Shown in pieces: positions 1 through 64,000 of a stretch of 64,000 nucleotides of DNA. The position numbers and the translations under genes were made by a program. The notes under the pieces are model-generated. The model was given only the letters and a program-made list of their open reading frames with translations, searched no databases and had not been told where the DNA came from. Location of the stretch: assembly GCA_002733215.1 (NCBI GenBank), contig NVUY01000006.1, forward strand, positions 1 to 64,000. The letters run 5' to 3'. This DNA comes from Sulfurovum sp. (GTDB lineage: Bacteria; Campylobacterota; Campylobacteria; Campylobacterales; Sulfurovaceae). How positions within the stretch are numbered: the first letter of the stretch is position 1; each line of letters opens with the position of its first letter.

Positions 1-90
1 TTGAAAAGCCGTATGCGGGAAATCCGCACGTACGGATTTGTGAGGGTCCTACCTACAACTGAAACTTTGGTTGAGGGGTAGTTCTACTCG
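1..90 (+). mobile_element. 3' end of a group II intron (domains V and VI)
   Basis: Positions 4-39 fold as a domain V hairpin. The catalytic AGC triad is at 7-9, the lower stem GCCGTA (8-13) pairs with TACGG (31-35), the upper stem TGCGG (14-18) pairs with CCGCA (24-28), there is a GAAA-type loop, and the characteristic two-base CG bulge lies at 29-30. One G-A mismatch (8/36) replaces the usual G-U. Domain VI follows: CTACC (49-53) pairs with GGTAG (77-81), and A74 is the candidate bulged branch-point adenosine. The 3' splice site should fall at about 86-90, directly before the ybeY start codon. The intron body and any reverse transcriptase lie left of the window. The hairpin is read directly; exact intron class and splice site are inferred. 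Confidence 0.78.
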
Positions 91-531
91 ATGATAGATC
101 TGGATAATCAAACCACACTTGCAGTCGACCTGGATGCACTGGAAAAGATAGCGCAAACACTTTCTACTAAAGAAGTAGAGCTTATCATCACAGATGACAA
201 AACAATGCAGGCACTCAATGCAGAACATAGAGGGAAAGATACGACGACAGATGTCCTCTCTTTTCCTATAGAAGCGCCTTTTACAGAACAGTCTATCTTT
301 GGTATGCCTTTGGGGTCTATCATCATAGCAGAGTCCTATGTAAAAGAGAAAGCTGCCTTATTGAAACACAGTACACAGGATGAGCTTTCACTGCTTTTCA
401 TTCACGGGATGCTGCATCTGCTGGGTTTTGACCATGAGAGTGATGACGGAGAGATGAGAGGCAGAGAAAAAGAGCTCATAAAAGCCTTTGATCTACCAAA
501 TAGTTTAATTGTAAGAATGGAGGAAAGTTAA
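91..531 (+). CDS. ybeY: Endoribonuclease YbeY (16S rRNA maturation)
   Basis: YbeY is a zinc-dependent single-strand endoribonuclease acting in 16S rRNA 3' processing and ribosome quality control. The protein is 146 residues, normal for the family. The zinc motif HGMLHLLGFDHE (family pattern HGxLHLxGYDH) lies at about residues 105-116, and the upstream substrate-cleft motif TDVLSFP is at about 52-58. The start MIDLDNQ resembles that of other epsilonproteobacterial YbeY proteins. The only Shine-Dalgarno-like sequence (GAGGGG, 73-78) lies inside the preceding intron domain VI, 12 nt from the ATG. The next gene begins one base after the stop codon, so the two are cotranscribed. Confidence 0.93.
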   Translation: MIDLDNQTTLAVDLDALEKIAQTLSTKEVELIITDDKTMQALNAEHRGKDTTTDVLSFPIEAPFTEQSIFGMPLGSIIIAESYVKEKAALLKHSTQDELSLLFIHGMLHLLGFDHESDDGEMRGREKELIKAFDLPNSLIVRMEES

Positions 532-532
532 T

Positions 533-1465
533 TTGAATTTTGTTATTTTTGTGATCGCCATGGGCGTATTGATCTGGGGTGCGGATCTGCTTATAAATCA
601 GAGTGAGCGCATTGCCCTGAAATTTAAAATACCAGAATTCATCATCGGTGCCACACTCATCGCCCTTGGTACTTCTTTACCTGAAATGGCTGCAAGTATC
701 GCTGCAAGTTTAGACGGGAAACCCGAAATCGCAATAGCCAATGTCATAGGAAGTAATATTCTCAATATCACCCTTGTGCTGGCCACTGTTTTTATCATTT
801 CAAAAAAGATCAGACCCAACAGAGACTTTTTTGCAAAAGACAGTACCTGGGCACTGGTACCTGTACTGGTCTTTGTTTTGATGATACTTGATGGTGTCAT
901 CTCCAGGTTTGATGCTTCACTTTTGCTACTTTTAATGGGAGCCTATCTTCTCTTCCTTCTCCAGGATGCAAAGAACATACCCGAAGAAGATCTCGATGAT
1001 CTGGATATCAGTACTTTTTCATGGGTAAAAACCATACCTGTACTTTTAGCCGGTATCATTTTAGTGATCATCGGAGCACATTTTACTGTTGAGAGTGCTT
1101 CGGAGATAGCCAAAAGCTTTGGTATTTCAGAGTGGATCATTGGTATCATTATGATATCACTGGGGACTTCACTACCCGAATTGGTTGTGAGTATTTCTGC
1201 CGCTGCAAAAGGTAAAGTCGATATGGCCATAGGAAATATCATCGGTTCAAACATGGCAAATACCACAGTGGTTCTGGGTGCTGCTGCTTTGACCAACCCT
1301 CTGAATATCAACGCATCCGCATACATCTTTGACATCGCGACAATGATCGTAGCAACCCTGCTTCTTGTCTTTATCACAGCCAACAAGCTTTACAACAAAT
1401 CAGCGGGTATCAGCCTCATGATCATTCTGGCACTCTTTTTAAATAATACACTTCAGAGTATGTAA
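533..1465 (+). CDS. Calcium/sodium antiporter, CaCA family (YrbG-like)
   Basis: Inner-membrane Ca2+:cation exchanger of the CaCA superfamily. The 310-residue protein shows the two inverted alpha-repeats typical of the family: GTSLPEMAASI followed by IANVIGSNILN in the first half, and GTSLPELVVSI followed by IGNIIGSNMAN in the second. The conserved acidic and asparagine residues that line the ion path are in place in both. About ten hydrophobic segments are visible, with an acidic loop (PEEDLDDLD) in the middle. The start codon is TTG at 533, preceded by AGGAAAG at 521-527. It is transcribed with ybeY. The transported ion pair is inferred from the family; related proteins differ in K+ dependence. 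Confidence 0.88.
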   Translation: MNFVIFVIAMGVLIWGADLLINQSERIALKFKIPEFIIGATLIALGTSLPEMAASIAASLDGKPEIAIANVIGSNILNITLVLATVFIISKKIRPNRDFFAKDSTWALVPVLVFVLMILDGVISRFDASLLLLLMGAYLLFLLQDAKNIPEEDLDDLDISTFSWVKTIPVLLAGIILVIIGAHFTVESASEIAKSFGISEWIIGIIMISLGTSLPELVVSISAAAKGKVDMAIGNIIGSNMANTTVVLGAAALTNPLNINASAYIFDIATMIVATLLLVFITANKLYNKSAGISLMIILALFLNNTLQSM

Positions 1466-1487
1466 AGAGACCACCTAGACACCTCGT

Positions 1488-1564
1488 GGAGTAGGGACTT
1501 TAGTCCCATAAAACGGGACTGAAGTCCCTGCTCCTCATGTAAAATAATGGTTTAACTTAATGGC
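1488..1564. repeat. REP/BIME-like palindrome, family 1, copy A, with tail
   Basis: Two facing arms, GGAGTAGGGACTTTAGTCCC (1488-1507) and its near complement at 1515-1534, form a long hairpin. Each arm also contains its own 14-bp palindrome. The tail GTAAAATAATGG-TTTAACTTAATGGCA follows to 1564. The same palindrome plus tail recurs at 18432-18510. It lies between the 3' ends of two converging genes and could also act as a bidirectional transcription stop. Confidence 0.85.
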
Positions 1565-1577
1565 ATTGAAGCACACC

Positions 1578-3509
1578 CTAGAAAAGATCCAGGGTGGCAG
1601 GCCTTACTTTTTTCCTTACAGGCCTTTGTTTCACTTTACGGATCTCATGCTCTGTATAGACATCCACATTTTTAACTGTTCCATTATTTTCACTGCTGAG
1701 ATTATTGTCTGCGACCAGGATCACAGGTTTTTTATCAAAATACCTGTGTGCAAAAAGCCATTTATAGATATCTGCTGCGATAGGTGCAGAAGTACTACCT
1801 CCGTGCCCTCCATGCTCAACAAGTACTGTTACAATAAACTGCGGATTAGCATAAGGAGCATAAGATGTAAACCAGGCATGTGATCTGTGGAAATATTCCA
1901 GCTCATGTTCTTTTAGACGATGCACAGTTGACTGAGGAATGGAAGTAACCTGTGAGGTTCCTGTTTTACCAGCTACAACAATAGGAAGATTATGCATGGC
2001 TCTATACCCCGTACCGCCAGGAACATTACACACATCATACATCCCTTTTCTTACATCATAGATAAATTTATCAAATTCGATAGGAACTATCTCATTTTTT
2101 ATTTTATTGCCATCAATAACGCTTGCAATCTGTGGTGTCACAAGATTACCCGTTGCTAGCAATGATGTGTATCGTGTTACCTGAAGAGGTGTGGCCAGAT
2201 TATATCCTTGACCAATGGCAGCAATAACCGTCTCCCCCAAATACCATGGCTGATTGAATCTCTTTCTCTTCCAGGCTTTATTTGGGACAATACCGCTATA
2301 TTCACGCGGCAGATCCACTCCGGTTTTGACACCTAGACCAAAAGAATGAAGATGTTCAGACATTGCATCTATTCCTACCTTTAAACTTTTTTTATAGAAG
2401 TAAACATCACAACTTCTCATAATGGCTCTACGCAATGCTACAGTTCCATGTCCGCCTCTTTTCCAACATCTGAATTTGTGTGAACTATTCCCTATCGTAA
2501 TATGTCCGCTACAGTGCTCTGAATGTTCCAATATACCAGGTTTCGCTTTTTCAAAAGCAAGTGCCATTCCCATTTTGATCGCTGACCCAGGAGGATAGGT
2601 TCCGTGTATGAATTTATTGGTAAAAGGATGCGCAAGATCATTTTGCAGTGCTTTCCAGTCTTTGGTGCTGATACCGCCCACGAACATATTTGGATCATAA
2701 GAAGGATAACTAACTGCTGCGAGAAGCTCACCATTGGTTCGCATCACGATAGCAACACCGGCCTGTTCACCAAAACGATCATGGATCATCTTCTGAAGAT
2801 CTATGTCTATATTTAGGCGTATATTTTTATTGTCTTTGGGATCTTCTTTTTCGAGTACTTCAACAGCTCTATTCGTTGCCGTGACCTTAGAGACCTCATA
2901 GCCCAGTTCACCTTGCAGTACCTGATTGTAATGGCGCTCCAAACCACTTTTACCTACTTTGCCTACCTTTTCTACCACCGCATCTTTTTCATTTTCTTTT
3001 TTATTTGACCGGCCTATATAGCCTACGATGTGTGCAGAGATTTTGCCATAAGGATAATAACGTTTCGTTTCTGCTTCTATTTTAAGGTTCTCCATCATAC
3101 TTAACTCAGGATAGGCACCCATCATACTTGCATAATGTATAAAGTCGACCACTTTGATATAGTGGTGATTATACGGAGATTGGTGTTTTTTGTACACCTT
3201 CAGCATGACCGTTTTGTTAAGATCGGGAAAGGTATCCACAAGCGTATCGATTATCGCATGCAAACGCAGGCCTTTTAGCTTTAAATGCGGCGCGATCGAA
3301 AGAGAAAACCCTATGCGGTTCATGGCAAGCAAATTACCGTTTGCATCCGTGATCTCACCCCTGACAGGTTTAATATATTCTTTTCTCTCCACATTGTCTT
3401 TTGCCAATCCCTCATAGTAAAAATTGGATTTGATACTGACATGATACAGTCTGGTGATCATCACAGCCCAGAAAGCGAGAAAAATAACAATTAAGAATTT
3501 ATATCTCAT
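1578..3509 (-). CDS. mrdA: Penicillin-binding protein 2 (peptidoglycan transpeptidase)
   Basis: Class B penicillin-binding protein that cross-links septum-independent peptidoglycan in the elongasome, anchored in the inner membrane with a periplasmic catalytic domain. The 643-residue protein has an N-terminal membrane anchor (about residues 5-22), a PBP dimerisation domain (about 45-215) and a transpeptidase domain. The active-site serine lies in SAIK near residue 309, SCD near 366 replaces SxN as usual in PBP2, and KTGTS lies near 515. Its start overlaps the preceding membrane-protein gene by 4 nt (ATGA). It is the last gene of the hisB-to-mrdA block. No rodA is present in the window. Confidence 0.95.
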   Translation of the reverse strand: MRYKFLIVIFLAFWAVMITRLYHVSIKSNFYYEGLAKDNVERKEYIKPVRGEITDANGNLLAMNRIGFSLSIAPHLKLKGLRLHAIIDTLVDTFPDLNKTVMLKVYKKHQSPYNHHYIKVVDFIHYASMMGAYPELSMMENLKIEAETKRYYPYGKISAHIVGYIGRSNKKENEKDAVVEKVGKVGKSGLERHYNQVLQGELGYEVSKVTATNRAVEVLEKEDPKDNKNIRLNIDIDLQKMIHDRFGEQAGVAIVMRTNGELLAAVSYPSYDPNMFVGGISTKDWKALQNDLAHPFTNKFIHGTYPPGSAIKMGMALAFEKAKPGILEHSEHCSGHITIGNSSHKFRCWKRGGHGTVALRRAIMRSCDVYFYKKSLKVGIDAMSEHLHSFGLGVKTGVDLPREYSGIVPNKAWKRKRFNQPWYLGETVIAAIGQGYNLATPLQVTRYTSLLATGNLVTPQIASVIDGNKIKNEIVPIEFDKFIYDVRKGMYDVCNVPGGTGYRAMHNLPIVVAGKTGTSQVTSIPQSTVHRLKEHELEYFHRSHAWFTSYAPYANPQFIVTVLVEHGGHGGSTSAPIAADIYKWLFAHRYFDKKPVILVADNNLSSENNGTVKNVDVYTEHEIRKVKQRPVRKKVRPATLDLF

Positions 3510-3961
3510 AAGATCACCACGATCAGCATATCTACGATCAGAGAGTAGAGTAAGATACTGTCTAACATGATCGTTTGCGTTTGGAAGATAAAGTCATAAG
3601 CAAAAAGCGCACCTAAATAGATCAAATCTAAAAGTATCACAGACAACAAGGGTCTACAGATCTTACATTTTCGAAAATGTCTCAAATAGGGGTAGATAAT
3701 GACATAAAAAAGCAAGGTGGTGATCACGATCAGGAAAAGAGGTAAAGAGAGATTGACCTCCAGATTGATCATATAGAGCAGTGCAAGCAAAGTGTACAAG
3801 GGTTTAGGTTTATCCAACCCTTCAACTAACAGATAAGACATAGCACCTATAAAAAGAGGTAAAAAAACATAAATAGAGATAAACATTGGATAAAAAGCAA
3901 TAAATAGTAGTCCTCCCAGCCAAAAAAGCGGAGAATATTTTGTTTTACTTACATTATCCAT
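3506..3961 (-). CDS. Small integral membrane protein linked to mrdA
   Basis: A 151-residue, very hydrophobic protein with about five membrane segments and a short basic cytoplasmic loop (RHFRKCKICR, about residues 94-103). No catalytic motif is visible. It lies between engB/acetyltransferase and mrdA and overlaps mrdA by 4 nt, so it is translationally coupled to it. A small membrane protein occupies this position in other Campylobacterota genomes, which suggests a cell-shape or wall-synthesis role similar to MreD. That functional link is inference from position; I do not recognise the family from sequence. Confidence 0.7.
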   Translation of the reverse strand: MDNVSKTKYSPLFWLGGLLFIAFYPMFISIYVFLPLFIGAMSYLLVEGLDKPKPLYTLLALLYMINLEVNLSLPLFLIVITTLLFYVIIYPYLRHFRKCKICRPLLSVILLDLIYLGALFAYDFIFQTQTIMLDSILLYSLIVDMLIVVIL

Positions 3962-3975
3962 ACCACGTCTCCATC

Positions 3976-4440
3976 TTAAATTAGTTTGTAGACTAACGCA
4001 ACTTCATTACAGACAGGAAAATGAATACATTTAATACAATCTGCCCAAATTTTATGTTCAGGTATCACTTCCTTATTGATCTCTTTAAAGTTAAGTTTTA
4101 GAAAAAACTGTGGAAGATACGTAAGCACAAGAACATCCTCTTCCACACCCAGGTCTTTAGCTTCAGACAGTGTGAACTCTACCATCTTCTGACCTATCTT
4201 TTGACCACGATATGCCGTATCTACGATGAGACTTCTGACCTCAGCCAAACGTTTTGAATGTATATGCAAAGCTGTATAAGCAACAAGTTTTTCATCCTCT
4301 TTGGCTAATACATAAGAGCGGATATTGGTTGCGACTTCATCATCACTTCGATTCAGGATAATACCGTCTTTCACTTCAGAAGCCACAAGTAGCTGCATGG
4401 CAGGAATATCACTCAATTTTGCTTTAACGAGTTCTATCAC
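3976..4440 (-). CDS. GNAT N-acetyltransferase, short ArgA type
   Basis: Single-domain GNAT protein (154 residues). The acetyl-CoA-binding loop RGQKIGQKM is near residues 80-88, preceded by the beta-strand EVRSLIVD. The C-terminal segment HKIWADCIKCIHFPVCNE-VAL matches the signature of short stand-alone N-acetylglutamate synthases (COG1246) that supply N-acetylglutamate for arginine synthesis in organisms lacking the fused amino-acid-kinase form. The two cysteine pairs there look like a small metal or structural motif typical of that group. It overlaps engB by 4 nt. Fold assignment is firm; the glutamate substrate is inferred from the C-terminal signature. Confidence 0.75.
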   Translation of the reverse strand: MIELVKAKLSDIPAMQLLVASEVKDGIILNRSDDEVATNIRSYVLAKEDEKLVAYTALHIHSKRLAEVRSLIVDTAYRGQKIGQKMVEFTLSEAKDLGVEEDVLVLTYLPQFFLKLNFKEINKEVIPEHKIWADCIKCIHFPVCNEVALVYKLI

Positions 4441-5108
4441 CCCTCTGCTCCCTTCTCTTTTTCTATGGTACTTTTCTTTTCTGCTGCACTTTTCTCTTCT
4501 TCTTTACCTACTTCGAAAATAGTATAAAGGATCTCCTGATGCACTCTGTCAAGACCATTCTTTTTCAAATTGGAGAGTACGATGGAGCCGGGAAAGTCTC
4601 TTTTTAATTTTCCTCTCTCTTTTTGATTGAGTTTGTCTATTTTTGTAAATACCGTCAGATATTTCTGATCTGGACGAATAAATTCAGAGATATAGGCTTC
4701 CACATCATCATCTATCTTGGCATGGGGATGGCGCGCATCACGCAGATGAATAAAAAGACGAATAGAAACACGGTGTTTAATAAACTCTACGAGATTTTTC
4801 TGCCACACTTCTTTAAGTGACTTAGAGACCTTTGCATAACCAAATCCCGGAAGATCTACAAAACGCACAGGATAACTTTGTTCATTATAAAGGTACCGGG
4901 TTTCAAAGAAGTTGATCAACTGCGTTTTACCCGGAGTGGCTGAAGATTTTGCCAGATTCTTTCTTTGGGTGAGTGAATTCAGGGTAGAACTTTTACCCAC
5001 ATTCGAACGTCCCAGAAAAACAACTTCAGACATATCCTCAGGTAAAGAATCAGCTATACTCTGTGCCGATTTTATGAACTTGGCTTCAACAACACGAGGG
5101 ATACTCAT
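4437..5108 (-). CDS. engB: Ribosome-biogenesis GTPase EngB/YsxC
   Basis: Essential GTPase for large ribosomal subunit assembly. G motifs are seen in order: G1 GRSNVGKSS (about residues 32-40), G2 region SATPGKTQ (about 56-63), G3 DLPGFGYA (about 83-90) and G4 TKIDK (about 155-159). Length is 223 residues, slightly longer than the usual 200 because of a charged lysine/glutamate tail after residue 200 that looks disordered. It overlaps both neighbours (lptA and the acetyltransferase gene) by 4 nt, so translation of the block is coupled. Confidence 0.95.
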   Translation of the reverse strand: MSIPRVVEAKFIKSAQSIADSLPEDMSEVVFLGRSNVGKSSTLNSLTQRKNLAKSSATPGKTQLINFFETRYLYNEQSYPVRFVDLPGFGYAKVSKSLKEVWQKNLVEFIKHRVSIRLFIHLRDARHPHAKIDDDVEAYISEFIRPDQKYLTVFTKIDKLNQKERGKLKRDFPGSIVLSNLKKNGLDRVHQEILYTIFEVGKEEEKSAAEKKSTIEKEKGAEG

Positions 5109-5572
5109 TTCTTCTCCTTCATTTCGATAATGAATTTCACAGGTTTCTTCTTATTCCCTTTGACCGTTGCATTGCCGCTGAGCATATCAAGCGTAATTTC
5201 ATCCCCCGTAATATGGCTTTTATTGACAAGGTCGTCTATAATGGCATGTCCGGTTAAAATATAAAGTGATTTAACAGGATAATATTTTACATTGTCTGCA
5301 GAGCCGGTATACGCACTCTTATCATCTTTGAACTCAAATGTAACCAGGCCTATGGCCTCATACATCTTTGTGTCATTATTCTCATCAAAGTAGACGATCA
5401 CTTTATCCGCATGCAGCCAGTCATCTCCCTGCTTAATATGCACATCATCTATAAAGTGTACTTCTTTTTTCACATTTTCTGCTTGCATAGTAGTAGATGT
5501 TATTTCTACTTTCTCTGCAAAAAGTGTCTGCTGTATGAGTATGAAAAAAAGTGTTGTTTTAAAAAATCTCAA
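5105..5572 (-). CDS. lptA: Lipopolysaccharide transport periplasmic protein LptA
   Basis: Periplasmic bridge protein carrying lipopolysaccharide from LptC at the inner membrane towards LptD. The 155-residue protein has a signal peptide (residues 1-19, cleavage after LFA) and an OstA-like beta-jellyroll rich in alternating strands (VHFIDDVHIKQGDDWLHADK, then YTGSADNVKYY and ITGDEITLDM). Gene order kdsC-lptC-lptA-engB supports the call. It overlaps engB by 4 nt and lies 45 bp after lptC. Confidence 0.88.
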   Translation of the reverse strand: MRFFKTTLFFILIQQTLFAEKVEITSTTMQAENVKKEVHFIDDVHIKQGDDWLHADKVIVYFDENNDTKMYEAIGLVTFEFKDDKSAYTGSADNVKYYPVKSLYILTGHAIIDDLVNKSHITGDEITLDMLSGNATVKGNKKKPVKFIIEMKEKK

Positions 5573-5617
5573 TCGTCACCCTTATATAAGTTTTTGCTTG
5601 GATATTGTAACATGATA

Positions 5618-6130
5618 TTACTTTTCTGTCGTATAAAGTATAGAGTCAATTTTTGTACCGAAAACATCTTTTGTACGCGTATCATAATACAAAGTATTGC
5701 CCTTGATAATATTTTTATCGCTTGTCCCAACAAAAGGTGCCGTGATACTCAGGATATCATTTTGCTGATTATAATTTGCATGTTCAGTTTTGTAGGTATA
5801 GCCCCCTTTTTCTTTGAGAACCACTGAGCCGTCCAAATAAAGTATCTCCCCTTTGAATTTTCCCTGCTTCGCTACAAGTGACTCTATGGTATCTGTACTG
5901 TATACCAAATTATCTAAGGTAAATATGCCTCTATCGCGTACTCCATAGGTACCATAAGAGTTGCTTAGTACCTTCTGGGTATCTACTTCTATCAACATTG
6001 TATTTGTAAACTCCATTTCTTTGGTAAATACTTCTATTTTTGTATCTGTTTTGCTTAGTTTAAGCAGCAGGGATCCTGCCAGAATACCCACGATACCCAT
6101 AATAAGTACAACTTCTAATCTTAATCCCAT
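5618..6130 (-). CDS. lptC: LPS export protein LptC
   Basis: Bitopic inner-membrane component of the Lpt bridge that passes lipopolysaccharide from LptB2FG to LptA. The 170-residue protein has one N-terminal membrane segment (about residues 6-24) and a periplasmic domain with repeated strands resembling LptA (GEILYLDGSVVLKEKGGYTY, then ITAPFVG and IIKGNTLYYD). Sequence conservation in this family is low, so the call rests partly on its position between kdsC and lptA. It overlaps kdsC by 10 bp. Confidence 0.82.
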   Translation of the reverse strand: MGLRLEVVLIMGIVGILAGSLLLKLSKTDTKIEVFTKEMEFTNTMLIEVDTQKVLSNSYGTYGVRDRGIFTLDNLVYSTDTIESLVAKQGKFKGEILYLDGSVVLKEKGGYTYKTEHANYNQQNDILSITAPFVGTSDKNIIKGNTLYYDTRTKDVFGTKIDSILYTTEK

Positions 6131-6618
6131 AGCTCCAGATACTTCTCTTCAAGTCCTTCTTTGTTTATGAGATATTCTATCATCTCACGTACAGCACCAT
6201 CCCCGCCTTTTTTTGTAAGTATCACGTTAGCAATTCTATCTACATAAGCAGAGGCATCTCTTGGTACAAATGAAATTTCAGCTGCCTTAAGCATCTGCAG
6301 GTCATTCAGGTCATCTCCAATGGCAGCCACATTTTCCATGCTTAAGTCAAGCTTTTCCAGCAAAGACTCCAATACTTCTTTTTTATTATGTATCCCCTGA
6401 TAGAAGTGTTCTATGTGCAACTCTTTCGCACGACGTGCAACAATAGATGAAGACCTTCCCGTAATAATGGCTACCTGTCCACCAAGTTTTCTCCATGAAG
6501 CAATGGCTAAACCGTCTTTGACATTAAAAGACTTGATCTCATCACCGTTCTCACTGTAAGTGATACGAGAATCCGTCATGGTACCATCCACATCCAACAC
6601 GATCAGTTTTATACTCAC
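6121..6618 (-). CDS. kdsC: 3-deoxy-D-manno-octulosonate 8-phosphate phosphatase
   Basis: HAD-family phosphatase that dephosphorylates KDO-8-phosphate during lipopolysaccharide core synthesis. The 165-residue size without a cap domain is typical of the tetrameric KdsC type. Motif I is DVDGTMTD, with the nucleophile D9 and the general acid D11. Motif II is IITGRSS, and motif III/IV is GDDLNDLQML with magnesium-binding aspartates. It overlaps hisB by 4 nt and lptC by 10 bp, so it is coupled to lipopolysaccharide export genes. Confidence 0.93.
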   Translation of the reverse strand: MSIKLIVLDVDGTMTDSRITYSENGDEIKSFNVKDGLAIASWRKLGGQVAIITGRSSSIVARRAKELHIEHFYQGIHNKKEVLESLLEKLDLSMENVAAIGDDLNDLQMLKAAEISFVPRDASAYVDRIANVILTKKGGDGAVREMIEYLINKEGLEEKYLELWD

Positions 6619-7187
6619 AGTACACCTTTTGTACTTGGAATTCCGGCATTCTCATTCACTGTGACTGCTCTGCGAAGTGCCACAGCAAGCGCCTTGAATG
6701 CTCCTTCGATAATGTGGTGTTTATTTTTACCGCGGTTATAAATAAGGTGCAATGTCAAAGGCAGATTGAAAGCAAATGCTTTAAAGAATTCTTCAACCAG
6801 TTCCACATCAAAATCCCCTACTTTACCGCCAATAGGAAGTTCAAACACCAGATAACCGCGGTTTGAAAGATCTATATCACAGCTAATACTTGCCTCATCC
6901 ATCACCACCGTTGCATTACCAAAACGTTCAATGCTCTGTACAGGATAAATAGCCTGTCTAAGTGCCTGTCCTATCACAATCGCTACATCTTCAACCGTAT
7001 GATGATCATCGATATGCGTATCTCCTACACAGTTAACTTCCATATCTATATGTGCATGTTTTGTAAAGGCTTCGAGCATATGGTCATAAAACCCTACCCC
7101 TGTATTGATGTTCGCTAACCCCGTACCGTACAGATTTAATTTGACCGATATTTGTGTCTCTTTGGTTTCTCTTGTTACTTCTATCAT
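6615..7187 (-). CDS. hisB: Imidazoleglycerol-phosphate dehydratase
   Basis: Catalyses dehydration of imidazole glycerol phosphate to imidazole acetol phosphate in histidine synthesis. It is the monofunctional form, without the N-terminal phosphatase seen in Escherichia coli. The manganese-binding motifs DDHHTVED and NKHHIIEGAFKA are both present. The chosen start is ATG 7187 (MIEVTRETKETQ), which fits the family and has AGGA 8-9 nt upstream. A TTG at 7214 with AGGAAG seven bases upstream would add nine residues and cannot be excluded. It lies downstream of rlpA and upstream of kdsC. Confidence 0.93.
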   Translation of the reverse strand: MIEVTRETKETQISVKLNLYGTGLANINTGVGFYDHMLEAFTKHAHIDMEVNCVGDTHIDDHHTVEDVAIVIGQALRQAIYPVQSIERFGNATVVMDEASISCDIDLSNRGYLVFELPIGGKVGDFDVELVEEFFKAFAFNLPLTLHLIYNRGKNKHHIIEGAFKALAVALRRAVTVNENAGIPSTKGVL

Positions 7188-7229
7188 TTTTTCATCCTGT
7201 CTCTTTTTATCCAATCTCTTGCTTCCTGT

Positions 7230-8024
7230 TTAATTTCTAACAATAAATGCACCCTCTAGGTCATTGCTACGCTTAAAGTCTCTTGCTTCATCTTCAGATC
7301 CGAATCCCATGAGCCAAACCCTGTATAAAGGATCTCCGCTTCCATCGACATCAGAAAACTTCTTAATGACCGTCTTATATCCAGGGTATAAGCTTGCATG
7401 TTTTCTTTTATATACCCGGGCACCCTCATAGCGTTTAAATGCACCGACCTGCACACCAAAGTTACTTAATCTTACACGTGTCTGGGTATCTGTTCTTTTA
7501 GCTTTTGCTATCATCGCAGGAGACTGTACTTTACCGGCAAAGCCAAGCACTTTTACAGAAACCTTCGCTATGCCCATTCTATCAAGTCCTATCTCTTTAC
7601 CTGCTTTATAAGAACAGTCTATGATGCGCCCTCTGACAAAAGGGCCTCTGTCATTGATTCGCACAACCGTGCTTAACCCATTTTGAAGATTCTTCACCTG
7701 TACCATGGTATCCATTGGCCATGTTTTATGGGCAGCTGTTCTGGCATGCATATTATAGCGTTCACCGTTACTGGTACGTTTTCCATGGAAATTTGGTCCA
7801 TACCAGCTGGAGATCCCCTTCTGAACCTGTCCGACTTCTACATAGGTAGGATGGTATCTTTTCCCCCGTACCTTATAAGAACGCATCGTAGATTTATGTC
7901 TTGCTGCACTTGTATGCTTGGTAGCACCGGGTTTCACCCCTTTATGCTTATCTGAACACCCAGTAAAAAGAGTACTCACCATCACTATGATCAACAACAA
8001 TACAAGGGGGAAAAGTCTCTTCAT
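7230..8024 (-). CDS. rlpA: RlpA-type lytic transglycosylase lipoprotein with SPOR domain
   Basis: Outer-membrane lipoprotein that cleaves denuded peptidoglycan strands during cell separation. The lipoprotein signal peptide ends in LFTGC with the lipidated Cys at 23. The double-psi beta-barrel domain (about residues 68-160) contains SSWYGPNFHGKRTSNGE and the catalytic-region VRINDRGPF. A SPOR peptidoglycan-binding domain follows (about 187-264, starting VQVGAFKRYEGA). Length is 264 residues. hisB follows 15-42 bp downstream depending on its start. Confidence 0.9.
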   Translation of the reverse strand: MKRLFPLVLLLIIVMVSTLFTGCSDKHKGVKPGATKHTSAARHKSTMRSYKVRGKRYHPTYVEVGQVQKGISSWYGPNFHGKRTSNGERYNMHARTAAHKTWPMDTMVQVKNLQNGLSTVVRINDRGPFVRGRIIDCSYKAGKEIGLDRMGIAKVSVKVLGFAGKVQSPAMIAKAKRTDTQTRVRLSNFGVQVGAFKRYEGARVYKRKHASLYPGYKTVIKKFSDVDGSGDPLYRVWLMGFGSEDEARDFKRSNDLEGAFIVRN

Positions 8025-8134
8025 GACACCTCTTTATTTATAGGTAGATATTATCCCTTTTTTTGACTTTGTTTTTGCTTGATGTTCAGCTTGTGCAATG
8101 CTTTGAGTAGAACTGATGGTCTACTTGGTTCAAT

Positions 8135-8250
8135 GCCATTACGTTAAGAGAAACTATGTGCGTTTCAGGAACCGATGCTTCAGCTTCGGCAAGTGTTTGG
8201 GCGAAGCTAAAACATCGCTTCCAAGAGAAAAAATCCTTAACTTAATGCCG
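8135..8250. repeat. REP/BIME-like palindrome, family 2, with inverted flanking tails
   Basis: Two facing arms, GGAACCGATGCTTCAGCTTC (8168-8187) and GAAGCTAAAACATCGCTTCC (8203-8222), are imperfect complements separated by a short loop. They are flanked by inverted copies of a tail: GCCATTACGTTAAG (8135-8148) on the left and CTTAACTTAATGCC (8236-8249) on the right. The right tail is the same sequence that follows the family 1 palindromes at about 1551 and 18497. Together it looks like a roughly 115-bp non-autonomous element between mltD-like and rlpA. Confidence 0.75.
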
Positions 8251-8257
8251 TAATATC

Positions 8258-9361
8258 TTATTTAGACATATTTTCAAATATATGTTGACTTACGGGGATG
8301 GCTAAAAAACTGTCCAAAATAAGAGAATCATCTTCTAAATGATTAGAAATTCTTATCTGATCCATATCTGCCTCATACAGTGCAGCAATACTTTTTACTG
8401 TTTCCCCCATCCTGACATAGTGTGAGATCATATGGGAATTCTCCATTCTCTTCTTTTCCGGAAATTCATAACGCAAATAAAAAGCATACATCTTCTCTAT
8501 AGGGATCGTGATCTTGTAGAGCGGCTTATCTTTCGGTACCAAGCCATTTTTAAAACCGCTATTGAGCTTTAAAAGTCTCTTTTCTTTCATCTTCAAAAGT
8601 GCTGCGACATCATTTAATGATGTCCCGGCAAGTACCTCAACCTGAATCAGCGTCTCTTCCAGACTGTCACCTGTATCCTTGCCAAAACCCAAGGTCACAT
8701 TTTCACCTATCATGGCTACAAGGAGTATCTTTTTCATGTAGTCTCTAGTTTCAGGAGGCAGGTATTTCAAATGTCCGTCTGTCAATATGCTCAGGTCATC
8801 TGTCCCTGCACGAGAAATGGCTTTTTCCACACAGCCCTCACCACAATTATATGCCAGCGCGGCAAGATACCATTTACCAAACTGTTTATGCAGTTTATTG
8901 AGATAAGTGATCGCTGCAGATGTCGCAGAGACCGTATCACAGCGTTCATCATAAATCCCACAGACCCTAAGGTTATACTGTTTCGCCGTTGCAGGCATGA
9001 ACTGCCATAAACCTACGGCCTTTTTAGGGGAAACAGCATTTGAAGAAAATCCGGACTCCACCATGGAAAGATAGATAAAAAGATCAGACACCCCATCCTT
9101 AACCAACAACCCTTGCATGGTAGGCAGTATCTCTTGCCCCCGATCTAAGGAACGTCTGTAAAATGATTTTAACTTTTTTTCATGCTGTACTATAAAAGAG
9201 GCAAATGTGTCATCATACAGGTACGATTCATCCACATCAAATTCAGAGAATACATAGCTGTAAGAGGGGTATTTCTCTTCTAAAGATAGAGCATGTCCGC
9301 TACTGACGGATAAAACAGAGATCAATAATACAGTGCTGATAATTCTCATAAAAGTATACAT
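8258..9361 (-). CDS. Membrane-bound lytic murein transglycosylase, MltD-like
   Basis: Exported SLT-fold lytic transglycosylase with a C-terminal LysM domain. A signal peptide occupies about residues 5-25. The catalytic glutamate lies in SMVESGFSSNAVS (about residue 101), followed by AVGLWQFMPATA and the ALAYNCGEG motif typical of family 1 SLT domains. A LysM-like domain (about 310-355, YVRMGETVKSIAALY) binds peptidoglycan. No lipobox is evident, unlike E. coli MltD. The start ATG at 9361 overlaps the tatD stop codon (TAATG); an internal Met at 9349 would also leave a good signal peptide. Confidence 0.85.
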   Translation of the reverse strand: MYTFMRIISTVLLISVLSVSSGHALSLEEKYPSYSYVFSEFDVDESYLYDDTFASFIVQHEKKLKSFYRRSLDRGQEILPTMQGLLVKDGVSDLFIYLSMVESGFSSNAVSPKKAVGLWQFMPATAKQYNLRVCGIYDERCDTVSATSAAITYLNKLHKQFGKWYLAALAYNCGEGCVEKAISRAGTDDLSILTDGHLKYLPPETRDYMKKILLVAMIGENVTLGFGKDTGDSLEETLIQVEVLAGTSLNDVAALLKMKEKRLLKLNSGFKNGLVPKDKPLYKITIPIEKMYAFYLRYEFPEKKRMENSHMISHYVRMGETVKSIAALYEADMDQIRISNHLEDDSLILDSFLAIPVSQHIFENMSK

Positions 9362-10131
9362 TAGAACCTAAAAAGTCTTTGGGCATTGTTTGTACTCAAT
9401 TTTGCTATTTCAACAGGTGTAAGCAGTGAGAGTTCAGACATTTTTTCTGCAACAAAAGTAGTATAACCCGGTTCATTTCTTTTACCACGATGAGGTTGAG
9501 GCGTAAGATAAGGTGCATCAGTTTCAATGAGCAGTTTTTCCTGAGGGATCTTAGGATAGACATTGATGAGTTTTTTAGCATTCTTAAAGGTCAATACCCC
9601 GCCGATACCGTAATAAAAGTTCTTTTTTGCAAGTTTCAACAGAGATTCATCTGCATTATAACAGTGCAGCACCCCTCCCTCTTCTCCTGCATATTCATCG
9701 AGCAAAGCAAGACAATCAGCAGAGGACTCTCTCACATGTATAATAAGAGGTTTTTTCAATTCTTTTGCCCACAATATTTGATCTATGAACACTTCTTTTT
9801 GGAGTTTTTTTTCTAACGCGATCTCTTCTTCGGATTCAGGCAATCTATAATAGTCCAACCCACACTCACCTATGGCTACACATTTAGGATGATTTACAAA
9901 TTGTTCCAAATAGCTTCTCTCATAATGTGCGGCATCATAAGGATGAACACCTACTGCAAAATAAATACCCTCATACTTCTCAGCCAGATCTACAGCCCTT
10001 TGCAATGTTTTAGGATCTGCTCCGGGGATAATGAATTTTCCTACTCCCTGCTGCCTTGCATTTTCTAAAACCTCTTCTATATCATCATTATAACGTTCAT
10101 CATCCAGATGACAATGTGTATCTACTATCAT
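9361..10131 (-). CDS. TatD-family metal-dependent hydrolase (DNase)
   Basis: TIM-barrel hydrolase of the TatD/YcfH group, probably a 3'-5' deoxyribonuclease. The metal ligands are visible: THCHLD (H6, H8), the bridging glutamate in GECGLDYY, IIHVRES, VLHCYN and the late ETDAPYLTP motif. Length of 256 residues is normal. It is the first gene of a minus-strand pair with the mltD-like gene, with TAATG coupling. Physiological substrate is inferred from the family. Confidence 0.9.
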   Translation of the reverse strand: MIVDTHCHLDDERYNDDIEEVLENARQQGVGKFIIPGADPKTLQRAVDLAEKYEGIYFAVGVHPYDAAHYERSYLEQFVNHPKCVAIGECGLDYYRLPESEEEIALEKKLQKEVFIDQILWAKELKKPLIIHVRESSADCLALLDEYAGEEGGVLHCYNADESLLKLAKKNFYYGIGGVLTFKNAKKLINVYPKIPQEKLLIETDAPYLTPQPHRGKRNEPGYTTFVAEKMSELSLLTPVEIAKLSTNNAQRLFRF

Positions 10132-10251
10132 TAATGCCCTATTTTTTTAAAGATATTATAACAAAAATCTTCTATTTTATAGTGTTTCAAACCAAAATCT
10201 AATCTTAGATAAGCTATAGTTTAAGCTAAGACTTATATAAAAGGGCTCCCT

Positions 10252-10851
10252 ATGCTTGCATTAACCATTTTATCGATCTTCATCCTTATCATTGTTATCC
10301 TTATTTTTATAGAATATAGAAATGAAAAAAAGTATCAGAAAAAGAGACGGGAACAAAGGGCTCAGAAAAAGCATGAACCTAAAAAACTGATAGTCAGAAA
10401 AGCCCCTCGAAAAACTAAAGCAGAGCCAAGGCCTGAACCAAAACCGAAAGCGAAGCCGGAACCAAAACCGGAACCTGAAGTAGAAGTTCGGAAAGCATCA
10501 GAAAAAAAAGAGCTTCCAGAAGCCAAATACCCTGAATTTACACATATACGTTTAGTCGAAATGGGTCTTTCAAATGAAGAAGCAAAAGAGTTTGTAGCGG
10601 AACTCATCCCGCAACTTGAAACGGAGATCCCTCTCCTGGAAGCAGCACTGAAGGAGGGAGACTTTCCTAAAATGGAACGATTGACACACGGTATCAAAGG
10701 TTCAGCGACCAACTTGGGTACGGGTGGAGTTTCAGACCTTTTGGCTGAGTACAATACCTATCTTAAAACAGGTACCGATAGTGATATTGTCAAAGCATAT
10801 TTGGAACATCTTATACAGTATACAAGCGCATTAAAAACCCAATATAGTTAA
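10252..10851 (+). CDS. Membrane-anchored HPt-domain phosphotransfer protein
   Basis: The 199-residue protein has one N-terminal membrane segment (about residues 3-20), a basic juxtamembrane stretch, a low-complexity proline/lysine/glutamate linker (about 55-92, repeating PEPKPKAKPEPKPEPE) and a C-terminal HPt four-helix bundle (about 100-199). The HPt signature is MERLTHGIKGSATNLG with the phosphorylatable His at 146. HPt domains relay phosphate between response regulators in multistep phosphorelays. It stands alone between tatD and the converging recN, with no kinase or regulator adjacent, so partners are unknown. Confidence 0.78.
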   Translation: MLALTILSIFILIIVILIFIEYRNEKKYQKKRREQRAQKKHEPKKLIVRKAPRKTKAEPRPEPKPKAKPEPKPEPEVEVRKASEKKELPEAKYPEFTHIRLVEMGLSNEEAKEFVAELIPQLETEIPLLEAALKEGDFPKMERLTHGIKGSATNLGTGGVSDLLAEYNTYLKTGTDSDIVKAYLEHLIQYTSALKTQYS

Positions 10852-10854
10852 ACC

Positions 10855-12384
10855 CTAAGCCCTTAATTTCTTGGCAAACTCCAAAGCTTCGGCAGTGGGG
10901 TTCTCCCCGGCTATGATCCGTGCTATTTCAGAGACACGTGTCACATCATTCAATACTTCAACCTTACTCTTTTCTCCTGCTTTGCTTACCACAATATGCT
11001 GTCCTGCTTTGGCTGAAAGATGAGGCTGGTGTGAAATGGCAAAAACCTGATAAACAGAAGATAACTTCTGGATCATCTCTGCGATGGCGATAGATTCATC
11101 CCCGCTGACATTGGCATCTATCTCATCGAGTATCAGTACACCCTGCTTACTCTTGTCTGCGGGGATCGTCGTTGCCATGAGTGCCAGTCTTACACGATTG
11201 AATTCCCCGCCGCTCAAGGTCGCTGTTCTTGAAGCACCAAGCATCACTTCTACACTATCCGTACCGCTTCCAAATAAAGGAATCGAAGAGAAGATAAAAG
11301 TAAGGGCAGGAAGTTTGAGTGTTGTCAAATACTCTTCCAAACTTTTTTCAAGACTCTTTGCTTCTTTTTGACGGGAGAGAGAAAGTTTTGATGCAAGGAT
11401 ATTCAACTCGGAATACTCCAATGCCAAAAAGGCTTCCAGCATACTTTTGTCTTTTTCTATATTCTGATACCCGGAGAGTTCTTTCTCTTTGACTTCTTTA
11501 TAGACTAAGGCCTCTTCTATGCTGCCATAGCGGTTTTTAAGTGTGCTCAGGTCGCCAAGACGATCCAGTACTTCTTCCACATTCACCTCTTCAAGTTCAT
11601 CTGCAAGACTTTCTGTCTCTTCAAAATCGGCACGTAGTTGATTCATCGCATCTGAGAAAAGTGATCCGTCTTTATCTAAAAGCCTGTACACCTCTTCAAC
11701 ACTGCTTTCCAAAGTAAAGATATCTGTAGCAGAGGAGAGTGCCTCTTTTATCTTGTCTATACGCGAAAGTTGCTGTTTGACCTTAAGTAATGCTTCTTCT
11801 TCCCCTGCCTGAGGATTAATGGCAGCTATTTTTTCGACTTCATACCGGGCATAGTCTATCAGTTCAGAAAGTTTGGCTTCATCTTCTTTTATCTTTGTAA
11901 GCTGCAAGGCTTTGATTTTATAATTTTTATAGCGTTTTTTGTACTCTTTGAGTGTCCCTTTGAAGGTTTTATCTTTCACTCTAAGCTGCTCATCGATCAT
12001 GTCCAAAAGCGTTTCAGATTCAAAACCGCCTCTGTCACGTACAGAAAGGTATTTTACATAAGGTGAAAATATTTCTCCCAATGCTTTTTTAGAAATATTC
12101 TGTCCATCGATGAAATAACGGAGCTTCTCTTTTTTGAGTGTTCTTATCGTCATTTCATTTTCAAATTCATAAGCATCACTCTCCAAGCCCGCAGGCTTAA
12201 ACAAGTTCACTTCACAGAGTGCAGCTGCACCCTGAGTAGGATATCCGAAGCTTGAAAGTATGGCGGACATGAGTACAGATTTTCCTGCACCGCTTGGACC
12301 TGTCAAAACAACAAGCCCTTTGTCAAATTCCAGCTCTACTTCATCAAAGGTAACGAGTTCACGCAGGTATAAACGCTCTATCAA
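10855..12384 (-). CDS. recN: DNA repair ATPase RecN
   Basis: SMC-like ATPase acting early in double-strand break repair. The N-terminal head has Walker A GPSGAGKS (about residues 29-36). Two coiled-coil segments (about 140-220 and 260-350) flank the hinge. The C-terminal head has signature LSGGEFNRVRLAL, Walker B GVLILDEIDANVSGDES and the H-loop ISHQPHL. At 509 residues it is shorter than the usual 550, as is common in this group because of shorter coiled coils. It overlaps nadK by 4 nt, the usual nadK-recN pairing. Confidence 0.94.
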   Translation of the reverse strand: MIERLYLRELVTFDEVELEFDKGLVVLTGPSGAGKSVLMSAILSSFGYPTQGAAALCEVNLFKPAGLESDAYEFENEMTIRTLKKEKLRYFIDGQNISKKALGEIFSPYVKYLSVRDRGGFESETLLDMIDEQLRVKDKTFKGTLKEYKKRYKNYKIKALQLTKIKEDEAKLSELIDYARYEVEKIAAINPQAGEEEALLKVKQQLSRIDKIKEALSSATDIFTLESSVEEVYRLLDKDGSLFSDAMNQLRADFEETESLADELEEVNVEEVLDRLGDLSTLKNRYGSIEEALVYKEVKEKELSGYQNIEKDKSMLEAFLALEYSELNILASKLSLSRQKEAKSLEKSLEEYLTTLKLPALTFIFSSIPLFGSGTDSVEVMLGASRTATLSGGEFNRVRLALMATTIPADKSKQGVLILDEIDANVSGDESIAIAEMIQKLSSVYQVFAISHQPHLSAKAGQHIVVSKAGEKSKVEVLNDVTRVSEIARIIAGENPTAEALEFAKKLRA

Positions 12385-13253
12385 TTCTCATTACCCCAGG
12401 AGAGTTTTTCTCTTAAAACAGAAAAATAGTTGCGCTCTTTTCTGTGTAAGAGTTTAGCTCCGCGTTTTGCTCCCATGATCACCAATATATCCTCATGCGT
12501 CATCTCATAATTATCCTGCCCGTCGATCACGGCGATAATACGCTCTTCAGGAGAAGAAAGTTCAATGGTGAAATCTGCAGGCACGACCAAAGGGCGCTGT
12601 GTTAAAGAGTGTGCCATGATAGGTGTCATAATGAGCGCCTGGGTCAAAGGATACATCACCGGACCACCTGAAGCAAGATTGTAGGCAGTTGAACCTGTGG
12701 GTGTTGCAATAATGAGTCCGTCTCCCCTGTACGTGTTAAACCTCTCTCCGTCAATTGACGCATAAATAGTTGCCATCTTAGAGACTACAGGACGTGTCAT
12801 CACCACATCATTAAAAGCAAAAAACGGCTCTTGTTTACCATCTTTTCTTTGCACATATCCTTCTATCATCATACGTTCATCTATACGATACTCATTTGAA
12901 ATAAGTTGTTCCAAAAACAACTCTACATCATCTATCGTTACATCGGCCAAAAAGCCTAAATTCCCTGCGTTAATGCCCACAACAGGTTTATTGTAACCAT
13001 GAGAACGGCGTACAAGTGAAAGCAGTGTACCGTCTCCGCCCAATGAGACCAGAAAATCTGATCTTTCACACATAGATTCAAAAACTATGCCCTCTTCACC
13101 GATCATAGTCGCTGATTTCTCTGCTAAAAGTACTGAAATACCTTTTGCTTCAAATTCTGCTTTTATACGTTTATAAAGTATTTTGATCTCAGGGTCATTG
13201 GGTTTCAATACAAATCCCGCTGTTTTGATCTGGTCTAACTTTTGACTACTCAT
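12381..13253 (-). CDS. nadK: NAD kinase
   Basis: ATP- or polyphosphate-dependent phosphorylation of NAD to NADP. The 290-residue protein has the diagnostic SLGGDGTLLS motif (about residues 88-97), GINAGNLGFLADV, and the substrate-binding TPTGSTAYNLASGGPV. It overlaps recN downstream by 4 nt. The start ATG 13253 lies about 170 bp from the divergent aspS start. Confidence 0.95.
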   Translation of the reverse strand: MSSQKLDQIKTAGFVLKPNDPEIKILYKRIKAEFEAKGISVLLAEKSATMIGEEGIVFESMCERSDFLVSLGGDGTLLSLVRRSHGYNKPVVGINAGNLGFLADVTIDDVELFLEQLISNEYRIDERMMIEGYVQRKDGKQEPFFAFNDVVMTRPVVSKMATIYASIDGERFNTYRGDGLIIATPTGSTAYNLASGGPVMYPLTQALIMTPIMAHSLTQRPLVVPADFTIELSSPEERIIAVIDGQDNYEMTHEDILVIMGAKRGAKLLHRKERNYFSVLREKLSWGNEN

Positions 13254-13390
13254 AGCTTTCCTAATTATGTGATAAGAATCTTACTGTTAGACTATCATAA
13301 ATGTACTTTAGTGTTGAGAAATATGTCAAATTGTCATACTTTAAAATTCTCACAATGAGTCACTTGTATTACCTCTAAACTATTTTTAGA

Positions 13391-13396
13391 TATAAT
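13391..13396 (+). promoter_or_regulatory. Sigma-70 -10 element for aspS
   Basis: A perfect TATAAT sits 30 bases upstream of the aspS start codon in an AT-rich stretch. No good -35 is present at 17 bp (TTGTAT at 13364 is 21 bp away), which is normal for Campylobacterota promoters that rely on the -10 and upstream T-rich periodicity. Confidence 0.5.
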
Positions 13397-13425
13397 CGCG
13401 TCAATATTAATTATGAGGATTGCTC

Positions 13426-15180
13426 GTGAGAACACATTATTGTGCAGACGTAAACGAAGAACATATTGGTCAGGAAGTAACCGTTGCAGGTTGGGTTTCC
13501 AGCCGAAGAGACCATGGTGGGCTTATATTTATAGACCTTAGAGACAAAGATGAAGTCATACAGCTTGTCTGTGACCCTGCGGACAATGTTGCGGCACATA
13601 AAGTGGCTGAAGATGTGAGAGACCAGTTTGTACTTGTTGCCAGAGGAAAAATGCGTGCACGCGGTGAAGGACTTGAAAATCCTAAACTCAAAACAGGTAA
13701 AGTTGAAATGGTTGTAGACTCACTTGTGATCGAGAACCGTTCAAAACCTATGCCTTTTGATCTAAACGATGAAAAAGTAAATGAAGAGATCAAACTCAAA
13801 TACCGCTACCTTGAACTTAGAACACAAAAGTCTTATGATATTTTCAAACTTCGTTCCAAAGCGACCATTGCAGCACGTAACTCACTGGATGCACTTGATT
13901 TCATGGAAGTAGAAACACCTATTATTACCAAGTCTACACCGGAGGGAGCCAGAGATTACCTTGTGCCTTCACGTGTACACAGCGGTGAATTTTATGCATT
14001 GCCACAATCTCCACAGCTTTTCAAACAACTCCTTATGGTTGGCGGTTTTGACCGTTATTTCCAGATAGCAAAATGTTTTAGAGATGAAGACTTAAGAGCA
14101 GACAGACAGCCGGAATTTACGCAAATAGATGTCGAGATGTCTTTCTGTGATCAGGAAGACGTGATCAAAGTAGCAGAAAAACTCATTAACGATGTATTTG
14201 CTGCCTGTGGTTTTGACATTTCTGCTACCTTTAAACGTATGGCGCACTCTGAAGCGATGGAAAAGTACGGTTCAGACAAACCGGATATGCGTTATGATCT
14301 GGCGATGGTAGATGTTATAGACATCTTTGAGAAATGTGACAATGAGATCTTCTCAAGTATCGCAAAGACTCCTAAGAAAAACCGTATCAAAGCACTTAAA
14401 GTACCCAAAGGAGACGAGATATTCTCCAAACGTCAAATGAAAGGTTTTGAAGAGTATGTACGTAAATTCGGCGCATCAGGTCTTGGTTACTTCCAAATGA
14501 AAGAAGATGGGCTTAAAGGTCCTCTTGCTAAATTTTTCACAGAAGAAGACCTCCAGGCTATCATCGACAGATGTGAACTTGAAGTGGGTGATGCAGTCTT
14601 CTTCGGTGCAGGTGAGAAAAAACTGGTGCTTGACTACATGGGACGTTTCCGTATCTACCTTGCTGAGATCATGGATATCATCCCTAAAGATGTCTTTGAA
14701 TTCTTATGGGTCATGGACTTCCCTATGTTTGAAGTAGAAGACGGTAGAGTCAAAGCACTTCACCATCCATTTACTCAACCAAAGTCACTTGATTATGAAG
14801 ACATTGAAGAGATCGAATCTATAGCCTACGATATCGTGCTCAACGGTACAGAACTTGGCGGTGGATCTATCCGTATCCATAAAGAAGAGATGCAGGCTGA
14901 GATCTTTAAACTTCTTGGTATCGGTGAAGAAGAAGCACAGGATAAGTTTGGTTTCCTGCTTGATGCATTGAAATTCGGTGCACCTCCGCATGGCGGTTTT
15001 GCACTGGGTCTTGACAGACTTATCATGCTAATGACAGGAGCCAGCAGTATTAGAGAAGTGATCGCCTTCCCTAAAACACAAAAAGCACAGTGTCTGCTTA
15101 CCCAGGCACCTAGTGCAGTAGATAGTGAGCAGTTGAAAGACTTAAGTCTTAGAATTCGTCAACAGGCACCAACGGCTTAA
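13426..15180 (+). CDS. aspS: Aspartate--tRNA ligase (possibly Asp/Asn non-discriminating)
   Basis: Class II aminoacyl-tRNA synthetase, 585 codons. The N-terminal OB-fold anticodon domain occupies about residues 1-110, followed by the bacterial-type catalytic core with motif 2 [16 protein letters not shown] and motif 3 [11 protein letters not shown], and the GAD insertion between them. The start is GTG 13426 ([10 protein letters not shown]), because GAGGA at 13415-13419 is six bases upstream; the TTG at 13420 is too close to that site. Related organisms without AsnRS use a non-discriminating enzyme with GatCAB; that is family knowledge, not visible here. adk follows after a repeat element. Confidence 0.95.
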
Positions 15181-15185
15181 AACCT

Positions 15186-15293
15186 CTCGTTCCCACGGTC
15201 TCCGTGGGAATGCATATTGAAATTCGATAAACAAATTAATTTTTTAGCTTATTGAATTTTTGTATGCATTCCCACGCAGAGCATGGGAACGAG
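15186..15293. repeat. REP/BIME-like inverted pair, family 3
   Basis: Unit 1 is CTCGTTCCCACGGTC...GTGGGAATGCATA (15186-15216); unit 2 is its near-perfect reverse complement (15263-15293). Each unit is itself palindromic around GTTCCCAC/GTGGGAA. The spacer also contains matching arms (GAAATTCGATAA against TTATTGAATTTTT), so the full 108 bp can fold as one long hairpin. The core resembles widespread GTTCCCACG-type REP sequences associated with RAYT transposases. It lies between aspS and adk on the same strand and may attenuate or stabilise the transcript. Confidence 0.85.
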
Positions 15294-15334
15294 TTTCCAG
15301 ATACATATATAATTCTATTTAAAGGAAAACAAAA

Positions 15335-15925
15335 ATGAAAAAACTATTTTTAATCATCGGAGCCCCAGGTTCAGGAAAAACAACGGATGCCAGCATGATC
15401 GCTGAAAACAATGACGACATCGTTCACTACTCAACAGGAGACATGCTTCGTGAAGAAGTAGGAAGCGGTTCTGAACTGGGGAAAGAGATCGAATCTTACA
15501 TCTCAAAAGGTGCCCTGGTTCCTCTGGAAATCATTGTCAATACGATCGTTTCTGCTATCAACAACGCGCCTGTAGCCAATGTATTGATAGACGGTTACCC
15601 AAGAAGTACAGAGCAAATGACAGCATTTGATGAACTGGTAGCAAAAGAAGAGAACATTGAACTCGCCTCTGTGATAGAGGTAAGAGTATCTGAGCAGGTA
15701 GCCAGAGACAGGATCCTTGGTCGTCGTGCAGAAGCGGCTCCCGGTGAAGAGAGAAGCGATGACAGTGAAGAGGTATTTAATGACAGAATGAAGATCTATA
15801 CCGACCCACTGGCTGAAATTCAAAGATTTTATACAGACAAAGCACTTTTAACTATCATTAATGGTGAGAGAACACTTGAAGAAGTGGTTGCAGAGATGGA
15901 AAGATTTGTAAAGTCTAAGATCTAA
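15335..15925 (+). CDS. adk: Adenylate kinase
   Basis: Interconverts AMP, ADP and ATP. The P-loop GAPGSGKTT is at residues 9-17, the AMP-binding STGDMLREEV at about 34-43 and DGYPRS at about 87-92. The LID region (RRAEAAPGEERSDDSEEVF) is short and lacks the cysteine quartet of zinc-LID enzymes, so this is a short-LID form of 196 residues. A Shine-Dalgarno AAAGGA lies upstream of ATG 15335. It follows aspS across a REP pair. Confidence 0.94.
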   Translation: MKKLFLIIGAPGSGKTTDASMIAENNDDIVHYSTGDMLREEVGSGSELGKEIESYISKGALVPLEIIVNTIVSAINNAPVANVLIDGYPRSTEQMTAFDELVAKEENIELASVIEVRVSEQVARDRILGRRAEAAPGEERSDDSEEVFNDRMKIYTDPLAEIQRFYTDKALLTIINGERTLEEVVAEMERFVKSKI

Positions 15926-15934
15926 AACAAAGTA

Positions 15935-15953
15935 TCCCACTATTTTAGTGGGA
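15935..15953 (+). terminator. Hairpin after adk
   Basis: TCCCACTA pairs with TAGTGGGA around a three-base loop, ten bases after the adk stop. The following sequence is pyrimidine-rich (CTTCCTGCCTCTTT) but lacks a clean T-run, so termination strength is uncertain. The next 180 bases up to the porin gene are strongly AT-rich and presumably hold its promoter. Confidence 0.55.
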
Positions 15954-16135
15954 CTTCCTGCCTCTTTCATTCTTATAGTTATCATAGTCCTATATTATAA
16001 TTATAGTTATATTTATAATAATTTTAAATTATATAATAAGTTAATCCCCCTAGATACACTAAAATAGATAATTTACTTGCTAATTAAATATTATTTTAGA
16101 TACTATTGGTGTCACATTTATTAAAAGGACAAGAA

Positions 16136-17413
16136 ATGAACGTAAAAACAACGAAAACAATCGCTAAGCTGGTCACGCTTTCTCTCATCACTTCAACGAT
16201 GCTACATGCAACAAATGGAGACAACCTTATTTCCGTTGGTACAAAAGCAAGAGGTATGGGTGGTACAAGTATGGCTGTTTCTCATGGAGCAGAATCAGGT
16301 TTAAGTAACGGAGCACTTATTACATCTGTTGAAGGTACTGAAATTTCATTTGGTGGCATAGTCTTTATGCCAGAGATCAAAACGCAATTTTTAGGTCAGC
16401 CAGAACTCAGAAGTAAAGCCGATATGAATATGATCCCGGAAGTGTCTATTGCACATAAGATCGATGACAACTGGTACATTGGTATAGGTATGTGGGGAAC
16501 TGCCGGAATGGGTACTGACTACAGTAGTAAAATATTTAACCCGGCAGCAGGTGCATTGGGTAACTTTAACATGGTCACCAACTTACAACTTTTACAGTTT
16601 GGTGTACCTATCGCTTACAAAACAGAAGGATTCTCTGTTGCCGTAACACCTATTATGCAATATGGCAACCTAGACATTAATTACCACATGCCATTGCCTC
16701 CAGGTTCTCCAATCCCTGCACTTAATGTAGGTGCCGGTTTGGCTCAAGACTTTGGTTTTGGTTACAACATAGGTATGGCATATGATTTTTCAGAAAATGG
16801 TGCCCCTGGTCTTACCATAGGTGCACAGTACAAATCATCTATAAAAATGACCTATGATAATCAGCTTTCTAACGCTACAGCACCTTTTGTTGCTCTGGGT
16901 GTATTTCCAGTGCCAATGTCTGATGACTTAGAACAACCAGCAGAATTTGGTGTAGGTCTCGCTTATGTATATGAGAATCAACATACTTTTGCTTTTGATT
17001 ATAAAAGAGTAAAATGGTCTGATGCAGATGGATATGGTGATTTTGGTTGGGATGATGGTGATGTCTATGCATTTGGTTACCAATATGCACAAGACAACTG
17101 GGCTTTCAGAGCTGGTTATAACCGTTCTGATTCTGTTGTAGTTGAGATCCCTGGTGGATCAGCATCCCCTGCAGCTGCAGCCTTAAACTTCTTTAATCTT
17201 TTAGGTTTCCCAGCAAACTCTGAACAGCACTATACACTGGGTGGAAGCTACGAATTTTCAGAAATGTTTTCTGTTGACTTGGCTTACGTATATTCACCTA
17301 AAACAACTGATACATTCGATATAGGTGCCTTTGCTGGCTTAGGTTTGCCCCCAGCTATCACAACAAGTCACAGAGAAGACAGTGTTTCTTTTCAGTTGGC
17401 TTATAAATTTTAA
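16136..17413 (+). CDS. FadL/OmpP1-type outer-membrane channel for hydrophobic compounds
   Basis: Beta-barrel of the FadL/TodX family, which imports fatty acids or hydrocarbons. It has a signal peptide (about residues 1-25, ending MLHA) and the family's N-terminal hatch motif SVGTKARGMGGTSMAVS. Amphipathic strands follow, ending in the outer-membrane C-terminal signature FQLAYKF. The start is ATG 16136, with AAAGGA (16124-16129) six bases upstream; a longer in-frame extension to 16106 lacks a Shine-Dalgarno and would spoil the signal peptide. Substrate unknown. Confidence 0.87.
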   Translation: MNVKTTKTIAKLVTLSLITSTMLHATNGDNLISVGTKARGMGGTSMAVSHGAESGLSNGALITSVEGTEISFGGIVFMPEIKTQFLGQPELRSKADMNMIPEVSIAHKIDDNWYIGIGMWGTAGMGTDYSSKIFNPAAGALGNFNMVTNLQLLQFGVPIAYKTEGFSVAVTPIMQYGNLDINYHMPLPPGSPIPALNVGAGLAQDFGFGYNIGMAYDFSENGAPGLTIGAQYKSSIKMTYDNQLSNATAPFVALGVFPVPMSDDLEQPAEFGVGLAYVYENQHTFAFDYKRVKWSDADGYGDFGWDDGDVYAFGYQYAQDNWAFRAGYNRSDSVVVEIPGGSASPAAAALNFFNLLGFPANSEQHYTLGGSYEFSEMFSVDLAYVYSPKTTDTFDIGAFAGLGLPPAITTSHREDSVSFQLAYKF

Positions 17414-17426
17414 AGTCTACATTCCC

Positions 17427-17455
17427 AAAGAAGATGGTTTTTTAACCTCTTCTTT
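17427..17455 (+). terminator. Terminator-like hairpin after the FadL-type gene
   Basis: AAAGAAGATGGTT pairs with AACCTCTTCTTT with one bulged T, around a T-rich loop, 14 bases after the stop codon. It separates the porin from the next gene. Confidence 0.6.
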
Positions 17456-17520
17456 GCTATCATATAAATTACCCTCCACTCGCTACAGATAAACTATCTA
17501 ACATACTCAAAGGATAAAAC

Positions 17521-18321
17521 ATGTCAAAAATGATTTCAAAACTCACGGTTGCACTAGCACTCTTTTTCTTCGCTGCTGTTTCTCTACAGGCAGCTAAGAT
17601 CTCTGCATATTACGATGCACCTTATGCGGATGCCAAAACCGTAAAAAGCAAGCTTGGTAAAGCAGGCTTTCAAGTACTTACTACGTATTCACCTGCTGGG
17701 AAAGCAAACCTGAAAGTAATGGTCTTTACAAATAAAGCACTTATAAGCAATGCAAGTAAAAAAACGCGTGGTTTTGCAGCTATCCAAAGAGTGATGGTAG
17801 ATTCTAAAGCAAAAACAGTACGTGTTACAAACCCTACATATTGGCTTAAAGCATTCATGCAAAAAGACTTTAAAGCAGGGAGCGATAAAGCGATCAAAGC
17901 ATCTATCGGTAAAGCACTGGGCAAACTGACTGCTACAAAAGATGTATTGGATGCAAGTGATATTGCACATTATCACTACGCAATTTCTATGCCTTACTAT
18001 GAAGACATGTTAGAGCTCAAATCAGGCGCTAACCTTGCTATCAATCCTAAGAAAGTGGCATTTACACTTAAGTTGGCAAATGGTAGTACGTTAGTGGGTG
18101 TTAAAATGTCAAAAGGTTCAGAGAAATTCATTGAACTCATTGGTGAAGACAAAGCCCTTGCATTACCATATACTGTACTTATAGAAGATGGAAAAGCATA
18201 TGCACTTCATGCAAAATATTACCTTGCTGTTTCATACCCACTCCTTTCTTTAGGACAATTTATGAAAATATCAAGTACACCTGATGCGATTGAAAGAAAA
18301 CTGAAAAAATCTTTTAAGTAA
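17521..18321 (+). CDS. Exported protein of unknown function
   Basis: The 266-residue protein has a clear signal peptide (about residues 1-24, FFFAAVSLQA). The mature part begins KISAYYDAPYADAKTVKSKL and has an alternating alpha/beta pattern with many lysines. The opening helix 'TVKSKLGKAGFQVLTTY' is reminiscent of DUF302-type domains, but I cannot confirm this. No catalytic motif or cysteine is visible. ATG 17521 follows AAAGGA. It has its own terminator downstream and no cotranscribed partner. Probably periplasmic. Confidence 0.7.
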   Translation: MSKMISKLTVALALFFFAAVSLQAAKISAYYDAPYADAKTVKSKLGKAGFQVLTTYSPAGKANLKVMVFTNKALISNASKKTRGFAAIQRVMVDSKAKTVRVTNPTYWLKAFMQKDFKAGSDKAIKASIGKALGKLTATKDVLDASDIAHYHYAISMPYYEDMLELKSGANLAINPKKVAFTLKLANGSTLVGVKMSKGSEKFIELIGEDKALALPYTVLIEDGKAYALHAKYYLAVSYPLLSLGQFMKISSTPDAIERKLKKSFK

Positions 18322-18332
18322 GCTCATCTACG

Positions 18333-18358
18333 GACAAAGGACACAATGTTCCTTTGTC
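18333..18358 (+). terminator. Rho-independent terminator
   Basis: GACAAAGGA and TCCTTTGTC form a perfect 9-bp stem with an 8-base loop, 12 bases after the stop of the exported-protein gene. The downstream sequence is T-rich (TTAACTCTTATCTTTT). Confidence 0.75.
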
Positions 18359-18431
18359 TTAACTCTTATCTTTTCCCCCTCATTTTATATCTAATCTTTC
18401 ACATACCATTACCATACATTAATCTTTTTTT

Positions 18432-18510
18432 GGAGTAGGGACTTTTAGTCCCGTTATTATGGGACTCAAGTCCCTACTCCTTGCGTAAAACAATGGCTTA
18501 ACTTAATGGC
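18432..18510. repeat. REP/BIME-like palindrome, family 1, copy B, with tail
   Basis: GGAGTAGGGACTTTTAGTCCC (first arm from 18432) faces GGGACTCAAGTCCCTACTCC (18461-18480), followed by the tail GCGTAAAACAATGGC-TTAACTTAATGGCA. It matches copy A at 1488-1564 almost base for base. Again it sits between converging gene ends. Confidence 0.85.
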
Positions 18511-18523
18511 AAGGGAGGTGCCC

Positions 18524-20317
18524 TTATTTGTCATCACTCTTTTTGTATCTTTTTCCAGGGAAAAGAGACTTGATATTGTCAGTCAGAACACACCATGTGG
18601 TCCTTCTGTCTTTTTCTATTCCACAGACATAGCCTTCACCCATCAGGGCACTGGTATTGTCCATCAATATAGGAATGAAGAACAAGGAAACCAGTGTCGC
18701 AGCAATACTACCAAAAATAAGTGCTACACCCAGTCCTCCAAAGATAGGATCTGTCGCCAATAAGAGACTTCCCAAGATAATGGCAACAGCCGTAAGCATG
18801 ATCGGCTTTGCACGTGTTGCAGTTGCTATAGCTATGGCTCTCTTCTTCTCTATACACTCATGCCTGATCAACGCCATTGAGAAGTCTATGAGGAGCAATG
18901 AACTCCTCGCAGAGATCCCCATCAGTGAGATAAAGCCTATCAGAGAGGTCGCTGTCAGAAAGAAATGTGTATCACTGGCAAAAAGTTGTATCTTGTCTGC
19001 TACCCAGTGCCCTGAAATAACCCCAATAATAGAAAGGAAACTTCCTATAAGCACAATACCGCTCAGTGCAAAAGATTTATAATATACCACCATCAGCAAA
19101 AACATCAGTACCAATGCAGCGATAAAAGCACCGCCCAGATCCCTGAAGGTATCAAGTGATACTTTCATCTCTCCATCCCAACGCAATAACATTTTACTCC
19201 CTGTTTCTCTGTCTACGACGTCAAGATCAAACATATAAGTATTGATACCAGGTACTTTAGAGATATTATATTCAGAGGAAAGTACTTCTATCATCTTTTC
19301 TCTGGCTTCAAGCAGAGGATAGACCTGACTGACCATGTCACATTCTGTCGTGATCGTGACCAGATTTTTAAGATTTTTTCTAAAGATAGTAGGGTTTGAA
19401 TCTGCACTTTCTATGGTCAATACTTCAGAGATAGGTACCATCATCCCTGTTTTGTTCATAAGTTCCAGTGAAAGCAGTTTATTAAATAAAGAAGCTTCTG
19501 TATCTTCTCCTACTTGACGTGTTTTCTCATTGAGCCTCACAAAAATAGGGATCTGATCCTGCTGGTTTTCTGTATTTTTAGCCGCTACGGGCATCCCTTT
19601 AAATGCAAGATAAATGATCTGATTGACTTGCTCTACATTAAGTCCGCTTCTGATGATCTTTTCTTTATCAGGTACAAGGTTGTACTTCGTATAAATATCA
19701 TCCTGCATTACCTCTATATCGACCAGTCCTTCGGTCTCAGAAAGTATCTTTGTGATTTTACCTGACATCTTTCGCAATGCGGAGCTCTCGTTACCATAAA
19801 GTTCTATCACGATCGTTGCCAAAGTCGGAGGTCCCGAAGGCATCTCTATGAACTTTATATTCGTATAGGGGACGATGTTCCCGCAGCTACTTACTATAAG
19901 AGGTCGTATGCGGTGTACCATCCTAAAAGAAGGTTCATCACGTCCATGTTTATCGGTCAGATTAATGACGATCTCTGCCTGGTTTTTCAACATTTTAAGT
20001 GAACTTCCTTTGACCAGACCGGCATAATCAAGCGGTGCACCTTGCCCCAGATATACTTCCATATCTGTGATCTCTTTTTCACTTTTCAAATTATTCACGA
20101 TACAGGTAGTGACAGACTGCGTTTCTTGTATGGATGCATTGGTCGCTGTATCTACATAGATAGTAAAAGTGTTGGCACTTTTACCTGGAAGCATACGTGC
20201 AAGTACCAGTTCAGTAGGTATCATCATCACTGCGCCGATCATGGAAAGGATCACAAGCATGAACACAATACCCTTATTAAATCTAGAACTAAGGATCTTA
20301 TAGACGATCTTTTCCAT
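18524..20317 (-). CDS. RND efflux pump, C-terminal half (separate polypeptide)
   Basis: This 597-residue protein matches the second half of an AcrB/CzcA-type RND transporter: TM7 (about residues 15-38), a large periplasmic porter/docking region (about 45-390) and TM8-TM12 (about 395-565). In TM10 the motif GISARSSLLLIDF aligns with AcrB GLSAKNAILIVEF, so the proton-relay lysine position is Arg (R471 here). The start ATG 20317 overlaps the stop of the N-terminal half as TAATG and has AAGGAAG upstream, so the split looks translationally coupled rather than a decayed gene. No membrane-fusion or TolC-like gene is adjacent. Confidence 0.85.
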   Translation of the reverse strand: MEKIVYKILSSRFNKGIVFMLVILSMIGAVMMIPTELVLARMLPGKSANTFTIYVDTATNASIQETQSVTTCIVNNLKSEKEITDMEVYLGQGAPLDYAGLVKGSSLKMLKNQAEIVINLTDKHGRDEPSFRMVHRIRPLIVSSCGNIVPYTNIKFIEMPSGPPTLATIVIELYGNESSALRKMSGKITKILSETEGLVDIEVMQDDIYTKYNLVPDKEKIIRSGLNVEQVNQIIYLAFKGMPVAAKNTENQQDQIPIFVRLNEKTRQVGEDTEASLFNKLLSLELMNKTGMMVPISEVLTIESADSNPTIFRKNLKNLVTITTECDMVSQVYPLLEAREKMIEVLSSEYNISKVPGINTYMFDLDVVDRETGSKMLLRWDGEMKVSLDTFRDLGGAFIAALVLMFLLMVVYYKSFALSGIVLIGSFLSIIGVISGHWVADKIQLFASDTHFFLTATSLIGFISLMGISARSSLLLIDFSMALIRHECIEKKRAIAIATATRAKPIMLTAVAIILGSLLLATDPIFGGLGVALIFGSIAATLVSLFFIPILMDNTSALMGEGYVCGIEKDRRTTWCVLTDNIKSLFPGKRYKKSDDK

Positions 20318-21969
20318 TATCTCTCTTCCTTGGGTATTACTTCTTTATCCTGCTTTGTCTTACTCTCAAATTTAATGAATTTACGGGCCAGATAAGGTGC
20401 AAATACATAGGCTACAAAAAGAGAAATAGCCAGTGCCACAGGCACATTAAGCGGTATAGGTTTCATGAACTGTCCCATCATACCACCTACAAACCCCATA
20501 GGTATCATCGTGAGCATAATGGCGATCGTAGCGATGTTGGTAGCAGGTCCTATTTCATCTGTCGCCTGTATGATGATCTCGTCAAATTCCATCTCTTCAG
20601 ATTCTTTTAGATGCAGTCTTCTGTGTATGTTCTCGATCACAATGATCGCATCATCAACGATCAAGCCCAAACTCAGAAGAAAAGCAAAAAGTGTAATACG
20701 ATTGATCGTCTGATCCGTCATCAATGCGATAAAGAGTGTGGCAGCAAGTATCATTGGTACGGCAATGGTCACAACAAGTGATTCTCTCCAGCCAAGAAAC
20801 GGTACAAGGATCAATGCGATGATAAGGATGGTGATCAAGAGGTGATGCACCAGTTCATTCACCGCCTCATTTGCTCTTTCACCATAATTACGTGTCACGA
20901 TAAACCCCATACCACTTTTCAGTAACTCTTCTTTAGACTTAGCGATCTCATCGATGGCACTTTGTGCGATGATGACTGCATTGGTTCCCTTCAGTTTGGA
21001 GATGGTCATAGTGATCTGATCTCCTGCATCAGTAAACAATACTGTGTTATTGTTTTCTACAGGTTCAGAAGCATGTTCTTCTAACTCCATGTTCTCCTGG
21101 TAGGTGAGAGAAACCGTATCATAGTTTTGTATATCATAGCTATATTCCACCTTGGCAATATCTCCTAAATAAATAAGAGATCCTCTATGTTCAGCAATAA
21201 TAAGTTCTTCAAGGTCTTCCACACTGTCCAGGGCATTTTGCACACCAAAAACAATAAGCTTACCCTTAGAGGTTATGGTATCGATCTGTGGAGTATTTGT
21301 TGCAATGGACTGTATGGCCTTGGTCACCTGACTTAAAGAGATATGATAAGATACAAGTTTATGAAGATCGATCATGACATTGAACTGTGGCTTCTTAACC
21401 CCTTTGAGTGTGGTTTTTGCTACATTGTCCAGGGCATTGATACTTTGCTGAAGTTCGCGTATCATCCTGTAAAGTTTAACATTATCTATCTCTCTATCGC
21501 CCAGTTTATAAAAGGCTACCGTCAATATAGGGATGTCAATGTCTATATCAAAAGGTTTAACCAGAGGGAGCATAGTTCCTTTGGGAAGTTGGTCTAGATT
21601 CTGCATAACTTTGTCATAGAGTTTAAGGTTGGATGACTCTCTGTCCTCACCAATATAATACTGAACATTGATCATACCCATATTATTCATGGCAGTACCA
21701 TAAATATTTTCTATCCCTTTGATCTCACGGAGACGTCTTTCCAGAGGTTTGATAAGAACATTATTAATCTCAGAGGGTGTTGCGCCGGGTATAGCAACGA
21801 TGATAGTGCCGCCGCTTACTTCTATCTGCGGATCTTCCTCTCTGGGCATCACTTCCAGAGAAAGAAAGCCCAAAAGTAAGATAGCTATAGCCAGAACAGG
21901 TGTAAGTGGGTTACTCAGAAATCCTTTAGCGAGATGACCTGCAATATTTTGTATTTTATAAACTTCCAT
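20317..21969 (-). CDS. RND efflux pump, N-terminal half (separate polypeptide)
   Basis: This 550-residue protein matches the first half of an RND transporter: TM1 (about residues 22-42), porter subdomains (VMPREEDPQIEVSGGTI, then PGATPSEINNVLIKPLERRL) and TM2-TM6 (about 375-535). TM4 carries GLIVDDAIIVIEN with the proton-relay aspartates D439 and D440. The protein stops in the basic loop after TM6 (KFESKTKQDKEVIPKEER), exactly where full-length RND proteins pass between their two repeats. Substrate unknown; the family exports drugs, metals or lipids. Confidence 0.86.
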   Translation of the reverse strand: MEVYKIQNIAGHLAKGFLSNPLTPVLAIAILLLGFLSLEVMPREEDPQIEVSGGTIIVAIPGATPSEINNVLIKPLERRLREIKGIENIYGTAMNNMGMINVQYYIGEDRESSNLKLYDKVMQNLDQLPKGTMLPLVKPFDIDIDIPILTVAFYKLGDREIDNVKLYRMIRELQQSINALDNVAKTTLKGVKKPQFNVMIDLHKLVSYHISLSQVTKAIQSIATNTPQIDTITSKGKLIVFGVQNALDSVEDLEELIIAEHRGSLIYLGDIAKVEYSYDIQNYDTVSLTYQENMELEEHASEPVENNNTVLFTDAGDQITMTISKLKGTNAVIIAQSAIDEIAKSKEELLKSGMGFIVTRNYGERANEAVNELVHHLLITILIIALILVPFLGWRESLVVTIAVPMILAATLFIALMTDQTINRITLFAFLLSLGLIVDDAIIVIENIHRRLHLKESEEMEFDEIIIQATDEIGPATNIATIAIMLTMIPMGFVGGMMGQFMKPIPLNVPVALAISLFVAYVFAPYLARKFIKFESKTKQDKEVIPKEER

Positions 21970-22053
21970 GCCTAAAGTATATATTAATATACATAAATAT
22001 AAGCAGTTTTTATTAAAAAAATTTAATATTTATATATGGTACTTCTAATAACC

Positions 22054-22980
22054 CTATATACTCATCTCTTCCAGTGTCACTTTCACATTTTCTCCCAAGG
22101 CAGTCACATCATAACCACCTTCCAAAAAGAATACAAAAGGCACATCTCTACTGTCAAGTAACCCTCTGACCATCGTTCTAATACCTTCGGTTGTAATATT
22201 GAGTTGCGCCAAAGGGTCACTTTCATGCAGGTCATACCCGGCAGAAACCAAAATAATATCAGGTTGGAATGCATCAATAAAAGGAGGCAGGTCATTTTCA
22301 TAGATATCAAGCAGCTCAGAGTCCCGGCTTTCAGGCATCATTAAAAAATTTGCAGTAAATCCTTCCCCTCTACCCTCACCCCTCTGTGCTTCTGCACCTG
22401 TTCCAGGATAAGCATAAGCCTGATGAGAAGAAAAATAAAATACAGAATCATCCTCATAAAAAGTATCTTGTGTCCCGTTTCCGTGATGGACATCAAAGTC
22501 GATGATCATTACTTTTTCATAGCCTATACTCTGAGCATACCGTGCAGCTATTGCAATGTTATTGAAAAGACAAAATCCCATGGCCTGTGTAGGTGTTGCA
22601 TGATGTCCGGGAGGTCGTACCGCACAAAATGCCCTTTTAAATTCTCCTGCTTTTATGCCATCTAAAGCCACAACACCTGCACCTACAGCCATAGCTGCTG
22701 CAATATAGGAGTCCATGCTGCAAATGGTATCTGAATCTATACTCCCGCCATATTCACAAGTTGTTTTTACACTCTCTATATGGTCTGCCGAGTGCACAAG
22801 TGCCAGTATCTGATCTGACACTCTTATCGGAGATCTTAAGAGTAGGGAATCACATAACGGTTCAATGGCTCTGTTGATAGCGTTCAAGCGCGCAGGCGAC
22901 TCCGGATGCATGGCTCCGGTATCATGTTCCAAATAGATGTCATCCGTAATATAAGCTACTTTCATATTTGCTGTTTTCAT
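22054..22980 (-). CDS. Histone-deacetylase-family (AcuC/acetylpolyamine amidohydrolase-like) enzyme
   Basis: Zinc-dependent deacetylase fold. Key motifs are RPPGHHA with the tandem catalytic histidines, the zinc ligands in DFDVHHGNGTQ and SAGYDLHESDPLA, and the C-terminal LEGGYD. About 308 residues from the chosen start. Starts at 22980 (MKTANMK) or 22965 (MKVAYI) fit the family; an ATG at 23022 would overlap the preceding gene by 35 bp and add an unrelated lysine-rich stretch. Bacterial members act on acetylated amines or proteins; the substrate is not evident. Confidence 0.88.
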   Translation of the reverse strand: MKTANMKVAYITDDIYLEHDTGAMHPESPARLNAINRAIEPLCDSLLLRSPIRVSDQILALVHSADHIESVKTTCEYGGSIDSDTICSMDSYIAAAMAVGAGVVALDGIKAGEFKRAFCAVRPPGHHATPTQAMGFCLFNNIAIAARYAQSIGYEKVMIIDFDVHHGNGTQDTFYEDDSVFYFSSHQAYAYPGTGAEAQRGEGRGEGFTANFLMMPESRDSELLDIYENDLPPFIDAFQPDIILVSAGYDLHESDPLAQLNITTEGIRTMVRGLLDSRDVPFVFFLEGGYDVTALGENVKVTLEEMSI

Positions 22981-22987
22981 GCCCCTA

Positions 22988-23272
22988 TTATACTCTCTTT
23001 TTAAGTGCAATGATCTCTTCATTGAGTTTTTCTATCTCTTTTTTAAGCCGTACATTCTCTTTTCGAAGACTGTAAGGTGCATTATTCTCAGTAGATACTA
23101 TGGTTTGATTCACTTTTTTTTCAACCTCTTCATCTATCAGGATATAGATCACATCTTTACCGTTTTCCTGTACTGTTTCAGTCGGAACCTGACCAGATTT
23201 GCTCATTTTAACGACATTAAACAGACTCAATTTATGTTTCACCGCATACGCTTTAAGACTCATTTTTTCCAT
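22988..23272 (-). CDS. Small DNA-binding-like protein with coiled coil
   Basis: A 94-residue protein. Residues 5-45 (SLKAYAVKHKLSLFNVVKMS) look like a winged/excisionase-type helix-turn-helix followed by a short beta hairpin (KDVIYILID). Residues 68-94 form a charged coiled coil (LRKENVRLKKEIEKLNEEI) suited for dimerisation. ATG 23272 has AAGGAG five bases upstream. It is divergent from the first YSC84 gene across a 59-bp promoter region and just upstream of the deacetylase gene, so it may regulate either. The helix-turn-helix assignment is by eye. Confidence 0.6.
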   Translation of the reverse strand: MEKMSLKAYAVKHKLSLFNVVKMSKSGQVPTETVQENGKDVIYILIDEEVEKKVNQTIVSTENNAPYSLRKENVRLKKEIEKLNEEIIALKKRV

Positions 23273-23300
23273 CCATACTCCTTATACAATGATTATAAGA

Positions 23301-23306
23301 TATAAT
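23301..23306 (+). promoter_or_regulatory. -10 element of the first YSC84 gene
   Basis: TATAAT lies 25 bases before ATG 23332. An opposing TATAAT (complement of 23292-23297) would serve the divergent helix-turn-helix gene, so the two promoters overlap within 60 bp. Confidence 0.5.
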
Positions 23307-23331
23307 ATGCCAAATAACACAAGGATACTAC

Positions 23332-23883
23332 ATGTATAACAAAAAATTTAACCCTATGCTGCTTTTCATACTCATTTCACTTCTCTTTACACAGCATACG
23401 CTGGCAAAATCTGCGACTGTGATCGAGACTGAAGTGGATGCTGCTATCATCAAATTTAAAAAAGAAGTAGTAGGCGGAAAAAAGTTTCTATCTAAAGTCA
23501 AAGGATACCTTGTCTTTCCTGCTGTCATCAAAGGCGGATTTATCATCGGTGCTGAATATGGAGAAGGCGCCTTGCGTGTAAACGGTATGACCAAACATTA
23601 TTACAGTATGACCTCTGCATCCATAGGCTACCAGGCAGGCGCACAGGTCTATGGCGTGATCATTGCCTTTATATCAGAAGCTTCGATGAATAACTTTATT
23701 CACAGTAACGGCTGGGAAGCAGGTGTAGATGGTTCCATTGCCGTAGCTGAATGGGGAAAAGGGAAAGATATCAGCAGTATCAGTTTTGAAAAACCTATCG
23801 TTGCATTTATGTTTGACCAGAAAGGTTTGATGGCAAGTGCCAGCATAAAAGGTACAAAATTCCAAAGAATCCTGCCTAATTAA
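23332..23883 (+). CDS. YSC84/SYLF-domain exported protein, paralogue 1
   Basis: The SYLF (YSC84, COG2930) domain binds phosphoinositides or other lipids in eukaryotes; the bacterial role is unclear. The 183-residue protein has a signal peptide (about residues 1-25, ending TLA). The domain motifs are GYLVFPAVIKGGFIIGAEYGEGAL, YYSMTSASIGYQAGAQ and the C-terminal AFMFDQKGLMASASIKGTKF. It is the most divergent of three adjacent paralogues and probably periplasmic or outer-membrane associated. ACAAGGA precedes the ATG. Confidence 0.83.
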   Translation: MYNKKFNPMLLFILISLLFTQHTLAKSATVIETEVDAAIIKFKKEVVGGKKFLSKVKGYLVFPAVIKGGFIIGAEYGEGALRVNGMTKHYYSMTSASIGYQAGAQVYGVIIAFISEASMNNFIHSNGWEAGVDGSIAVAEWGKGKDISSISFEKPIVAFMFDQKGLMASASIKGTKFQRILPN

Positions 23884-23907
23884 ACTTCTATAGGTTTTAG
23901 ATTGTGT

Positions 23908-23913
23908 TATAAT
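23908..23913 (+). promoter_or_regulatory. Extended -10 promoter of YSC84 paralogue 2
   Basis: TGTTATAAT (TGn plus TATAAT) begins at 23905, 27 bases before the start codon of the second paralogue. No -35 is evident, as expected for an extended -10. Confidence 0.55.
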
Positions 23914-23939
23914 AAATAAATTTAAATTAAGGATAAGTA

Positions 23940-24488
23940 ATGAAAATACTTAAGTTTTTTTCCCTTCTACTCGTGATGCTATTTGCATTCAACACAGCCT
24001 CTATAGCAGGAGATTCCGCAAAAGAGATCGAACATGATGCAGACCAGGCACTTAAACAGTTTTACAATGAAGTCAAAGGATCTAAAAAATATTTGAACAC
24101 GACAAAAGCGTATTTGATCTTTCCGGATATCAAAGAAGCAGGATTTTTCTTTGGCGGCAAATACGGAGAAGGTGTACTGCGTGTAGGGAATACTTCCAAA
24201 GCCTATTACAGCATCACCTCTGCATCGGTAGGTATGCAAATGGGTGCACAAAAATATGCTATGATCATCGCCTTTACTTCAGACGCGGCACTCAATAAAT
24301 TCCTCCTTGATGATGACTGGAAAACAGATGTTGACGGTAAAATAGCGATGGCAGAGTGGAATTCAAAAGAAGAACTTGATGAAAATGAGCTTGATGATTC
24401 TATGATCGCATTTGTTTTTGACTCTACAGGTATGATGGGAAGCTTTACTATGGAAGGTACAAAATTCGAAAGAATCAGACCTGACTAG
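23940..24488 (+). CDS. YSC84/SYLF-domain exported protein, paralogue 2
   Basis: A 182-residue SYLF protein with a signal peptide (about residues 1-23, ending SIAG). The conserved core is AYLIFPDIKEAGFFFGGKYGEG, then AYYSITSASVGMQMGAQKYAMIIAF, and the terminal MGSFTMEGTKFERIRPD. It is clearly closer to paralogue 3 than to paralogue 1. It has its own extended -10 promoter and a downstream hairpin. ATG 23940 follows AAGGAT. Confidence 0.85.
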   Translation: MKILKFFSLLLVMLFAFNTASIAGDSAKEIEHDADQALKQFYNEVKGSKKYLNTTKAYLIFPDIKEAGFFFGGKYGEGVLRVGNTSKAYYSITSASVGMQMGAQKYAMIIAFTSDAALNKFLLDDDWKTDVDGKIAMAEWNSKEELDENELDDSMIAFVFDSTGMMGSFTMEGTKFERIRPD

Positions 24489-24519
24489 GACATAAAAGAG
24501 TCGATTAAAAACACTTCCT

Positions 24520-24542
24520 GCAAAGCCATTTTCGGGCTTTGC
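24520..24542 (+). terminator. Hairpin after YSC84 paralogue 2
   Basis: GCAAAGCC pairs with GGCTTTGC around ATTTTCG. No T-run follows, so it may be an RNA stabiliser rather than an efficient terminator. Confidence 0.45.
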
Positions 24543-24579
24543 CCTCCCAAAATATTCCTCTTGCCTTATCTTTTTATGT

Positions 24580-24585
24580 TATACT
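24580..24585 (+). promoter_or_regulatory. Extended -10 promoter of YSC84 paralogue 3
   Basis: TGTTATACT (TG at 24577, TATACT at 24580-24585) lies 27 bases before the start codon, mirroring the arrangement before paralogue 2. Confidence 0.55.
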
Positions 24586-24611
24586 ATATAAATTAAATCA
24601 AAGGATAATGT

Positions 24612-25166
24612 ATGAAAACATTAAAATCTATATCCATCTTATTGGCTTTGCTAGTCTCATTTACAACACTCTCTATGGCAGAAGACTCTAAAAAAGAAAT
24701 TAATCGTGATGCCGATAAAACACTCTCTAAGTTTTATAAGGAAGTAAACGGTTCAAAGCGTTATTTAGAAAGAGCAAAAGGCTATGTTGTCTTTACTGAT
24801 GTAAAAGAAGCAGGGTTTTTCATCGGAGGTAGATATGGAGAAGGTGTCTTGCGTGTAGGTGGTGTTTCAAAAGCATATTACAGTATCACATCTGCCTCTA
24901 TCGGTATGCAAATGGGTCTACAGCAATACTCACTGATCATTGCCTTCACTACAGATGCTGCACTCAATAAATTCATCACGGATGACGACTGGGACACTGA
25001 GATCGATGTAAATGTTGCTATAGCTGAATGGAATGCAGAAGAAGAAGCGGATGATATTGATTTTGGATCAGGAGCGATCGGATTTATGCTTGATTCTAAA
25101 GGTATGATGGGTAACTTTTCACTGGAAGGTACTAACTTCGACAGAATCACACCTGACGATGATTAA
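24612..25166 (+). CDS. YSC84/SYLF-domain exported protein, paralogue 3
   Basis: A 184-residue SYLF protein with a signal peptide (about residues 1-23, ending SMA). The core GYVVFTDVKEAGFFIGGRYGEG and AYYSITSASIGMQMGLQQYSLIIAF is nearly identical to paralogue 2, and the tail ends FSLEGTNFDRITPDDD. An acidic insertion (EEEADDIDFGSG) precedes the last strands. Tandem duplication is the simplest origin. It ends at a strong terminator shared with the converging radical SAM gene. Confidence 0.85.
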   Translation: MKTLKSISILLALLVSFTTLSMAEDSKKEINRDADKTLSKFYKEVNGSKRYLERAKGYVVFTDVKEAGFFIGGRYGEGVLRVGGVSKAYYSITSASIGMQMGLQQYSLIIAFTTDAALNKFITDDDWDTEIDVNVAIAEWNAEEEADDIDFGSGAIGFMLDSKGMMGNFSLEGTNFDRITPDDD

Positions 25167-25212
25167 GCCACTGGAGATCGTACAAACGATCTTTAGTTGA
25201 ATACTTCTACAG

Positions 25213-25237
25213 TTCCTCGATCTAAATATACGAGGAA
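25213..25237 (+). terminator. Terminator between converging genes
   Basis: TTCCTCG pairs with CGAGGAA around an 11-base loop and is followed by TTTTCACTATTCTTTTTT. A second small hairpin (AGATCGT/ACGATCT, 25175-25192) precedes it. The T-run is on the plus side, so it mainly ends the YSC84 transcript. Confidence 0.75.
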
Positions 25238-25253
25238 TTTTCACTATTCTTTT

Positions 25254-26123
25254 TTACTCTTTAAATCTCTCTTTATAACTGCATTTCTGACACAATTCTT
25301 CTACCGCCTTGTTCTCTTTGAACCCCTCTAACATTTTTACAGCACGATCAGACCTTAGAACATCATTCAGACTCTGTTCATGTAAGTCTCCAAGCTCTAT
25401 GATACCGTCACAATCCAGACAGCAAGGCACCACCTTCCCAGAGGCTAAAATGGCTACGTGCGACTGAAGTCCCTGACAGGTACCATGACCATAATTTTCA
25501 TTATTGAGAGAAGGCCATTCAAAGTAGTTGTCAAAATGTACAAGTATTTTAGATGCCAGACGTATAGACTTTGGTCTTTCTTTATAAATGCTTTCCAGAT
25601 CCAGTTTAGTCTCAAACTCAGAAGAGAGCTTTTCAAACAGGGTTTCATTGAAAGTACGTTCACTCATGAGTTCATCCAAATTCCATACACGCAGATTAAT
25701 GAATAATTCTTCTTCTCTCTCCAGCTTTGCATTACATAGGGAAAGCACAGGGTTAATGTATTGTTCAAATGTTAAAGAGGTATCATTTTTATTAAAACTG
25801 TTGAGTGAAATATTGATCTGTTTTACACAAGGGTGGAACAGTGTATCATAGGAGTGCTTTTTGAGGAAATACCCAGAGCTTGTCAGCATGGCTTTAAGTC
25901 CGTGTTTATGGATGATATCAAGATAAGCTTTTAAGTTGGATTGTGTCAAAGGATCACCCACCACATGGCAGGCTATCTCTTTGGTATAGGCTTTGGCCTG
26001 AGAAACAATGGAGTCAAAAAAATCCAGATCCATCTCTTTCGAGGGTAAAGATTTACTGGGGCAAAAGCTACAGGAGAGACCACATACATTCGTGATCTCT
26101 ATATAAAGTCGGTAAAACTTCAT
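25254..26123 (-). CDS. Radical SAM/SPASM-domain protein
   Basis: The 4Fe-4S cluster motif CGLSCSFC (CxxxCxxC) lies near residues 14-21, followed by a short radical SAM barrel in which GDPLTQ takes the place of the usual GGEP-type motif. The C-terminal SPASM-like region carries more cysteines: HGTCQGLQSHVAI, GKVVPCCLDCDG and ELCQKCSY, enough for an auxiliary cluster. At 290 residues it is compact. The substrate is unknown; SPASM enzymes often modify peptides or tRNA-linked substrates, but no small peptide gene is seen next to it. ATG 26123 was chosen; GTG 26126 is equally possible. Confidence 0.85.
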   Translation of the reverse strand: MKFYRLYIEITNVCGLSCSFCPSKSLPSKEMDLDFFDSIVSQAKAYTKEIACHVVGDPLTQSNLKAYLDIIHKHGLKAMLTSSGYFLKKHSYDTLFHPCVKQINISLNSFNKNDTSLTFEQYINPVLSLCNAKLEREEELFINLRVWNLDELMSERTFNETLFEKLSSEFETKLDLESIYKERPKSIRLASKILVHFDNYFEWPSLNNENYGHGTCQGLQSHVAILASGKVVPCCLDCDGIIELGDLHEQSLNDVLRSDRAVKMLEGFKENKAVEELCQKCSYKERFKE

Positions 26124-26129
26124 CACTTT

Positions 26130-27194
26130 TTATTTCATACAGGTAGAAAGATCAGTAATATTCTTTGCACGGTTCACACAAGGTATACGCGATTGTAAAT
26201 CTATAAGTTCATCTTCTATTTTATCGAGTAAAGCATCTTTTCTCTTATCATCCCAAAATATAATATAATCATCTTCTTCTGTACCCAGCTGTACTTTCAT
26301 ACGGGAAAAACTCTCTATACACTGATTGGCTTCAAAGGGATTTTCACCTGTCTGTAAACATTCACGCATTTTTTTCATAGAAAGCAACAATGCCGGTAAA
26401 AGCTCTTTTTGTCTCTTATAAATATCTTTAGAGATATGGTTAATGAATTTTTGTCTCTTTTCATCTTCTATGTTATTGGCACTGTAAGTTATATTATTGT
26501 CTTTCAACTCATACGCTGTATCTTTGAGCACTTTACAAAAGTTATCCACTTTATACTGATTTTTTGTTTTTACTTTATCTTTAAAGAGTGCAAACTCTTG
26601 CATAGGATAATCAGGGACTTCACACTCTTCATCAGAGACATTGATATCAAAAATCGCTTCAGTGGCTACTTTTACATAGGAAATATCAAAAACATGGGAT
26701 TCTGACTTCAGCACAATACCTTTATAAATACATTTCTTAACGCCTGGGCCTTCCCAGATGTCACAGAGAAGATCAGCAACACTCTGTCGACCTGTTTTCA
26801 CCAAGCCCTGGGTTTCATCCTCATCATTCTCTTTGCTTTTGACTTTTTTACGTTCCAAAAGCTGTTCATTTTTATAATCCACAGTGATCACAGAATCTTT
26901 TGTCTGCTTTTCAAGTCTTTTGACATACTGTTTATGTTTGACGGCACCCGTGGTAAGTACCATACCGTTCTCTTCTTCCATCCTGATCTCACCCCACTCT
27001 TTAAAACACAGTTTGGCATTACCTTTTATACTCAGGTTTGTCTCAGCAGTCAGTTGTGTACCACCATAGATCTCATAAATGACAATACCTGATTCTATCT
27101 CGAAAGGATGGATTACAGGCTCTGCATAAAGGAGGGGCATCCCTCCTATACAGAGAGATAATAAAATATTTTTAATGTTGCTTCCGATAGACAT
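26130..27194 (-). CDS. Exported protein of unknown function
   Basis: About 354 residues from ATG 27194, which has AAGGA five bases upstream and creates a signal peptide (MSIGSNIKNILLSLCIGG..LLYA). An upstream in-frame extension to 27326 overlaps the neighbouring porin gene and lacks a signal. The mature part is acidic/lysine-rich, with scattered cysteines (about eight, several spaced as in CIxxFxxM or CEVP) that could form disulphides in the periplasm. I recognise no family. It lies 3 bp before the radical SAM gene, which suggests that the two are cotranscribed. Confidence 0.6.
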   Translation of the reverse strand: MSIGSNIKNILLSLCIGGMPLLYAEPVIHPFEIESGIVIYEIYGGTQLTAETNLSIKGNAKLCFKEWGEIRMEEENGMVLTTGAVKHKQYVKRLEKQTKDSVITVDYKNEQLLERKKVKSKENDEDETQGLVKTGRQSVADLLCDIWEGPGVKKCIYKGIVLKSESHVFDISYVKVATEAIFDINVSDEECEVPDYPMQEFALFKDKVKTKNQYKVDNFCKVLKDTAYELKDNNITYSANNIEDEKRQKFINHISKDIYKRQKELLPALLLSMKKMRECLQTGENPFEANQCIESFSRMKVQLGTEEDDYIIFWDDKRKDALLDKIEDELIDLQSRIPCVNRAKNITDLSTCMK

Positions 27195-27270
27195 AGTCTT
27201 CCTTGGGGTAAATAATGCGCATATTATAACATATTTATAATACCAAGTATAAGCAGGACGATATTCCGAA

Positions 27271-28779
27271 TTAAAAATTATAAGAAATGTCCGCAAATAC
27301 CATATCATTGTCTTTAAAGGCATCAAAGGCTATAGACCCGCCGATGTAATCCACTATACCGATATTTGTGTTAATACCCTCACCCAGTTCATATTTGACC
27401 CAGGCTCTTTGAAAACCGCCTTTATCCAGTTTCTCTCCATAAAGAGAGACAAGATAGTTGGCTGTCAGTGTGGCATGCATAAAATCAGAACTGACACGAA
27501 AAGCATGCTGATAGCTGTGTTTATTTAAGGGATTGAGTTCAGTAAGCAATTTATCATCATAGTTTCCAAAATGCCTGTTCACTGTATCAAAAGAGATCAG
27601 CGTATCTGCGATACCATTGTACTCTACACCTAAAAGCACATCTGTTCTACTAAATTCTTTATCTCCGGTTGTCGTATAATTCAATCCGTCAAAGTATGCC
27701 AATTCTGTTTTGAAGAGCCAGGATCCGGTGAGGACATTAATGGCGGTACCGAACATAGTGACCTTCTCGTGTTCTCTGCTTGGTTTGGGAAAAAATACTA
27801 CTTGCCCTTCATCATCCCGTATGCGCGCGGCATAAAAGTTTACATCCCAGCCGCTGAACTCGGCACCCACAGAAAGCGCATAAGTGACATCTGTATAATC
27901 CTCATCACCCGGAGGAGGAAACGGCAAAGGATAAAAAGCGGAACCAAAAGGAGGTCTTTTTGAGAAGCGCTGTTCCAGTATGGCTATGGGTGTGACACGC
28001 CAGTCGCCGATGAAGTAATCAAACTTGGCCATGGCCACAGGTAAACGCAGGTCTTCTATGTCTACCATAGCCGGATGTCGGTTATCCAGAGGGTTCAGTA
28101 TATCTGTCACTCTCAGGGTATCACTGCGCCCCCAAACAACTACTTGACGCCCCAGCTTCATATCAAAGTTGTCAGTGATGCTTCCTTCTATGAAAGCATC
28201 AAAAAGTTCAATTTCACTTTCAAGGACATTAAGTTCAGCCTGCGTAAATTTGTCACGGCCTTTAATGGCGTAGATCGCATCATAATAGGCTTTTGCATTG
28301 ACTTTAAATTTAAAGCCGTTTTCAAATTTGTGTTCGTAATCTAAGAAAAGTGAAGATTTAAGAGAAGAGAAACTGTTATGAGGCTTGTCATTATGTAGAG
28401 AATATGCCACCTGCTCAGTGATCTCTCCTGTAAGACCTGGAAGAAAACGGGTCACTTCCTCCTCTGACTCTGTACTTTCAGGCACCTCATCTTCAAAACC
28501 ATCCAACTCTGCATCGTCCGTACTTTTTTGCTCTTCATTCGCAGTGGCAGGTGTGTCATCAAAACCATCCATGAGCCCATCATCTGCACCTGTTTTTTCC
28601 TTGGCAGCAGTCACAGGTTCATCATCAAAACCTTCCATGAGCGTATCTTCTGTACTTGTCGCTTCTTGGATAGCAGCAACAGGTTCATCATCAAACCCGC
28701 TTAGATCCACTTCTTCCGCATACGCAGTAAGGCTTAAAAGCGTTAGAACAGCGAAAAGTGATACTGGGACACCATACAC
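27271..28779 (-). CDS. DUF1302-like outer-membrane beta-barrel with N-terminal GFDD repeats
   Basis: The 502-residue protein has a signal peptide (about residues 1-21, ending AYA). An acidic region follows with four 22-residue repeats starting GFDDEP at residues 28, 50, 72 and 94 (the last GFEDEV). The rest is a beta-barrel (about 115-502) with many aromatic strands and the C-terminal signature ADISYNF. Barrel motifs such as KLGRQVVVWGRSDTLRVTDILNP are typical of DUF1302 proteins that accompany MMPL exporters and LolA-like proteins. The start is GTG 28779. It is the last gene of the four-gene exporter operon, one base after its upstream neighbour. Confidence 0.8.
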   Translation of the reverse strand: MYGVPVSLFAVLTLLSLTAYAEEVDLSGFDDEPVAAIQEATSTEDTLMEGFDDEPVTAAKEKTGADDGLMDGFDDTPATANEEQKSTDDAELDGFEDEVPESTESEEEVTRFLPGLTGEITEQVAYSLHNDKPHNSFSSLKSSLFLDYEHKFENGFKFKVNAKAYYDAIYAIKGRDKFTQAELNVLESEIELFDAFIEGSITDNFDMKLGRQVVVWGRSDTLRVTDILNPLDNRHPAMVDIEDLRLPVAMAKFDYFIGDWRVTPIAILEQRFSKRPPFGSAFYPLPFPPPGDEDYTDVTYALSVGAEFSGWDVNFYAARIRDDEGQVVFFPKPSREHEKVTMFGTAINVLTGSWLFKTELAYFDGLNYTTTGDKEFSRTDVLLGVEYNGIADTLISFDTVNRHFGNYDDKLLTELNPLNKHSYQHAFRVSSDFMHATLTANYLVSLYGEKLDKGGFQRAWVKYELGEGINTNIGIVDYIGGSIAFDAFKDNDMVFADISYNF

Positions 28780-28780
28780 C

Positions 28781-29584
28781 CTACATTCCCTTTTCTAGTC
28801 TACGTGTAGTAAACATATTGTCAGAGATATTTTTATTTAACTTTATATTTGAAAATTTTAAAATTGTTTTATGTACAGTTGACTTACCCTTTTTGGTGGT
28901 CATCGTCATTTCATCTACAAGCCATACACCACCCTGCTTGTGCATTTTTTTAATATCAAGATATTTCTTCTTACCGTTTTTTAAAAAGCCTATCGAGCGT
29001 ACAACCATATAGTTGTCTTGTCTCACCAAAGCTATCGTTTTTGTATATCCAGATTCTTTCACTACTTTTTTTGTACGAGGTATGGCTTCTATCATCCATA
29101 CTTTTTTACCTCTAACCTTTGTCTCTTTAAGGAGTTTAAAATTATAATCTTGTAGATTTCTATCTGTCATATCGTAGTACGAAAAGTCAGAACCCATAAA
29201 ACTCGAAGACTTGTCCGAAGAGGGAATACGTTTTACTTTTTTAAGTGCAGGAAGATAAAGCCACTGGTCATCATCTCTGCTTGCTTTGTCATAGTCATAG
29301 GTCAAAAAAGCTGTATTTTTCACATCTGCCGGTGATTTAAAGAACATGATTTGATGCTCATCTACTCCAAAATCTTTAGAGTATGACTTCATATCTCTAG
29401 TGCGTTTTTTACCATTTTTATCTATAAGGACCATGAGCATATCCTGTTCTATGGTCTTACCGTCATCTCGGGCATCCACTTTTTCCATGATCGCCCTTGC
29501 TTTTGGATCTTTGGCCAAAAGATTTGTTGTAAGGAGTGAGAGTCCTAGTATTAATCCGATTAATAATTTTTTTATTTTGTTCAT
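28781..29584 (-). CDS. LolA-like outer-membrane lipoprotein-sorting family protein
   Basis: The 267-residue periplasmic protein has a signal peptide (about residues 1-24, ending LLA). The LolA-like half-barrel includes DMLMVLIDKNGKKRTRDMKSYSK, QWLYLPALKKVKRIPSSDKSSSF and GSDFSYYDMTDRNL, motifs of the 'outer membrane lipoprotein-sorting protein' family (PF17131 type). Such proteins probably ferry a lipid or lipoprotein between an RND exporter and an outer-membrane barrel. It sits between RND and barrel genes, matching that model. The cargo is unknown. Confidence 0.83.
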   Translation of the reverse strand: MNKIKKLLIGLILGLSLLTTNLLAKDPKARAIMEKVDARDDGKTIEQDMLMVLIDKNGKKRTRDMKSYSKDFGVDEHQIMFFKSPADVKNTAFLTYDYDKASRDDDQWLYLPALKKVKRIPSSDKSSSFMGSDFSYYDMTDRNLQDYNFKLLKETKVRGKKVWMIEAIPRTKKVVKESGYTKTIALVRQDNYMVVRSIGFLKNGKKKYLDIKKMHKQGGVWLVDEMTMTTKKGKSTVHKTILKFSNIKLNKNISDNMFTTRRLEKGM

Positions 29585-29635
29585 TTTATTTTCCTTTTCG
29601 TAGGGTGTTGTCTCCTGACAACACCGATATTATAT

Positions 29636-32056
29636 TTACTTTATCCAACCGCGTTTGGCGACGAGCATCATGAGTGCGGGAGCCAGTAACAAGTCAGCTA
29701 AAAGTGCCAAGACTATCACCGAACCTGTCAGCAGTCCAAAATCCTGTATGGAGACCATATTTGCAAACATATAGGCGTAAAAACCTAATGATAACACAAT
29801 CGTGGTAATGACCATCGCTTTACCCGTTGTAAAGAAGGTTTGTTCTATGGCTTTGGCAGAGTCTCCGCTCTCAAGGTAGTATCTCTTAAAATTGTGCATA
29901 AAATGTATGGTGTCATCTACAGCAAGTCCAATGGCGATGGAACCGATGAGCAGTGTAAACATATCTAAGGGGATATTGGCTACATACATAATGAGAAGTC
30001 CCAGTATGATAGGCGTAAGGTTTGGTATCATACTAAGCAGTCCTAAGCGTACTGAACCCAAAATCAGCATCATCATAAAAGTAATGGCGATCGCTGCGAT
30101 GAAATAACTGGTCACCGATGAACTTACCGCCTGTGAAAAGGTATTGATAAGCAAGGGGATCATACCTGTAGCAACCACTGTATCATTTGGAAAAGTTTTT
30201 GCTGCCGTCTCTTTTACATAATCCAAAACGTCCATTGCTTTGACCGCATCCGTCCAGGGTAATTTTATGGAGATACGTGCTTTAGAAAACTGGGAGTCTA
30301 CCACATCTTCAAGGTCATCAGAACCTGAATTCTCAAAGAGAAGTAACTCTTGGGAGACTAGGTTTGCATTATCGGGTATCGTATAATATTCTTCTTTGTT
30401 TTCATGTAAAGCTCTGTTTGTCTCTTTAACGATCGTTGCTAAGGAAATGACTTTACCGATATGCGTATGACTATCCACATACTGTTCAAACTCAGCAGAG
30501 AGTTTGTTTAACTTTTCCAGTCTTACAGGGTCATTCCAGCCATTTTCTGTTTTAGTATCTATAATAAGTTCTATGGTGACCGAACCGTTTAAGTTCTCAT
30601 CTATCACTTCGGTGGAGATACGGTCATAACTGTCCGACTGGAACCATTTAAGCGGATTATGTGAAAGGTCTATCTTTGTTGCTGCAGTCAAGGCAAGCGC
30701 CACAAGGATCGCAGAAAGTACAATGATACTTTTATAATGTCTTATGGGAATCACAGAAATTTTTTTCATAAAGTTGTCTAACTTTCCGGACTCTGTTTTC
30801 ACCCTTTGTTTTAACTTGGTGATGCTCAAAAGTGCAGGTAAAAGTGTCAGTGTCAAAAACAATGACACCATCACACCAAAGGAAGCAAAAATACCCATAT
30901 CAGAGATAGGTGCTACTTCAGACCCCGCAAATGACCCCACACCAATGGCAGTGGTCACAGAAGTCATAGCTATGGCCAGTCCGGAGTGTCCCAAGGTATA
31001 GGTGATCGCTTCTTTTTTATCTCCCGTACTATTGAACCTGTCAAAGAAAATGGAAAGTATGTGTACCGTTGCCCCGATACTGACAGCCATCAGAAGTGAG
31101 GGGACGATCTGGGTAGGAAGTTTAAATGCAACACCTGACCATGCCATCGTACCCACCGTAGCAAGTAATGCAAGGATGATGACGATAACCGGATAGAACA
31201 CAGCCGTGGCGCGTCTGAACATCACAAAGAGAAAAATAATGATAATAAGAAAGGTAATTCGCATGAACTTCTGCATATCTGCCTGCATTTGAGACTTTAG
31301 AGCATGATTGACAGAAGGTGAGCCTGCGACATAGATCTCAAGACCCTCTTTTTTGTATTTCTCCACTATGCCTAAAACGGCTTTTACAAGTTCAGCATTT
31401 TCTTTGTCTGTGAGGAATGGTCTGACTTCAACAGGCTTAGCCTCCGCATTATCGCTTGATGAGTCTATCGAATCATCAAAACCTTCATCAAAAGCATCTA
31501 CGTCTGAAACTTCTACCTGCCCTTCATGAGAATAAGCATCTGTCTCTATGACAATAGTAGTCATCTTCCCGTCACGAGAAATGAACAGATCTTTATAAAA
31601 ATGAGAAGTCATAGCCTGCTTTTTGATGACTGCTACTTCTTTTTCTGTCTTGGGAAAGTGTTCCAAAAGATCATCCGTGATAAGCGTATCACCCTCACCT
31701 CTAGTATTTCTAACGTTGTAGAGTGAGGTAATGTCATCGAGAAAAGGTACATTTGTCTCTAGCTCTTCATGCATATTTTTAAGTGTGTTCAAAAACTTTA
31801 GCGTAAAAATATTATCACTTTTAATGGCTACGATCACACGCTCATCACGTCCGAACTGCGCTCTGAATGCATTGTACTCTAAAAGTACAGGATCGTCATC
31901 ATGCATAAAGCCCTCAGTTGAAGTATCCATCTTTATCTGTGGGACATGAGAGAGTGGAAAGGCAAGTAACGCCAAAACAACAATGATCACTTTAATGGGG
32001 TTATCGTATATAAACACACCCAGTTTAGCCATGAGATTTTCTAGTTTATTGTGCAT
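29636..32056 (-). CDS. MMPL/RND-superfamily exporter 1
   Basis: An 806-residue inner-membrane protein with 12 predicted TM helices: TM1 (about 20-38), a periplasmic domain, a TM2-6 cluster (about 255-425), a second periplasmic domain and a TM8-12 cluster (about 650-795). Motifs include SLLMAVSIGATVHILSIFFDRF in TM4 and GSIAIGLAVDDTIHFMHNFKR in TM10, the usual places for proton relay. An acidic insertion in the first periplasmic domain has DEGFDDSIDSSSDN (G192), resembling the GFDD repeats of the operon's barrel protein. It shares fold and operon with exporter 2. Confidence 0.88.
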   Translation of the reverse strand: MHNKLENLMAKLGVFIYDNPIKVIIVVLALLAFPLSHVPQIKMDTSTEGFMHDDDPVLLEYNAFRAQFGRDERVIVAIKSDNIFTLKFLNTLKNMHEELETNVPFLDDITSLYNVRNTRGEGDTLITDDLLEHFPKTEKEVAVIKKQAMTSHFYKDLFISRDGKMTTIVIETDAYSHEGQVEVSDVDAFDEGFDDSIDSSSDNAEAKPVEVRPFLTDKENAELVKAVLGIVEKYKKEGLEIYVAGSPSVNHALKSQMQADMQKFMRITFLIIIIFLFVMFRRATAVFYPVIVIILALLATVGTMAWSGVAFKLPTQIVPSLLMAVSIGATVHILSIFFDRFNSTGDKKEAITYTLGHSGLAIAMTSVTTAIGVGSFAGSEVAPISDMGIFASFGVMVSLFLTLTLLPALLSITKLKQRVKTESGKLDNFMKKISVIPIRHYKSIIVLSAILVALALTAATKIDLSHNPLKWFQSDSYDRISTEVIDENLNGSVTIELIIDTKTENGWNDPVRLEKLNKLSAEFEQYVDSHTHIGKVISLATIVKETNRALHENKEEYYTIPDNANLVSQELLLFENSGSDDLEDVVDSQFSKARISIKLPWTDAVKAMDVLDYVKETAAKTFPNDTVVATGMIPLLINTFSQAVSSSVTSYFIAAIAITFMMMLILGSVRLGLLSMIPNLTPIILGLLIMYVANIPLDMFTLLIGSIAIGLAVDDTIHFMHNFKRYYLESGDSAKAIEQTFFTTGKAMVITTIVLSLGFYAYMFANMVSIQDFGLLTGSVIVLALLADLLLAPALMMLVAKRGWIK

Positions 32057-32113
32057 TCTTTTCCTCTTTTTTGAGTGATTGTATACTTTCTATATAAACC
32101 CAAAGTGAATTCA

Positions 32114-34411
32114 TCATACCTTTTCTTTTGTATAGTTTGTATTTTTATCTGCTACACTCAGTAAGGCAGGCAAATAAAGCAAATCAATAATAAGTGCTAT
32201 CATTAACGCCGTAGCTGTCACCACACCAAAGTTTTGGTTAGGTGTAAAAGAGCTAAAAACAAACATGGAAAAAGAGAGACTCAATACTATAGTAGTAAAG
32301 AGTATAGCACGTCCTGCGTAAGTAAGTACTTCATCAAAAGTATCTGCCATAGAAAGCCCTCTTTTTCTTGCATCAAAGTACTTGACTAAAAAATGAATGG
32401 TATCATCCACTGCAACCCCTATGATGATGGCTCCTGCTATGGCTACACCCATGTCAATCGTAAGTCCCAACCATCCCATAATACCTATAACCAATATCAC
32501 TGGTAGAAGATTTGGCAAGAGCAGTATCCATAAAATTTTGAGACGCTTAAAGATGAGTAACATCATTATGGAGACTAGAAGTATCGTAAGTGATAGCGAG
32601 TAGATAAGTGTATTGGTAATATCATGCTGCATACTCGCATACATCGCTGTTTGTCCGGTAAGTGTCAGTTTATATGCTGTCTTGCCCCACCACTTTTTAG
32701 CAAAGTTAATCATCTCCATATCTTTTGAAGTATCTACGATGTTTGTCAATACATTAATGCGAAATTTACGTTGGCCAAAGTCCATTTGATCCGTTATCTC
32801 CATGCCTTGGGGTAAACCCATAGAGTAAAGCAGCAGATACTGTGCTACTAGATTTCTATCATTAGGTACCGTTTCACTTTGGTTGAGTATTTTATTGTAA
32901 CGTTTGATGGTATCGAGTAAAGAATTCATATGTCGCACATCTTTTGGAAACCTGGATTGATACGCTGCATAAAATCTCTCTACCGTTTTTAAGAATGCAG
33001 GTTCTTTAAGTCCATCATCTTTCCCAGAATCTACAAGCAATATGTAGGACATCGAACCTGTGAGATTTTCCATCGTAAATTCTGCTGATTTACGTATCTC
33101 AACATCTTTATCAAAGTAGCGAATAGTATTGGAATCCACTTTTACAAATGCTAAACCCAAACCTAAAATACCTACGATCAATGTACCTATAAAAATGATT
33201 TTTTTATCATTGTTGACAATGAATTTTCCATACCCCTCAATCAGTATGTTGGGCTTTTTTTCAATACTGCTCTGTTTAAAAGGTTTTTTCAATATGAGTA
33301 GCACCGCCGGCATCCAAAAAATAGAAATAATAAATGCCAGCACTGCACCGGAGGCAGTGGCTATACCTAACGTTGCGACAGGCACAATGTTCGAGATGAC
33401 TAAAGTAGAAAAGCCTACAGTGGTTGTAGCAGAGGTAAGGAGTATGGGCAGGAAATTTTTCTTTAAAGAATCATACACAGCCTGTTTATTGTCTACTCCG
33501 GCACGTCTGCGCATGAGCCACACAGAGTAGATATGTACTGCATCTGCTATACCAATAGCCACGATGAACACAGGAATGTTTGCCGTAAAGTTGTTCAATT
33601 TATAGCCAAGCAGTGTTTGCACCGCCAGGACAGATAGAAAAGTAAAGAGCACAACACCCAGGGGGATCAATGCACCACCTACCCGTCTAAAAAGCATAAA
33701 TAGCAGTATCATGGAAGAGAAAAATACCAGTGGCGTAAACACCATCGCATCATGTCCTGCTATATCCACAAAAGCCTGTGTCATAGGAGGACCGCCATTA
33801 AGCCAGTACTTATATCCTGTCTTTTCCGTCTCCGGGTCTATCAGTTTTTTTAAGTAAGCCATCATCTCAGCAGAAATATCGCCATCTTCATTTGCATTGG
33901 CTTCAAGACGGGCAAATATCATAGTGGTTTTACCATCTTTAGAAATGAAACTACCGGTGATGATGTCATCAGAGGTTGCAACTTTCAGGCGGTCTTTAAA
34001 GTACGCGGGGTTTGCTTCAGACAAATCTTCCATAATAAAGTCTTCCACCAAAACATCATCAGGTCTATCTGCATCTGCATGCACATGTTGATAGTTAGTG
34101 ATACTGTCTACCCTGTCTATGTGTGGCATCTCCCAAAGTGCTTCTGTTATACGTTGTATAGATGAGAGTGCTTTGGTGTTAAAGATGGTGTTTTCATCTT
34201 CAAAAACGATAGTTACACCATCATCATTGGAAAACTCAGAACGAAACTTGTCATAGTCTTTTATGGTTTGAGAGTCCTCCTCAAACCATATACGGTAAGA
34301 ACCGTCTATCTCAAGATTTTTCAAATTGGAGGCAAGAGCAAAAACGATCAATGGTATGCTGATCGCAATAGCCCATTTAAACTTAAATAAAAGGTCTATG
34401 TATTTGCTCAC
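32114..34411 (-). CDS. MMPL/RND-superfamily exporter 2
   Basis: A 765-residue paralogue of the following gene, also with 12 TM helices and two periplasmic domains. Motifs include AIGIADAVHIYSVWLMRR in TM4 and IIIGVAVDDTIHFLVKYFDAR in TM10. It starts with GTG 34411, preceded by AGGAG eight bases upstream. It is the first gene of the operon exporter 2, exporter 1, LolA-like protein and DUF1302-like barrel, with gaps of 57, 51 and 1 bp. Two different RND subunits in one operon suggest a heteromeric pump or two related cargoes; this is inference. Confidence 0.88.
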   Translation of the reverse strand: MSKYIDLLFKFKWAIAISIPLIVFALASNLKNLEIDGSYRIWFEEDSQTIKDYDKFRSEFSNDDGVTIVFEDENTIFNTKALSSIQRITEALWEMPHIDRVDSITNYQHVHADADRPDDVLVEDFIMEDLSEANPAYFKDRLKVATSDDIITGSFISKDGKTTMIFARLEANANEDGDISAEMMAYLKKLIDPETEKTGYKYWLNGGPPMTQAFVDIAGHDAMVFTPLVFFSSMILLFMLFRRVGGALIPLGVVLFTFLSVLAVQTLLGYKLNNFTANIPVFIVAIGIADAVHIYSVWLMRRRAGVDNKQAVYDSLKKNFLPILLTSATTTVGFSTLVISNIVPVATLGIATASGAVLAFIISIFWMPAVLLILKKPFKQSSIEKKPNILIEGYGKFIVNNDKKIIFIGTLIVGILGLGLAFVKVDSNTIRYFDKDVEIRKSAEFTMENLTGSMSYILLVDSGKDDGLKEPAFLKTVERFYAAYQSRFPKDVRHMNSLLDTIKRYNKILNQSETVPNDRNLVAQYLLLYSMGLPQGMEITDQMDFGQRKFRINVLTNIVDTSKDMEMINFAKKWWGKTAYKLTLTGQTAMYASMQHDITNTLIYSLSLTILLVSIMMLLIFKRLKILWILLLPNLLPVILVIGIMGWLGLTIDMGVAIAGAIIIGVAVDDTIHFLVKYFDARKRGLSMADTFDEVLTYAGRAILFTTIVLSLSFSMFVFSSFTPNQNFGVVTATALMIALIIDLLYLPALLSVADKNTNYTKEKV

Positions 34412-34424
34412 TAATCTGTCTCCT

Positions 34425-34517
34425 TTATAAATAATTTAAGTGCTTCAATGTAAGTAGAAAATGCTTACGTCTCTGCTCTGTTATGTGTACATACATCTCT
34501 TTTTCAAGCTTTGTCAC
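34425..34517 (-). CDS. Possible 30-residue leader peptide upstream of exporter 2
   Basis: A GTG at 34517 opens a 30-codon frame ending with TAA at 34425-34427, 13 bp before the exporter 2 start. The peptide is lysine/arginine/leucine-rich (EQRRKHFLLTLKHLNYL at its end). No Shine-Dalgarno precedes the GTG, so it may be chance or the 3' remnant of a larger gene. Confidence 0.2.
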   Translation of the reverse strand: MTKLEKEMYVHITEQRRKHFLLTLKHLNYL

Positions 34518-34553
34518 ATGTATAGAAAGATTACACTTAAAAAAGTAAAAAAA

Positions 34554-37106
34554 TCATACTTTATCACAACTTGTAACTTTATCTCTATACTTTATATCCA
34601 AAAGTTTAAAATGTTTTTTAGCATAAGCAATTTGCCATGATTCTCTACTTCTCATGTCTCTTTCTTTATCACTACCTTTAGTCTCAACCACAAAAGCTCC
34701 TTCACTCTCATCATATTTAATAACTGCAAAGTCTGGACTGTAGTTTCCAAGTGGTGTTTTGATTTTAAATCGCTTGGGAAGCTTAGCAAAAAATTTAAAT
34801 CGTGTATCAGCACAAGCTATGAAATTTTTTTCAATCGTTGAGTCCCATTGCTCCGCATCATACAAACCTTTTTTGCACGCCTCCAAATCATAACCTTCCA
34901 TCTCTTCAGGAAAAACATTTGTAAACGCATAATACTCACCATTTTCTCTATAAACTATACCCTCACTACTCTCTGTCAATATCTCATGTTTTGCATCATC
35001 AAAAGCTTCTATGGCTTTTTTCATATACGCATCACTATTGCGTATAAATGGTTTTAAATCCACTGCATTCAATATCTCTATAATCATCTTACGAGTAATG
35101 CCTATCTCATTCTCTATCAACGTCACTAAATTAGGTAATACTTGTTCAAAATTAAGTCCAAAACTTTTTTCTTCTGCCACGTAACCATAAACATCATCTT
35201 CTATAGTCCCAAACTGTCTAAGAATTTTTTGTTCTCTTGTTTCAATCTCTTGTAGTTTTCTTATGACTTTTTCTTTATACTTCTCTTCATCAAGTTTAAG
35301 TTCAAAAATCGTTTTACATTTTAGCTTTTTCCAAAGTACCTTAAAATCATCACTAAGTTCTACTTCTTCATATCTACGTTTTGCTGTTTTTTTCTTTTTA
35401 ATATCATTTGGTATGGCACCACTACTGATGCCATTTACCTCATACTCCAACTGTAAACTTCTTGCAAACTCATCAAAGCTCTCATTTGCTATCACAGTAA
35501 GTCTATTGATACTTTTATCTTCTACCCTATTCCCAAATTTATCTACTGCTAAACGCACACCACGTCCTAGTATCTGCCGTTTTTTCATTTCAGATTTGGT
35601 GTCATTGAGTGTAGTGATAAAAAAGACATTGGGGTTGTCCCATCCTTCTTTTAAAGCACTATGCGAAAAGATGAAACTCGTTTTCTCTTCAAAACTTAAA
35701 AGCTTCTCTTTCTCTTTCATTATCAGATCATAGGTTTTTTTAGCCAGTTTTCTGTCGCTGTCATTGTTTTTCAGCTCATCTATATATCCTGATTTACGCT
35801 TAGCAAAGTAGTATTTATAGACATCCTCGGATGCTACATCTTTAAAACTCTCATACTCAACTTTGAGTCTATCAAACTCTTTACAAAAGTGTTTTTGCAT
35901 CCAGCCATCTTCTTCAGCCAAGAAGTTTGCAACTCTATCTATGAAAAATAGACTTAACACTTTAATGTTCTTACTTTTTAGTTCTTCATACTTTTTCATA
36001 TGCATAGCTATCGCTTCACTTATCTGCTGTTCTTGTATCTGTCGTTTTACCTGACCATTGATTTGACTAAGTTCCAAGCGCAAGCCATTTTCAAACTGTA
36101 TAAACATCTCTCTAGCATTTATCTCATCTACAATAAAACCTGAATATATAGGATTTTTAGTCTTATCTTTTAAGCTATCATTCCCTTTTATCTTCACAGA
36201 CTTAGTCACAAACTCATCTTTATTTTTGACTATGAGTTCTAGTGTTGCGACAGGTCTTTTAGACTTTTTATCTATCTCTATTTTAAGTACATTCACATAG
36301 GTATCATTAACAGTTTGATTCTCACTCAGTGCCAAGACATCTATTTGTTTGACCAAGCCTTGTGCAAGTGCCTCTCCTGGTGTTAATGTATAGATTAGAT
36401 TATAGTAGTTCTTGTGTGTTGCAGAAAACCGAAGCGTAAAGAGTGGGTTTAGTTCAGAGATAGATGTTTTACTTAATTCACTCTCCATGTTTTGAGGTTC
36501 GTCTAGTATCAGTATAGGGTTTGTCTTTTGCAGACTCTCTTTAGGTGTTCCTGCAAATCCTTCTTGGGACATGTTGAGTATGGTATTTGCTCTTTTGAAG
36601 CTGTCTATGGTCATAACCATTATCTGTAAAGCATCATCACGAATAAAGTGCTTCAAACTCCCCAATCTGGAAGAGTCATACTCAAAATAATCATAAGGAA
36701 ATTTATACTGTGCAGAAAAGTGTGCCTTCATACTAGCCAAAGCACTTAACACACCCTCACGTATAGCGATAGACGGCGTAATGATGATATACTTATTCCA
36801 CCCATACTTCTCATACAGTTCCAGTATAGACTTAATGTACACATAAGTCTTCCCCGTACCAGTCTCCATCTCCACAGAAAAGTCACGACTTTGCAACATC
36901 AAAGACTCGTCTAAACCGTTATCCTTTTGTACTCTCTGTAAATTTTTAAGCAGTGACACATCATCAAGTATGTAGCCATTACCACACACCGCCTCTCCAC
37001 CAAGAATATCATATTCACATACCTGCCTGCTTTGACCTTGAAAAAGGTCTACTATGGAATTTAGGGCTTTAGTCTGGTGAGGCTGAGAAATATATTTTAT
37101 CTGCAT
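34554..37106 (-). CDS. res: Type III restriction enzyme, Res subunit
   Basis: SF2 helicase/nuclease subunit of a type III restriction-modification system. The 850-residue protein has Walker A METGTGKTYV (about residues 79-88), motif II LDEPQ (about 200) and motif III FSATH, with motif VI QILGRGVR (about 515). The C-terminal PD-(D/E)xK nuclease is SPDFAVI..FVVETKGS (about 800-825). It cleaves DNA after ATP-driven communication between two unmethylated sites and needs Mod for recognition. Its start overlaps the TOPRIM gene by 10 bp, so it is the last gene of the mod-ATPase-TOPRIM-res operon. The DNA is visibly AT-rich. Confidence 0.92.
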   Translation of the reverse strand: MQIKYISQPHQTKALNSIVDLFQGQSRQVCEYDILGGEAVCGNGYILDDVSLLKNLQRVQKDNGLDESLMLQSRDFSVEMETGTGKTYVYIKSILELYEKYGWNKYIIITPSIAIREGVLSALASMKAHFSAQYKFPYDYFEYDSSRLGSLKHFIRDDALQIMVMTIDSFKRANTILNMSQEGFAGTPKESLQKTNPILILDEPQNMESELSKTSISELNPLFTLRFSATHKNYYNLIYTLTPGEALAQGLVKQIDVLALSENQTVNDTYVNVLKIEIDKKSKRPVATLELIVKNKDEFVTKSVKIKGNDSLKDKTKNPIYSGFIVDEINAREMFIQFENGLRLELSQINGQVKRQIQEQQISEAIAMHMKKYEELKSKNIKVLSLFFIDRVANFLAEEDGWMQKHFCKEFDRLKVEYESFKDVASEDVYKYYFAKRKSGYIDELKNNDSDRKLAKKTYDLIMKEKEKLLSFEEKTSFIFSHSALKEGWDNPNVFFITTLNDTKSEMKKRQILGRGVRLAVDKFGNRVEDKSINRLTVIANESFDEFARSLQLEYEVNGISSGAIPNDIKKKKTAKRRYEEVELSDDFKVLWKKLKCKTIFELKLDEEKYKEKVIRKLQEIETREQKILRQFGTIEDDVYGYVAEEKSFGLNFEQVLPNLVTLIENEIGITRKMIIEILNAVDLKPFIRNSDAYMKKAIEAFDDAKHEILTESSEGIVYRENGEYYAFTNVFPEEMEGYDLEACKKGLYDAEQWDSTIEKNFIACADTRFKFFAKLPKRFKIKTPLGNYSPDFAVIKYDESEGAFVVETKGSDKERDMRSRESWQIAYAKKHFKLLDIKYRDKVTSCDKV

Positions 37107-37633
37107 TCTATCTCTTCTAAAATTTTAGCTTTACATAAAAAGTATTTCAATGATTTGTTATTACGATAATCAATAGACTTTTTTGAACCTATAAATTTTT
37201 TAACTAATTCTTTTTCATTCAAAGATTTTTTAAATTCAAACTTATTTTCTAAATCCTTCTTAAGTTTGTTATCACTTCTTTCCCAAGCAGACAACATCCA
37301 AGCTTCTATTTCATTTGAAACTATTGTTACCACTACATTATCTTTTAACTCTAGTGAAACCTTTTTTGTATACCATTCTTTTAACTCTACAATACAGGTA
37401 AATTTTTGTCCTGTATCGCATTGCGTATCCAAATCAACTAAGACATGAACTTCCTTGCATCCTCTAGCAAATAAGGCTTCTATATCTTGATGTACTTTTT
37501 TTCTATTGAGTATCTTGCAAGTTCCTTTTTTCCCAGGACAAATGACGATAATATCTCTTTTAAAATTAGGTTTAAAGTACTTATCAAAAAATTCTTTATC
37601 ACTATCACCCTCAACTATTAGCCCTATCTTCAC
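37097..37633 (-). CDS. Small TOPRIM-like nuclease protein inserted in the type III R-M operon
   Basis: The 178-residue protein starts MKIGLIVEGDSDKEFF, with the TOPRIM-type glutamate E8, and has VLVDLDTQ with D67 and D69 (the DxD metal site). The later EIEAWMLSAWE resembles the conserved EIEAW-type segment of DUF4276/RloB/OLD-like TOPRIM proteins. Such domains cut DNA or RNA with divalent metal. It overlaps the ATPase gene by 4 nt and res by 10 bp, so its synthesis is locked to both. Paired ATPase plus TOPRIM genes are known from OLD, Gabija and PARIS defence. Exact family is uncertain. Confidence 0.7.
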   Translation of the reverse strand: MKIGLIVEGDSDKEFFDKYFKPNFKRDIIVICPGKKGTCKILNRKKVHQDIEALFARGCKEVHVLVDLDTQCDTGQKFTCIVELKEWYTKKVSLELKDNVVVTIVSNEIEAWMLSAWERSDNKLKKDLENKFEFKKSLNEKELVKKFIGSKKSIDYRNNKSLKYFLCKAKILEEIECR

Positions 37634-38886
37634 GCTTCTTCCTCAAGATTCAAGTCATCTAAAATACCTATTTTTAATATCTCTACCAAATCATCTTTAT
37701 AGATTTTCATAATTTTTTTAATGTTATGTATGTCTTTTGCTCTTTTGCCTTGAGTATTACCATCATAATCTCTATATAAAAATAGTATTTCGTCCAAATT
37801 CAACTCTTGAAGTATCTCCATACTATGCGTGGTAAAAAATATTTGCTTATCATCATCTCTCATCGTCTCTATAATAGTAGACAACACCTTCATATGCATA
37901 TGACGTTCAGGTTCTTCTATCATCAAAGCTACGGAATTTTTATTGCCAAGTATAGCACTCATTATCGCTATAAAGTGAGCTGCACCATCTGATGTCTCTT
38001 CTAGTGGTACCTTATATTCATCTTCTATAAAATAAAGTCTTTTATGTGCTTCACCTGATATTTCTATACCATTGACTTGTTCCACTTCTCCTATGAGTGA
38101 AGTTGATATATCTTCAATAGTCTCATCATCTAGACCACTTATAAAAGATATTAGGTTTGTACCATATTTATCTAAAGTTGATGTCTCCGGCATGATCTGC
38201 TTTTCTTTCATCAGATAAGAATGAAAGTAATGTGACTGAAATATAGAACTTCTGCTAAAAACATGTTTAAACTCAATAGGTCTAGTTATATTATCTTTAC
38301 TGTCTAAATACATACCTAACAAACTAATCAAAGCATTTTTATTGTTTTTTGTAGATTCAAGTTCGTAATTTAAGCTACTATGATTGTATTTGAAATGAAA
38401 TTTAGAATACTTTTTTGTACCTAACAACGTATCATATTTTTCATAATCAAGTAAACTATATTTTAACTCTTCACCATAAGACCTTAACCTAAAATGGTCA
38501 AAGAAACCTACCCGTTTATCTTCTTCCTGTACATCAACATACTTCATAAACCCATCTATATCAACATCTATGGTATTTAGCTCTCCCATACTAATGTTAA
38601 AAATAATATTACATTTATAGTCAATCAATTCTTTATAAATCAACACCCTATTGGTAAATTCAAATTCAGCTCTAAATAGGCTATTGTCTTCTTGAAATCT
38701 AAAGTTTTTCTTGAAAGTTATTTTTTCTGTATCTAATTTAAACAATACATTATCTATAAACTCAATAGCTTCAATCAAATTACTTTTGCCTGTGTTGTTG
38801 GGAGCTATCAGACAATTAAGTTTACCAAACTCAAACTCACTATGCCAAAAACTTTTAAAATTATGAATATATAACTTTTTTAACAT
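37630..38886 (-). CDS. RecF/OLD-like AAA ATPase inserted in the type III R-M operon
   Basis: ABC-type ATPase head (AAA_15/AAA_21 kind), 418 residues. Walker A is APNNTGKS (residues 28-35), directly after the MLKKLYIHNFKSF opening typical of OLD/RecF ATPases. The signature-like ETSDGAAHF lies near 295, Walker B is VALMIEEPERHMH (about 318) and the H-loop is FFTTHS (about 350). The middle part shows no long coiled coil. It lies 9 bp after mod and overlaps the TOPRIM gene by 4 nt. Probably works with that protein as an ATPase-gated nuclease complex. Function in the R-M operon is inferred. Confidence 0.82.
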   Translation of the reverse strand: MLKKLYIHNFKSFWHSEFEFGKLNCLIAPNNTGKSNLIEAIEFIDNVLFKLDTEKITFKKNFRFQEDNSLFRAEFEFTNRVLIYKELIDYKCNIIFNISMGELNTIDVDIDGFMKYVDVQEEDKRVGFFDHFRLRSYGEELKYSLLDYEKYDTLLGTKKYSKFHFKYNHSSLNYELESTKNNKNALISLLGMYLDSKDNITRPIEFKHVFSRSSIFQSHYFHSYLMKEKQIMPETSTLDKYGTNLISFISGLDDETIEDISTSLIGEVEQVNGIEISGEAHKRLYFIEDEYKVPLEETSDGAAHFIAIMSAILGNKNSVALMIEEPERHMHMKVLSTIIETMRDDDKQIFFTTHSMEILQELNLDEILFLYRDYDGNTQGKRAKDIHNIKKIMKIYKDDLVEILKIGILDDLNLEEEA

Positions 38887-38895
38887 CTCATATCC

Positions 38896-40719
38896 TTATA
38901 AAACTTCCAAATCCAAATTCTCACGCAAGTTCAATTTCACGTTGGTTGTCAATGCTTTTTCGTAGCAGATAAGCTTTGCATCTTTAGGTACATCGTGTAC
39001 GATGTCACCTTCTATCTGCTTGTCGAAGCTAAAGTAAAAAGTACGTTCCTCTTCACTAAGCGTAATGAAGCTGTATTTTTCAGACTTTACCTCATCAACC
39101 TTAGCACTCAAAGTAAAGCCATTTTTTAGCCCTACTTCATAGACGATGTCTAGCTCTTTTGCACCTTGAGTCAAGATGTTTTCATGGAACATACTCATCT
39201 TAAGCATCTTCTCTATCTCATCATAACTCATATCAGGTCGTTTTTTAACCTCTTTGAAGATTTGGAAATTTGAGTTGTCAAGGTAAAAGGACTTGAAGCC
39301 TTCTTTGTAGTCTAACTTCTTCATGACTCTTTTTATGCGTTCTTTGGTGATGTCACTTATCTTGGTATAATCAGATTTGTTGTCACCAATACTTTCAGGG
39401 AGCTGGACTAAAATATACTTTCTTATTCCTTTATCTTCTTTATTTAGAGCCATAGTTGCGTGGGCTGCAGTACCACTTCCTGCAAAAAAATCTAGAATAA
39501 TATCATCATCTTTTGTAGCGATCTCAAGTAAATACTTGATTAGGGTATAGGGTTTCGGAAAGCTAAATATTTTACTATCAAAAAGATCAACTATTTCTTT
39601 GTTCCCATTTTCACTCATGCCAACTATTTTTGGAAGATGTGTAGAAACTGCCTTTAATGCCTCTATCGATCCGTACTTTTCCAGTGCTTTTGCTTGATCT
39701 TCACTTTCAAAAACTCTATAGGCTGGTATTGTAATATTTAAAAACTCGTAATCATCTGGAAAGACAATCTTACCCTTGTTATAGTGATCTTGAAATGTAT
39801 TTTTTGAAACACCCCATACACGTTTTGGATTAAATTGGTATTCTTTATTTGTTTTTGGATTTATCATATTAAATGCAGAGTTAGGTCTTTCTTTTGCACT
39901 TCTTTGAGTAGTCAAATCAGATAAACGCCAACCATCATCTGGAAAATCGTCTGTATAGTGATATTTTCTCGTATGTGTAATTCCTGCTAAGAAGCTTTTC
40001 TTTGCATAACAAATAATCCACTCATAATCTTGTGATACACCAAAAGGCACATCACTTTTGGCAGTTCTTTTTCTCCATGGAAAACAAGCTACAAAATTCT
40101 CTTCCCCATAAATCTCATCCATCACCTTACGAAGATTATGCACTTCATCATCATCTATACTCACAAAGATAACCCCATCATCTTTAAGCAGATTACGACT
40201 TAGCCAAAGCCGTGGGTATATCATGTTGAGCCAGTTGGTGTGTCTGCGTCCTGTGCTGTTGGTTTTGGTCGTGGTGTAGCCCTCTTCTCGGAGTTGGTCT
40301 GTTTGTATGAGGTAGTTTTGTATCGTGTCTCCCCATGTATCGGAGTAGACAAAGTCTTTATCTTTGTTGTACGGAGGGTCGATGTATATCATTTTGATTT
40401 TTTTATGGTAAGAGAGTTGCAGAAACTTCAGCACTTCCAAGTTATCACCCTCTATGAAAACATTATTACCATCTGGTACAGTTGCATCTTCATCTACCTT
40501 GAGTGTAGCATTGGTTTTTTCTCGTATAGTACGGTAACAGTCACGCTTACCACTCCATGTAAAGCTATAATGTTCATGTGATTCATTGACACTTTCTCCA
40601 AAAACATCTCTAAGCTTATCGGGTATAATTTCCCCATCTTCAAATATCTCAGGAAGTATCTCCTGCAAGGCTTTAAGTTTTTGCTGTTTTATGTCAAGGC
40701 TTTCTAAAGTCACAAACAT
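38896..40719 (-). CDS. mod: Type III DNA-methyltransferase, Mod subunit
   Basis: N6-adenine methyltransferase and recognition subunit of the type III system. Motif IV DPPYN lies near residue 114 and the SAM-binding motif I DFFAGSGTAAHA near 418, the order of beta-class enzymes. The region between them (about 190-330) is the variable target recognition domain. About 607 residues from ATG 40719; a TTG at 40725 would add two. Neither start has a clear Shine-Dalgarno. No simple-sequence repeat for phase variation is seen, unlike many mod genes in this class. Confidence 0.92.
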   Translation of the reverse strand: MFVTLESLDIKQQKLKALQEILPEIFEDGEIIPDKLRDVFGESVNESHEHYSFTWSGKRDCYRTIREKTNATLKVDEDATVPDGNNVFIEGDNLEVLKFLQLSYHKKIKMIYIDPPYNKDKDFVYSDTWGDTIQNYLIQTDQLREEGYTTTKTNSTGRRHTNWLNMIYPRLWLSRNLLKDDGVIFVSIDDDEVHNLRKVMDEIYGEENFVACFPWRKRTAKSDVPFGVSQDYEWIICYAKKSFLAGITHTRKYHYTDDFPDDGWRLSDLTTQRSAKERPNSAFNMINPKTNKEYQFNPKRVWGVSKNTFQDHYNKGKIVFPDDYEFLNITIPAYRVFESEDQAKALEKYGSIEALKAVSTHLPKIVGMSENGNKEIVDLFDSKIFSFPKPYTLIKYLLEIATKDDDIILDFFAGSGTAAHATMALNKEDKGIRKYILVQLPESIGDNKSDYTKISDITKERIKRVMKKLDYKEGFKSFYLDNSNFQIFKEVKKRPDMSYDEIEKMLKMSMFHENILTQGAKELDIVYEVGLKNGFTLSAKVDEVKSEKYSFITLSEEERTFYFSFDKQIEGDIVHDVPKDAKLICYEKALTTNVKLNLRENLDLEVL

Positions 40720-40877
40720 CCCCAATATGTTAAGATGATATATTTTAGCGTAAAAAATGTAGAGTTTGGTCTTACAACACTTGAGAGCTGTCGGTTTCCT
40801 ACCACACGGGTGATCACATCCTGTGCCTTATCAGGGTAATTACCTATAGCGTAGAGAGCCTTAGTACAAAAATCATT
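40713..40877 (-). pseudogene. Protein-like open frame without start, possible gene remnant
   Basis: Between pqiC and mod, one minus-strand frame is open for about 55 codons and reads like protein (NDFCTKALYAIGNYPDK, then AQDVITRVVGNRQLSSVV), ending at a stop inside the mod start region. It has no start codon. I do not recognise the family. It may be a fragment of a gene cut when the R-M island entered. The rest of this 151-bp gap shows nothing else. Confidence 0.3.
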
Positions 40878-41443
40878 TAAAAGTGCTTCACATCCAAAGC
40901 AACATTCTCTTCGAGTTGACCGAAGGCTCTGTTCATAGCATCTACGATAGAACTGGCATCAGAACCTGTTGCTACAGAGGTACTGAAGAGTCTGGCTGTA
41001 CGCTTTTGTGTACGTGGCTGCATCACTTCCCAGTTGGCATCAAGATAGACTTTGTCACCTTGTGCGATGAAACGGGTGACATCAACTTTGACTATGATAC
41101 TTGGCTCTCTGCTAATACCCCAGGGATAGGCATACACACTCGGCTGTCTAAACTTCTTTTGTAAAAAACTTATGAGTCTATGGGTTAACCCCGCATCCAG
41201 ATCTTCTCCCCATATTGCACCGGAGAGTATCTCTATCTGACTTGATGTTTTTGCCACAGCGATCTCTCTTTTATAGAGGTACTCAGGCACAGTCACTTTT
41301 GATACAGCGATCACCCTGTGTTTACTGAGGTAGATGACGGTAGGTAAAGGCGTATTTGAAAGGACATAATAACTTCTGGAGGAGATACATCCATTCAGAC
41401 TCAGCAGGATCATCAGTATAAAAAGTAGTTTCAGTCTAATCAT
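40877..41443 (-). CDS. pqiC: Outer-membrane lipoprotein PqiC (transport auxiliary lipoprotein)
   Basis: A 188-residue lipoprotein with signal peptide and lipobox LNGC (Cys at about 18). The ABC-type transport auxiliary lipoprotein domain (PF03886 type) includes YYVLSNTPLPT, IAVSKVTVPEYLYKREIAV and the WGEDLDAGLTHRLISFL segment. In E. coli, PqiC forms an outer-membrane ring that docks the PqiB needle. The start overlaps the pqiB stop (TAATG). It is the last gene of the pqi operon. Confidence 0.85.
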   Translation of the reverse strand: MIRLKLLFILMILLSLNGCISSRSYYVLSNTPLPTVIYLSKHRVIAVSKVTVPEYLYKREIAVAKTSSQIEILSGAIWGEDLDAGLTHRLISFLQKKFRQPSVYAYPWGISREPSIIVKVDVTRFIAQGDKVYLDANWEVMQPRTQKRTARLFSTSVATGSDASSIVDAMNRAFGQLEENVALDVKHF

Positions 41444-43086
41444 TAGTTGTCTCCAAAGATAAGTGAATTTGGTTTTCGGTTCAGCATTCTTAAGAATGCG
41501 CGCATCTCCAGAGATGTTTTTGTAAGCACTTCAAGTGTTTGCGTCAGCTGTTGTTTGACCAGAGAATCACTGTCATACCCTTTGACCACTTTTTTAGTAC
41601 TTTTCAAGGTACGTGTCATCTCTTTAAGCGCCTTACTCAGTTCATCCGGCAAAACTTCAAATGATTTTTTACCTGTGAATTTGTTGATGTTCTTCACAGT
41701 AGTTTGCAGATCTTCCAGCAATACATTGGCATTTTCGATCGGCTTGGCACTCTCTTCAACGACTTTATGCACAGAAGCGATCAACTCCTCCAAAGGCAGG
41801 TTATTAAGCTTATCGAGTATCTGTGCCATACTTGTCATGATAGCATTGGAATTTTGACTCGTCATAGGCAAGAGTGCATGCTTGTTTTTCTGGATGATAC
41901 TTCCATTTCCATCCTGATGCTTGAATGTCAGATCGACAAAAAGCATCCCTGTGATCGGATCAAGTGCAGTGATCTTGGCACGCAAGCCCTCCTCCACTGC
42001 CTGATAGAAATTAGCTAAACCGCTGCTATTACTCTCATAATCATCTTCAAAGACAGAAGTGTCGATCTCAAGTAAGACCTTACCTAACATTTTATGCGAT
42101 TTATTACTATATGAAAGTTGAATATCCTCAACCCAACCAATATCAAATCCATCAAAACGTACAGGGGCATGGACTCTCAGATTGGCAATAGGATCATCCG
42201 TAAGCAACATAAATTCTTTAATAGATTTGGTTACAGACCCGATGGTTGTACTTTCAGCATGGGTTTTACTTTGATAAAGAGGAAAGATATGCTCTTTTGA
42301 CATAAAAATCATATTCTCTTCTCCCTGCGAAGAGAATACGATTCCCCCCTGTAACATGAAATTGATAGGGGCAATATGGATATCAAGATTACCTTTGCTA
42401 AAATCAACATTCATCATACTTTTTATCCAAAATTTAGAATCTTTCTGCACATAAGATACGTATGCTTTATTTATAAAGACAATGATGTCTACATTATTAT
42501 TATCCAAAGCAAGATAAAGGTATTCCACCTGTCCTACTTTAATGTTTTTATAATAAATCGGCATCCCCACCGATACGTTCTCTGCATTGGGTGAACTAAG
42601 CTGGAAGTATTCACCTTTCATACTGTCACGATAAGGCTGTGTAAGTCCGATGAATTTTTCTCTAGCTTGTTTGCCACCTGTTTTAGAGTAGACATTGATG
42701 TACGTTCCCGAAATAAGTGTATCCAAACCGCTGATACCGCTCAAACCTACTTCCGGCTTGACGATCCAGAATTTTGCATTTTCTGTCAAGTAGGCTTTGG
42801 ATGATTTATCGTTCATCCTTATTGTGACTGAAATACCATTCCTTCCTTCTTCTGCATCGATCCTTGTGACTTTTCCTACAGGAACATTTCTAAACTTTAC
42901 CACACTCTGACCGGCAACCAAACCTTCATTTTGAGGGAAGATGATCCTGATCTCAGAACCACGTTTTGCAAAATGTTGATACCCCAGCCAACCCGCGATC
43001 ACAAGTGCAATGATAGGTACGATCCAAATAGAAGTAATAAAATTAAATTTTGAAGACTCTGTAATTTCCGGTATCTTTTTTGTCAT
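41443..43086 (-). CDS. pqiB: MCE-domain intermembrane transport protein PqiB
   Basis: Inner-membrane-anchored protein with a single N-terminal TM (about residues 19-37) and three tandem MCE domains: GLVAGQSVVKFRNVPVGKV (about 53-71), VSVGMPIYYKNIKVGQVEY (about 166-184) and LRVHAPVRFDGFDIGWVED. A long helical C-terminal region follows (about 410-530), which in E. coli forms a needle through which lipids cross the periplasm. Length of 547 residues matches the family. It lies between pqiA genes and pqiC. Confidence 0.92.
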   Translation of the reverse strand: MTKKIPEITESSKFNFITSIWIVPIIALVIAGWLGYQHFAKRGSEIRIIFPQNEGLVAGQSVVKFRNVPVGKVTRIDAEEGRNGISVTIRMNDKSSKAYLTENAKFWIVKPEVGLSGISGLDTLISGTYINVYSKTGGKQAREKFIGLTQPYRDSMKGEYFQLSSPNAENVSVGMPIYYKNIKVGQVEYLYLALDNNNVDIIVFINKAYVSYVQKDSKFWIKSMMNVDFSKGNLDIHIAPINFMLQGGIVFSSQGEENMIFMSKEHIFPLYQSKTHAESTTIGSVTKSIKEFMLLTDDPIANLRVHAPVRFDGFDIGWVEDIQLSYSNKSHKMLGKVLLEIDTSVFEDDYESNSSGLANFYQAVEEGLRAKITALDPITGMLFVDLTFKHQDGNGSIIQKNKHALLPMTSQNSNAIMTSMAQILDKLNNLPLEELIASVHKVVEESAKPIENANVLLEDLQTTVKNINKFTGKKSFEVLPDELSKALKEMTRTLKSTKKVVKGYDSDSLVKQQLTQTLEVLTKTSLEMRAFLRMLNRKPNSLIFGDN

Positions 43087-43088
43087 AT

Positions 43089-43688
43089 TTATCTGTTTTC
43101 CTTAATCAACGTTTCATCAAAGGCATGTGCTGCCAATAGGGTAAAGAATACTGAGATGGCAAACGCTGTTGCTGCTGTACCTGCCAGGATCTCGATAGTG
43201 GAAAGATGTATAAGTGCTGCGAGTATCGCAACAACAAAGACATCGATCATAGACCATGGCCCGATCACTTCCGTCATATAGTATAATTTATGTTTATTTA
43301 CTTTCTTATCTTTTCCTATAGGGTATTTTACACTAATTAACAGATAAATCAAGATAAGGAATTTCATCACCGGTATCACGATGGACGCAACGAAGATAAT
43401 GGCTGCTACGGGGTAGGATTCAAGCTCCCATAACAGCACCACCCCTCCAAGGATCGTACTTTCATCCCGTGTGCCAAATGCGGAGGTCACCAGCATAGGA
43501 TAAAGATTGGCAGGGATATACGCCACAATGGCCGTGATAAGATAGGCCCAGGACTTTTCGGTACTGAAACTTCGGTGATGATAAATGGCAGAACCGCAAC
43601 GGCGACAAATATTCTTTTTACCTTTGTCTATATTGACTGCGTCACATACGGGACAGCGTATCAATTTATCTTCATCTATTTCTATCAC
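43089..43688 (-). CDS. PqiA-like membrane protein, second half
   Basis: A 199-residue protein with an N-terminal zinc ribbon (CPVCDAVNI..ICRRCGSAI, residues 12-34) and four TM helices, matching the second repeat of E. coli PqiA. It contains the family segment GPWSMIDVFVVAILAALI. It overlaps the first PqiA-like gene by 4 nt and lies 2 bp before pqiB. Together the two proteins equal one 417-residue PqiA, so the gene is split or was never fused. Confidence 0.87.
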   Translation of the reverse strand: MIEIDEDKLIRCPVCDAVNIDKGKKNICRRCGSAIYHHRSFSTEKSWAYLITAIVAYIPANLYPMLVTSAFGTRDESTILGGVVLLWELESYPVAAIIFVASIVIPVMKFLILIYLLISVKYPIGKDKKVNKHKLYYMTEVIGPWSMIDVFVVAILAALIHLSTIEILAGTAATAFAISVFFTLLAAHAFDETLIKENR

Positions 43689-44341
43689 TTTTTATTCTCG
43701 TTTTTATCACCCTGAAGGAGAATTCTTTTTCGGAGCATCCATATCTCCGAAATATGAATATTTTTAGTGATATAAATATCGATCGCAACAAAGATCATCA
43801 AAGCCCAAAATGCAATGCCTATATGCATCTGTCCAAAGGAGACAAGCTTTACAAGTGCTACAAGTATAGAGATAAAAAAGATATCCGCCATGCTCCAAGG
43901 CGTGATATGTGCAAGTAAGACAAGCAGCTCTTTTGTCACTTTTACACCACTCTTCATCTTTAAAAGTATAAAAAGAAGCATATTTATAAGAAATATCATC
44001 AAAGGAAAGATAAAGATGAGAAATAGACAAAGAAAACCTACGATGTAAAAACCGTTGTCAAACAAAGAATAGATCGTTTTTGGGATCGTAATGAACTGTT
44101 CATTCCCCAGTATATCCATCTTCAGTATAGGAAATGTGTTTGCCAGCATAAAAAAGATCAACCCTGTGATGCTTAATGCCAGACCATGGTTGATCAGTTT
44201 AGAATCATAACGGTAAAGCACATGACCACACTCACTACAGCATGCCTTACTCCCATCGTGGATAGGAACCTCTTCATGCAGAGTATAGCAGTGGTGACAG
44301 ATAATAAGATCATCAAGGGCATCTTCATTTTCAAGTTTCAT
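43685..44341 (-). CDS. PqiA-like membrane protein, first half
   Basis: A 218-residue protein with the zinc ribbon CHHCYTLHEE..CCSECGHVLYR (residues 15-46) and four TM helices, with the family segment TPWSMADIFFISILVALVKL. It is the first gene of the pqi operon. The ATG at 44341 has no close Shine-Dalgarno, but a TATAAT lies seven bases upstream on the same strand, which would give a leaderless message. Divergent from the lipid-kinase-like gene. Confidence 0.87.
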   Translation of the reverse strand: MKLENEDALDDLIICHHCYTLHEEVPIHDGSKACCSECGHVLYRYDSKLINHGLALSITGLIFFMLANTFPILKMDILGNEQFITIPKTIYSLFDNGFYIVGFLCLFLIFIFPLMIFLINMLLFILLKMKSGVKVTKELLVLLAHITPWSMADIFFISILVALVKLVSFGQMHIGIAFWALMIFVAIDIYITKNIHISEIWMLRKRILLQGDKNENKK

Positions 44342-44348
44342 GGTTATA

Positions 44349-44354
44349 ATTATA
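44349..44354 (-). promoter_or_regulatory. -10 element directly before the pqi operon
   Basis: Within the palindrome TTATAATTATAA (44344-44355), the minus-strand TATAAT ends seven bases before the ATG at 44341. The plus-strand TATAAT (44345-44350) would serve the divergent kinase-like gene, whose ATG at 44401 has its own AAGGA. Confidence 0.4.
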
Positions 44355-44400
44355 ACTTAACCCTCTGAAGGGAACCTCTAATAAACCGACAAGGACGATA

Positions 44401-45081
44401 ATGCAGATTCTTTCCATAGGTAAAACCGTACAGCATGATACACTCACTATCACTTCCATAGAGGCATCAGCACTCACCACACATACAGATGTAGAAAGCT
44501 ATGACTATATTATTATCTCTGGCGGGGATGGTACCATCAGACGTGTAGTACAAGCCTTACAGCATATAGAACACCATGCTATCTTCATACTGAATCCCAT
44601 TGGTTCTTTTAATGTTGTTGCCAAGATGCATCGTGTGCCAAAACTGGAGAAAGTTTTAGAGCTGCTTGAAAGTGGAAAAACGCCCAAAACCCAGGCACAG
44701 CAGTATTATGCACTCAATCATGAAGTTTTTCTCTTCTCGGCTGGTAATATGGGTGACTTGCAACACATTTACCTTTCAGAATCACTGCGTTTTGGAATCT
44801 TAAAAGAAGGCATGGCCAAGTATATACTCTCGGTACTCTTTTTGCTCCCTCTACACCTCATCATGACACCTTTTATGTTAATGAGTCCAAATCGGTTTTT
44901 CATTTTTACGCCTGCATCTTTTATCAAAAAATTCGGCTCTTTTTACGGAGAAGTTCAAGAAATGACAGTAGAATTGGAAAATGATTATAATCATATAGAG
45001 TTAGATGGGGACATTGTCACCATTGAAGAAAGTATCTTACATATAAAACCTACAGGTGCTATTGACATTGTTGTAGGGTAG
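44401..45081 (+). CDS. Diacylglycerol/lipid kinase-like protein
   Basis: A 226-residue protein with the DAGK catalytic-domain nucleotide motif IIISGGDGTIRRVV (about residues 38-51) and the following NPIGSFNVVAK (family pattern GTxND). It is shorter than typical YegS/DgkB proteins, and the second domain is compact, with a hydrophobic stretch (ILSVLFLLPLHLIMTPFML) that may touch the membrane. ATG 44401 with AAGGA. Head-to-head with the pqi operon, suggesting a membrane-lipid role. Substrate unknown. Confidence 0.8.
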   Translation: MQILSIGKTVQHDTLTITSIEASALTTHTDVESYDYIIISGGDGTIRRVVQALQHIEHHAIFILNPIGSFNVVAKMHRVPKLEKVLELLESGKTPKTQAQQYYALNHEVFLFSAGNMGDLQHIYLSESLRFGILKEGMAKYILSVLFLLPLHLIMTPFMLMSPNRFFIFTPASFIKKFGSFYGEVQEMTVELENDYNHIELDGDIVTIEESILHIKPTGAIDIVVG

Positions 45082-45103
45082 CACCGTATATTAGAGATGC
45101 CCA

Positions 45104-46435
45104 CTAGTTACTTGAATAGACAAGCACTTTATTTTTTCCAGACCTTTTTGCTTCATAAAGGGCATTGTCTGCTTTGTTGATAGCTATTTCAATGTTACTG
45201 TCTACAAGGGTATTTGTTTCAGATATTCCTATACTGATAGTTGTACTTAACACTCTTTCATGTTCCAGCTCAATAGTTAACTGTTCAACCAGTTCTCTTA
45301 TGTTTTCTGCTATTTTCATACTTATTTCTATAGTACCCTGAGGTAGCAGAATCATATACTCTTCCCCACCATAACGACAAACGATATCACTCTTGCGTGT
45401 ACGCTCTTTGAGTATCTCAGCGACAGATATAATCACTTTATCTCCTATATGATGTCCATAGGTATCATTGATTTTTTTAAAATTATCTATATCCAGCATA
45501 ATTAAGACAATATTGTTCCCTCCTAATTTTGCCTCAGTAAATATTTTATCTGAAATTGTAGCAAAGTAGCGTCTGTTATATAGTTTAGTCATAGGGTCAG
45601 TAGCAGCCAGGATCTTTAACTCTTCTTTACTTGATTCCAAGTCCTGTGTACGTGCTCTGATCTTCTCTTCCAAACTTTCATTAAGATCTTGTAACTCTTT
45701 ATGAGAATAATCAAGTTTATTTGCCATCTTTTGGAATGTCTTAGCCAAAATACCTACTTCGTCATTTCTATCTACATGTGATAACTCTTCAAATTGCTCT
45801 CTCTCACCATCTGCCATCTTCTGTGCAGATTTAGTAAGTAACAAAATAGGATACAACAACTTTCTAGCCCAAAAAGATACCAATAATCCAAAAAATGAAA
45901 ATATAAATACTGCTAAGATTATTGCATCTTGTATGTTGTTTCTTTTTTTAACTGCCCCAATTTTTTGTGCCTTTTCAATCTCTTGATTTAAAGTATCGAG
46001 AGAATATACCAGAGAGAAAGTACCCCAATAAGTAGAAAGTATTATAGGTGTAGCAATGATGATATTGTCTTTATTTTCCTCAATAGTCTCCTTGTCAACA
46101 CTTCTATGATCAGGTCTTCCTTCAAAAAGTTGCATCTCTTTATTATCACTGACCAGTGATGCCCCCTCAATTTCTTCCCTTTCGACTAGCTGTTTTAAAG
46201 TCTTTGCGATATGTGACAGGCTCATAGATGCAAGATCATTTTCAATCTCGTCTGCATGGTAACGGATCGTATACTTTGCATTTTTCAGCATTTGTTTTTT
46301 CATAAAAGCCACTCTGTTTTCAAGTTGAAGGTTAAACGTTTTTTCATCTTCTTTAAGGTTTAAATATGTAAGCAATGAGACAACAAAAACGATCATCGAT
46401 AACAAGACTAAGATAAATTTATTTCGTAAACTCAT
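45104..46435 (-). CDS. Membrane diguanylate cyclase with HAMP and GGDEF domains
   Basis: A 443-residue sensor: TM1 (about 5-25), a periplasmic domain of about 120 residues, TM2 (about 150-172), a HAMP domain (about 175-230), a coiled coil (QDLNESLEEKIRARTQDLE) and a C-terminal GGDEF domain (about 275-443). The active-site motif is GGEEY (about 358), and DPMTKLYNRR opens the domain. It should make cyclic di-GMP. It is the last gene of the TonB operon and overlaps the upstream binding-protein gene by 4 nt, so that protein is its probable input. Confidence 0.93.
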   Translation of the reverse strand: MSLRNKFILVLLSMIVFVVSLLTYLNLKEDEKTFNLQLENRVAFMKKQMLKNAKYTIRYHADEIENDLASMSLSHIAKTLKQLVEREEIEGASLVSDNKEMQLFEGRPDHRSVDKETIEENKDNIIIATPIILSTYWGTFSLVYSLDTLNQEIEKAQKIGAVKKRNNIQDAIILAVFIFSFFGLLVSFWARKLLYPILLLTKSAQKMADGEREQFEELSHVDRNDEVGILAKTFQKMANKLDYSHKELQDLNESLEEKIRARTQDLESSKEELKILAATDPMTKLYNRRYFATISDKIFTEAKLGGNNIVLIMLDIDNFKKINDTYGHHIGDKVIISVAEILKERTRKSDIVCRYGGEEYMILLPQGTIEISMKIAENIRELVEQLTIELEHERVLSTTISIGISETNTLVDSNIEIAINKADNALYEAKRSGKNKVLVYSSN

Positions 46436-47301
46436 TTGATCACCTTATTGACGATGCCAAGTGCAGATTTATCATAATAGAGTTTCATGCGTTCTGCCAA
46501 CCCTTTATTAAATATAATTTTTGTACCTATAGGCATTTGTATAGGTGTAAATGCATTGCCATTCATATCTGACTGTATCATAGCTGCTACTTGACGACCA
46601 ACTATTGGCGTATCGACAGATAAAACAAGTACTGCTCCATATTTTATGTAGAGGGGATGATAAGCAATAATAGGTTTATTTGCTTTCTTCAGAGTGCTAT
46701 ATAGCCTTTTTACTTTCTTTTCATCCTTTATAAGTATAGGGTCAGCTATCATGACAAAAACATCTGCACTCTGTATTTTTGGCATATCAAAAATATCATC
46801 TTCATCTATCTTCTGACCTATCACTTGAATGCCAACGTGTTTTGCTTCTTCTTTAAAACTTTCATAGACATTTTTTGTATATCGACTATAGATCATGCTT
46901 AATGTCTTAGTCTGACTCAATAATGACTTGAGCAATGTAATCTTCATACCGGTATGTAGTTCATTGGAAACACCAAAACATTTTTTTCCCATCTTTAATC
47001 TTTTATAATTGACTATCGAAGAAAAGAAGATCTTCTTTTCAGGTACATATTTACGTGCATATTGGAATGCTTTTGTACCAATAGCATAGACGATATCCGG
47101 GTATTCATCATATAGATACTCTTTGATTTTCTTTTTAGACATATTTCCGATATCTATACGTTTAAAAGGTTTATCGATGCTATTTGTAAAAGCTTTTTCC
47201 ATACTTTCATAACGCTCTATCTTAGCATTTGAATTCATCAGTAAAATAGTTTCAGCAACTAATGAAATAGTTAATAACAGTAATATAATTATCAATCTCA
47301 T
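46432..47301 (-). CDS. ABC substrate-binding-like periplasmic protein (PF04392 type)
   Basis: A 289-residue protein with a signal peptide (about residues 1-16, ending LVA). It shows a bilobed periplasmic binding fold: NSNAKIERYESMEKAF, PDIVYAIGTKAFQYAR, and the hinge-like YSRYTKNVYESFKEEAKHVGI. These match the ABC transporter substrate-binding proteins of the PF04392 type. No permease or ATPase gene is nearby. Overlaps of 4 nt with both the downstream diguanylate cyclase and the upstream binding protein suggest a sensory rather than transport role. Confidence 0.75.
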   Translation of the reverse strand: MRLIIILLLLTISLVAETILLMNSNAKIERYESMEKAFTNSIDKPFKRIDIGNMSKKKIKEYLYDEYPDIVYAIGTKAFQYARKYVPEKKIFFSSIVNYKRLKMGKKCFGVSNELHTGMKITLLKSLLSQTKTLSMIYSRYTKNVYESFKEEAKHVGIQVIGQKIDEDDIFDMPKIQSADVFVMIADPILIKDEKKVKRLYSTLKKANKPIIAYHPLYIKYGAVLVLSVDTPIVGRQVAAMIQSDMNGNAFTPIQMPIGTKIIFNKGLAERMKLYYDKSALGIVNKVIK

Positions 47302-48050
47302 CTGACACTCCTTAACGATCTAAGGTGGTTACTATTGAGTTTTACAATATTATCTATACCCAAAAGCTTCAAAACACTTTTTCCATTTTTACTTTTATTC
47401 ATATTGGTAAAAATCCTCATGAAATCTTTATCTTTGACATTCTCTTTATTTGCAGCCACCAACATCCTGTAATTAGGATCTGATTCACTATATATACGCA
47501 TGTTTTTAGTCAACATACTGTTGGTTTTTTGTAATAATTTAAAACTTCCTTTTGATACAGCTGCAAACTGGCTCATACCATATCCTACAGACATCAGTGC
47601 ATCAATCTCTTTTGGCACCTTCAGCAATGCTAGATGGCTGATACCAAACGTTTTACGAAGAAGTTTTTTTGTATATTTCTTTGAGAATGCTGTGGTTACA
47701 GTACCTGTTAATGGTGCATTCTTTTTACCAATAATCACATTAGTATCAGTAATGCTCTTTTTGTTCTCTGCCACAAAAACAGCATTGAGGTTGTATTCTT
47801 TTGCTATCTGCTTATAGTGTAAACTTGAAAGCATGACGATAGTCTCTCTTTTTTTTAAAAAAGTTTCAAACATCTCTTTATCTGTAAATGCCTGAAACTC
47901 ATACTGACCATATCGTGCCAGATAACGATCAAAGTTCACTTTTAAGGTTTTAAAATTATCTATATTTTTATCTGTCGTATAATAATATACTTTATGTGAC
48001 TCGGCAAAAAGCATGACACAAAAAAGAAAAAATATAGTGATAAATTTCAT
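47298..48050 (-). CDS. PhnD-like periplasmic binding protein
   Basis: A 250-residue exported protein (signal peptide about residues 1-16, ending LFA) that resembles phosphate/phosphonate-type binding proteins (PF12974): IVMLSSLHYKQIAKEY, AVFVAENKKS, KEIDALMSVGYGMSQFAAV and a C-terminal DFMRIFTNMNKSKNGKSVL. Ligand not predictable. It overlaps the next binding protein by 4 nt and follows the DUF917 gene by 17 bp. Probably periplasmic. Confidence 0.6.
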   Translation of the reverse strand: MKFITIFFLFCVMLFAESHKVYYYTTDKNIDNFKTLKVNFDRYLARYGQYEFQAFTDKEMFETFLKKRETIVMLSSLHYKQIAKEYNLNAVFVAENKKSITDTNVIIGKKNAPLTGTVTTAFSKKYTKKLLRKTFGISHLALLKVPKEIDALMSVGYGMSQFAAVSKGSFKLLQKTNSMLTKNMRIYSESDPNYRMLVAANKENVKDKDFMRIFTNMNKSKNGKSVLKLLGIDNIVKLNSNHLRSLRSVR

Positions 48051-48067
48051 TTAAGCTTCTACCTTAG

Positions 48068-49270
48068 TTAAATTGTTGTCCATAATGTATTATTATATTT
48101 ACCATAATAACGCGCTTTTTTATATGTATCACTCCATGATGTCATAAGGATATCATTACTCCTAATAACTGCATCAGCTTGAATAGCTATCACATGTATT
48201 TCAACATCTTCCCCATTTTCAAATTGTTCTTGTATAAGTGTATTATCATAGATTTTACTATCTGGTATTGCACCACCTGATGTAGATAAATAGCAAATAG
48301 AATCAGGACCCGTAACTGCTATACTTATTTCATCTTCAAATTGACCTGTAATGGTTTCATTTTGTATGGAGACTGTAAAAATACGACTATCTGCAGTTTT
48401 AATACTCATGTACCCTACATCTGCCTCATCTATAGACTCTGTTTTAAATGCAACTACTTTTCCACTACAAATATGCTTTACTCCCCTAAAAGAGATGTTC
48501 ATACAACTTGTAATATTTTCAATCTTACTATCAGAATTTTGACTATTTTCTAAAATAGTGCCAATATAGTATGCATCTGCCAACGTATTATTTACAAGAT
48601 TATTATCCTGTAGAGTTGCTCCATCCATAGGGGCAAGACTCATTCCAACAGCTTTTCCTAGTACACCTGCCCCAATGAGTTGACTATATGCAGCACTTAA
48701 GTCTGAATAAGTATCTAATGACAATGTAGTAAAATCAGAACTATTACCTGGAGGAGTTGCCATATTTGGCATTACTTGTTGACTACTTGCAAATGTAGTT
48801 AAATTAATAGTTGGAGCAGACCTCCCAACTGAATCACCATTAACGACAGAGATACCATCCCCTAATTTATAGGCAGTCATTAATGGTATAACTACATTCA
48901 TTGCTCCCATTTCTCCAAGTACTAGATTATTAAATGCACTAAAATTATATAAAGGTGAGGAAGTTTGTGTTGCATAAACAGTTTTAATTAATTTTTCCAT
49001 AGTGTTGACTGAATTTACAGTAGATTCTATAAAATCATTTGGTTTTAAACTCTGAGCTTTTGAAGGATCAGCCATACCTGCAACCACACATACCCAATCA
49101 CTATGAGTTAACACTTCTAACTCAGTAATTTCTATAGAAAAAGTGTCACTATCACTAAAATAATATTCAACAACGCTTTTAGCCAAGCTATAAGGTCCTC
49201 CACCACCAGATGCTAAAAAAGTAGCCCCTTTTAGTAATGTTAAAAATTCTGCTTTTGTTGTAATTATCAT
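48068..49270 (-). CDS. DUF917-family protein
   Basis: A 400-residue cytoplasmic protein with the family opening ATFLASGGGGPYSLAKSVVEYYF, WVCVVAGMADP, and the central LGDGISVVNGDSVGRSAPTINLTTF. DUF917 includes S-methyl thiohydantoin desulfurase and proteins linked to hydantoinases, so it may act on a small nitrogen/sulfur ring compound. No signal peptide. Here it sits between a TonB receptor and two binding proteins, suggesting that its substrate is the imported ligand; this is inference. The family call is fairly firm, the reaction is not. Confidence 0.78.
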   Translation of the reverse strand: MIITTKAEFLTLLKGATFLASGGGGPYSLAKSVVEYYFSDSDTFSIEITELEVLTHSDWVCVVAGMADPSKAQSLKPNDFIESTVNSVNTMEKLIKTVYATQTSSPLYNFSAFNNLVLGEMGAMNVVIPLMTAYKLGDGISVVNGDSVGRSAPTINLTTFASSQQVMPNMATPPGNSSDFTTLSLDTYSDLSAAYSQLIGAGVLGKAVGMSLAPMDGATLQDNNLVNNTLADAYYIGTILENSQNSDSKIENITSCMNISFRGVKHICSGKVVAFKTESIDEADVGYMSIKTADSRIFTVSIQNETITGQFEDEISIAVTGPDSICYLSTSGGAIPDSKIYDNTLIQEQFENGEDVEIHVIAIQADAVIRSNDILMTSWSDTYKKARYYGKYNNTLWTTI

Positions 49271-49285
49271 TTTATTCCTTTTTCA

Positions 49286-51268
49286 TTAAAACTTATACGT
49301 CAACTCAGCCATAAACGATCTTTCTGCCAAAGGATAATCAAATGGCGTTGACGAATCATAGGTCTGTTCATCAAAAAAGTTATAGACAGAAAGTCTCAAC
49401 TTTAGATCTTCTACAAAGATATTTTTTAACAATAATGTAGCATTACCAATAACACTGCCTTCAACTTCTTCTCGTGTATCACCAATAGCACGAAACTGCT
49501 CACCAATATAATTTGCATCTACATAAAGATTATAGGTTTTATCTATACGATAATTGATTCCCATATATGCCTTGTGCTTTGAGACATTTGCTATAGAAGA
49601 TTCAGTCGTTTCATTTCCAGGGTCTTGATAAGTATAGTTAGCCATCACAAACGACCCTCTTCCTAAATTATATTTCACTTCTGTCTCAAGACCTACTGTC
49701 TTAACATTTCCTCTATTTTCATGTATACCATTACTGTCTATATTGATAATATCATTGATCTTATTATGAAATAACGTTAATATGATCTCCGTATTGTCAA
49801 TATCACTATTGGTCCAAGACATTTCATACGTATCTATATTTTCTGGATTTAAATTTGGATTTCCAATAACAGCTGGATTATTTTGATTATAAAGTTCTGC
49901 AAAAGTTGGTGTTCTAAATGCTTCACCATACATAAGTTTTAGCGTATTGCTCTCGCTTGCCTGCCATGTAGCACCCACACGTGGACTAAAGTTACCTCCA
50001 AAATCTGAAAAATGATCATACCTTCCACCAAGAGTTAAACGTACATCATCCGTGACATCATAAAGAAGTTCAGCGTAAAAAGCATACACCTCTCTGTCTA
50101 CTTCAGCTATGGAACGTAACTCTTCTGGTAATTCAACTAAAGTTGGAAAAGGTGCCAGGGTAACAGGATTATAATTTTGTATTTCATTTGGATTATTAAG
50201 CTCCTGCTTTTCATACATCATACCAGAGACAATCGTCACACTCTCTTCTCTGTAAGTAAGTAAAAATTCCATCCCTTTTTTTTCTTCTTCTGCTGATGAT
50301 ATTGAAAATAATCCATTGGTATAGAAAGGTGCAGGAAAACCAGCAGGGAAAACCTCCAGTCTATTATTAACATTCATATGGTCAAAATACGCTCTTGTAT
50401 GCAAGAATAATGTATCAGACAACTCTTTTTTATATCCTGCCTCAACAAAATAAGATTCAAAGTTAAATAAAGTTCTTTCATTCAGTGCTTTGGCTACACC
50501 AAAATGTGGACCTTCTTTTCTATCTGTATACTGACCCATAAAGTAAAATCTTTTAGAGTCAACATTCACATTTAAACTTGTTTTTTCAGTTGTTGGGTCT
50601 GTATATCCACTGTTGCCCACTGCATCTTGAGCTACAAAAGCTTTATAACCATCACTGCTTACATAGTTTAAATTTGCGGTGATAGAGACATCATCTATCT
50701 TTTTACCAAAAAGAAGATTGTAGGTTTGGGTGTTATATGACCCTACCTTTACACTGGCTATTGTGCCGTCTATGTCTTCAGCTTTTTTGGTAATGATGTT
50801 TACTAGAGCCGTAAAAGCATTTTCACCATAGAGTGCTGAAGCAGGACCTCTAACCACTTCTATACGTTCAACATTTTCAAGATTGATAGTATCATATTGA
50901 AATGTTGCACCGCCATTTCTTAACCCGTTTAATGAGTGCCCATCCAACAAGATCAATACTTTCTCTGAAAACCATGTCTTAACTCCCCGAGACTCAATCT
51001 CATTTAGAAAAATATTACTCTGATGTATACCAAGTCCAGGAACCGTTCTTAAGACATCTAAAAGTGTGTTTGCTCCCATAACTTCTATCATTTTTGCATC
51101 AATGACCGTTACCGAGGCTGCCGTTTTTTTAATATCTTCTTTTACTCTAGAGGCTGAAACAACAAAGGTCTCCTCCTCTAACCATTCACGTTCATTATCT
51201 AGTGTACTTTCCAGAGGGTTTGCTACTAACAATACAGGTAAACAAATTGAACTTAAAAACTTCCTCAT
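49286..51268 (-). CDS. TonB-dependent outer-membrane receptor
   Basis: A 660-residue receptor with a signal peptide (about residues 1-17), a plug domain (about 35-155: FVVSASRVKEDIKKTAASVTVI, then VPGLGI and IEVVRGPASALYGENAFTALVNI) and a 22-strand barrel ending in FMAELTYKF. The barrel motif TFAELYNQNNPAVIGNPNLNPE is typical of siderophore, cobalamin and small-molecule receptors. First gene of the operon. A -10-like CATAAT with TG (minus strand, 51309-51314) lies about 40 bp upstream. Ligand unknown; the energy protein TonB is encoded elsewhere. Confidence 0.9.
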   Translation of the reverse strand: MRKFLSSICLPVLLVANPLESTLDNEREWLEEETFVVSASRVKEDIKKTAASVTVIDAKMIEVMGANTLLDVLRTVPGLGIHQSNIFLNEIESRGVKTWFSEKVLILLDGHSLNGLRNGGATFQYDTINLENVERIEVVRGPASALYGENAFTALVNIITKKAEDIDGTIASVKVGSYNTQTYNLLFGKKIDDVSITANLNYVSSDGYKAFVAQDAVGNSGYTDPTTEKTSLNVNVDSKRFYFMGQYTDRKEGPHFGVAKALNERTLFNFESYFVEAGYKKELSDTLFLHTRAYFDHMNVNNRLEVFPAGFPAPFYTNGLFSISSAEEEKKGMEFLLTYREESVTIVSGMMYEKQELNNPNEIQNYNPVTLAPFPTLVELPEELRSIAEVDREVYAFYAELLYDVTDDVRLTLGGRYDHFSDFGGNFSPRVGATWQASESNTLKLMYGEAFRTPTFAELYNQNNPAVIGNPNLNPENIDTYEMSWTNSDIDNTEIILTLFHNKINDIINIDSNGIHENRGNVKTVGLETEVKYNLGRGSFVMANYTYQDPGNETTESSIANVSKHKAYMGINYRIDKTYNLYVDANYIGEQFRAIGDTREEVEGSVIGNATLLLKNIFVEDLKLRLSVYNFFDEQTYDSSTPFDYPLAERSFMAELTYKF

Positions 51269-51363
51269 TATGCATTCCTATCAACATAAAATTCCTTATC
51301 AATTCTGTATTATGCCACATTTTTGTCAAAAAAAAGTCATATTAATACAGAGTAGCGCGATCA

Positions 51364-51789
51364 TTACTTAGAAACATTGCCCTCTTGTGGTTTTTCCAAC
51401 TCATGCGTTTTATAATGTTCATCAAACCATTCAGGTATCTCAAACTCTGTCTCTACAAGCACTTGGGCAAAATCTCTCATCTCTTCCTGCGTGAGTTCGA
51501 TCTTTGGCATCACAGCAAAGAGTTTCACCGCAGGTTTCATCAATGCACCTTCTGTACTTGGTGCAGCTAAAAATGTTTTTATGCGTTCCATGGCCACAGT
51601 CCTATTGCCATCAGCCAGTCGCAGATAGACTTGGTTGATCGCTACAAGTGGTGGGGCTTTTTTATTTTTTTCATAAGTATCATGACAGGACATACATGCT
51701 TTTTCAAAAGCATAAAGCACTTCTTCATCCACATGGGCATGGAGCGAAACTGTAGACCAGAGAGAGACTAAAAGTAAAATGCTTTTCAT
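51364..51789 (-). CDS. Periplasmic c-type cytochrome
   Basis: A 141-residue protein with a signal peptide (about residues 1-18) and one heme-binding site CMSCH (32-36). Methionines around residues 79-97 (MKPAVKLFAVMPKIELTQEEM) offer the distal ligand. It is a class I mono-heme cytochrome for periplasmic electron transfer. Oddly, it is coupled by a 4-nt overlap to a helicase gene upstream. Confidence 0.83.
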   Translation of the reverse strand: MKSILLLVSLWSTVSLHAHVDEEVLYAFEKACMSCHDTYEKNKKAPPLVAINQVYLRLADGNRTVAMERIKTFLAAPSTEGALMKPAVKLFAVMPKIELTQEEMRDFAQVLVETEFEIPEWFDEHYKTHELEKPQEGNVSK

Positions 51790-53066
51790 TCTATCCCCTT
51801 ATAATATTCCACTACCCTGTTATCTACATGAATCACCCTGTGCAGATAACGTGTCAGATCTCCTTTGTTAAAATCCAATTTCAAATTTTTAGGGTTAATG
51901 GCACGTGATATAGCGACATAAAACTGGCTTGGTGCAAAGATATTGTCTACGTTACAGACAAGGTTGTCTATACTCATCCCCTGAGATTTGTGTATGGTCA
52001 CAGCATAAGCTAGCTTAAGAGGAAACTGTGAGAGTGTAGCCAGGGACATCGTTTCCACACTGCCATCTTCTTTAACAGTCATGTCTAGAAGATCAAACTC
52101 ATGTCTTTCAACACGCACATATTCATCATTCTTTTCTACGATGAGATGATCTTCTTCTATTTTCCTTAGTATCCCTCTCTCACCGTTTACAAATTTACCC
52201 CATTTGTTCACAGTAAAAAGAATGGGAACCCCCTCTTTTAGGGTGAGCTGTTCAGAGATCGGCAGCATGTTTTTCCATCCTGCCAGTTTGTTCTCATGAA
52301 CAGAACCGAACATCTCTACATTTGCAAAAAGGATGGTCTCTTCCGTATCGAGTTCATTGATCTTGGCACGGTTGGTTTGCTCAACTTCAAGGTTACGTCC
52401 ATACAAGTAGGTAGGGTCTTTTTCCATTGTTTCATTGTTCCATAACCTACTCATAAATGCGACTACTTCATCATCACAGACACCTTTACGTACCTTAGAA
52501 AGAATGTAGGTAAACTCTGCATCTGTGGTACGTTTCATTTCTGTAAGTTCTATGACCATGAGGTCAAACCTCTCCCACACCAGTGACTCAAAGGCATAAA
52601 GTTTAGTACCAAAGACATCTTGTCTATTATTGTTTTTTACTACAGGAGGAAGTTGAAAAAAGTCTCCCACAAAAAGGACTTTTCCCAAGTAGCCGTAGTT
52701 GTTCAGTCTGTAAGCTATCATGTCAAGCAAGTCTGTACTCACCATAGAAATTTCATCGATGATAATAAGGTCAGTGGCTTTAAGTATTTTTTTTAAGTCC
52801 ATCAAACGTTTTTTAGCCCGTTTGTCACTTTGATTGAGTTCATCAAAATTTGACGAGATCCCAAAAACAAAGAAACTGTGTACGGTAAACCCTCCGATGT
52901 TCACAGCACTCACACCTGTAGAACCTAAAGCCACAACCTGGTTAGCTTTATTACGATACTCAGAGATCACTTCATTGGTAATGTAACTCTTTCCTACTCC
53001 TGCACCCCCTGTTAAAAAAACATTGGAATGTTTTAGTGCTTCCAGCACATCTACTTTATCACTCAA
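51786..53066 (-). CDS. Pif1-like SF1B DNA helicase
   Basis: A 426-residue helicase. Walker A is LTGGAGVGKSYI (about residues 17-28), Walker B is LIIDEISMVS (about 98), GDFFQLPP marks motif III, and the C-terminal AVTIHKSQGMSIDN and FYVAISRA are motifs V and VI. Pif1/RecD-like helicases unwind DNA 5' to 3' and resolve G-quadruplexes or R-loops. At 426 residues it is a minimal form. It overlaps the RNase T2 gene and the cytochrome gene by 4 nt each. Confidence 0.88.
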   Translation of the reverse strand: MSDKVDVLEALKHSNVFLTGGAGVGKSYITNEVISEYRNKANQVVALGSTGVSAVNIGGFTVHSFFVFGISSNFDELNQSDKRAKKRLMDLKKILKATDLIIIDEISMVSTDLLDMIAYRLNNYGYLGKVLFVGDFFQLPPVVKNNNRQDVFGTKLYAFESLVWERFDLMVIELTEMKRTTDAEFTYILSKVRKGVCDDEVVAFMSRLWNNETMEKDPTYLYGRNLEVEQTNRAKINELDTEETILFANVEMFGSVHENKLAGWKNMLPISEQLTLKEGVPILFTVNKWGKFVNGERGILRKIEEDHLIVEKNDEYVRVERHEFDLLDMTVKEDGSVETMSLATLSQFPLKLAYAVTIHKSQGMSIDNLVCNVDNIFAPSQFYVAISRAINPKNLKLDFNKGDLTRYLHRVIHVDNRVVEYYKGIE

Positions 53067-54046
53067 AATCCAGCCTTATCTATAAATCCACCTTGACAAC
53101 AACTTCGTGTCTGTGTTCCCTCTTTTAAAAGTGTAGCGATATCCGTACTTCCACTCCCCAAATGTAACCAAAGTTCAGTTACAAGTCCTTTTTTACATTT
53201 TAACACCACACGTTTCCCTGCCCCTACACCAAAACTTCGATTAAAAACAGCACGCACCTGCGGTAGTGTCACACGTTTTCCTATATGCTTACTAAAAAAA
53301 CTACCCACCTTAGAATCATTGACTTGTCTCAACAAAGCTATGGCATCTTCATAATAGGTATTTGCATCCGAAGCATAACATGTTCCGTGTTTTATCCACT
53401 CGTGTTTATGTAAATTTGAAGCAAACCCCGGCATGATCTTTTGAAGATCTTTTTTAACATCCTCACGTAAATTCAGATCAGGCAGTCTGTGCCATTGTTT
53501 ATGCTTCTCCAGTCTCACAACCTTATTGTCCACACCACAATAGGTATTGTTTTTAGGCTGTGGCCATAATCCGTGGAGTACAAAGTGTTTCTCTTTATAC
53601 TTACTTTTTTCAAAAGAAGGCAAAGGTCTTTTACACTCTTTTTTTCTCCTGTGTGTTTCACAAAAAGCATTATGCCAACTTAAGACTAAAAGGTTTTTTT
53701 CTGATTGTTTTTTATTTTGATACTTATTAGTATGTTTTTCTATATAGCTATCTAGAGAGCTTTTGTTCAATTCATCTTCTAAGCCTGTCGCGCTGCTTTG
53801 TAGAGGAGAAAAACATTCAGCATCCACCCATCGCTGTGCCGGTTGTTCATCTTTTATCAGTACAAGTGCTTGTCCTTTATGGTACCTAAGGATGGTATAT
53901 TTCTCTCTCCTCTCAAGATACACAGCATCTGTATTTTTACTATGCTTCATGTTATTAAAGGCGGGACATACCTGACTTGGAAAAGCCTCTTGTCTTGCAA
54001 AGAGAGCGGCAGTAAAAAGCATAAGTAAAAAGATCTGTTTATTCAT
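53063..54046 (-). CDS. RNase T2-family secreted ribonuclease
   Basis: About 327 residues. CAS-1 is FVLHGLWPQ with the first catalytic histidine and CAS-2 is KHEWIKHGTCY with the second histidine and glutamate, so the active site is complete. Start ATG 54046 gives a signal peptide (about 1-18, LLMLFTAALFA); an in-frame extension to 54109 would bury it. The N-terminal extension of about 90 residues before the RNase fold (VYLERREKYTILRYHKGQALV) resembles an SH3-like domain. Many cysteines suggest disulphides. First gene of the Pif1/cytochrome operon. Confidence 0.88.
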   Translation of the reverse strand: MNKQIFLLMLFTAALFARQEAFPSQVCPAFNNMKHSKNTDAVYLERREKYTILRYHKGQALVLIKDEQPAQRWVDAECFSPLQSSATGLEDELNKSSLDSYIEKHTNKYQNKKQSEKNLLVLSWHNAFCETHRRKKECKRPLPSFEKSKYKEKHFVLHGLWPQPKNNTYCGVDNKVVRLEKHKQWHRLPDLNLREDVKKDLQKIMPGFASNLHKHEWIKHGTCYASDANTYYEDAIALLRQVNDSKVGSFFSKHIGKRVTLPQVRAVFNRSFGVGAGKRVVLKCKKGLVTELWLHLGSGSTDIATLLKEGTQTRSCCQGGFIDKAGF

Positions 54047-54192
54047 GATCTGCTGCCTTGATATTTTTTGCATATTATACTGTAAAATATACTCTCTTCC
54101 TAATCTCACACCATAGTTTATCTGAGTAAATAATCATAAGAGTTTTCAGAATTAAAGGTTATAATAATAATCCTACCCCCAAGAGGCAGGTA

Positions 54193-54234
54193 TTGACACC
54201 CCCCCCCTTGAAGGGGCAAAGAATTAAATAGAAT
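54193..54234 (+). promoter_or_regulatory. Putative psiE promoter region with a nine-C tract
   Basis: TTGACA (54193-54198) is directly followed by nine cytosines (54199-54207), then TTGAAG (54208-54213) and, 15 bases on, TAGAAT (54229-54234). Depending on which -35 is used, the C-tract lies in the spacer or directly upstream of the -35. Homopolymeric C tracts are known phase-variation sites in Campylobacterota. Confidence 0.35.
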
Positions 54235-54249
54235 ACGAGAGTAGACAAA

Positions 54250-54717
54250 ATGAAAAATCAACATGATGAATTACCAACAGAGTTAGATGACCCGTTGATG
54301 TCCTTTTTAAATCATGCCATCAAAATTGCTGTCAAAGTATTGGCAGTACTGATGGTACTTGTAATCTTTTGGGGAGTCATTGATGTTGTTTACGTGTTGT
54401 TCAAAAAATTAATGGCTCCACCATTTATGTTGTTGGAGATCACCGACATTTTGAAAACATTTGCTGCATTTTTAGCAGTACTTATAGCTATAGAAATTTA
54501 TCAAAACATTGTTTTGTATTTAAGAACAGATGTGATACCTATTAAACTTGTAATTGCAACGGCATTGATGGCAATTGCCCGAAAGGTTATTATTTTAGAT
54601 TTTCAGGAGATAGAACCTATCTATGTTTTTGCTACGGCTGCCGTTGTACTTGCTTTGGGGATTACTTACTATCTGGTTGGACTTCACCATCAAGACAGTA
54701 GTAATCATCACCTATAA
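54250..54717 (+). CDS. PsiE-family membrane protein
   Basis: A 155-residue inner-membrane protein with four TM helices (about 28-52, 64-82, 92-110, 120-142). PsiE-family motifs include ITDILKTFAAFLAVLIAIEIYQNI and the charged ALMAIARKVIILDF. PsiE is phosphate-starvation inducible in E. coli, but its molecular role is unknown, and no Pho box is recognised here. It stands alone and converges on icd. Confidence 0.82.
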   Translation: MKNQHDELPTELDDPLMSFLNHAIKIAVKVLAVLMVLVIFWGVIDVVYVLFKKLMAPPFMLLEITDILKTFAAFLAVLIAIEIYQNIVLYLRTDVIPIKLVIATALMAIARKVIILDFQEIEPIYVFATAAVVLALGITYYLVGLHHQDSSNHHL

Positions 54718-54782
54718 ATTACGATGCACAAACCTGGAAAACTAAAATCAAGAAGTCTTGATATCCTTTGGTTTTTCTAATC

Positions 54783-54822
54783 AATTGAAGCATCATTTAC
54801 TTTTAGCTACGATGCTTCAATT
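54783..54822. terminator. Bidirectional terminator between psiE and icd
   Basis: AATTGAAGCATC (54783-54794) pairs perfectly with GATGCTTCAATT (54811-54822), followed by TTCTTATTT on the plus side. A smaller hairpin (ATCAAGAAGTCTTGAT, 54748-54763) lies upstream. Confidence 0.82.
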
Positions 54823-54868
54823 TTCTTATTTGAAATAACTCTTCTTTCTCAAAAGAGTCAAATGTTAC

Positions 54869-57049
54869 TTAGATAGCGTCAATAATCACATTCAACGTAG
54901 CAGAAGGTCTCATTGCCTTAGATGCTAACGCGTCATTTGGCTTGAAATAACCGCCAACATCCTGTGCTTTACCTTCAACAGCTAAAAGCTCTTCCATGAT
55001 CTTCGCTTCATTTTCTTTAAGCGCTTTAGCAACCGGTGTAAATTTAGCAGCCAAGTCAGCATCAGCACCGTTAGCAAGTGCATCAGCCCAAAATTGTGCT
55101 AAGAAGAAGTGAGACGCTTTGTTATCTGGCTGCCCTACTTTTCTTCCTGGCTCTTTGTTGTTGTCAAGGTAGGCATTATTTGCAGCATCAAGAGCAACTG
55201 TAAGTGCTTGAAGTTTTGCATCATTATGTTTTTGACCGATAAATCTAAGTGACTCAGCAAGCGCCAAGAACTCACCCAATGAATCCCATCTTAAGTGACC
55301 CTCAGCTAAGAATTGATCCACATGTTTAGGAGCAGAACCACCCGCACCTGTTTCGTAAAGACCTCCACCTGCAAGCAAAGGAACAATAGAAAGCATTTTA
55401 GCAGAAGTTCCAAGCTCTAAGATCGGGTACATATCTGTCAGGTGATCTCTTAGAACGTTACCGGTTACAGCGATCACATTTAACCCTGTTCTGATGATAG
55501 CGTTTGTAGCTCTGATAGCATCTGTTACTTTCATCGTTGTAATATCTAATCCACTGGTATCATGGTCTTTCAAGTAGTTATTTACTTTTTTAATAAGCTC
55601 TGCATCATGTGCTCTGTTTTCATCTAACCAGAAGATAGCAGGGATGCCTTCAATCCTTGTTCTTTCAACTGCAAGTCTAACCCAGTCTTTGATCGCAACA
55701 TCTTTTGTACGAGAGAGTCTCCAGATATCACCAGCTTCACATTCAAAGCTCATAAGGACACCATCAGCACCTGTTACAGTCACTGTTCCAGCTTCTGTAA
55801 GTTCAAACGTTGTTGGGTGAGAACCGTACTCTTCTGCTTTTTGAGCCATAAGACCAATGTTTTGCATTGCACCCATTGTTGTGACGTCGTATTGACCATT
55901 CTTCACACAATCAGCTACCATTTCCTGGTGGAACATTGCGTAAGTAGAATCAGGGATCACCGCTACACATTCAACTGCTGCACCAGTTCTGTCCCATTGT
56001 TTACCACCTTCACGAACCACTACAGGCATAGAAGCATCAATGATCACATCATTTGATGCATTAAAGTGTGTGGTTCCTTTATCAGAATCAACCATCGCTA
56101 GTCTAGGAGCATCTGATTCAAGTACTGCCAGGAAGTCTGCTTTGATTTCAGCTTCTTTTGCGTGACCTGCTATTTTAGCTTCTAAGTCAGACATACCCAT
56201 GTTAGGATTAACATTAAGCTCTGCAAATGTGTCTGCATGTTTTGCAAAAACATCTTCAAAGAATACTGTAAAGGCATGACCGAACATAATAGGGTCAGAG
56301 ATTTTCATCATCGTTGCTTTAAGGTGTAATGACCATAAGACATCATTTATTTTAGCCTCTGCAATGGTTTTTTTAAGGAATGTTTTAAGTGCAGAAATAG
56401 ACATAAATGTACCATCAAGTACTTCATCTGCAACACAATCAATAGCAGCTAACTCTTTGCCATTTAAAGCAATGGTTACTTTTTGATCTGAAGCTAAAGT
56501 CACTGATTTTTCATGTGAAAAGAAATCTCCCTTACCTTCCATGTGAGAAACATAGGCTTTACAGTTATCTGAGAATGCTCTAAGTTTATGTGGGTTTTTT
56601 TGTGCAAAGTTCTTCACAGCTACGGCTGCACGTCTATCTGAGTTACCCTCTCTTAGTACTGGGTTAACAGCAGAACCTAGACAACCAGCATATTTTGCTT
56701 GAGTTGCCTCTTCTGCTGCATTAGCAGGGTTTTCAGGAAAATCAGGGATATCATAACCTTGACCTTGAAGCTCTGTGATACAATCTTTAAGTTGACCCAC
56801 TGAAGCTGAAATATTTGGAAGTTTAATGATGTTACCATCTGCTTCTAAAACAACATCACCTAGTTTAGTCAGTTCATCAACTGCCAAACCTTGGCTTGCA
56901 AGTACTCTTCCTGCTAGTGAAATATCTTTCTCTACTACTTCAACACCTGCTGCTTGAGTAAATGCATTTACAATTGGTAACAATGAATACGTAGCCAATG
57001 CTGGCGCTTCATCGATTTTTGTCCATATGATCTTTGGTAATTTTGACAT
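54869..57049 (-). CDS. icd: Monomeric NADP-dependent isocitrate dehydrogenase
   Basis: A 726-residue monomeric (IDH-II) enzyme converting isocitrate and 2-oxoglutarate, unrelated in length to the 400-residue dimeric form. Recognised by the opening IIWTKIDEAPALATYSLLPIV, the NSDRRAAVAVKNFAQKNPHK segment and the cofactor-site region PILELGTSAKMLSIVPLLAGGGLYETGAGGSAPKH. In chemolithoautotrophic Campylobacterota it can run in the reductive direction of the reverse TCA cycle; that is pathway knowledge, not visible here. Single gene with its own promoter and AAGGA before ATG 57049. Confidence 0.96.
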   Translation of the reverse strand: MSKLPKIIWTKIDEAPALATYSLLPIVNAFTQAAGVEVVEKDISLAGRVLASQGLAVDELTKLGDVVLEADGNIIKLPNISASVGQLKDCITELQGQGYDIPDFPENPANAAEEATQAKYAGCLGSAVNPVLREGNSDRRAAVAVKNFAQKNPHKLRAFSDNCKAYVSHMEGKGDFFSHEKSVTLASDQKVTIALNGKELAAIDCVADEVLDGTFMSISALKTFLKKTIAEAKINDVLWSLHLKATMMKISDPIMFGHAFTVFFEDVFAKHADTFAELNVNPNMGMSDLEAKIAGHAKEAEIKADFLAVLESDAPRLAMVDSDKGTTHFNASNDVIIDASMPVVVREGGKQWDRTGAAVECVAVIPDSTYAMFHQEMVADCVKNGQYDVTTMGAMQNIGLMAQKAEEYGSHPTTFELTEAGTVTVTGADGVLMSFECEAGDIWRLSRTKDVAIKDWVRLAVERTRIEGIPAIFWLDENRAHDAELIKKVNNYLKDHDTSGLDITTMKVTDAIRATNAIIRTGLNVIAVTGNVLRDHLTDMYPILELGTSAKMLSIVPLLAGGGLYETGAGGSAPKHVDQFLAEGHLRWDSLGEFLALAESLRFIGQKHNDAKLQALTVALDAANNAYLDNNKEPGRKVGQPDNKASHFFLAQFWADALANGADADLAAKFTPVAKALKENEAKIMEELLAVEGKAQDVGGYFKPNDALASKAMRPSATLNVIIDAI

Positions 57050-57358
57050 TATTGTTCCTTAAAATTGGTATTTTTATGGAATAATTGTAACACCATTTCT
57101 AAAATAGGACAAATAATTAATGTTACTGTTCCATATTATGTTAATTATTGTTTCAATATTACACATAAAGCAGAAGATTAGTGACGAAAATCAAAATTAA
57201 TACGCTTTTTCTAATTTCAAACAACTAATGTTTTGACATGTGTTACCATCATATATTACTGTGCTTACCAAATTTTGATATTATCTTTTTAAAATTTTCT
57301 ATACACTATCATTTGAGGTTTCAAACACAAAAGAGAATGAACACTATAAGGAAGCAAT
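57050..57358. promoter_or_regulatory. Intergenic region with divergent icd and nhaA promoters
   Basis: The minus-strand icd promoter reads TTGTCC (complement of 57107-57112), a 17-bp spacer, then TACAAT (complement of 57084-57089), about 35 bp before the icd start; this is a good sigma-70 match. On the plus strand, TTGACA (57233-57238) followed by TATATT or TACTGT at 57252-57262 could drive nhaA, with less certain spacing. The rest is AT-rich with no open frame of note. Confidence 0.6.
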
Positions 57359-58537
57359 TTGAATATCATTGAAAAATTAAAGAAGAATGAATCATCCGCA
57401 GGCATACTGCTGATAGTAGTAACGATTTTGGCACTTATTTTACAAAACTCTGCCATGTCAGAATACTATAGCAGTTTTCTATATACACCTGTTGAGATAA
57501 AATTTGGTAATCTTGAGATCGCAAAACCTTTACTTCTATGGGTGAATGACGGGCTGATGGCTATTTTCTTTTTTCTCATTGGTCTGGAAGTAAAAAGAGA
57601 AGTACTGGAGGGGCATCTTTCCTCCATGAGTCAAATTGCACTGCCTGGTATCGCTGCCATTGGTGGTATGCTGATCCCTGCTTTGGTCTTTATCGCTTAT
57701 AACCAGGGAGAATCCTTTGCCATGAAAGGATGGGCGATACCCACTGCTACAGATATCGCTTTTGCTTTGGGTATTTTATCTCTGCTTGGTAACAGAGTTC
57801 CTGTATCGCTAAAGATATTTTTAATGGCACTTGCGATCATAGATGACCTCGGTGCCATTGTGATCATCGCACTCTTTTATACCTCTGAGCTCTCAACCCT
57901 CTCTATAGGGATAGCTTCTGCAGCACTTGTTGTGCTATTTATTATGAACAGGATGAAGGTTGCTAAAAAATCATTTTATATAGTACTAGGTATTGTGCTT
58001 TGGGTATCTGTATTGAAATCTGGAGTTCATGCGACTTTAGCCGGTGTAGCATTGGCATTTTTGATCCCACTTTATTCCAAAGACAAAGAGGGTAAACGTT
58101 TTTCAATGTCTAAAGAGATGGAGCATGATCTTCATTATTGGGTTGCCTTTTTTATCTTGCCGCTTTTTGCTTTTGTCAATGCAGGCGTTGATCTTAGAGG
58201 TATTTCACTTACAGAGATGGCAGGTCCTGTCCCTATGGGTATTATGATGGGTCTCTTTGTCGGTAAGCAGGTTGGTGTATTTGGATTTAGCTGGATCGCT
58301 ATCAAGATGGGGTGGGCTAAACTTCCCAAAGATGGGACTATGATGCAACTTTATGGTGTATCTGTACTAACGGGGATAGGGTTTACTATGAGTCTATTTG
58401 TTGATTCCCTGGCTTACAACGACACTGAAGTTTATCTTTATGCTGATAAACTTGCGATACTCTTAGGTTCATTCCTTTCTGGAATTGTTGGTTATATCAT
58501 TTTGAAAATAGCCAAGCCTTCAAAACAAGTTATATAA
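57359..58537 (+). CDS. nhaA: Na+/H+ antiporter NhaA
   Basis: A 392-residue inner-membrane antiporter that exports Na+ for two H+. The conserved ion-binding aspartates lie in LMALAIIDDLGAIVIIAL (about residues 160-177), and the N-terminal LLLWVNDGLMAIFFFLIGLEVKREV and PTATDIAFALGIL motifs are intact. Eleven to twelve hydrophobic helices are visible. The start is TTG 57359, with AAGGA ten bases upstream. Part of a run of Na+/K+/H+ transport genes. Confidence 0.95.
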   Translation: MNIIEKLKKNESSAGILLIVVTILALILQNSAMSEYYSSFLYTPVEIKFGNLEIAKPLLLWVNDGLMAIFFFLIGLEVKREVLEGHLSSMSQIALPGIAAIGGMLIPALVFIAYNQGESFAMKGWAIPTATDIAFALGILSLLGNRVPVSLKIFLMALAIIDDLGAIVIIALFYTSELSTLSIGIASAALVVLFIMNRMKVAKKSFYIVLGIVLWVSVLKSGVHATLAGVALAFLIPLYSKDKEGKRFSMSKEMEHDLHYWVAFFILPLFAFVNAGVDLRGISLTEMAGPVPMGIMMGLFVGKQVGVFGFSWIAIKMGWAKLPKDGTMMQLYGVSVLTGIGFTMSLFVDSLAYNDTEVYLYADKLAILLGSFLSGIVGYIILKIAKPSKQVI

Positions 58538-58620
58538 TAAGACGACCTTATTATTAATATATGATTAACTTTTAACAGTTAGAATTTTTTGCGTCAAACA
58601 AATATACTTAAAGGGTTTTT

Positions 58621-59070
58621 ATGAAAAAACTAAACAAAACTTTACTTACAGCTACCTTGCTTACCGCACTACTTGTACCAGGTGCTCTTCATGCGGAACA
58701 GGCAAAAGGTTTGAATGTTATAGTAAATTCTGATAACAAACAAACACAGGCAATGGCTATGGTTTTGTCACTTGTGGCTATCAAAAAACATCATAAAGAA
58801 GTACATATGATTTTGTGTGGAAAAGCTGGTAATTTAGCCGATAAAAACATTAAAGGGTTACCGGTGAAGAGACCTAATGGTACCACACCCTCAGCAAAAG
58901 ATCATCTTAAAAAGATCATTAAATTAGGTGCAACGGTACAAGTATGCCCCCTTTACCTGCCAAACTCAGGAAAAGACAAATCTATCCTTTTAGAGGGTAT
59001 TACCGTAGCTAAACCACCGGCAATTGCTGCAAAACTTTTAGATACAGCTTATAAGAATATATCATTTTAA
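58621..59070 (+). CDS. Exported DsrE-like protein
   Basis: A 149-residue protein with a signal peptide (about residues 1-26, ending LHA). The DsrE/DsrF-like fold is suggested by VIVNSDNKQTQAMAMVLSLVA, VHMILCGKAGNL and GATVQVCPLYLPNSG, with single cysteines in two loops. Cytoplasmic DsrE proteins relay sulfur; periplasmic versions are common in sulfur-oxidising Campylobacterota, but the partner is unknown. AAAGGG precedes ATG 58621. Confidence 0.78.
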   Translation: MKKLNKTLLTATLLTALLVPGALHAEQAKGLNVIVNSDNKQTQAMAMVLSLVAIKKHHKEVHMILCGKAGNLADKNIKGLPVKRPNGTTPSAKDHLKKIIKLGATVQVCPLYLPNSGKDKSILLEGITVAKPPAIAAKLLDTAYKNISF

Positions 59071-59258
59071 ACAAAGGATGATATTTTATTATTTTATAGG
59101 GTTCGATATAAAGGGGACCCCTCAAGTAGACGTCATCAGATGTGAACCTTTAGTGCATGAAACACTTAACATGAAACACTCAACAGGAAGCAAACTGAAG
59201 AATTAAAAGTTAAAATAGAAGCTTTCATACGAATAAGACTTTAAGGAAATAGCATTTC

Positions 59259-60875
59259 ATGTTAGAAATTATCATTTTTACTATACTCATAGCAACGCTC
59301 TTAAATTTGTTTTTAAGACAATTTAAAATACCTACGATCATAGGCTATATCGCTACCGGAACTATTATCGCTTACGGATTTGACCTGCACGATGCTATAC
59401 ACAATGAAGAGTTGAAAGAGATAGCAGAGTTCGGAGTAGTCTTTTTGATGTTTACTATTGGACTGGAATTTTCCGTAAAACATCTGATAAGAATGAAAAA
59501 AGAAGTTTTTTTATACGGTGGTCTTCAGGTTTTTGTCACAGCAGGCATTTTTACTTTTTTTGCATATTATTTGTTCAATATCGAACTAGAAGCATCCATC
59601 ATCATCGGGGCGGCAATGGCACTTTCTTCTACTGCCATCGTGCTAAAACTTTTAAATGAAAATGGAGACATCAACAAAATCTACGGTCGTAAAGTATTGG
59701 GGATATTACTGTTTCAAGATATTGCGGTCATTCCTATTTTACTTATGATCACTCTCTTTTCCATTAAAGATGCATCCGTTTCATCATTGCTTTTTCTAAC
59801 ATTTATCAAAGCTGTTGCTTTGATAGTTGGCTTGTTTATGGCAGGCAAGTATCTACTTGAGCCGTTTTTTCATGAAGTCAGCAAGACAAAATCAAATGAG
59901 ATATTTATCTCTTCTATCCTACTTATCGTTATCGGTTCATCATTTTTGGCACATCAATTGGAATTTTCATATTCGCTGGGTGCATTTATCGCAGGGATGA
60001 TGATCTCGGAGACCAAATATAAACATCAGGTTGAAGCCGACCTAATTCCTTTTAGGGACCTTTTGCTTGGTGTATTTTTTGTAACCGTTGGAATGCAGCT
60101 TGATTTTAGAACCATCTATGAAAACATCATTACCATATCGATTCTCTTACCTGTTTTAATCGTGATGAAGATCGCTATCATATTTGCCATTTTAAGATTT
60201 GCTACAAACAAAAGAAACGCACTCAAAAGTGGTTTGGCACTCTTTCAGCTTGGAGAGTTTGGCTTGGTTATTTTTGAACTCTCACTGGCAAAAGGATTAC
60301 TTGATCCTGAACTTGGTCAAATTCTCATTATTACCGTAGTTATATCTATGGTGTTAACGCCATTTGTTTTAAAGAATATATCTCAAATAGCAGATATTTT
60401 ACATAAAAAAGAAGAAGAAACCGGCGATGTAGAAGACATAGCTATCACCGGGCAGGATTCGGTAGGACATATTGTACTTATTGGTTTTGGTAGACTTGGA
60501 AAACGCATCTCAGAAGAGATTCAAAAAGAAGGTCTTGTCTATATAGCCATAGAAGATGATATAAAAGCAGTACAAGATGCTCAAAGAGAAGGTTTTCCTG
60601 TTATATTTGGAAATGCTACACAAAAAAGTATCTTGGAATCTGTAAATATTAAAAATGCATCAGCCGTCATTATATCACTTGGGAACAGTCAAAAGCTAAC
60701 ACATGTTTGTGAAGTAGTAAATGAATTAACAGACAACGTAACAACCATTGTGAAAGTAAATCATCGTGAAGACAGAGATGCTATATCAGGTTTGAACTTG
60801 ACGCATATTATTGTTGAAACCGAAAAAACGGCAGCTGCCATGTTTAAAGAAGTTAAAAACTGTCAAACATCATAA
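59259..60875 (+). CDS. CPA2-family K+/H+ antiporter with RCK (TrkA-N) domain
   Basis: A 538-residue protein of the KefB/KefC type. The membrane part (about 1-385) has 12-13 helices with [21 protein letters not shown], the ion-site region [16 protein letters not shown] and [20 protein letters not shown] cytoplasmic TrkA-N domain (about 405-538) has the Rossmann motif [15 protein letters not shown]. No TrkA-C domain follows. It lies 8 bp before the sodium channel gene, so the two are probably cotranscribed. Confidence 0.9.
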
Positions 60876-60883
60876 GGAAAAAA

Positions 60884-61681
60884 ATGTATCACCGTATAAA
60901 AAATTTAGTTGATAATCAGAAATTTCAAAACTTCATCATGGGTATAATTATACTTAATGGTATCACCATGGGGTTTGAAACATCCAGAGAGTTTGCTTCT
61001 ACTTACCACACATCTTTTGAACTGTTCAATATGTTCGTTATCACTATTTTTACGATAGAGATCGCTTTACGGATCTATGTATACAGAGCATCGTTTTTCA
61101 AAGACCCCTGGTCTTTGTTTGATTTTACGATCGTTGCGATCTCCCTGGTCCCTGCAAGTGCCGGATTTGAGATATTCAGGGTACTGAGAGTTTTGAGACT
61201 CTTCAGACTTATCACAGTGGTACCGCAAATGAGAAAGATCATTGCTGCTTTATTGAGCGTGATACCGGGTATTGCCTCCATAGCAGGACTACTGACACTC
61301 TTTTTCTATATCTTTGCCATCATGTCAACACAACTCTTTGGAGAAAAATTTCCGCAGTGGTTCGGGACACTGGGTGAGTCTTTTTATACACTGTTTCAGA
61401 TCATGACACTGGAATCCTGGTCCATGGGTATCGTACGTCCCGTAATGGAGGTTTATCCGCTTGCCTGGATATTTTTTGTTCCGTTCATCTTCATGGCTAC
61501 CTTCATCATCGTCAACCTCATCATCGCCATTGTAGTCGATGCCATGAATGAGATGAATGCCGGTGAGGAAGAGCATATCATTGAAGAGTTTCATTCAAGT
61601 GAAGATGCAGCAAAGCTGGAAATTCAGAAATTGAGAGAGGATATAAAAGAGTTGAAGGCACTGATTATCTCTAGAGCGTAG
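60884..61681 (+). CDS. Voltage-gated sodium channel (BacNav, NavAb-like)
   Basis: A 265-residue single-domain channel that aligns without gaps to Arcobacter NavAb as I know it. S4 gating arginines fall at R99, R102, R105 and R108 ([14 protein letters not shown]), and the selectivity filter TLESWSM is at residues 175-181, identical in place and sequence. S5-S6 end in [22 protein letters not shown], followed by a neck and a C-terminal coiled coil (about 232-262, [18 protein letters not shown]) for tetramer assembly. It should be a homotetrameric Na+ channel in the inner membrane. Function by close homology. Confidence 0.95.
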
Positions 61682-61712
61682 CCCCCTAAAGAGAGTTAGA
61701 TACTACGTAAAT

Positions 61713-62075
61713 TTATGGGTACAAAAATGCACTTCTTCCCATTTTTTGGCGAATAAAGTTTAAGCTTTTTTGTACACTTCGAAAAGAGAGTAGCTTCAGG
61801 AGTAAATCTATTTTGTTTAAAACTATCAGTCCTACCAATATAGTTAAAATGCCTTCTCCCGGGAATATCAGCATTATAACACCTATTACAATTAATAGAT
61901 AACCTAAAATATTTCTTATATTTTTAATAACTTTAAACAGTTTTGGATAACGTATAGGATTGTCTATATAGTCTTTTTGAGACTTGATAAAATAATCTGA
62001 AGGCAAAAAATATAATAATCCAGCAGAAAAAACAATTGTGATAAGTGATAAAAGTATGGTTATTTTTATTAGCAT
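61713..62075 (-). CDS. Small membrane protein, PGPGW-like
   Basis: A 120-residue protein with an N-terminal TM (about 4-24) and two later helices (about 55-90) joined by FPGEGILTILVG, which resembles the PGPGW motif of small transmembrane proteins of unknown function. A basic C-terminal tail ends RQKMGRSAFLYP. On the opposite strand to its neighbours, with its own AT-rich upstream region (62076-62237) that also carries the promoter of the next plus-strand gene. Confidence 0.6.
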   Translation of the reverse strand: MLIKITILLSLITIVFSAGLLYFLPSDYFIKSQKDYIDNPIRYPKLFKVIKNIRNILGYLLIVIGVIMLIFPGEGILTILVGLIVLNKIDLLLKLLSFRSVQKSLNFIRQKMGRSAFLYP

Positions 62076-62237
62076 AAAAAACCTTTTTTTAATAAATCAA
62101 ACGTTTTATACTTTTGAATTTTGTTAACTTTTAGAGTGTATCATAACAAATAAATGTTAATCTATTGTGTGGATATATACCAACAGTATCCGAATACATT
62201 TACTTACAAATAATGAATTAAGAGGGAGGCATTAAAA

Positions 62238-63170
62238 ATGAAAGAGACACTCAATGCTATATATAGTGGCTTTAGAGAGATACTAACATGGCATACTATG
62301 CGCTATGCATTAATTTCCGGAGCAATCGTTGCTCTTATCTGGGCAGTTATAGGATTTTTTGCATGGGATATTTTAGTAGGACTCAGTACTTCGTTTATAG
62401 AATTGCTTCCTTTTAAAATAATACGCTCCGATGGTGCATCTATGCTCTCTGCCTTTATATGGATCCAGTTGGTGCTCGTAACCTTTGCATTCATTTATAT
62501 ATTTATAGGCAATTTCATTCTTCGCTCTCTAGATAGAGATAAATATACTGCTTTTACAATATTGACCATCTTTGGAACTTCACTTTTTTGGGCAGTGGTA
62601 TGGTTTTTTATGCATGACTATATTCATGCACAGCTTGTAAATTTTTTAAGCACACTCCCCTTTGAAACCATAAAAAAAGGCTTTGCTTCACTGATGGCTT
62701 TTTATTTTATCTATAATGGTGTTGTTATGACTATGGTATTTTTTGCAAGTTTTTTCAGTGCCCCTCTCATGCGTGCTATAGAAGAAAAAAATGGTACAGA
62801 AGCTAACTTGGTACAAACCAATAGGTTTAGGTCAATGAAGTATACGCTTAAAGACAGTTTGATTTTCACTGCACTGGTAATAGTTCTTTTTCCTCTTGTG
62901 TTTATACCTGTTATCGATATGTTTGTGCAACTAGCCTTGTGGTCATGGTTTATCAAAAATACGATGAGTTATGATGCAGCATCTTTGGTTTATGAAGAGA
63001 AACAAGAAGAGGAGATAGCAAAACATAAACCTGCAGTATGGTTCATCTCTTTTGTGACAGTACTTTTCAATTTTCTGCCGATATTTAACATCTTTGGTCC
63101 ATTCTTCGGTGAAATAGCAATGTTCCGTTATTTTAAAAATATCAAAGAAGCCCAAAAAGAAGCAGAGTAG
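62238..63170 (+). CDS. EI24-domain integral membrane protein (CysZ-like)
   Basis: A 310-residue protein with six to seven hydrophobic segments. The EI24/CysZ-type pattern is recognisable: GFREILTWHTMRYALISGAI at the start, FFASFFSAPLMRAIEEKNG in the middle and the C-terminal FNFLPIFNIFGPFFGEIAMFRYF. CysZ imports sulfate, but EI24 members are diverse and the substrate is not predictable. GAGGGAGG (62222-62229) precedes ATG 62238. The AI-2E family gene follows 29 bp on. Confidence 0.75.
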   Translation: MKETLNAIYSGFREILTWHTMRYALISGAIVALIWAVIGFFAWDILVGLSTSFIELLPFKIIRSDGASMLSAFIWIQLVLVTFAFIYIFIGNFILRSLDRDKYTAFTILTIFGTSLFWAVVWFFMHDYIHAQLVNFLSTLPFETIKKGFASLMAFYFIYNGVVMTMVFFASFFSAPLMRAIEEKNGTEANLVQTNRFRSMKYTLKDSLIFTALVIVLFPLVFIPVIDMFVQLALWSWFIKNTMSYDAASLVYEEKQEEEIAKHKPAVWFISFVTVLFNFLPIFNIFGPFFGEIAMFRYFKNIKEAQKEAE

Positions 63171-63199
63171 GTTTACAAGCAAAAAAATAAGGATTATAT

Positions 63200-64000
63200 G
63201 TGAATAAGCAACACAGTATCGATATATACAAAATATGGTTAGGTTTGGCAGCGTTTATGATCATTATCGCAGGCGTAAAAGCCGCCCATTCCATTGTTGT
63301 ACTTTTTTTACTTTCTGTTTTTATAGCAACAGCCAGTGCCCCCGCGGTCTTTTGGTTGGAGAAACTAAAAATACCCCGTATTATTGCTTTTTTCATAGTG
63401 TTATCTACTGTAGTTATTGTACTTTTTGGATTTGGATATATACTTTCTACTTCTGTGGATAGTTTTTTAGCCAAGACACCTCAGTATCAAGCTAAAATCA
63501 TAGAAATTATCGACTATATGAGTTATTTATTAGGGAAAGTGGGTATTGAAATATCTGAAAGTCATTTAGAAAATATGTTGGATCCTTCAAATTTTTTAGG
63601 GTTTGCAGGAAGTTTCTTAACAGCACTTACTGCGATACTTTCAAATTCATTTATCATACTTTTAGGGACTACATTTTTACTCTTTGAAATATCGAACTTT
63701 AAAGAGAAACTTGTAATGATTCATCAAAATGATGAAACAGAAAATACTTATTTTGAAACTTTTGGACAAAAGATAAATAGATATCTGGCAATAAAAACTG
63801 TTATCAGCTTTGTAACAGCAGTGATCATTACATCAGGTCTCAGTATTTTGGGTATAGATTTTGCTCTTCTTTTGGGACTTATTGTATTTTTATTCAACTT
63901 CATTCCAAGTTTTGGTTCTATTTTAGCAGCGATACCTGCTGTATTGGTAGCACTCGTAGGTGTAGATGGAGAAAGTGTATTTTGGGTTATTCTTTTATAC
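63200..64000 (+). CDS. AI-2E family transporter, partial (runs off the window)
   Basis: From GTG 63200 (AAGGAT six bases upstream; the overlapping ATG is followed at once by a stop) the frame stays open to the last base, 267 codons. The protein is hydrophobic with TM pairs near residues 13-48 and 62-88, a periplasmic segment, and the family's pore motif GLIVFLFNFIPSFGSILAAIP near the truncated end. AI-2E family members export small molecules or act as Na+/H+ antiporters; some are wrongly named after autoinducer-2. The full protein is normally about 350 residues, so some 80 are missing. Confidence 0.85.
   Translation, partial: MNKQHSIDIYKIWLGLAAFMIIIAGVKAAHSIVVLFLLSVFIATASAPAVFWLEKLKIPRIIAFFIVLSTVVIVLFGFGYILSTSVDSFLAKTPQYQAKIIEIIDYMSYLLGKVGIEISESHLENMLDPSNFLGFAGSFLTALTAILSNSFIILLGTTFLLFEISNFKEKLVMIHQNDETENTYFETFGQKINRYLAIKTVISFVTAVIITSGLSILGIDFALLLGLIVFLFNFIPSFGSILAAIPAVLVALVGVDGESVFWVILLY

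Follow-up and report, generated by a model that had tools for sequence, protein, structure and literature searches.

The window analyzed here is a stretch of 64,000 nucleotides from Sulfurovum sp. Its first nucleotide is also the first of contig C33 in a genome that consists of 47 contigs and is 85% complete. The stretch opens with the 3' end of a group II intron that runs into the start codon of ybeY, and the following features were annotated:

1-92, + strand: group II intron 3' end (RF00029 at 4-92; the same bases recur at further genomic places)
5-39, + strand: domain V hairpin (fold and covariation)
41-90, + strand: domain VI hairpin (fold and covariation)
73-78, + strand: Shine-Dalgarno (SD)-like GAGGGG on the 3' strand of the domain VI stem (direct reading)
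86, + strand: bulged A, the single bulge of domain VI and a candidate branch point, seventh base from the intron end
91-93, + strand: ATG common to the intron end (AT, 91-92) and exon 2 (G, 93), with AT/G at all nine distinct genomic 3' junctions (the slash marks the junction here and below)
91-531, + strand: host gene ybeY, an endoribonuclease (Pfam PF02130, 109.7 bits; orthologs)

RF00029 at 4-92 was the sole Rfam match in the whole 64 kb and scored 49.6 bits against a gathering threshold of 40. Window positions 4-92 fold (z = -3.02) into domain V (D5) and a domain VI (D6) in which A86 is the single bulge, and equally good folds were obtained in 4 of 200 shuffles. Across four related introns, 98% of D5-D6 cells pair and five pairs are changed on both sides; neither value was matched in any of 500 shuffles. 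Window positions 4-92 are domains V and VI of a group II intron, as a preliminary description of this DNA had recognized. That description placed the intron end exactly at the ybeY start codon, which holds with the refinement that the ATG is shared: A91 and T92 are the last bases of the intron and exon 2 begins with G93. It was also right that the only SD-like sequence for ybeY is GAGGGG in the D6 stem, and most related introns carry a GAGG-type motif at a distance of 17-20 nt from their 3' end. Since the window starts where contig C33 starts, domains I-IV of the ybeY copy are missing.

The upstream intron parts that the preliminary description had called for were recovered from a complete copy on contig C43, the ybeY copy itself being cut by the contig end. 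This copy is 1967 nt long and comprises D1 (RF02005 match), an RT/maturase and D5-D6. The encoded RT/maturase has 466 aa and scores 309.9 bits with TIGR04416 (cutoff 300); a Pfam search of the protein reported RVT_1 alone and no endonuclease domain. The 5' end of the C43 copy is GTGTG, and GTGTG (5') and AT (3') are found at the ends of all main copies, fitting the group II rule of GUGYG and AY. D5 and D6 with a bulged A, D1 with EBS1-IBS1 pairing (3-6 of 6 bases in exons of this genome), the end sequences and the RT/maturase together mark the element as a group II intron.

The 3' end of this main intron has ten matches in the genome at nine distinct places, one host gene being represented twice, and all nine junctions read ..CTACTCGAT/G. 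In eight of them the junction ATG is the first codon of a Pfam-recognized protein, namely YbeY, DnaG primase, CinA, an arginyl-type tRNA-protein transferase (the gene found twice, which we take to be bpt), TruD, GDPD, GTP cyclohydrolase II (ribA) and a family 4 glycosyl transferase. The ninth (L015) differs in that its ATG begins a 21-codon ORF, and the probable start of the gene lies 37 nt farther downstream. The arrangement is thus not special to ybeY.

On the 5' side, the genome yielded ten distinct junctions of the main intron, which a second model (R2) detected again. All ten 5' exons end in AT, and nine carry an exact TATAAT 8-9 nt upstream of the junction. Within the window, TATAAT at this distance precedes 5 of 2759 ATGs (binomial 2e-24) and 1 of 67 ATG starts of ORFs of at least 100 aa (binomial 2e-13). 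The tenth 5' exon, at the ybeY site, has TAAACT (4 of 6 matches to TATAAT) and ends in ..gggTAAACTtcgagcAT/ at the end of contig C44; it was assigned to ybeY because intron-free relatives have a matching sequence and a matching divergent neighbor gene in front of ybeY. The ten targets are different and share the -10 box and YAT/G only, unlike the one fixed target of 20-35 bp of a site-specific homing intron. Terminator targeting was considered and ruled out by the promoters in the 5' exons, which end in the -10 box plus YAT; no terminator hairpin was found directly upstream of the insertions. A -10 box at such a distance would put the first transcribed base on the A of the ATG or on the base preceding it, and therefore the host genes are predicted to be leaderless, with an RNA 5' exon of about 2 nt. 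Such a layout would have a precedent in Campylobacter jejuni, which we take to belong to the same phylum as the window organism and for which the accessible text of one study gives about 20 predicted leaderless mRNAs (PMC11955535).

Six of the sites could be paired, 5' with 3', by synteny with intron-free relatives (ybeY-C44, bpt-C15, cinA-C43, dnaG-C47, ribA-C23 and the L015 gene-C5), leaving those of TruD, GDPD and the glycosyl transferase unpaired. At the start of C43 (L016 540-490), the ileS side is joined to bpt, with a run of Ns after the ATG. In view of these Ns and of the synteny that pairs bpt with C15, this join was treated as chimeric, and it is likely a chimeric consensus at the intron repeat. 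Sixty orthologous start regions were then taken from ten intron-free genomes of the same genus, with -10 boxes counted by eye. A -10-like box stands 5-7 nt (mostly 6-7) before the ATG in 52 of the 60, including 10 of 10 ribA orthologs; the eight starts with no box belong to dnaG (three), bpt (three), cinA (one, whose start is probably misassigned) and an ortholog of the L015 gene (one). The upstream neighbor is often divergent, and the intron would therefore be transcribed from the host gene's own promoter. The preliminary description had pointed to the ybeY start context in intron-free relatives, which proved uniform, with TAAACT-N6/7-ATG in 9 of 9 orthologs and no SD sequence. Its proposal that spliced ybeY would use a ribosome site in the upstream exon fails on this comparison and on the 5' exon at C44; the spliced mRNA would instead start at or next to the AUG.

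A contig scan of genomes identified related introns in a Sulfurimonas MAG (protein 86% identical, partial) and in a Bacteriovoracaceae MAG (61%), the latter from a second phylum. The Sulfurimonas copy has AT/G at the start of an ORF that is presumably aminotransferase-like, and all four 3' junctions of the window lineage in the Bacteriovoracaceae MAG are AT/G at ORF starts. The 5' exon of the Bacteriovoracaceae copy L043 reads TACGAA-N7-AT, while those of the variant intron in this MAG read TACAAT-N7-AT, TATACT-N6-AT (with TTGACA 16 nt upstream) and TATAAG-N6-AT. Model R2 matched 19 of 368 genomes of this second phylum. Sixteen stretches from R2-matching genomes were examined, in which model R1 gave eight convincing 3' ends, six of them in the window lineage. 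Introns L166, L170, L171 and L173 each have both junctions within a single contig and are inserted at start codons with a -10 box of 5 of 6 matches; their hosts, identified by reading or Pfam, are a SerA-like protein, a Gp49 protein (Pfam), an HTH protein and an HTH protein with Pfam HTH_17, respectively. L174 precedes a 19-codon ORF, and L167 lies inside an ORF, presumably an LD-carboxypeptidase, at TACGAT-N6-AT/G with a perfect EBS1 match. When the 17 5' exons from other genomes were compared with TATAAT, eight had at least 5 of 6 matches, five had four and four had three or fewer. Thirteen weaker 5' matches (L147, L162-L165, L150-L153, L155-L157 and L161) stand outside that count, with 5 of 6 in 1 of 13 and 4 of 6 in 3 of 13. 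In the IEP tree, the main intron (L016), L043 and L166 are grouped (100/99) in a clade that also holds L167 and L174 and is separate from the introns inserted after ATGA, which are described below.

At 1e-60, the intron protein is matched in 3 of 175 genomes of the window genome's family, the other two at 37-38% identity, and at 1e-90 in 1 of 397 genomes of a phylum sample, which is the window's own genome. No relative was found among the viral contigs searched. Phage and plasmid relatives are all below 60% identity, and in the eight examined the readable junctions are not at start codons. Among the introns examined, the 371-nt L171, with both junctions at a start codon, is the smallest, and a related multi-copy intron in genome G739 (L147, L162-L165) has 5' exons that end in GAT or AGT, not YAT.

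Four points are established at the level of sequence: where the intron inserts, the recurrence of this position at many genes and in two phyla, the conserved, predicted leaderless promoters at empty sites and the AU end that rebuilds the AUG. We consider it likely that an endonuclease-less group II lineage targets the start codon of leaderless genes, in the form of a -10 box, 6-7 nt and A-T/G. Counting against such targeting are TAAACT at ybeY, L167 within an ORF, L174 at a 19-codon ORF, the offset at L015 and the weak boxes in other genomes. Transcription of intron and host gene would start about 2 nt before the intron, as judged from its position, with the intron taking over the host promoter. 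More probably than the mechanism of the preliminary description, this takeover and the AUG rebuilt from the AU at the intron 3' end and the G of the exon would leave the gene readable even unspliced. Host protein could then come from unspliced RNA, through the AUG at the intron end and the SD-like GAGG of D6, or from a spliced mRNA that is leaderless and begins with AUG. Also against the start-codon reading, the SD-like motif lies farther from the AUG than usual and is paired in D6, and a 5' exon of 2 nt should serve poorly in the second step of splicing.

That splicing can matter is best suggested by L018 (contig C13, about 30.7-31.4 kb), a copy of a second type in the window genome. It is a 715-nt intron with no protein gene, the 3' end of which is 88% identical to that of the main intron. 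Its EBS1 loop differs from that of the main intron and can form 6 of 6 pairs with AGTATG of its own exon, and its insertion point is after the ATG (ATG/G) of a leaderless-type gene. In unspliced L018 RNA, the new ATG would meet a stop after three codons, and the host ORF would be restored solely in the spliced product. This spliced ORF is conserved, with a match in 7 of 61 genomes including its own and 76% identity to the best relative; this relative, intron-free and with an intact ortholog, reads TTGACA-N17-TACACT-N6-ATGGGAAAAATA.

How the target is chosen can be approached through the state of promoter DNA. In an open complex, the sense strand is single-stranded between the -10 box and a point slightly beyond the transcription start, and this bubble, together with a protein that has no endonuclease domain, makes insertion into the open complex an attractive, if hypothetical, idea. 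With less assurance than for the insertion position, the choice of target may depend on the single-stranded sense DNA of the RNA polymerase open complex together with a short EBS1-IBS1 pairing, and not on EBS2 pairing with the -10 box. Stated in full, reverse splicing into the open-complex sense strand at leaderless genes would be a fourth kind of target, calling for active promoters, transcription from the host start with a 2-nt 5' exon, and a rebuilt start codon that makes even essential genes tolerant; we put this forward tentatively, as somewhat less probable than not. Ordinary sequence-specific homing, in which an unrecognized EBS2 or the intron protein reads TATAAT and YAT as DNA and transcription is uninvolved, is a rather unlikely alternative. 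The EBS1-IBS1 pairing is genuine and co-varies, L167 was inserted inside an ORF where its target sequence and EBS1 match were present, and a protein could read a TATAAT-like site. Against this, the spacing between the -10 hexamer and the junction is not fixed but differs by one base (8 or 9 nt), and the hexamer itself varies in the manner of -10 boxes (TATACT, TACAAT, TAAAAT), in two cases accompanied by TTGACA or TTGTCA at 16-17 nt. No stretch of D1 is enriched in complements of the hexamer: taking EBS2 at its presumed position, 11 complements of the -10 box were seen in D1 of L016 versus 14.4 expected. In L173 and L174, the loop at the presumed EBS2 place is shortened. An explanation of the -10 box by EBS2 pairing thus finds no support in these sequences.

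It is improbable that insertion is loose (at YAT/G) and that copies persist solely at leaderless starts, where the host gene stays expressed. A rebuilt AUG and the SD-like motif in D6 would indeed make insertions mild, yet leadered starts would be equally protected and are not hit, with 1 of 67 window ORF starts having TATAAT at 8-9 nt as against the exact hexamer in 9 of 10 5' exons of the genome, and no copy was found in neutral intergenic DNA. The switch envisaged in the preliminary description, whereby D6 hides a ribosome site and splicing supplies another from the upstream exon to control ybeY, now appears very unlikely: GAGGGG is paired in D6 as it would require, but the upstream exon has no SD sequence and consists of a promoter that runs up to the start codon, and the same arrangement recurs at many unrelated genes. 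That repeat-broken contigs mimic start-codon insertions through chance joins is barely credible. Most copies in the genome do lie at contig ends, and the C43 join contains Ns; even so, 3' and 5' junctions agree independently, six are paired by synteny and complete copies stand on single contigs in other genomes.

The preferred reading, insertion at the start codons of leaderless genes, may be set beside known systems. Class C (IIC) introns encode an endonuclease-less RT and enter functional-motif targets, after terminators or at attC, with little reliance on EBS2. The window lineage has the missing endonuclease and a motif target in common with them, and perhaps the small role of EBS2; it would aim at the opposite end of the gene, at the promoter -10 box and start codon. 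With RF02005 (group-II-D1D4-6) introns carrying TIGR04416 proteins it shares the D1 match and RT/maturase family, whereas plasmid and phage relatives of this type are not at start codons where junctions are readable. In yeast, the retroelement Ty3 integrates where Pol III transcription begins and is likewise aimed at transcription starts, but it is an LTR element with an integrase in a different domain of life. In the c-di-GMP allosteric ribozyme of C. difficile, an intron boundary also lies beside a start codon and splicing could change translation; that intron is group I, riboswitch-controlled and creates a ribosome site, whereas the spliced product of the window intron would be leaderless. 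For C. tetani C.te.I1, the accessible part of the report annotates start codons of downstream ORFs in D5/6 and gives unspliced RNA as the main mRNA; as described there, the intron joins coding exons, with no targeting of promoters or start codons (PMC3919590). Homing sites, terminators and attC are the group II target specificities named in the accessible text of PMC4424553. The literature searched, which covers few subscription journals, yielded no group II intron directed to promoters or start codons. Such targeting, if true, would be a fourth type beside the three described and would link retroelement targeting to bacterial transcription initiation. It would explain how the start codon of, for example, dnaG or ybeY can be occupied by a retroelement and provide a DNA-level marker of leaderless genes, and it raises the question whether, and by what route, splicing can proceed from a 5' exon of 2 nt.

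A sister lineage is inserted after ATGA, with 5' exons ending in ATGA/ at L041, L042, L177, L178 and contig C67 of genome G542. The C67 copy is the fifth match in the Bacteriovoracaceae genome and belongs to this sister lineage, not to the window lineage. The last 13 bases of the sister introns read ATG-NNT-ACT-CNA-C, after an AGGA-type run, and this ATG, which lies in domain VI, is in phase with the host ORF in all four introns with a readable 3' exon, a phase that matches ATGA/ by construction. With an SD-like run and an in-phase ATG at the intron end, unspliced RNA could therefore give a host protein with an altered N-terminus. The same features were noted in sister introns at L115/L133. 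The window genome also contains a different group II intron (L122 and L123; contigs C21 and C47), which lies inside an apparent transposase ORF and has an ATG near its 3' end.

Follow-up and report, generated by a model that had tools for sequence, protein, structure and literature searches.

The window analysed here, a stretch of 64,000 nucleotides from Sulfurovum sp. (contig NVUY01000006.1), harbors a type III restriction-modification (R-M) operon composed of four intact genes, all on the minus strand, in the order mod, ATPase gene, small TOPRIM gene and res. The features are listed below with their profile matches (E-values).

34412..40876, no strand: inserted four-gene cassette, flanked by genes for an MMPL transporter and a pqiC-like protein; empty site in locus L106
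38896..40725, minus: mod, type III DNA methyltransferase, 609 aa; Pfam N6_N4_Mtase 1.5e-32, PADLOC MTase_III 2.4e-152; motifs DPPY and FAGSGT
37630..38886, minus: OLD/SMC-type ABC ATPase, 418 aa; AAA_21 3.6e-19, AAA_15 2.3e-15, HEC-01A 1.1e-29, AbiLi 7.7e-27
38167..38721, minus: ATPase middle, residues 56-240, hypervariable, proposed sensor region; dip in identity
37630..37821, minus: ATPase C-terminal tail, residues 356-418, proposed TOPRIM docking segment; tail/TOPRIM covariation
37097..37633, minus: small TOPRIM protein, 178 aa, proposed nuclease effector; DUF4276 2.1e-9, DUF3226 1.6e-4
34554..37106, minus: res, type III restriction subunit, helicase and PD-(D/E)XK endonuclease, 850 aa; ResIII 6.1e-14, RE_endonuc 3.1e-30, PADLOC REase_III 4.3e-192

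The mod and ATPase genes are separated by a gap of 9 bp, while the ATPase and TOPRIM genes overlap by 4 bp and the TOPRIM and res genes by 10 bp. A first-pass annotation of this DNA had given the same gene order on one strand and the same gap and overlaps, and re-examination matched both exactly. Its operon extent was 34554-40719; mod starts with a TTG at 40725, and position 40719 is an in-frame ATG two codons on. The operon encodes the parts expected of a type III R-M system: a Mod with intact N6/N4 methyltransferase motifs, and a Res with a helicase and a PD-(D/E)XK domain, whose motifs GTGKT, DEPQ and PD...ETKG are also intact. A promoter and terminator scan performed no better than on shuffles.

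The first inserted gene encodes an OLD/SMC-type ABC ATPase. Its motifs are intact and comprise a Walker A (APNNTGKS, residues 28-35), an SDG signature and a Walker B (MIEEPE), which lie within residues 299-329, and FTTHS; the hypervariable middle spans residues ~56-240 and the tail residues 356-418. The AlphaFold2 (AF2) model (pLDDT 85) matches the heads of PtuA, SMC and Rad50 at Z ~19. The small protein has a TOPRIM fold of the DUF4276 type and is closest to PADLOC HEC-01, with AbiL behind. Among 13 members there are Pfam matches to DUF4276 (11), DUF3226 (9), Toprim (7) and OLD-like_TOPRIM (4), those to the last two supporting the fold though all weak, and HEC-01B of PADLOC matches 11/13. Its AF2 model is of moderate quality (pLDDT 79). 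Foldseek gave no match at E<=0.001 with this model, and phmmer and profile searches against PDB sequences gave nothing credible; TOPRIM-like matches came only from a second look with VIA-align, which aligned PH0156 (2p62, Z 8.9, 150 aligned, rmsd 3.9) and the C-terminal region of OLD from B. pseudomallei (6nk8, Z 7.3, 143 aligned, rmsd 3.9). These structural matches bear out the TOPRIM fold assigned at first. Residues E8 and D67 are invariant among members and an I-E-x-W motif is conserved. In four members (L010, L013, L017 and L018) the DxD typical of TOPRIM proteins has a lysine at its second acidic position, so nuclease chemistry is not certain in these.

The nearest named families of the pair are HEC-01 and AbiL, in agreement with its initial description as an ATPase-TOPRIM pair of defence type. 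HEC-01 (Hma-embedded candidate 1 in PADLOC) likewise consists of an ATPase, HEC-01A, and a small partner, HEC-01B, nested in another defence locus. HEC-01A is the best PADLOC match of our ATPase, and a clear one. The match between the window TOPRIM and HEC-01B is weak (7.4e-7) and tied with PDC-M31B (5e-7), and therefore the window protein appears to form a distinct subfamily. HEC-01 sits in an Hma system whereas the pair described here sits in a type III R-M operon, a difference of discovery context more than of functional definition. AbiL, a Lactococcus abortive infection system, also combines an AAA ATPase (AbiLi) with a small TOPRIM-like partner, but the match of AbiLii to our TOPRIM is marginal (0.011). 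AbiL is not known from R-M operons. In PARIS an ATPase gene of the AAA_15/AAA_21 class (AriA) is followed by a TOPRIM nuclease gene (AriB), as in our pair, and such systems are recognized by an ATPase scoring at least 32 bits for AAA_15 or at least 27 bits for AAA_21, together with a DUF4435 (PF14491) partner (PMC9122126). The ATPase passes this threshold (57.5 and 70.4 bits, respectively). The window TOPRIM has no DUF4435 match at E<=1, nor has any of the 13 members, the AriB model is absent among the PADLOC matches, and a profile search of solved structures with the ATPase placed AriA (E 1e-4) behind PtuA, OLD and retron ATPases. Because the DUF4435 partner is absent, the pair is not PARIS, with which it had been compared at first pass. 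Gabija requires a GajA ATPase-TOPRIM fusion and a GajB helicase; here the two are separate genes and the only helicase is the Res of the R-M system. MADS shows some likeness, the ATPase matching MAD3 (3.5e-16) and the TOPRIM matching mad4 weakly (2.4e-4), but the ATPase scores 59.4 bits against a MAD3 cut-off of 420 and no further MADS genes are present among the four of the operon, whereas a MADS locus is larger.

Defence genes placed between restriction subunit genes, as here, are known from type I R-M operons, with PrrC/RloC (PMC12707154) and DarTG2 (PMC12255303). Their hosts are type I and not type III, and their effectors are different. OLD-ABC/TOPRIM dyads also serve BREX loci as embedded back-up effectors (PMC12839542), a precedent for the back-up role proposed below, following the same dyad logic in a methylation-based defence locus, although the host is BREX rather than type III R-M and the paper does not mention DUF4276. 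The theme of nested defence, familiar from type I R-M, from Hma and from BREX, here reaches type III R-M, with a recurring slot. A literature search did not find the arrangement described; this is weak evidence, as subscription papers and bioRxiv preprints were mostly outside its scope.

A first scan of genome contigs with the single TOPRIM sequence gave no match, while a profile scan with the ATPase alignment gave 12 loci. The full order including mod is visible in seven operons of Campylobacterota (the window, L010, L012, L013, L014, L015 and L016), and three further operons end at a contig edge (L017, L018 and L112). The pair is therefore not confined to the window, and since order and near-identical spacing repeat in other genomes, the arrangement is not due to chance, as had been proposed when it was described as a coupled four-gene operon. 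In L016 the central part of res has been lost, while mod and both inserted genes are intact. The pair occupies the mod-res slot in 10 of ~12 close members, a preference that hints at more than chance co-location, a point against the reading favoured below. It also occurs alone: L011 is a complete pair on a contig that lacks both mod and res, and L020 and L021 have no R-M gene nearby. Scans of plasmids (tblastn with the TOPRIM and the ATPase) and of IMG/VR (with the TOPRIM, and separately with an alignment of the ATPase) gave no match. One apparent TOPRIM relative (G364/L009) was dismissed as a chance match, being partial, 25% identical and part of a locus that has neither an ATPase gene nor R-M genes.

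The four-gene operon moves as a cassette. In L106, of the same genus, only 28 bp separate the MMPL transporter and pqiC-like genes and the R-M operon is absent, and the closely similar operons of L014 and L015 have unrelated flanks. In a survey of the phylum, genes were present in the mod-res gap of 16 of the 24 complete type III operons and the slot was empty in 7; most of the type III operons surveyed lack the ATPase-TOPRIM pair. The cargo in relatives includes AbiD, PifA, PycC/PycTM (Pycsar), CBASS, the RloC-like PDC-S06 and MNT/HepT. The gap is a general port of entry for defence cargo in Campylobacterota, and reading such gaps offers a cheap route to new anti-phage modules. Since the slot takes unrelated defence cargo, insertion need not tie the pair mechanistically to Res or Mod.

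Two regions of the ATPase vary in a particular manner. Mean pairwise identity in the middle is 0.37, against 0.71 and 0.67 in the flanking lobes, and it is here that identity drops locally between the L014 and L015 operons, which are otherwise ~90% identical. Such variability is as expected of a phage sensor, and the middle may be the site where the trigger is sensed. The last ~60 residues, in turn, change with the type of TOPRIM, unlike the remainder of the ATPase. Tail divergence follows TOPRIM divergence (Mantel r 0.91, p 1e-4; r 0.97 in six complete operons), in contrast to the preceding segment (r 0.01, p 0.43). We propose from this covariation, which indirectly supports the suspected interaction of the two proteins, that the tail docks the TOPRIM effector; exchange of tail and TOPRIM predicts an ATPase segment that holds the effector.

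Probably, then, the insert between mod and res of this type III R-M operon is an abortive-infection module of two genes, self-contained and serving as a back-up. The two genes are conserved as a pair, most often within the mod-res gap but in some cases on their own. With its C-terminal tail the ATPase would hold the TOPRIM nuclease in check until its fast-evolving middle detects a phage product. The TOPRIM protein would then be released or activated and cut nucleic acid, either tRNA in the manner of AriB or DNA in the manner of OLD, which would halt the infected cell. R-M would form the first layer of defence and the pair the second, their tie being chiefly one of co-transmission and co-translation, in keeping with a port that takes other modules in relatives.

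A closer tie to restriction, also raised in the first-pass annotation, is conceivable, though we regard it as doubtful. Like PrrC, the ATPase could watch Mod and Res or phage anti-restriction proteins, with the TOPRIM killing the cell once restriction is blocked. That the pair prefers to lie within the operon, where reading frames overlap, fits such a guard, and precedents exist in PrrC inside EcoprrI, triggered by Stp inhibition, and in PARIS, triggered by Ocr (PMC12707154). Divergence of the ATPase middle also correlates with that of Mod (r 0.68, p 0.02) and Res (r 0.44, p 0.003), but these values come from six operons and shared descent explains them equally. TOPRIM and Res divergence show no clear correlation (r 0.14, p 0.23), and a guard role is further weakened by the stand-alone pair of L011, by the truncated res of L016 beside three intact genes and by the other kinds of module found in the slot. 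We likewise hold as tentative a broader scheme in which the gap is a general exchange port for interchangeable suicide modules and the pair is a type III-specific R-M guard analogous to PrrC, its effectors swapped by recombination inside the ATPase gene, with the tail travelling with its nuclease.

That the two proteins belong to the type III enzyme as accessory subunits, serving as a processing nuclease (suggested in the first-pass annotation) or a motor of the Mod-Res complex, is hardly credible. The coupled operon is the sole point in its favour; against it, Mod and Res have complete motifs, most type III systems do without the pair, the slot may be empty or host unrelated modules, and the pairs of L011, L020 and L021 have no R-M gene nearby. 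It also seems very unlikely that they act like a toxin-antitoxin pair, sensing no virus and only keeping the R-M cassette in place by addiction. Mobility of the cassette, seen in the empty site within the genus and the unrelated flanks of L014 and L015, would suit addiction, but the middle of the ATPase evolves at a much higher rate than the remainder, as expected of a pathogen sensor, and the named families closest to the pair are anti-phage systems or candidates for such a role.

In the window, mod, ATPase, TOPRIM and res follow one another on the minus strand, all four intact, at spacings of +9, -4 and -10 bp. Order, strand and spacing in the first-pass annotation coincide exactly with the gene listing, and on inspection of the sequence the catalytic motifs of the operon are complete.

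38896-40725 (-): mod, Pfam N6_N4_Mtase
37630-38886 (-): ATPase, Pfam AAA_21/AAA_15
37097-37633 (-): small TOPRIM protein, Pfam DUF4276 with DUF3226
34554-37106 (-): res, Pfam ResIII and RE_endonuc

The source genome has 2.65 Mb in 47 contigs, and the close relatives found belong to Campylobacterota, among them MAGs of Sulfurimonas and Sulfuricurvum. Elsewhere in the window, ARAGORN placed a tRNA-Arg (CCT) at 20996-21085 (+), within a minus-strand ORF of 550 aa (20317-21969); the call is either spurious or marks a tRNA that overlaps the ORF.

The ATPase model (pLDDT 85) matched PtuA, SMC and Rad50 heads at Z ~19. The TOPRIM model (pLDDT 79) matched best to PH0156 (2p62; Z 8.9, 150 residues) and also resembles the C-terminal part of OLD from B. 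pseudomallei (6nk8, Z 7.3), although Z values of 7-8 may be background; weak Pfam matches to Toprim and OLD-like_TOPRIM agree with these folds. Residues E8 and D67 and an I-E-x-W motif are invariant. At four loci in other genomes (L010, L013, L017 and L018) the second D of DxD is replaced by K, and catalysis is therefore only putative there. The closest named relatives of the pair are PADLOC HEC-01 and AbiL; by the published rule (PMC9122126) the pair does not belong to PARIS.

The pair was sought in a phylum sample of 397 genomes and, with an alignment of the ATPase, in 84,980 species genomes. It is rare, found in few genomes, yet nearly always at one position, between mod and res, and is not confined to the window. 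Mod upstream and res downstream are visible in the window and at L010, L012, L013, L014, L015 and L016; at L017, L018 and L112 a contig end cuts the operon, with res immediately after TOPRIM. The L016 res has lost about residues 186-572, most of the helicase (L016:5851-7247), while the other three frames are open. At L011 a complete pair lies between genes unrelated to it, for an APH-type kinase and a protein of the IF-2B family; its 8.4-kb contig has neither mod nor res. L019 has a TOPRIM gene without res after it, its upstream side lying beyond the contig, and remote pairs at L020 and L021 stand alone. Of 135 genomes in the genus to which the L012 genome belongs, 7 gave TOPRIM matches, one being weak. 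A 447-aa ORF without significant Pfam family directly follows res at L018 (L018:4058-5401, gap 0 bp). The genome of L108 (G508) has a second, remote pair at L114:404-2070, with mod and res out of view.

At L106, from the same genus as the window, the pqiC-like and MMPL genes that flank the operon are only 28 bp apart, and the four window genes therefore form one cassette. The L014 and L015 operons share ~90% DNA identity but lie between unrelated flanks; this identity falls to 55% in ATPase residues 56-240. That region is hypervariable (mean identity 0.37 vs 0.71 and 0.67 in the adjoining lobes) and may be the sensor, judging from sequence variation. Among 11 related pairs, divergence of the ATPase tail (residues 356-418) follows that of TOPRIM (Mantel r 0.91, p 0.0001; 0.92 after partialling out the ATPase body), whereas no such relation holds for the preceding segment between the GTNL motif and FTTHS (r 0.01, p 0.43). 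L017 and L012 are alike in the ATPase body (70%) and Res (83%) but not in TOPRIM (26%); L017 instead matches L010 in tail (70%) and TOPRIM (61%). This looks like recombination within the ATPase gene, the effector and a putative docking tail moving together, and TOPRIM may physically dock on the tail.

The phylum sample contained 29 Res homologues (E<=1e-60), chosen by Res similarity and not by cargo, 24 with the complete mod-to-res gap visible. At least one gene occupies 16 of the 24 gaps, one holds a remnant and seven are empty.

Contents of the mod-res gap in the window and at loci of other genomes
ATPase-TOPRIM pair: window, L007
AbiD/Abi_2: L051, L054, L062
DUF3800 with PDC-M04B: L052
PifA: L055 (L055:5173-7302)
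Pentapeptide: L056
Schlafen-type: L057
Pycsar: L058 (L058:3518-5286)
NA37 and an unknown protein: L060
RloC-like AAA_13 with Fic: L065
CBASS with Schlafen-type: L066 (L066:4175-10673)
MNT/HepT: L100
RhuM: L102
RhuM with YhcG: L104
RhuM remnant: L101
Empty: L053, L061, L063, L064, L067, L103, L105

The extra ORF at L103 is probably the 3' part of mod. The nearest Res to that of the window (L051, same genus, 88% identical) has AbiD in the gap instead of the pair. The gap seems to serve as a defence port across the phylum Campylobacterota, and the pair acts like an autonomous cassette with a preference for a slot shared with many unrelated suicide or abortive modules. In the simplest reading it would be a back-up layer expressed together with the R-M system. 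A guard of the R-M enzyme, as the first-pass annotation suggested, would also fit; the location inside the operon suits it, and PrrC and PARIS are precedents (PMC12707154). That the pair is a structural part of the type III enzyme is unlikely.

OLD-ABC/TOPRIM dyads serve as back-up effectors inside BREX loci (PMC12839542) and DarTG2 is nested in a locus for type I R-M (PMC12255303), so the theme of nesting is already known; 'guilt-by-embedding' searches already use nested defence genes (PMC12988326). The literature searched gave no description of a type III mod-res port or of tail-effector exchange.

Two proteins of the slot were noted in addition. A 506-aa protein beside the NA37 nucleoid-associated protein (L060:4250-5770), without significant Pfam or PADLOC family, is a candidate new defence gene. 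At L054:7191-9590 there is a 799-aa protein with no Pfam match, adjoining YhcG and Abi_2 genes.
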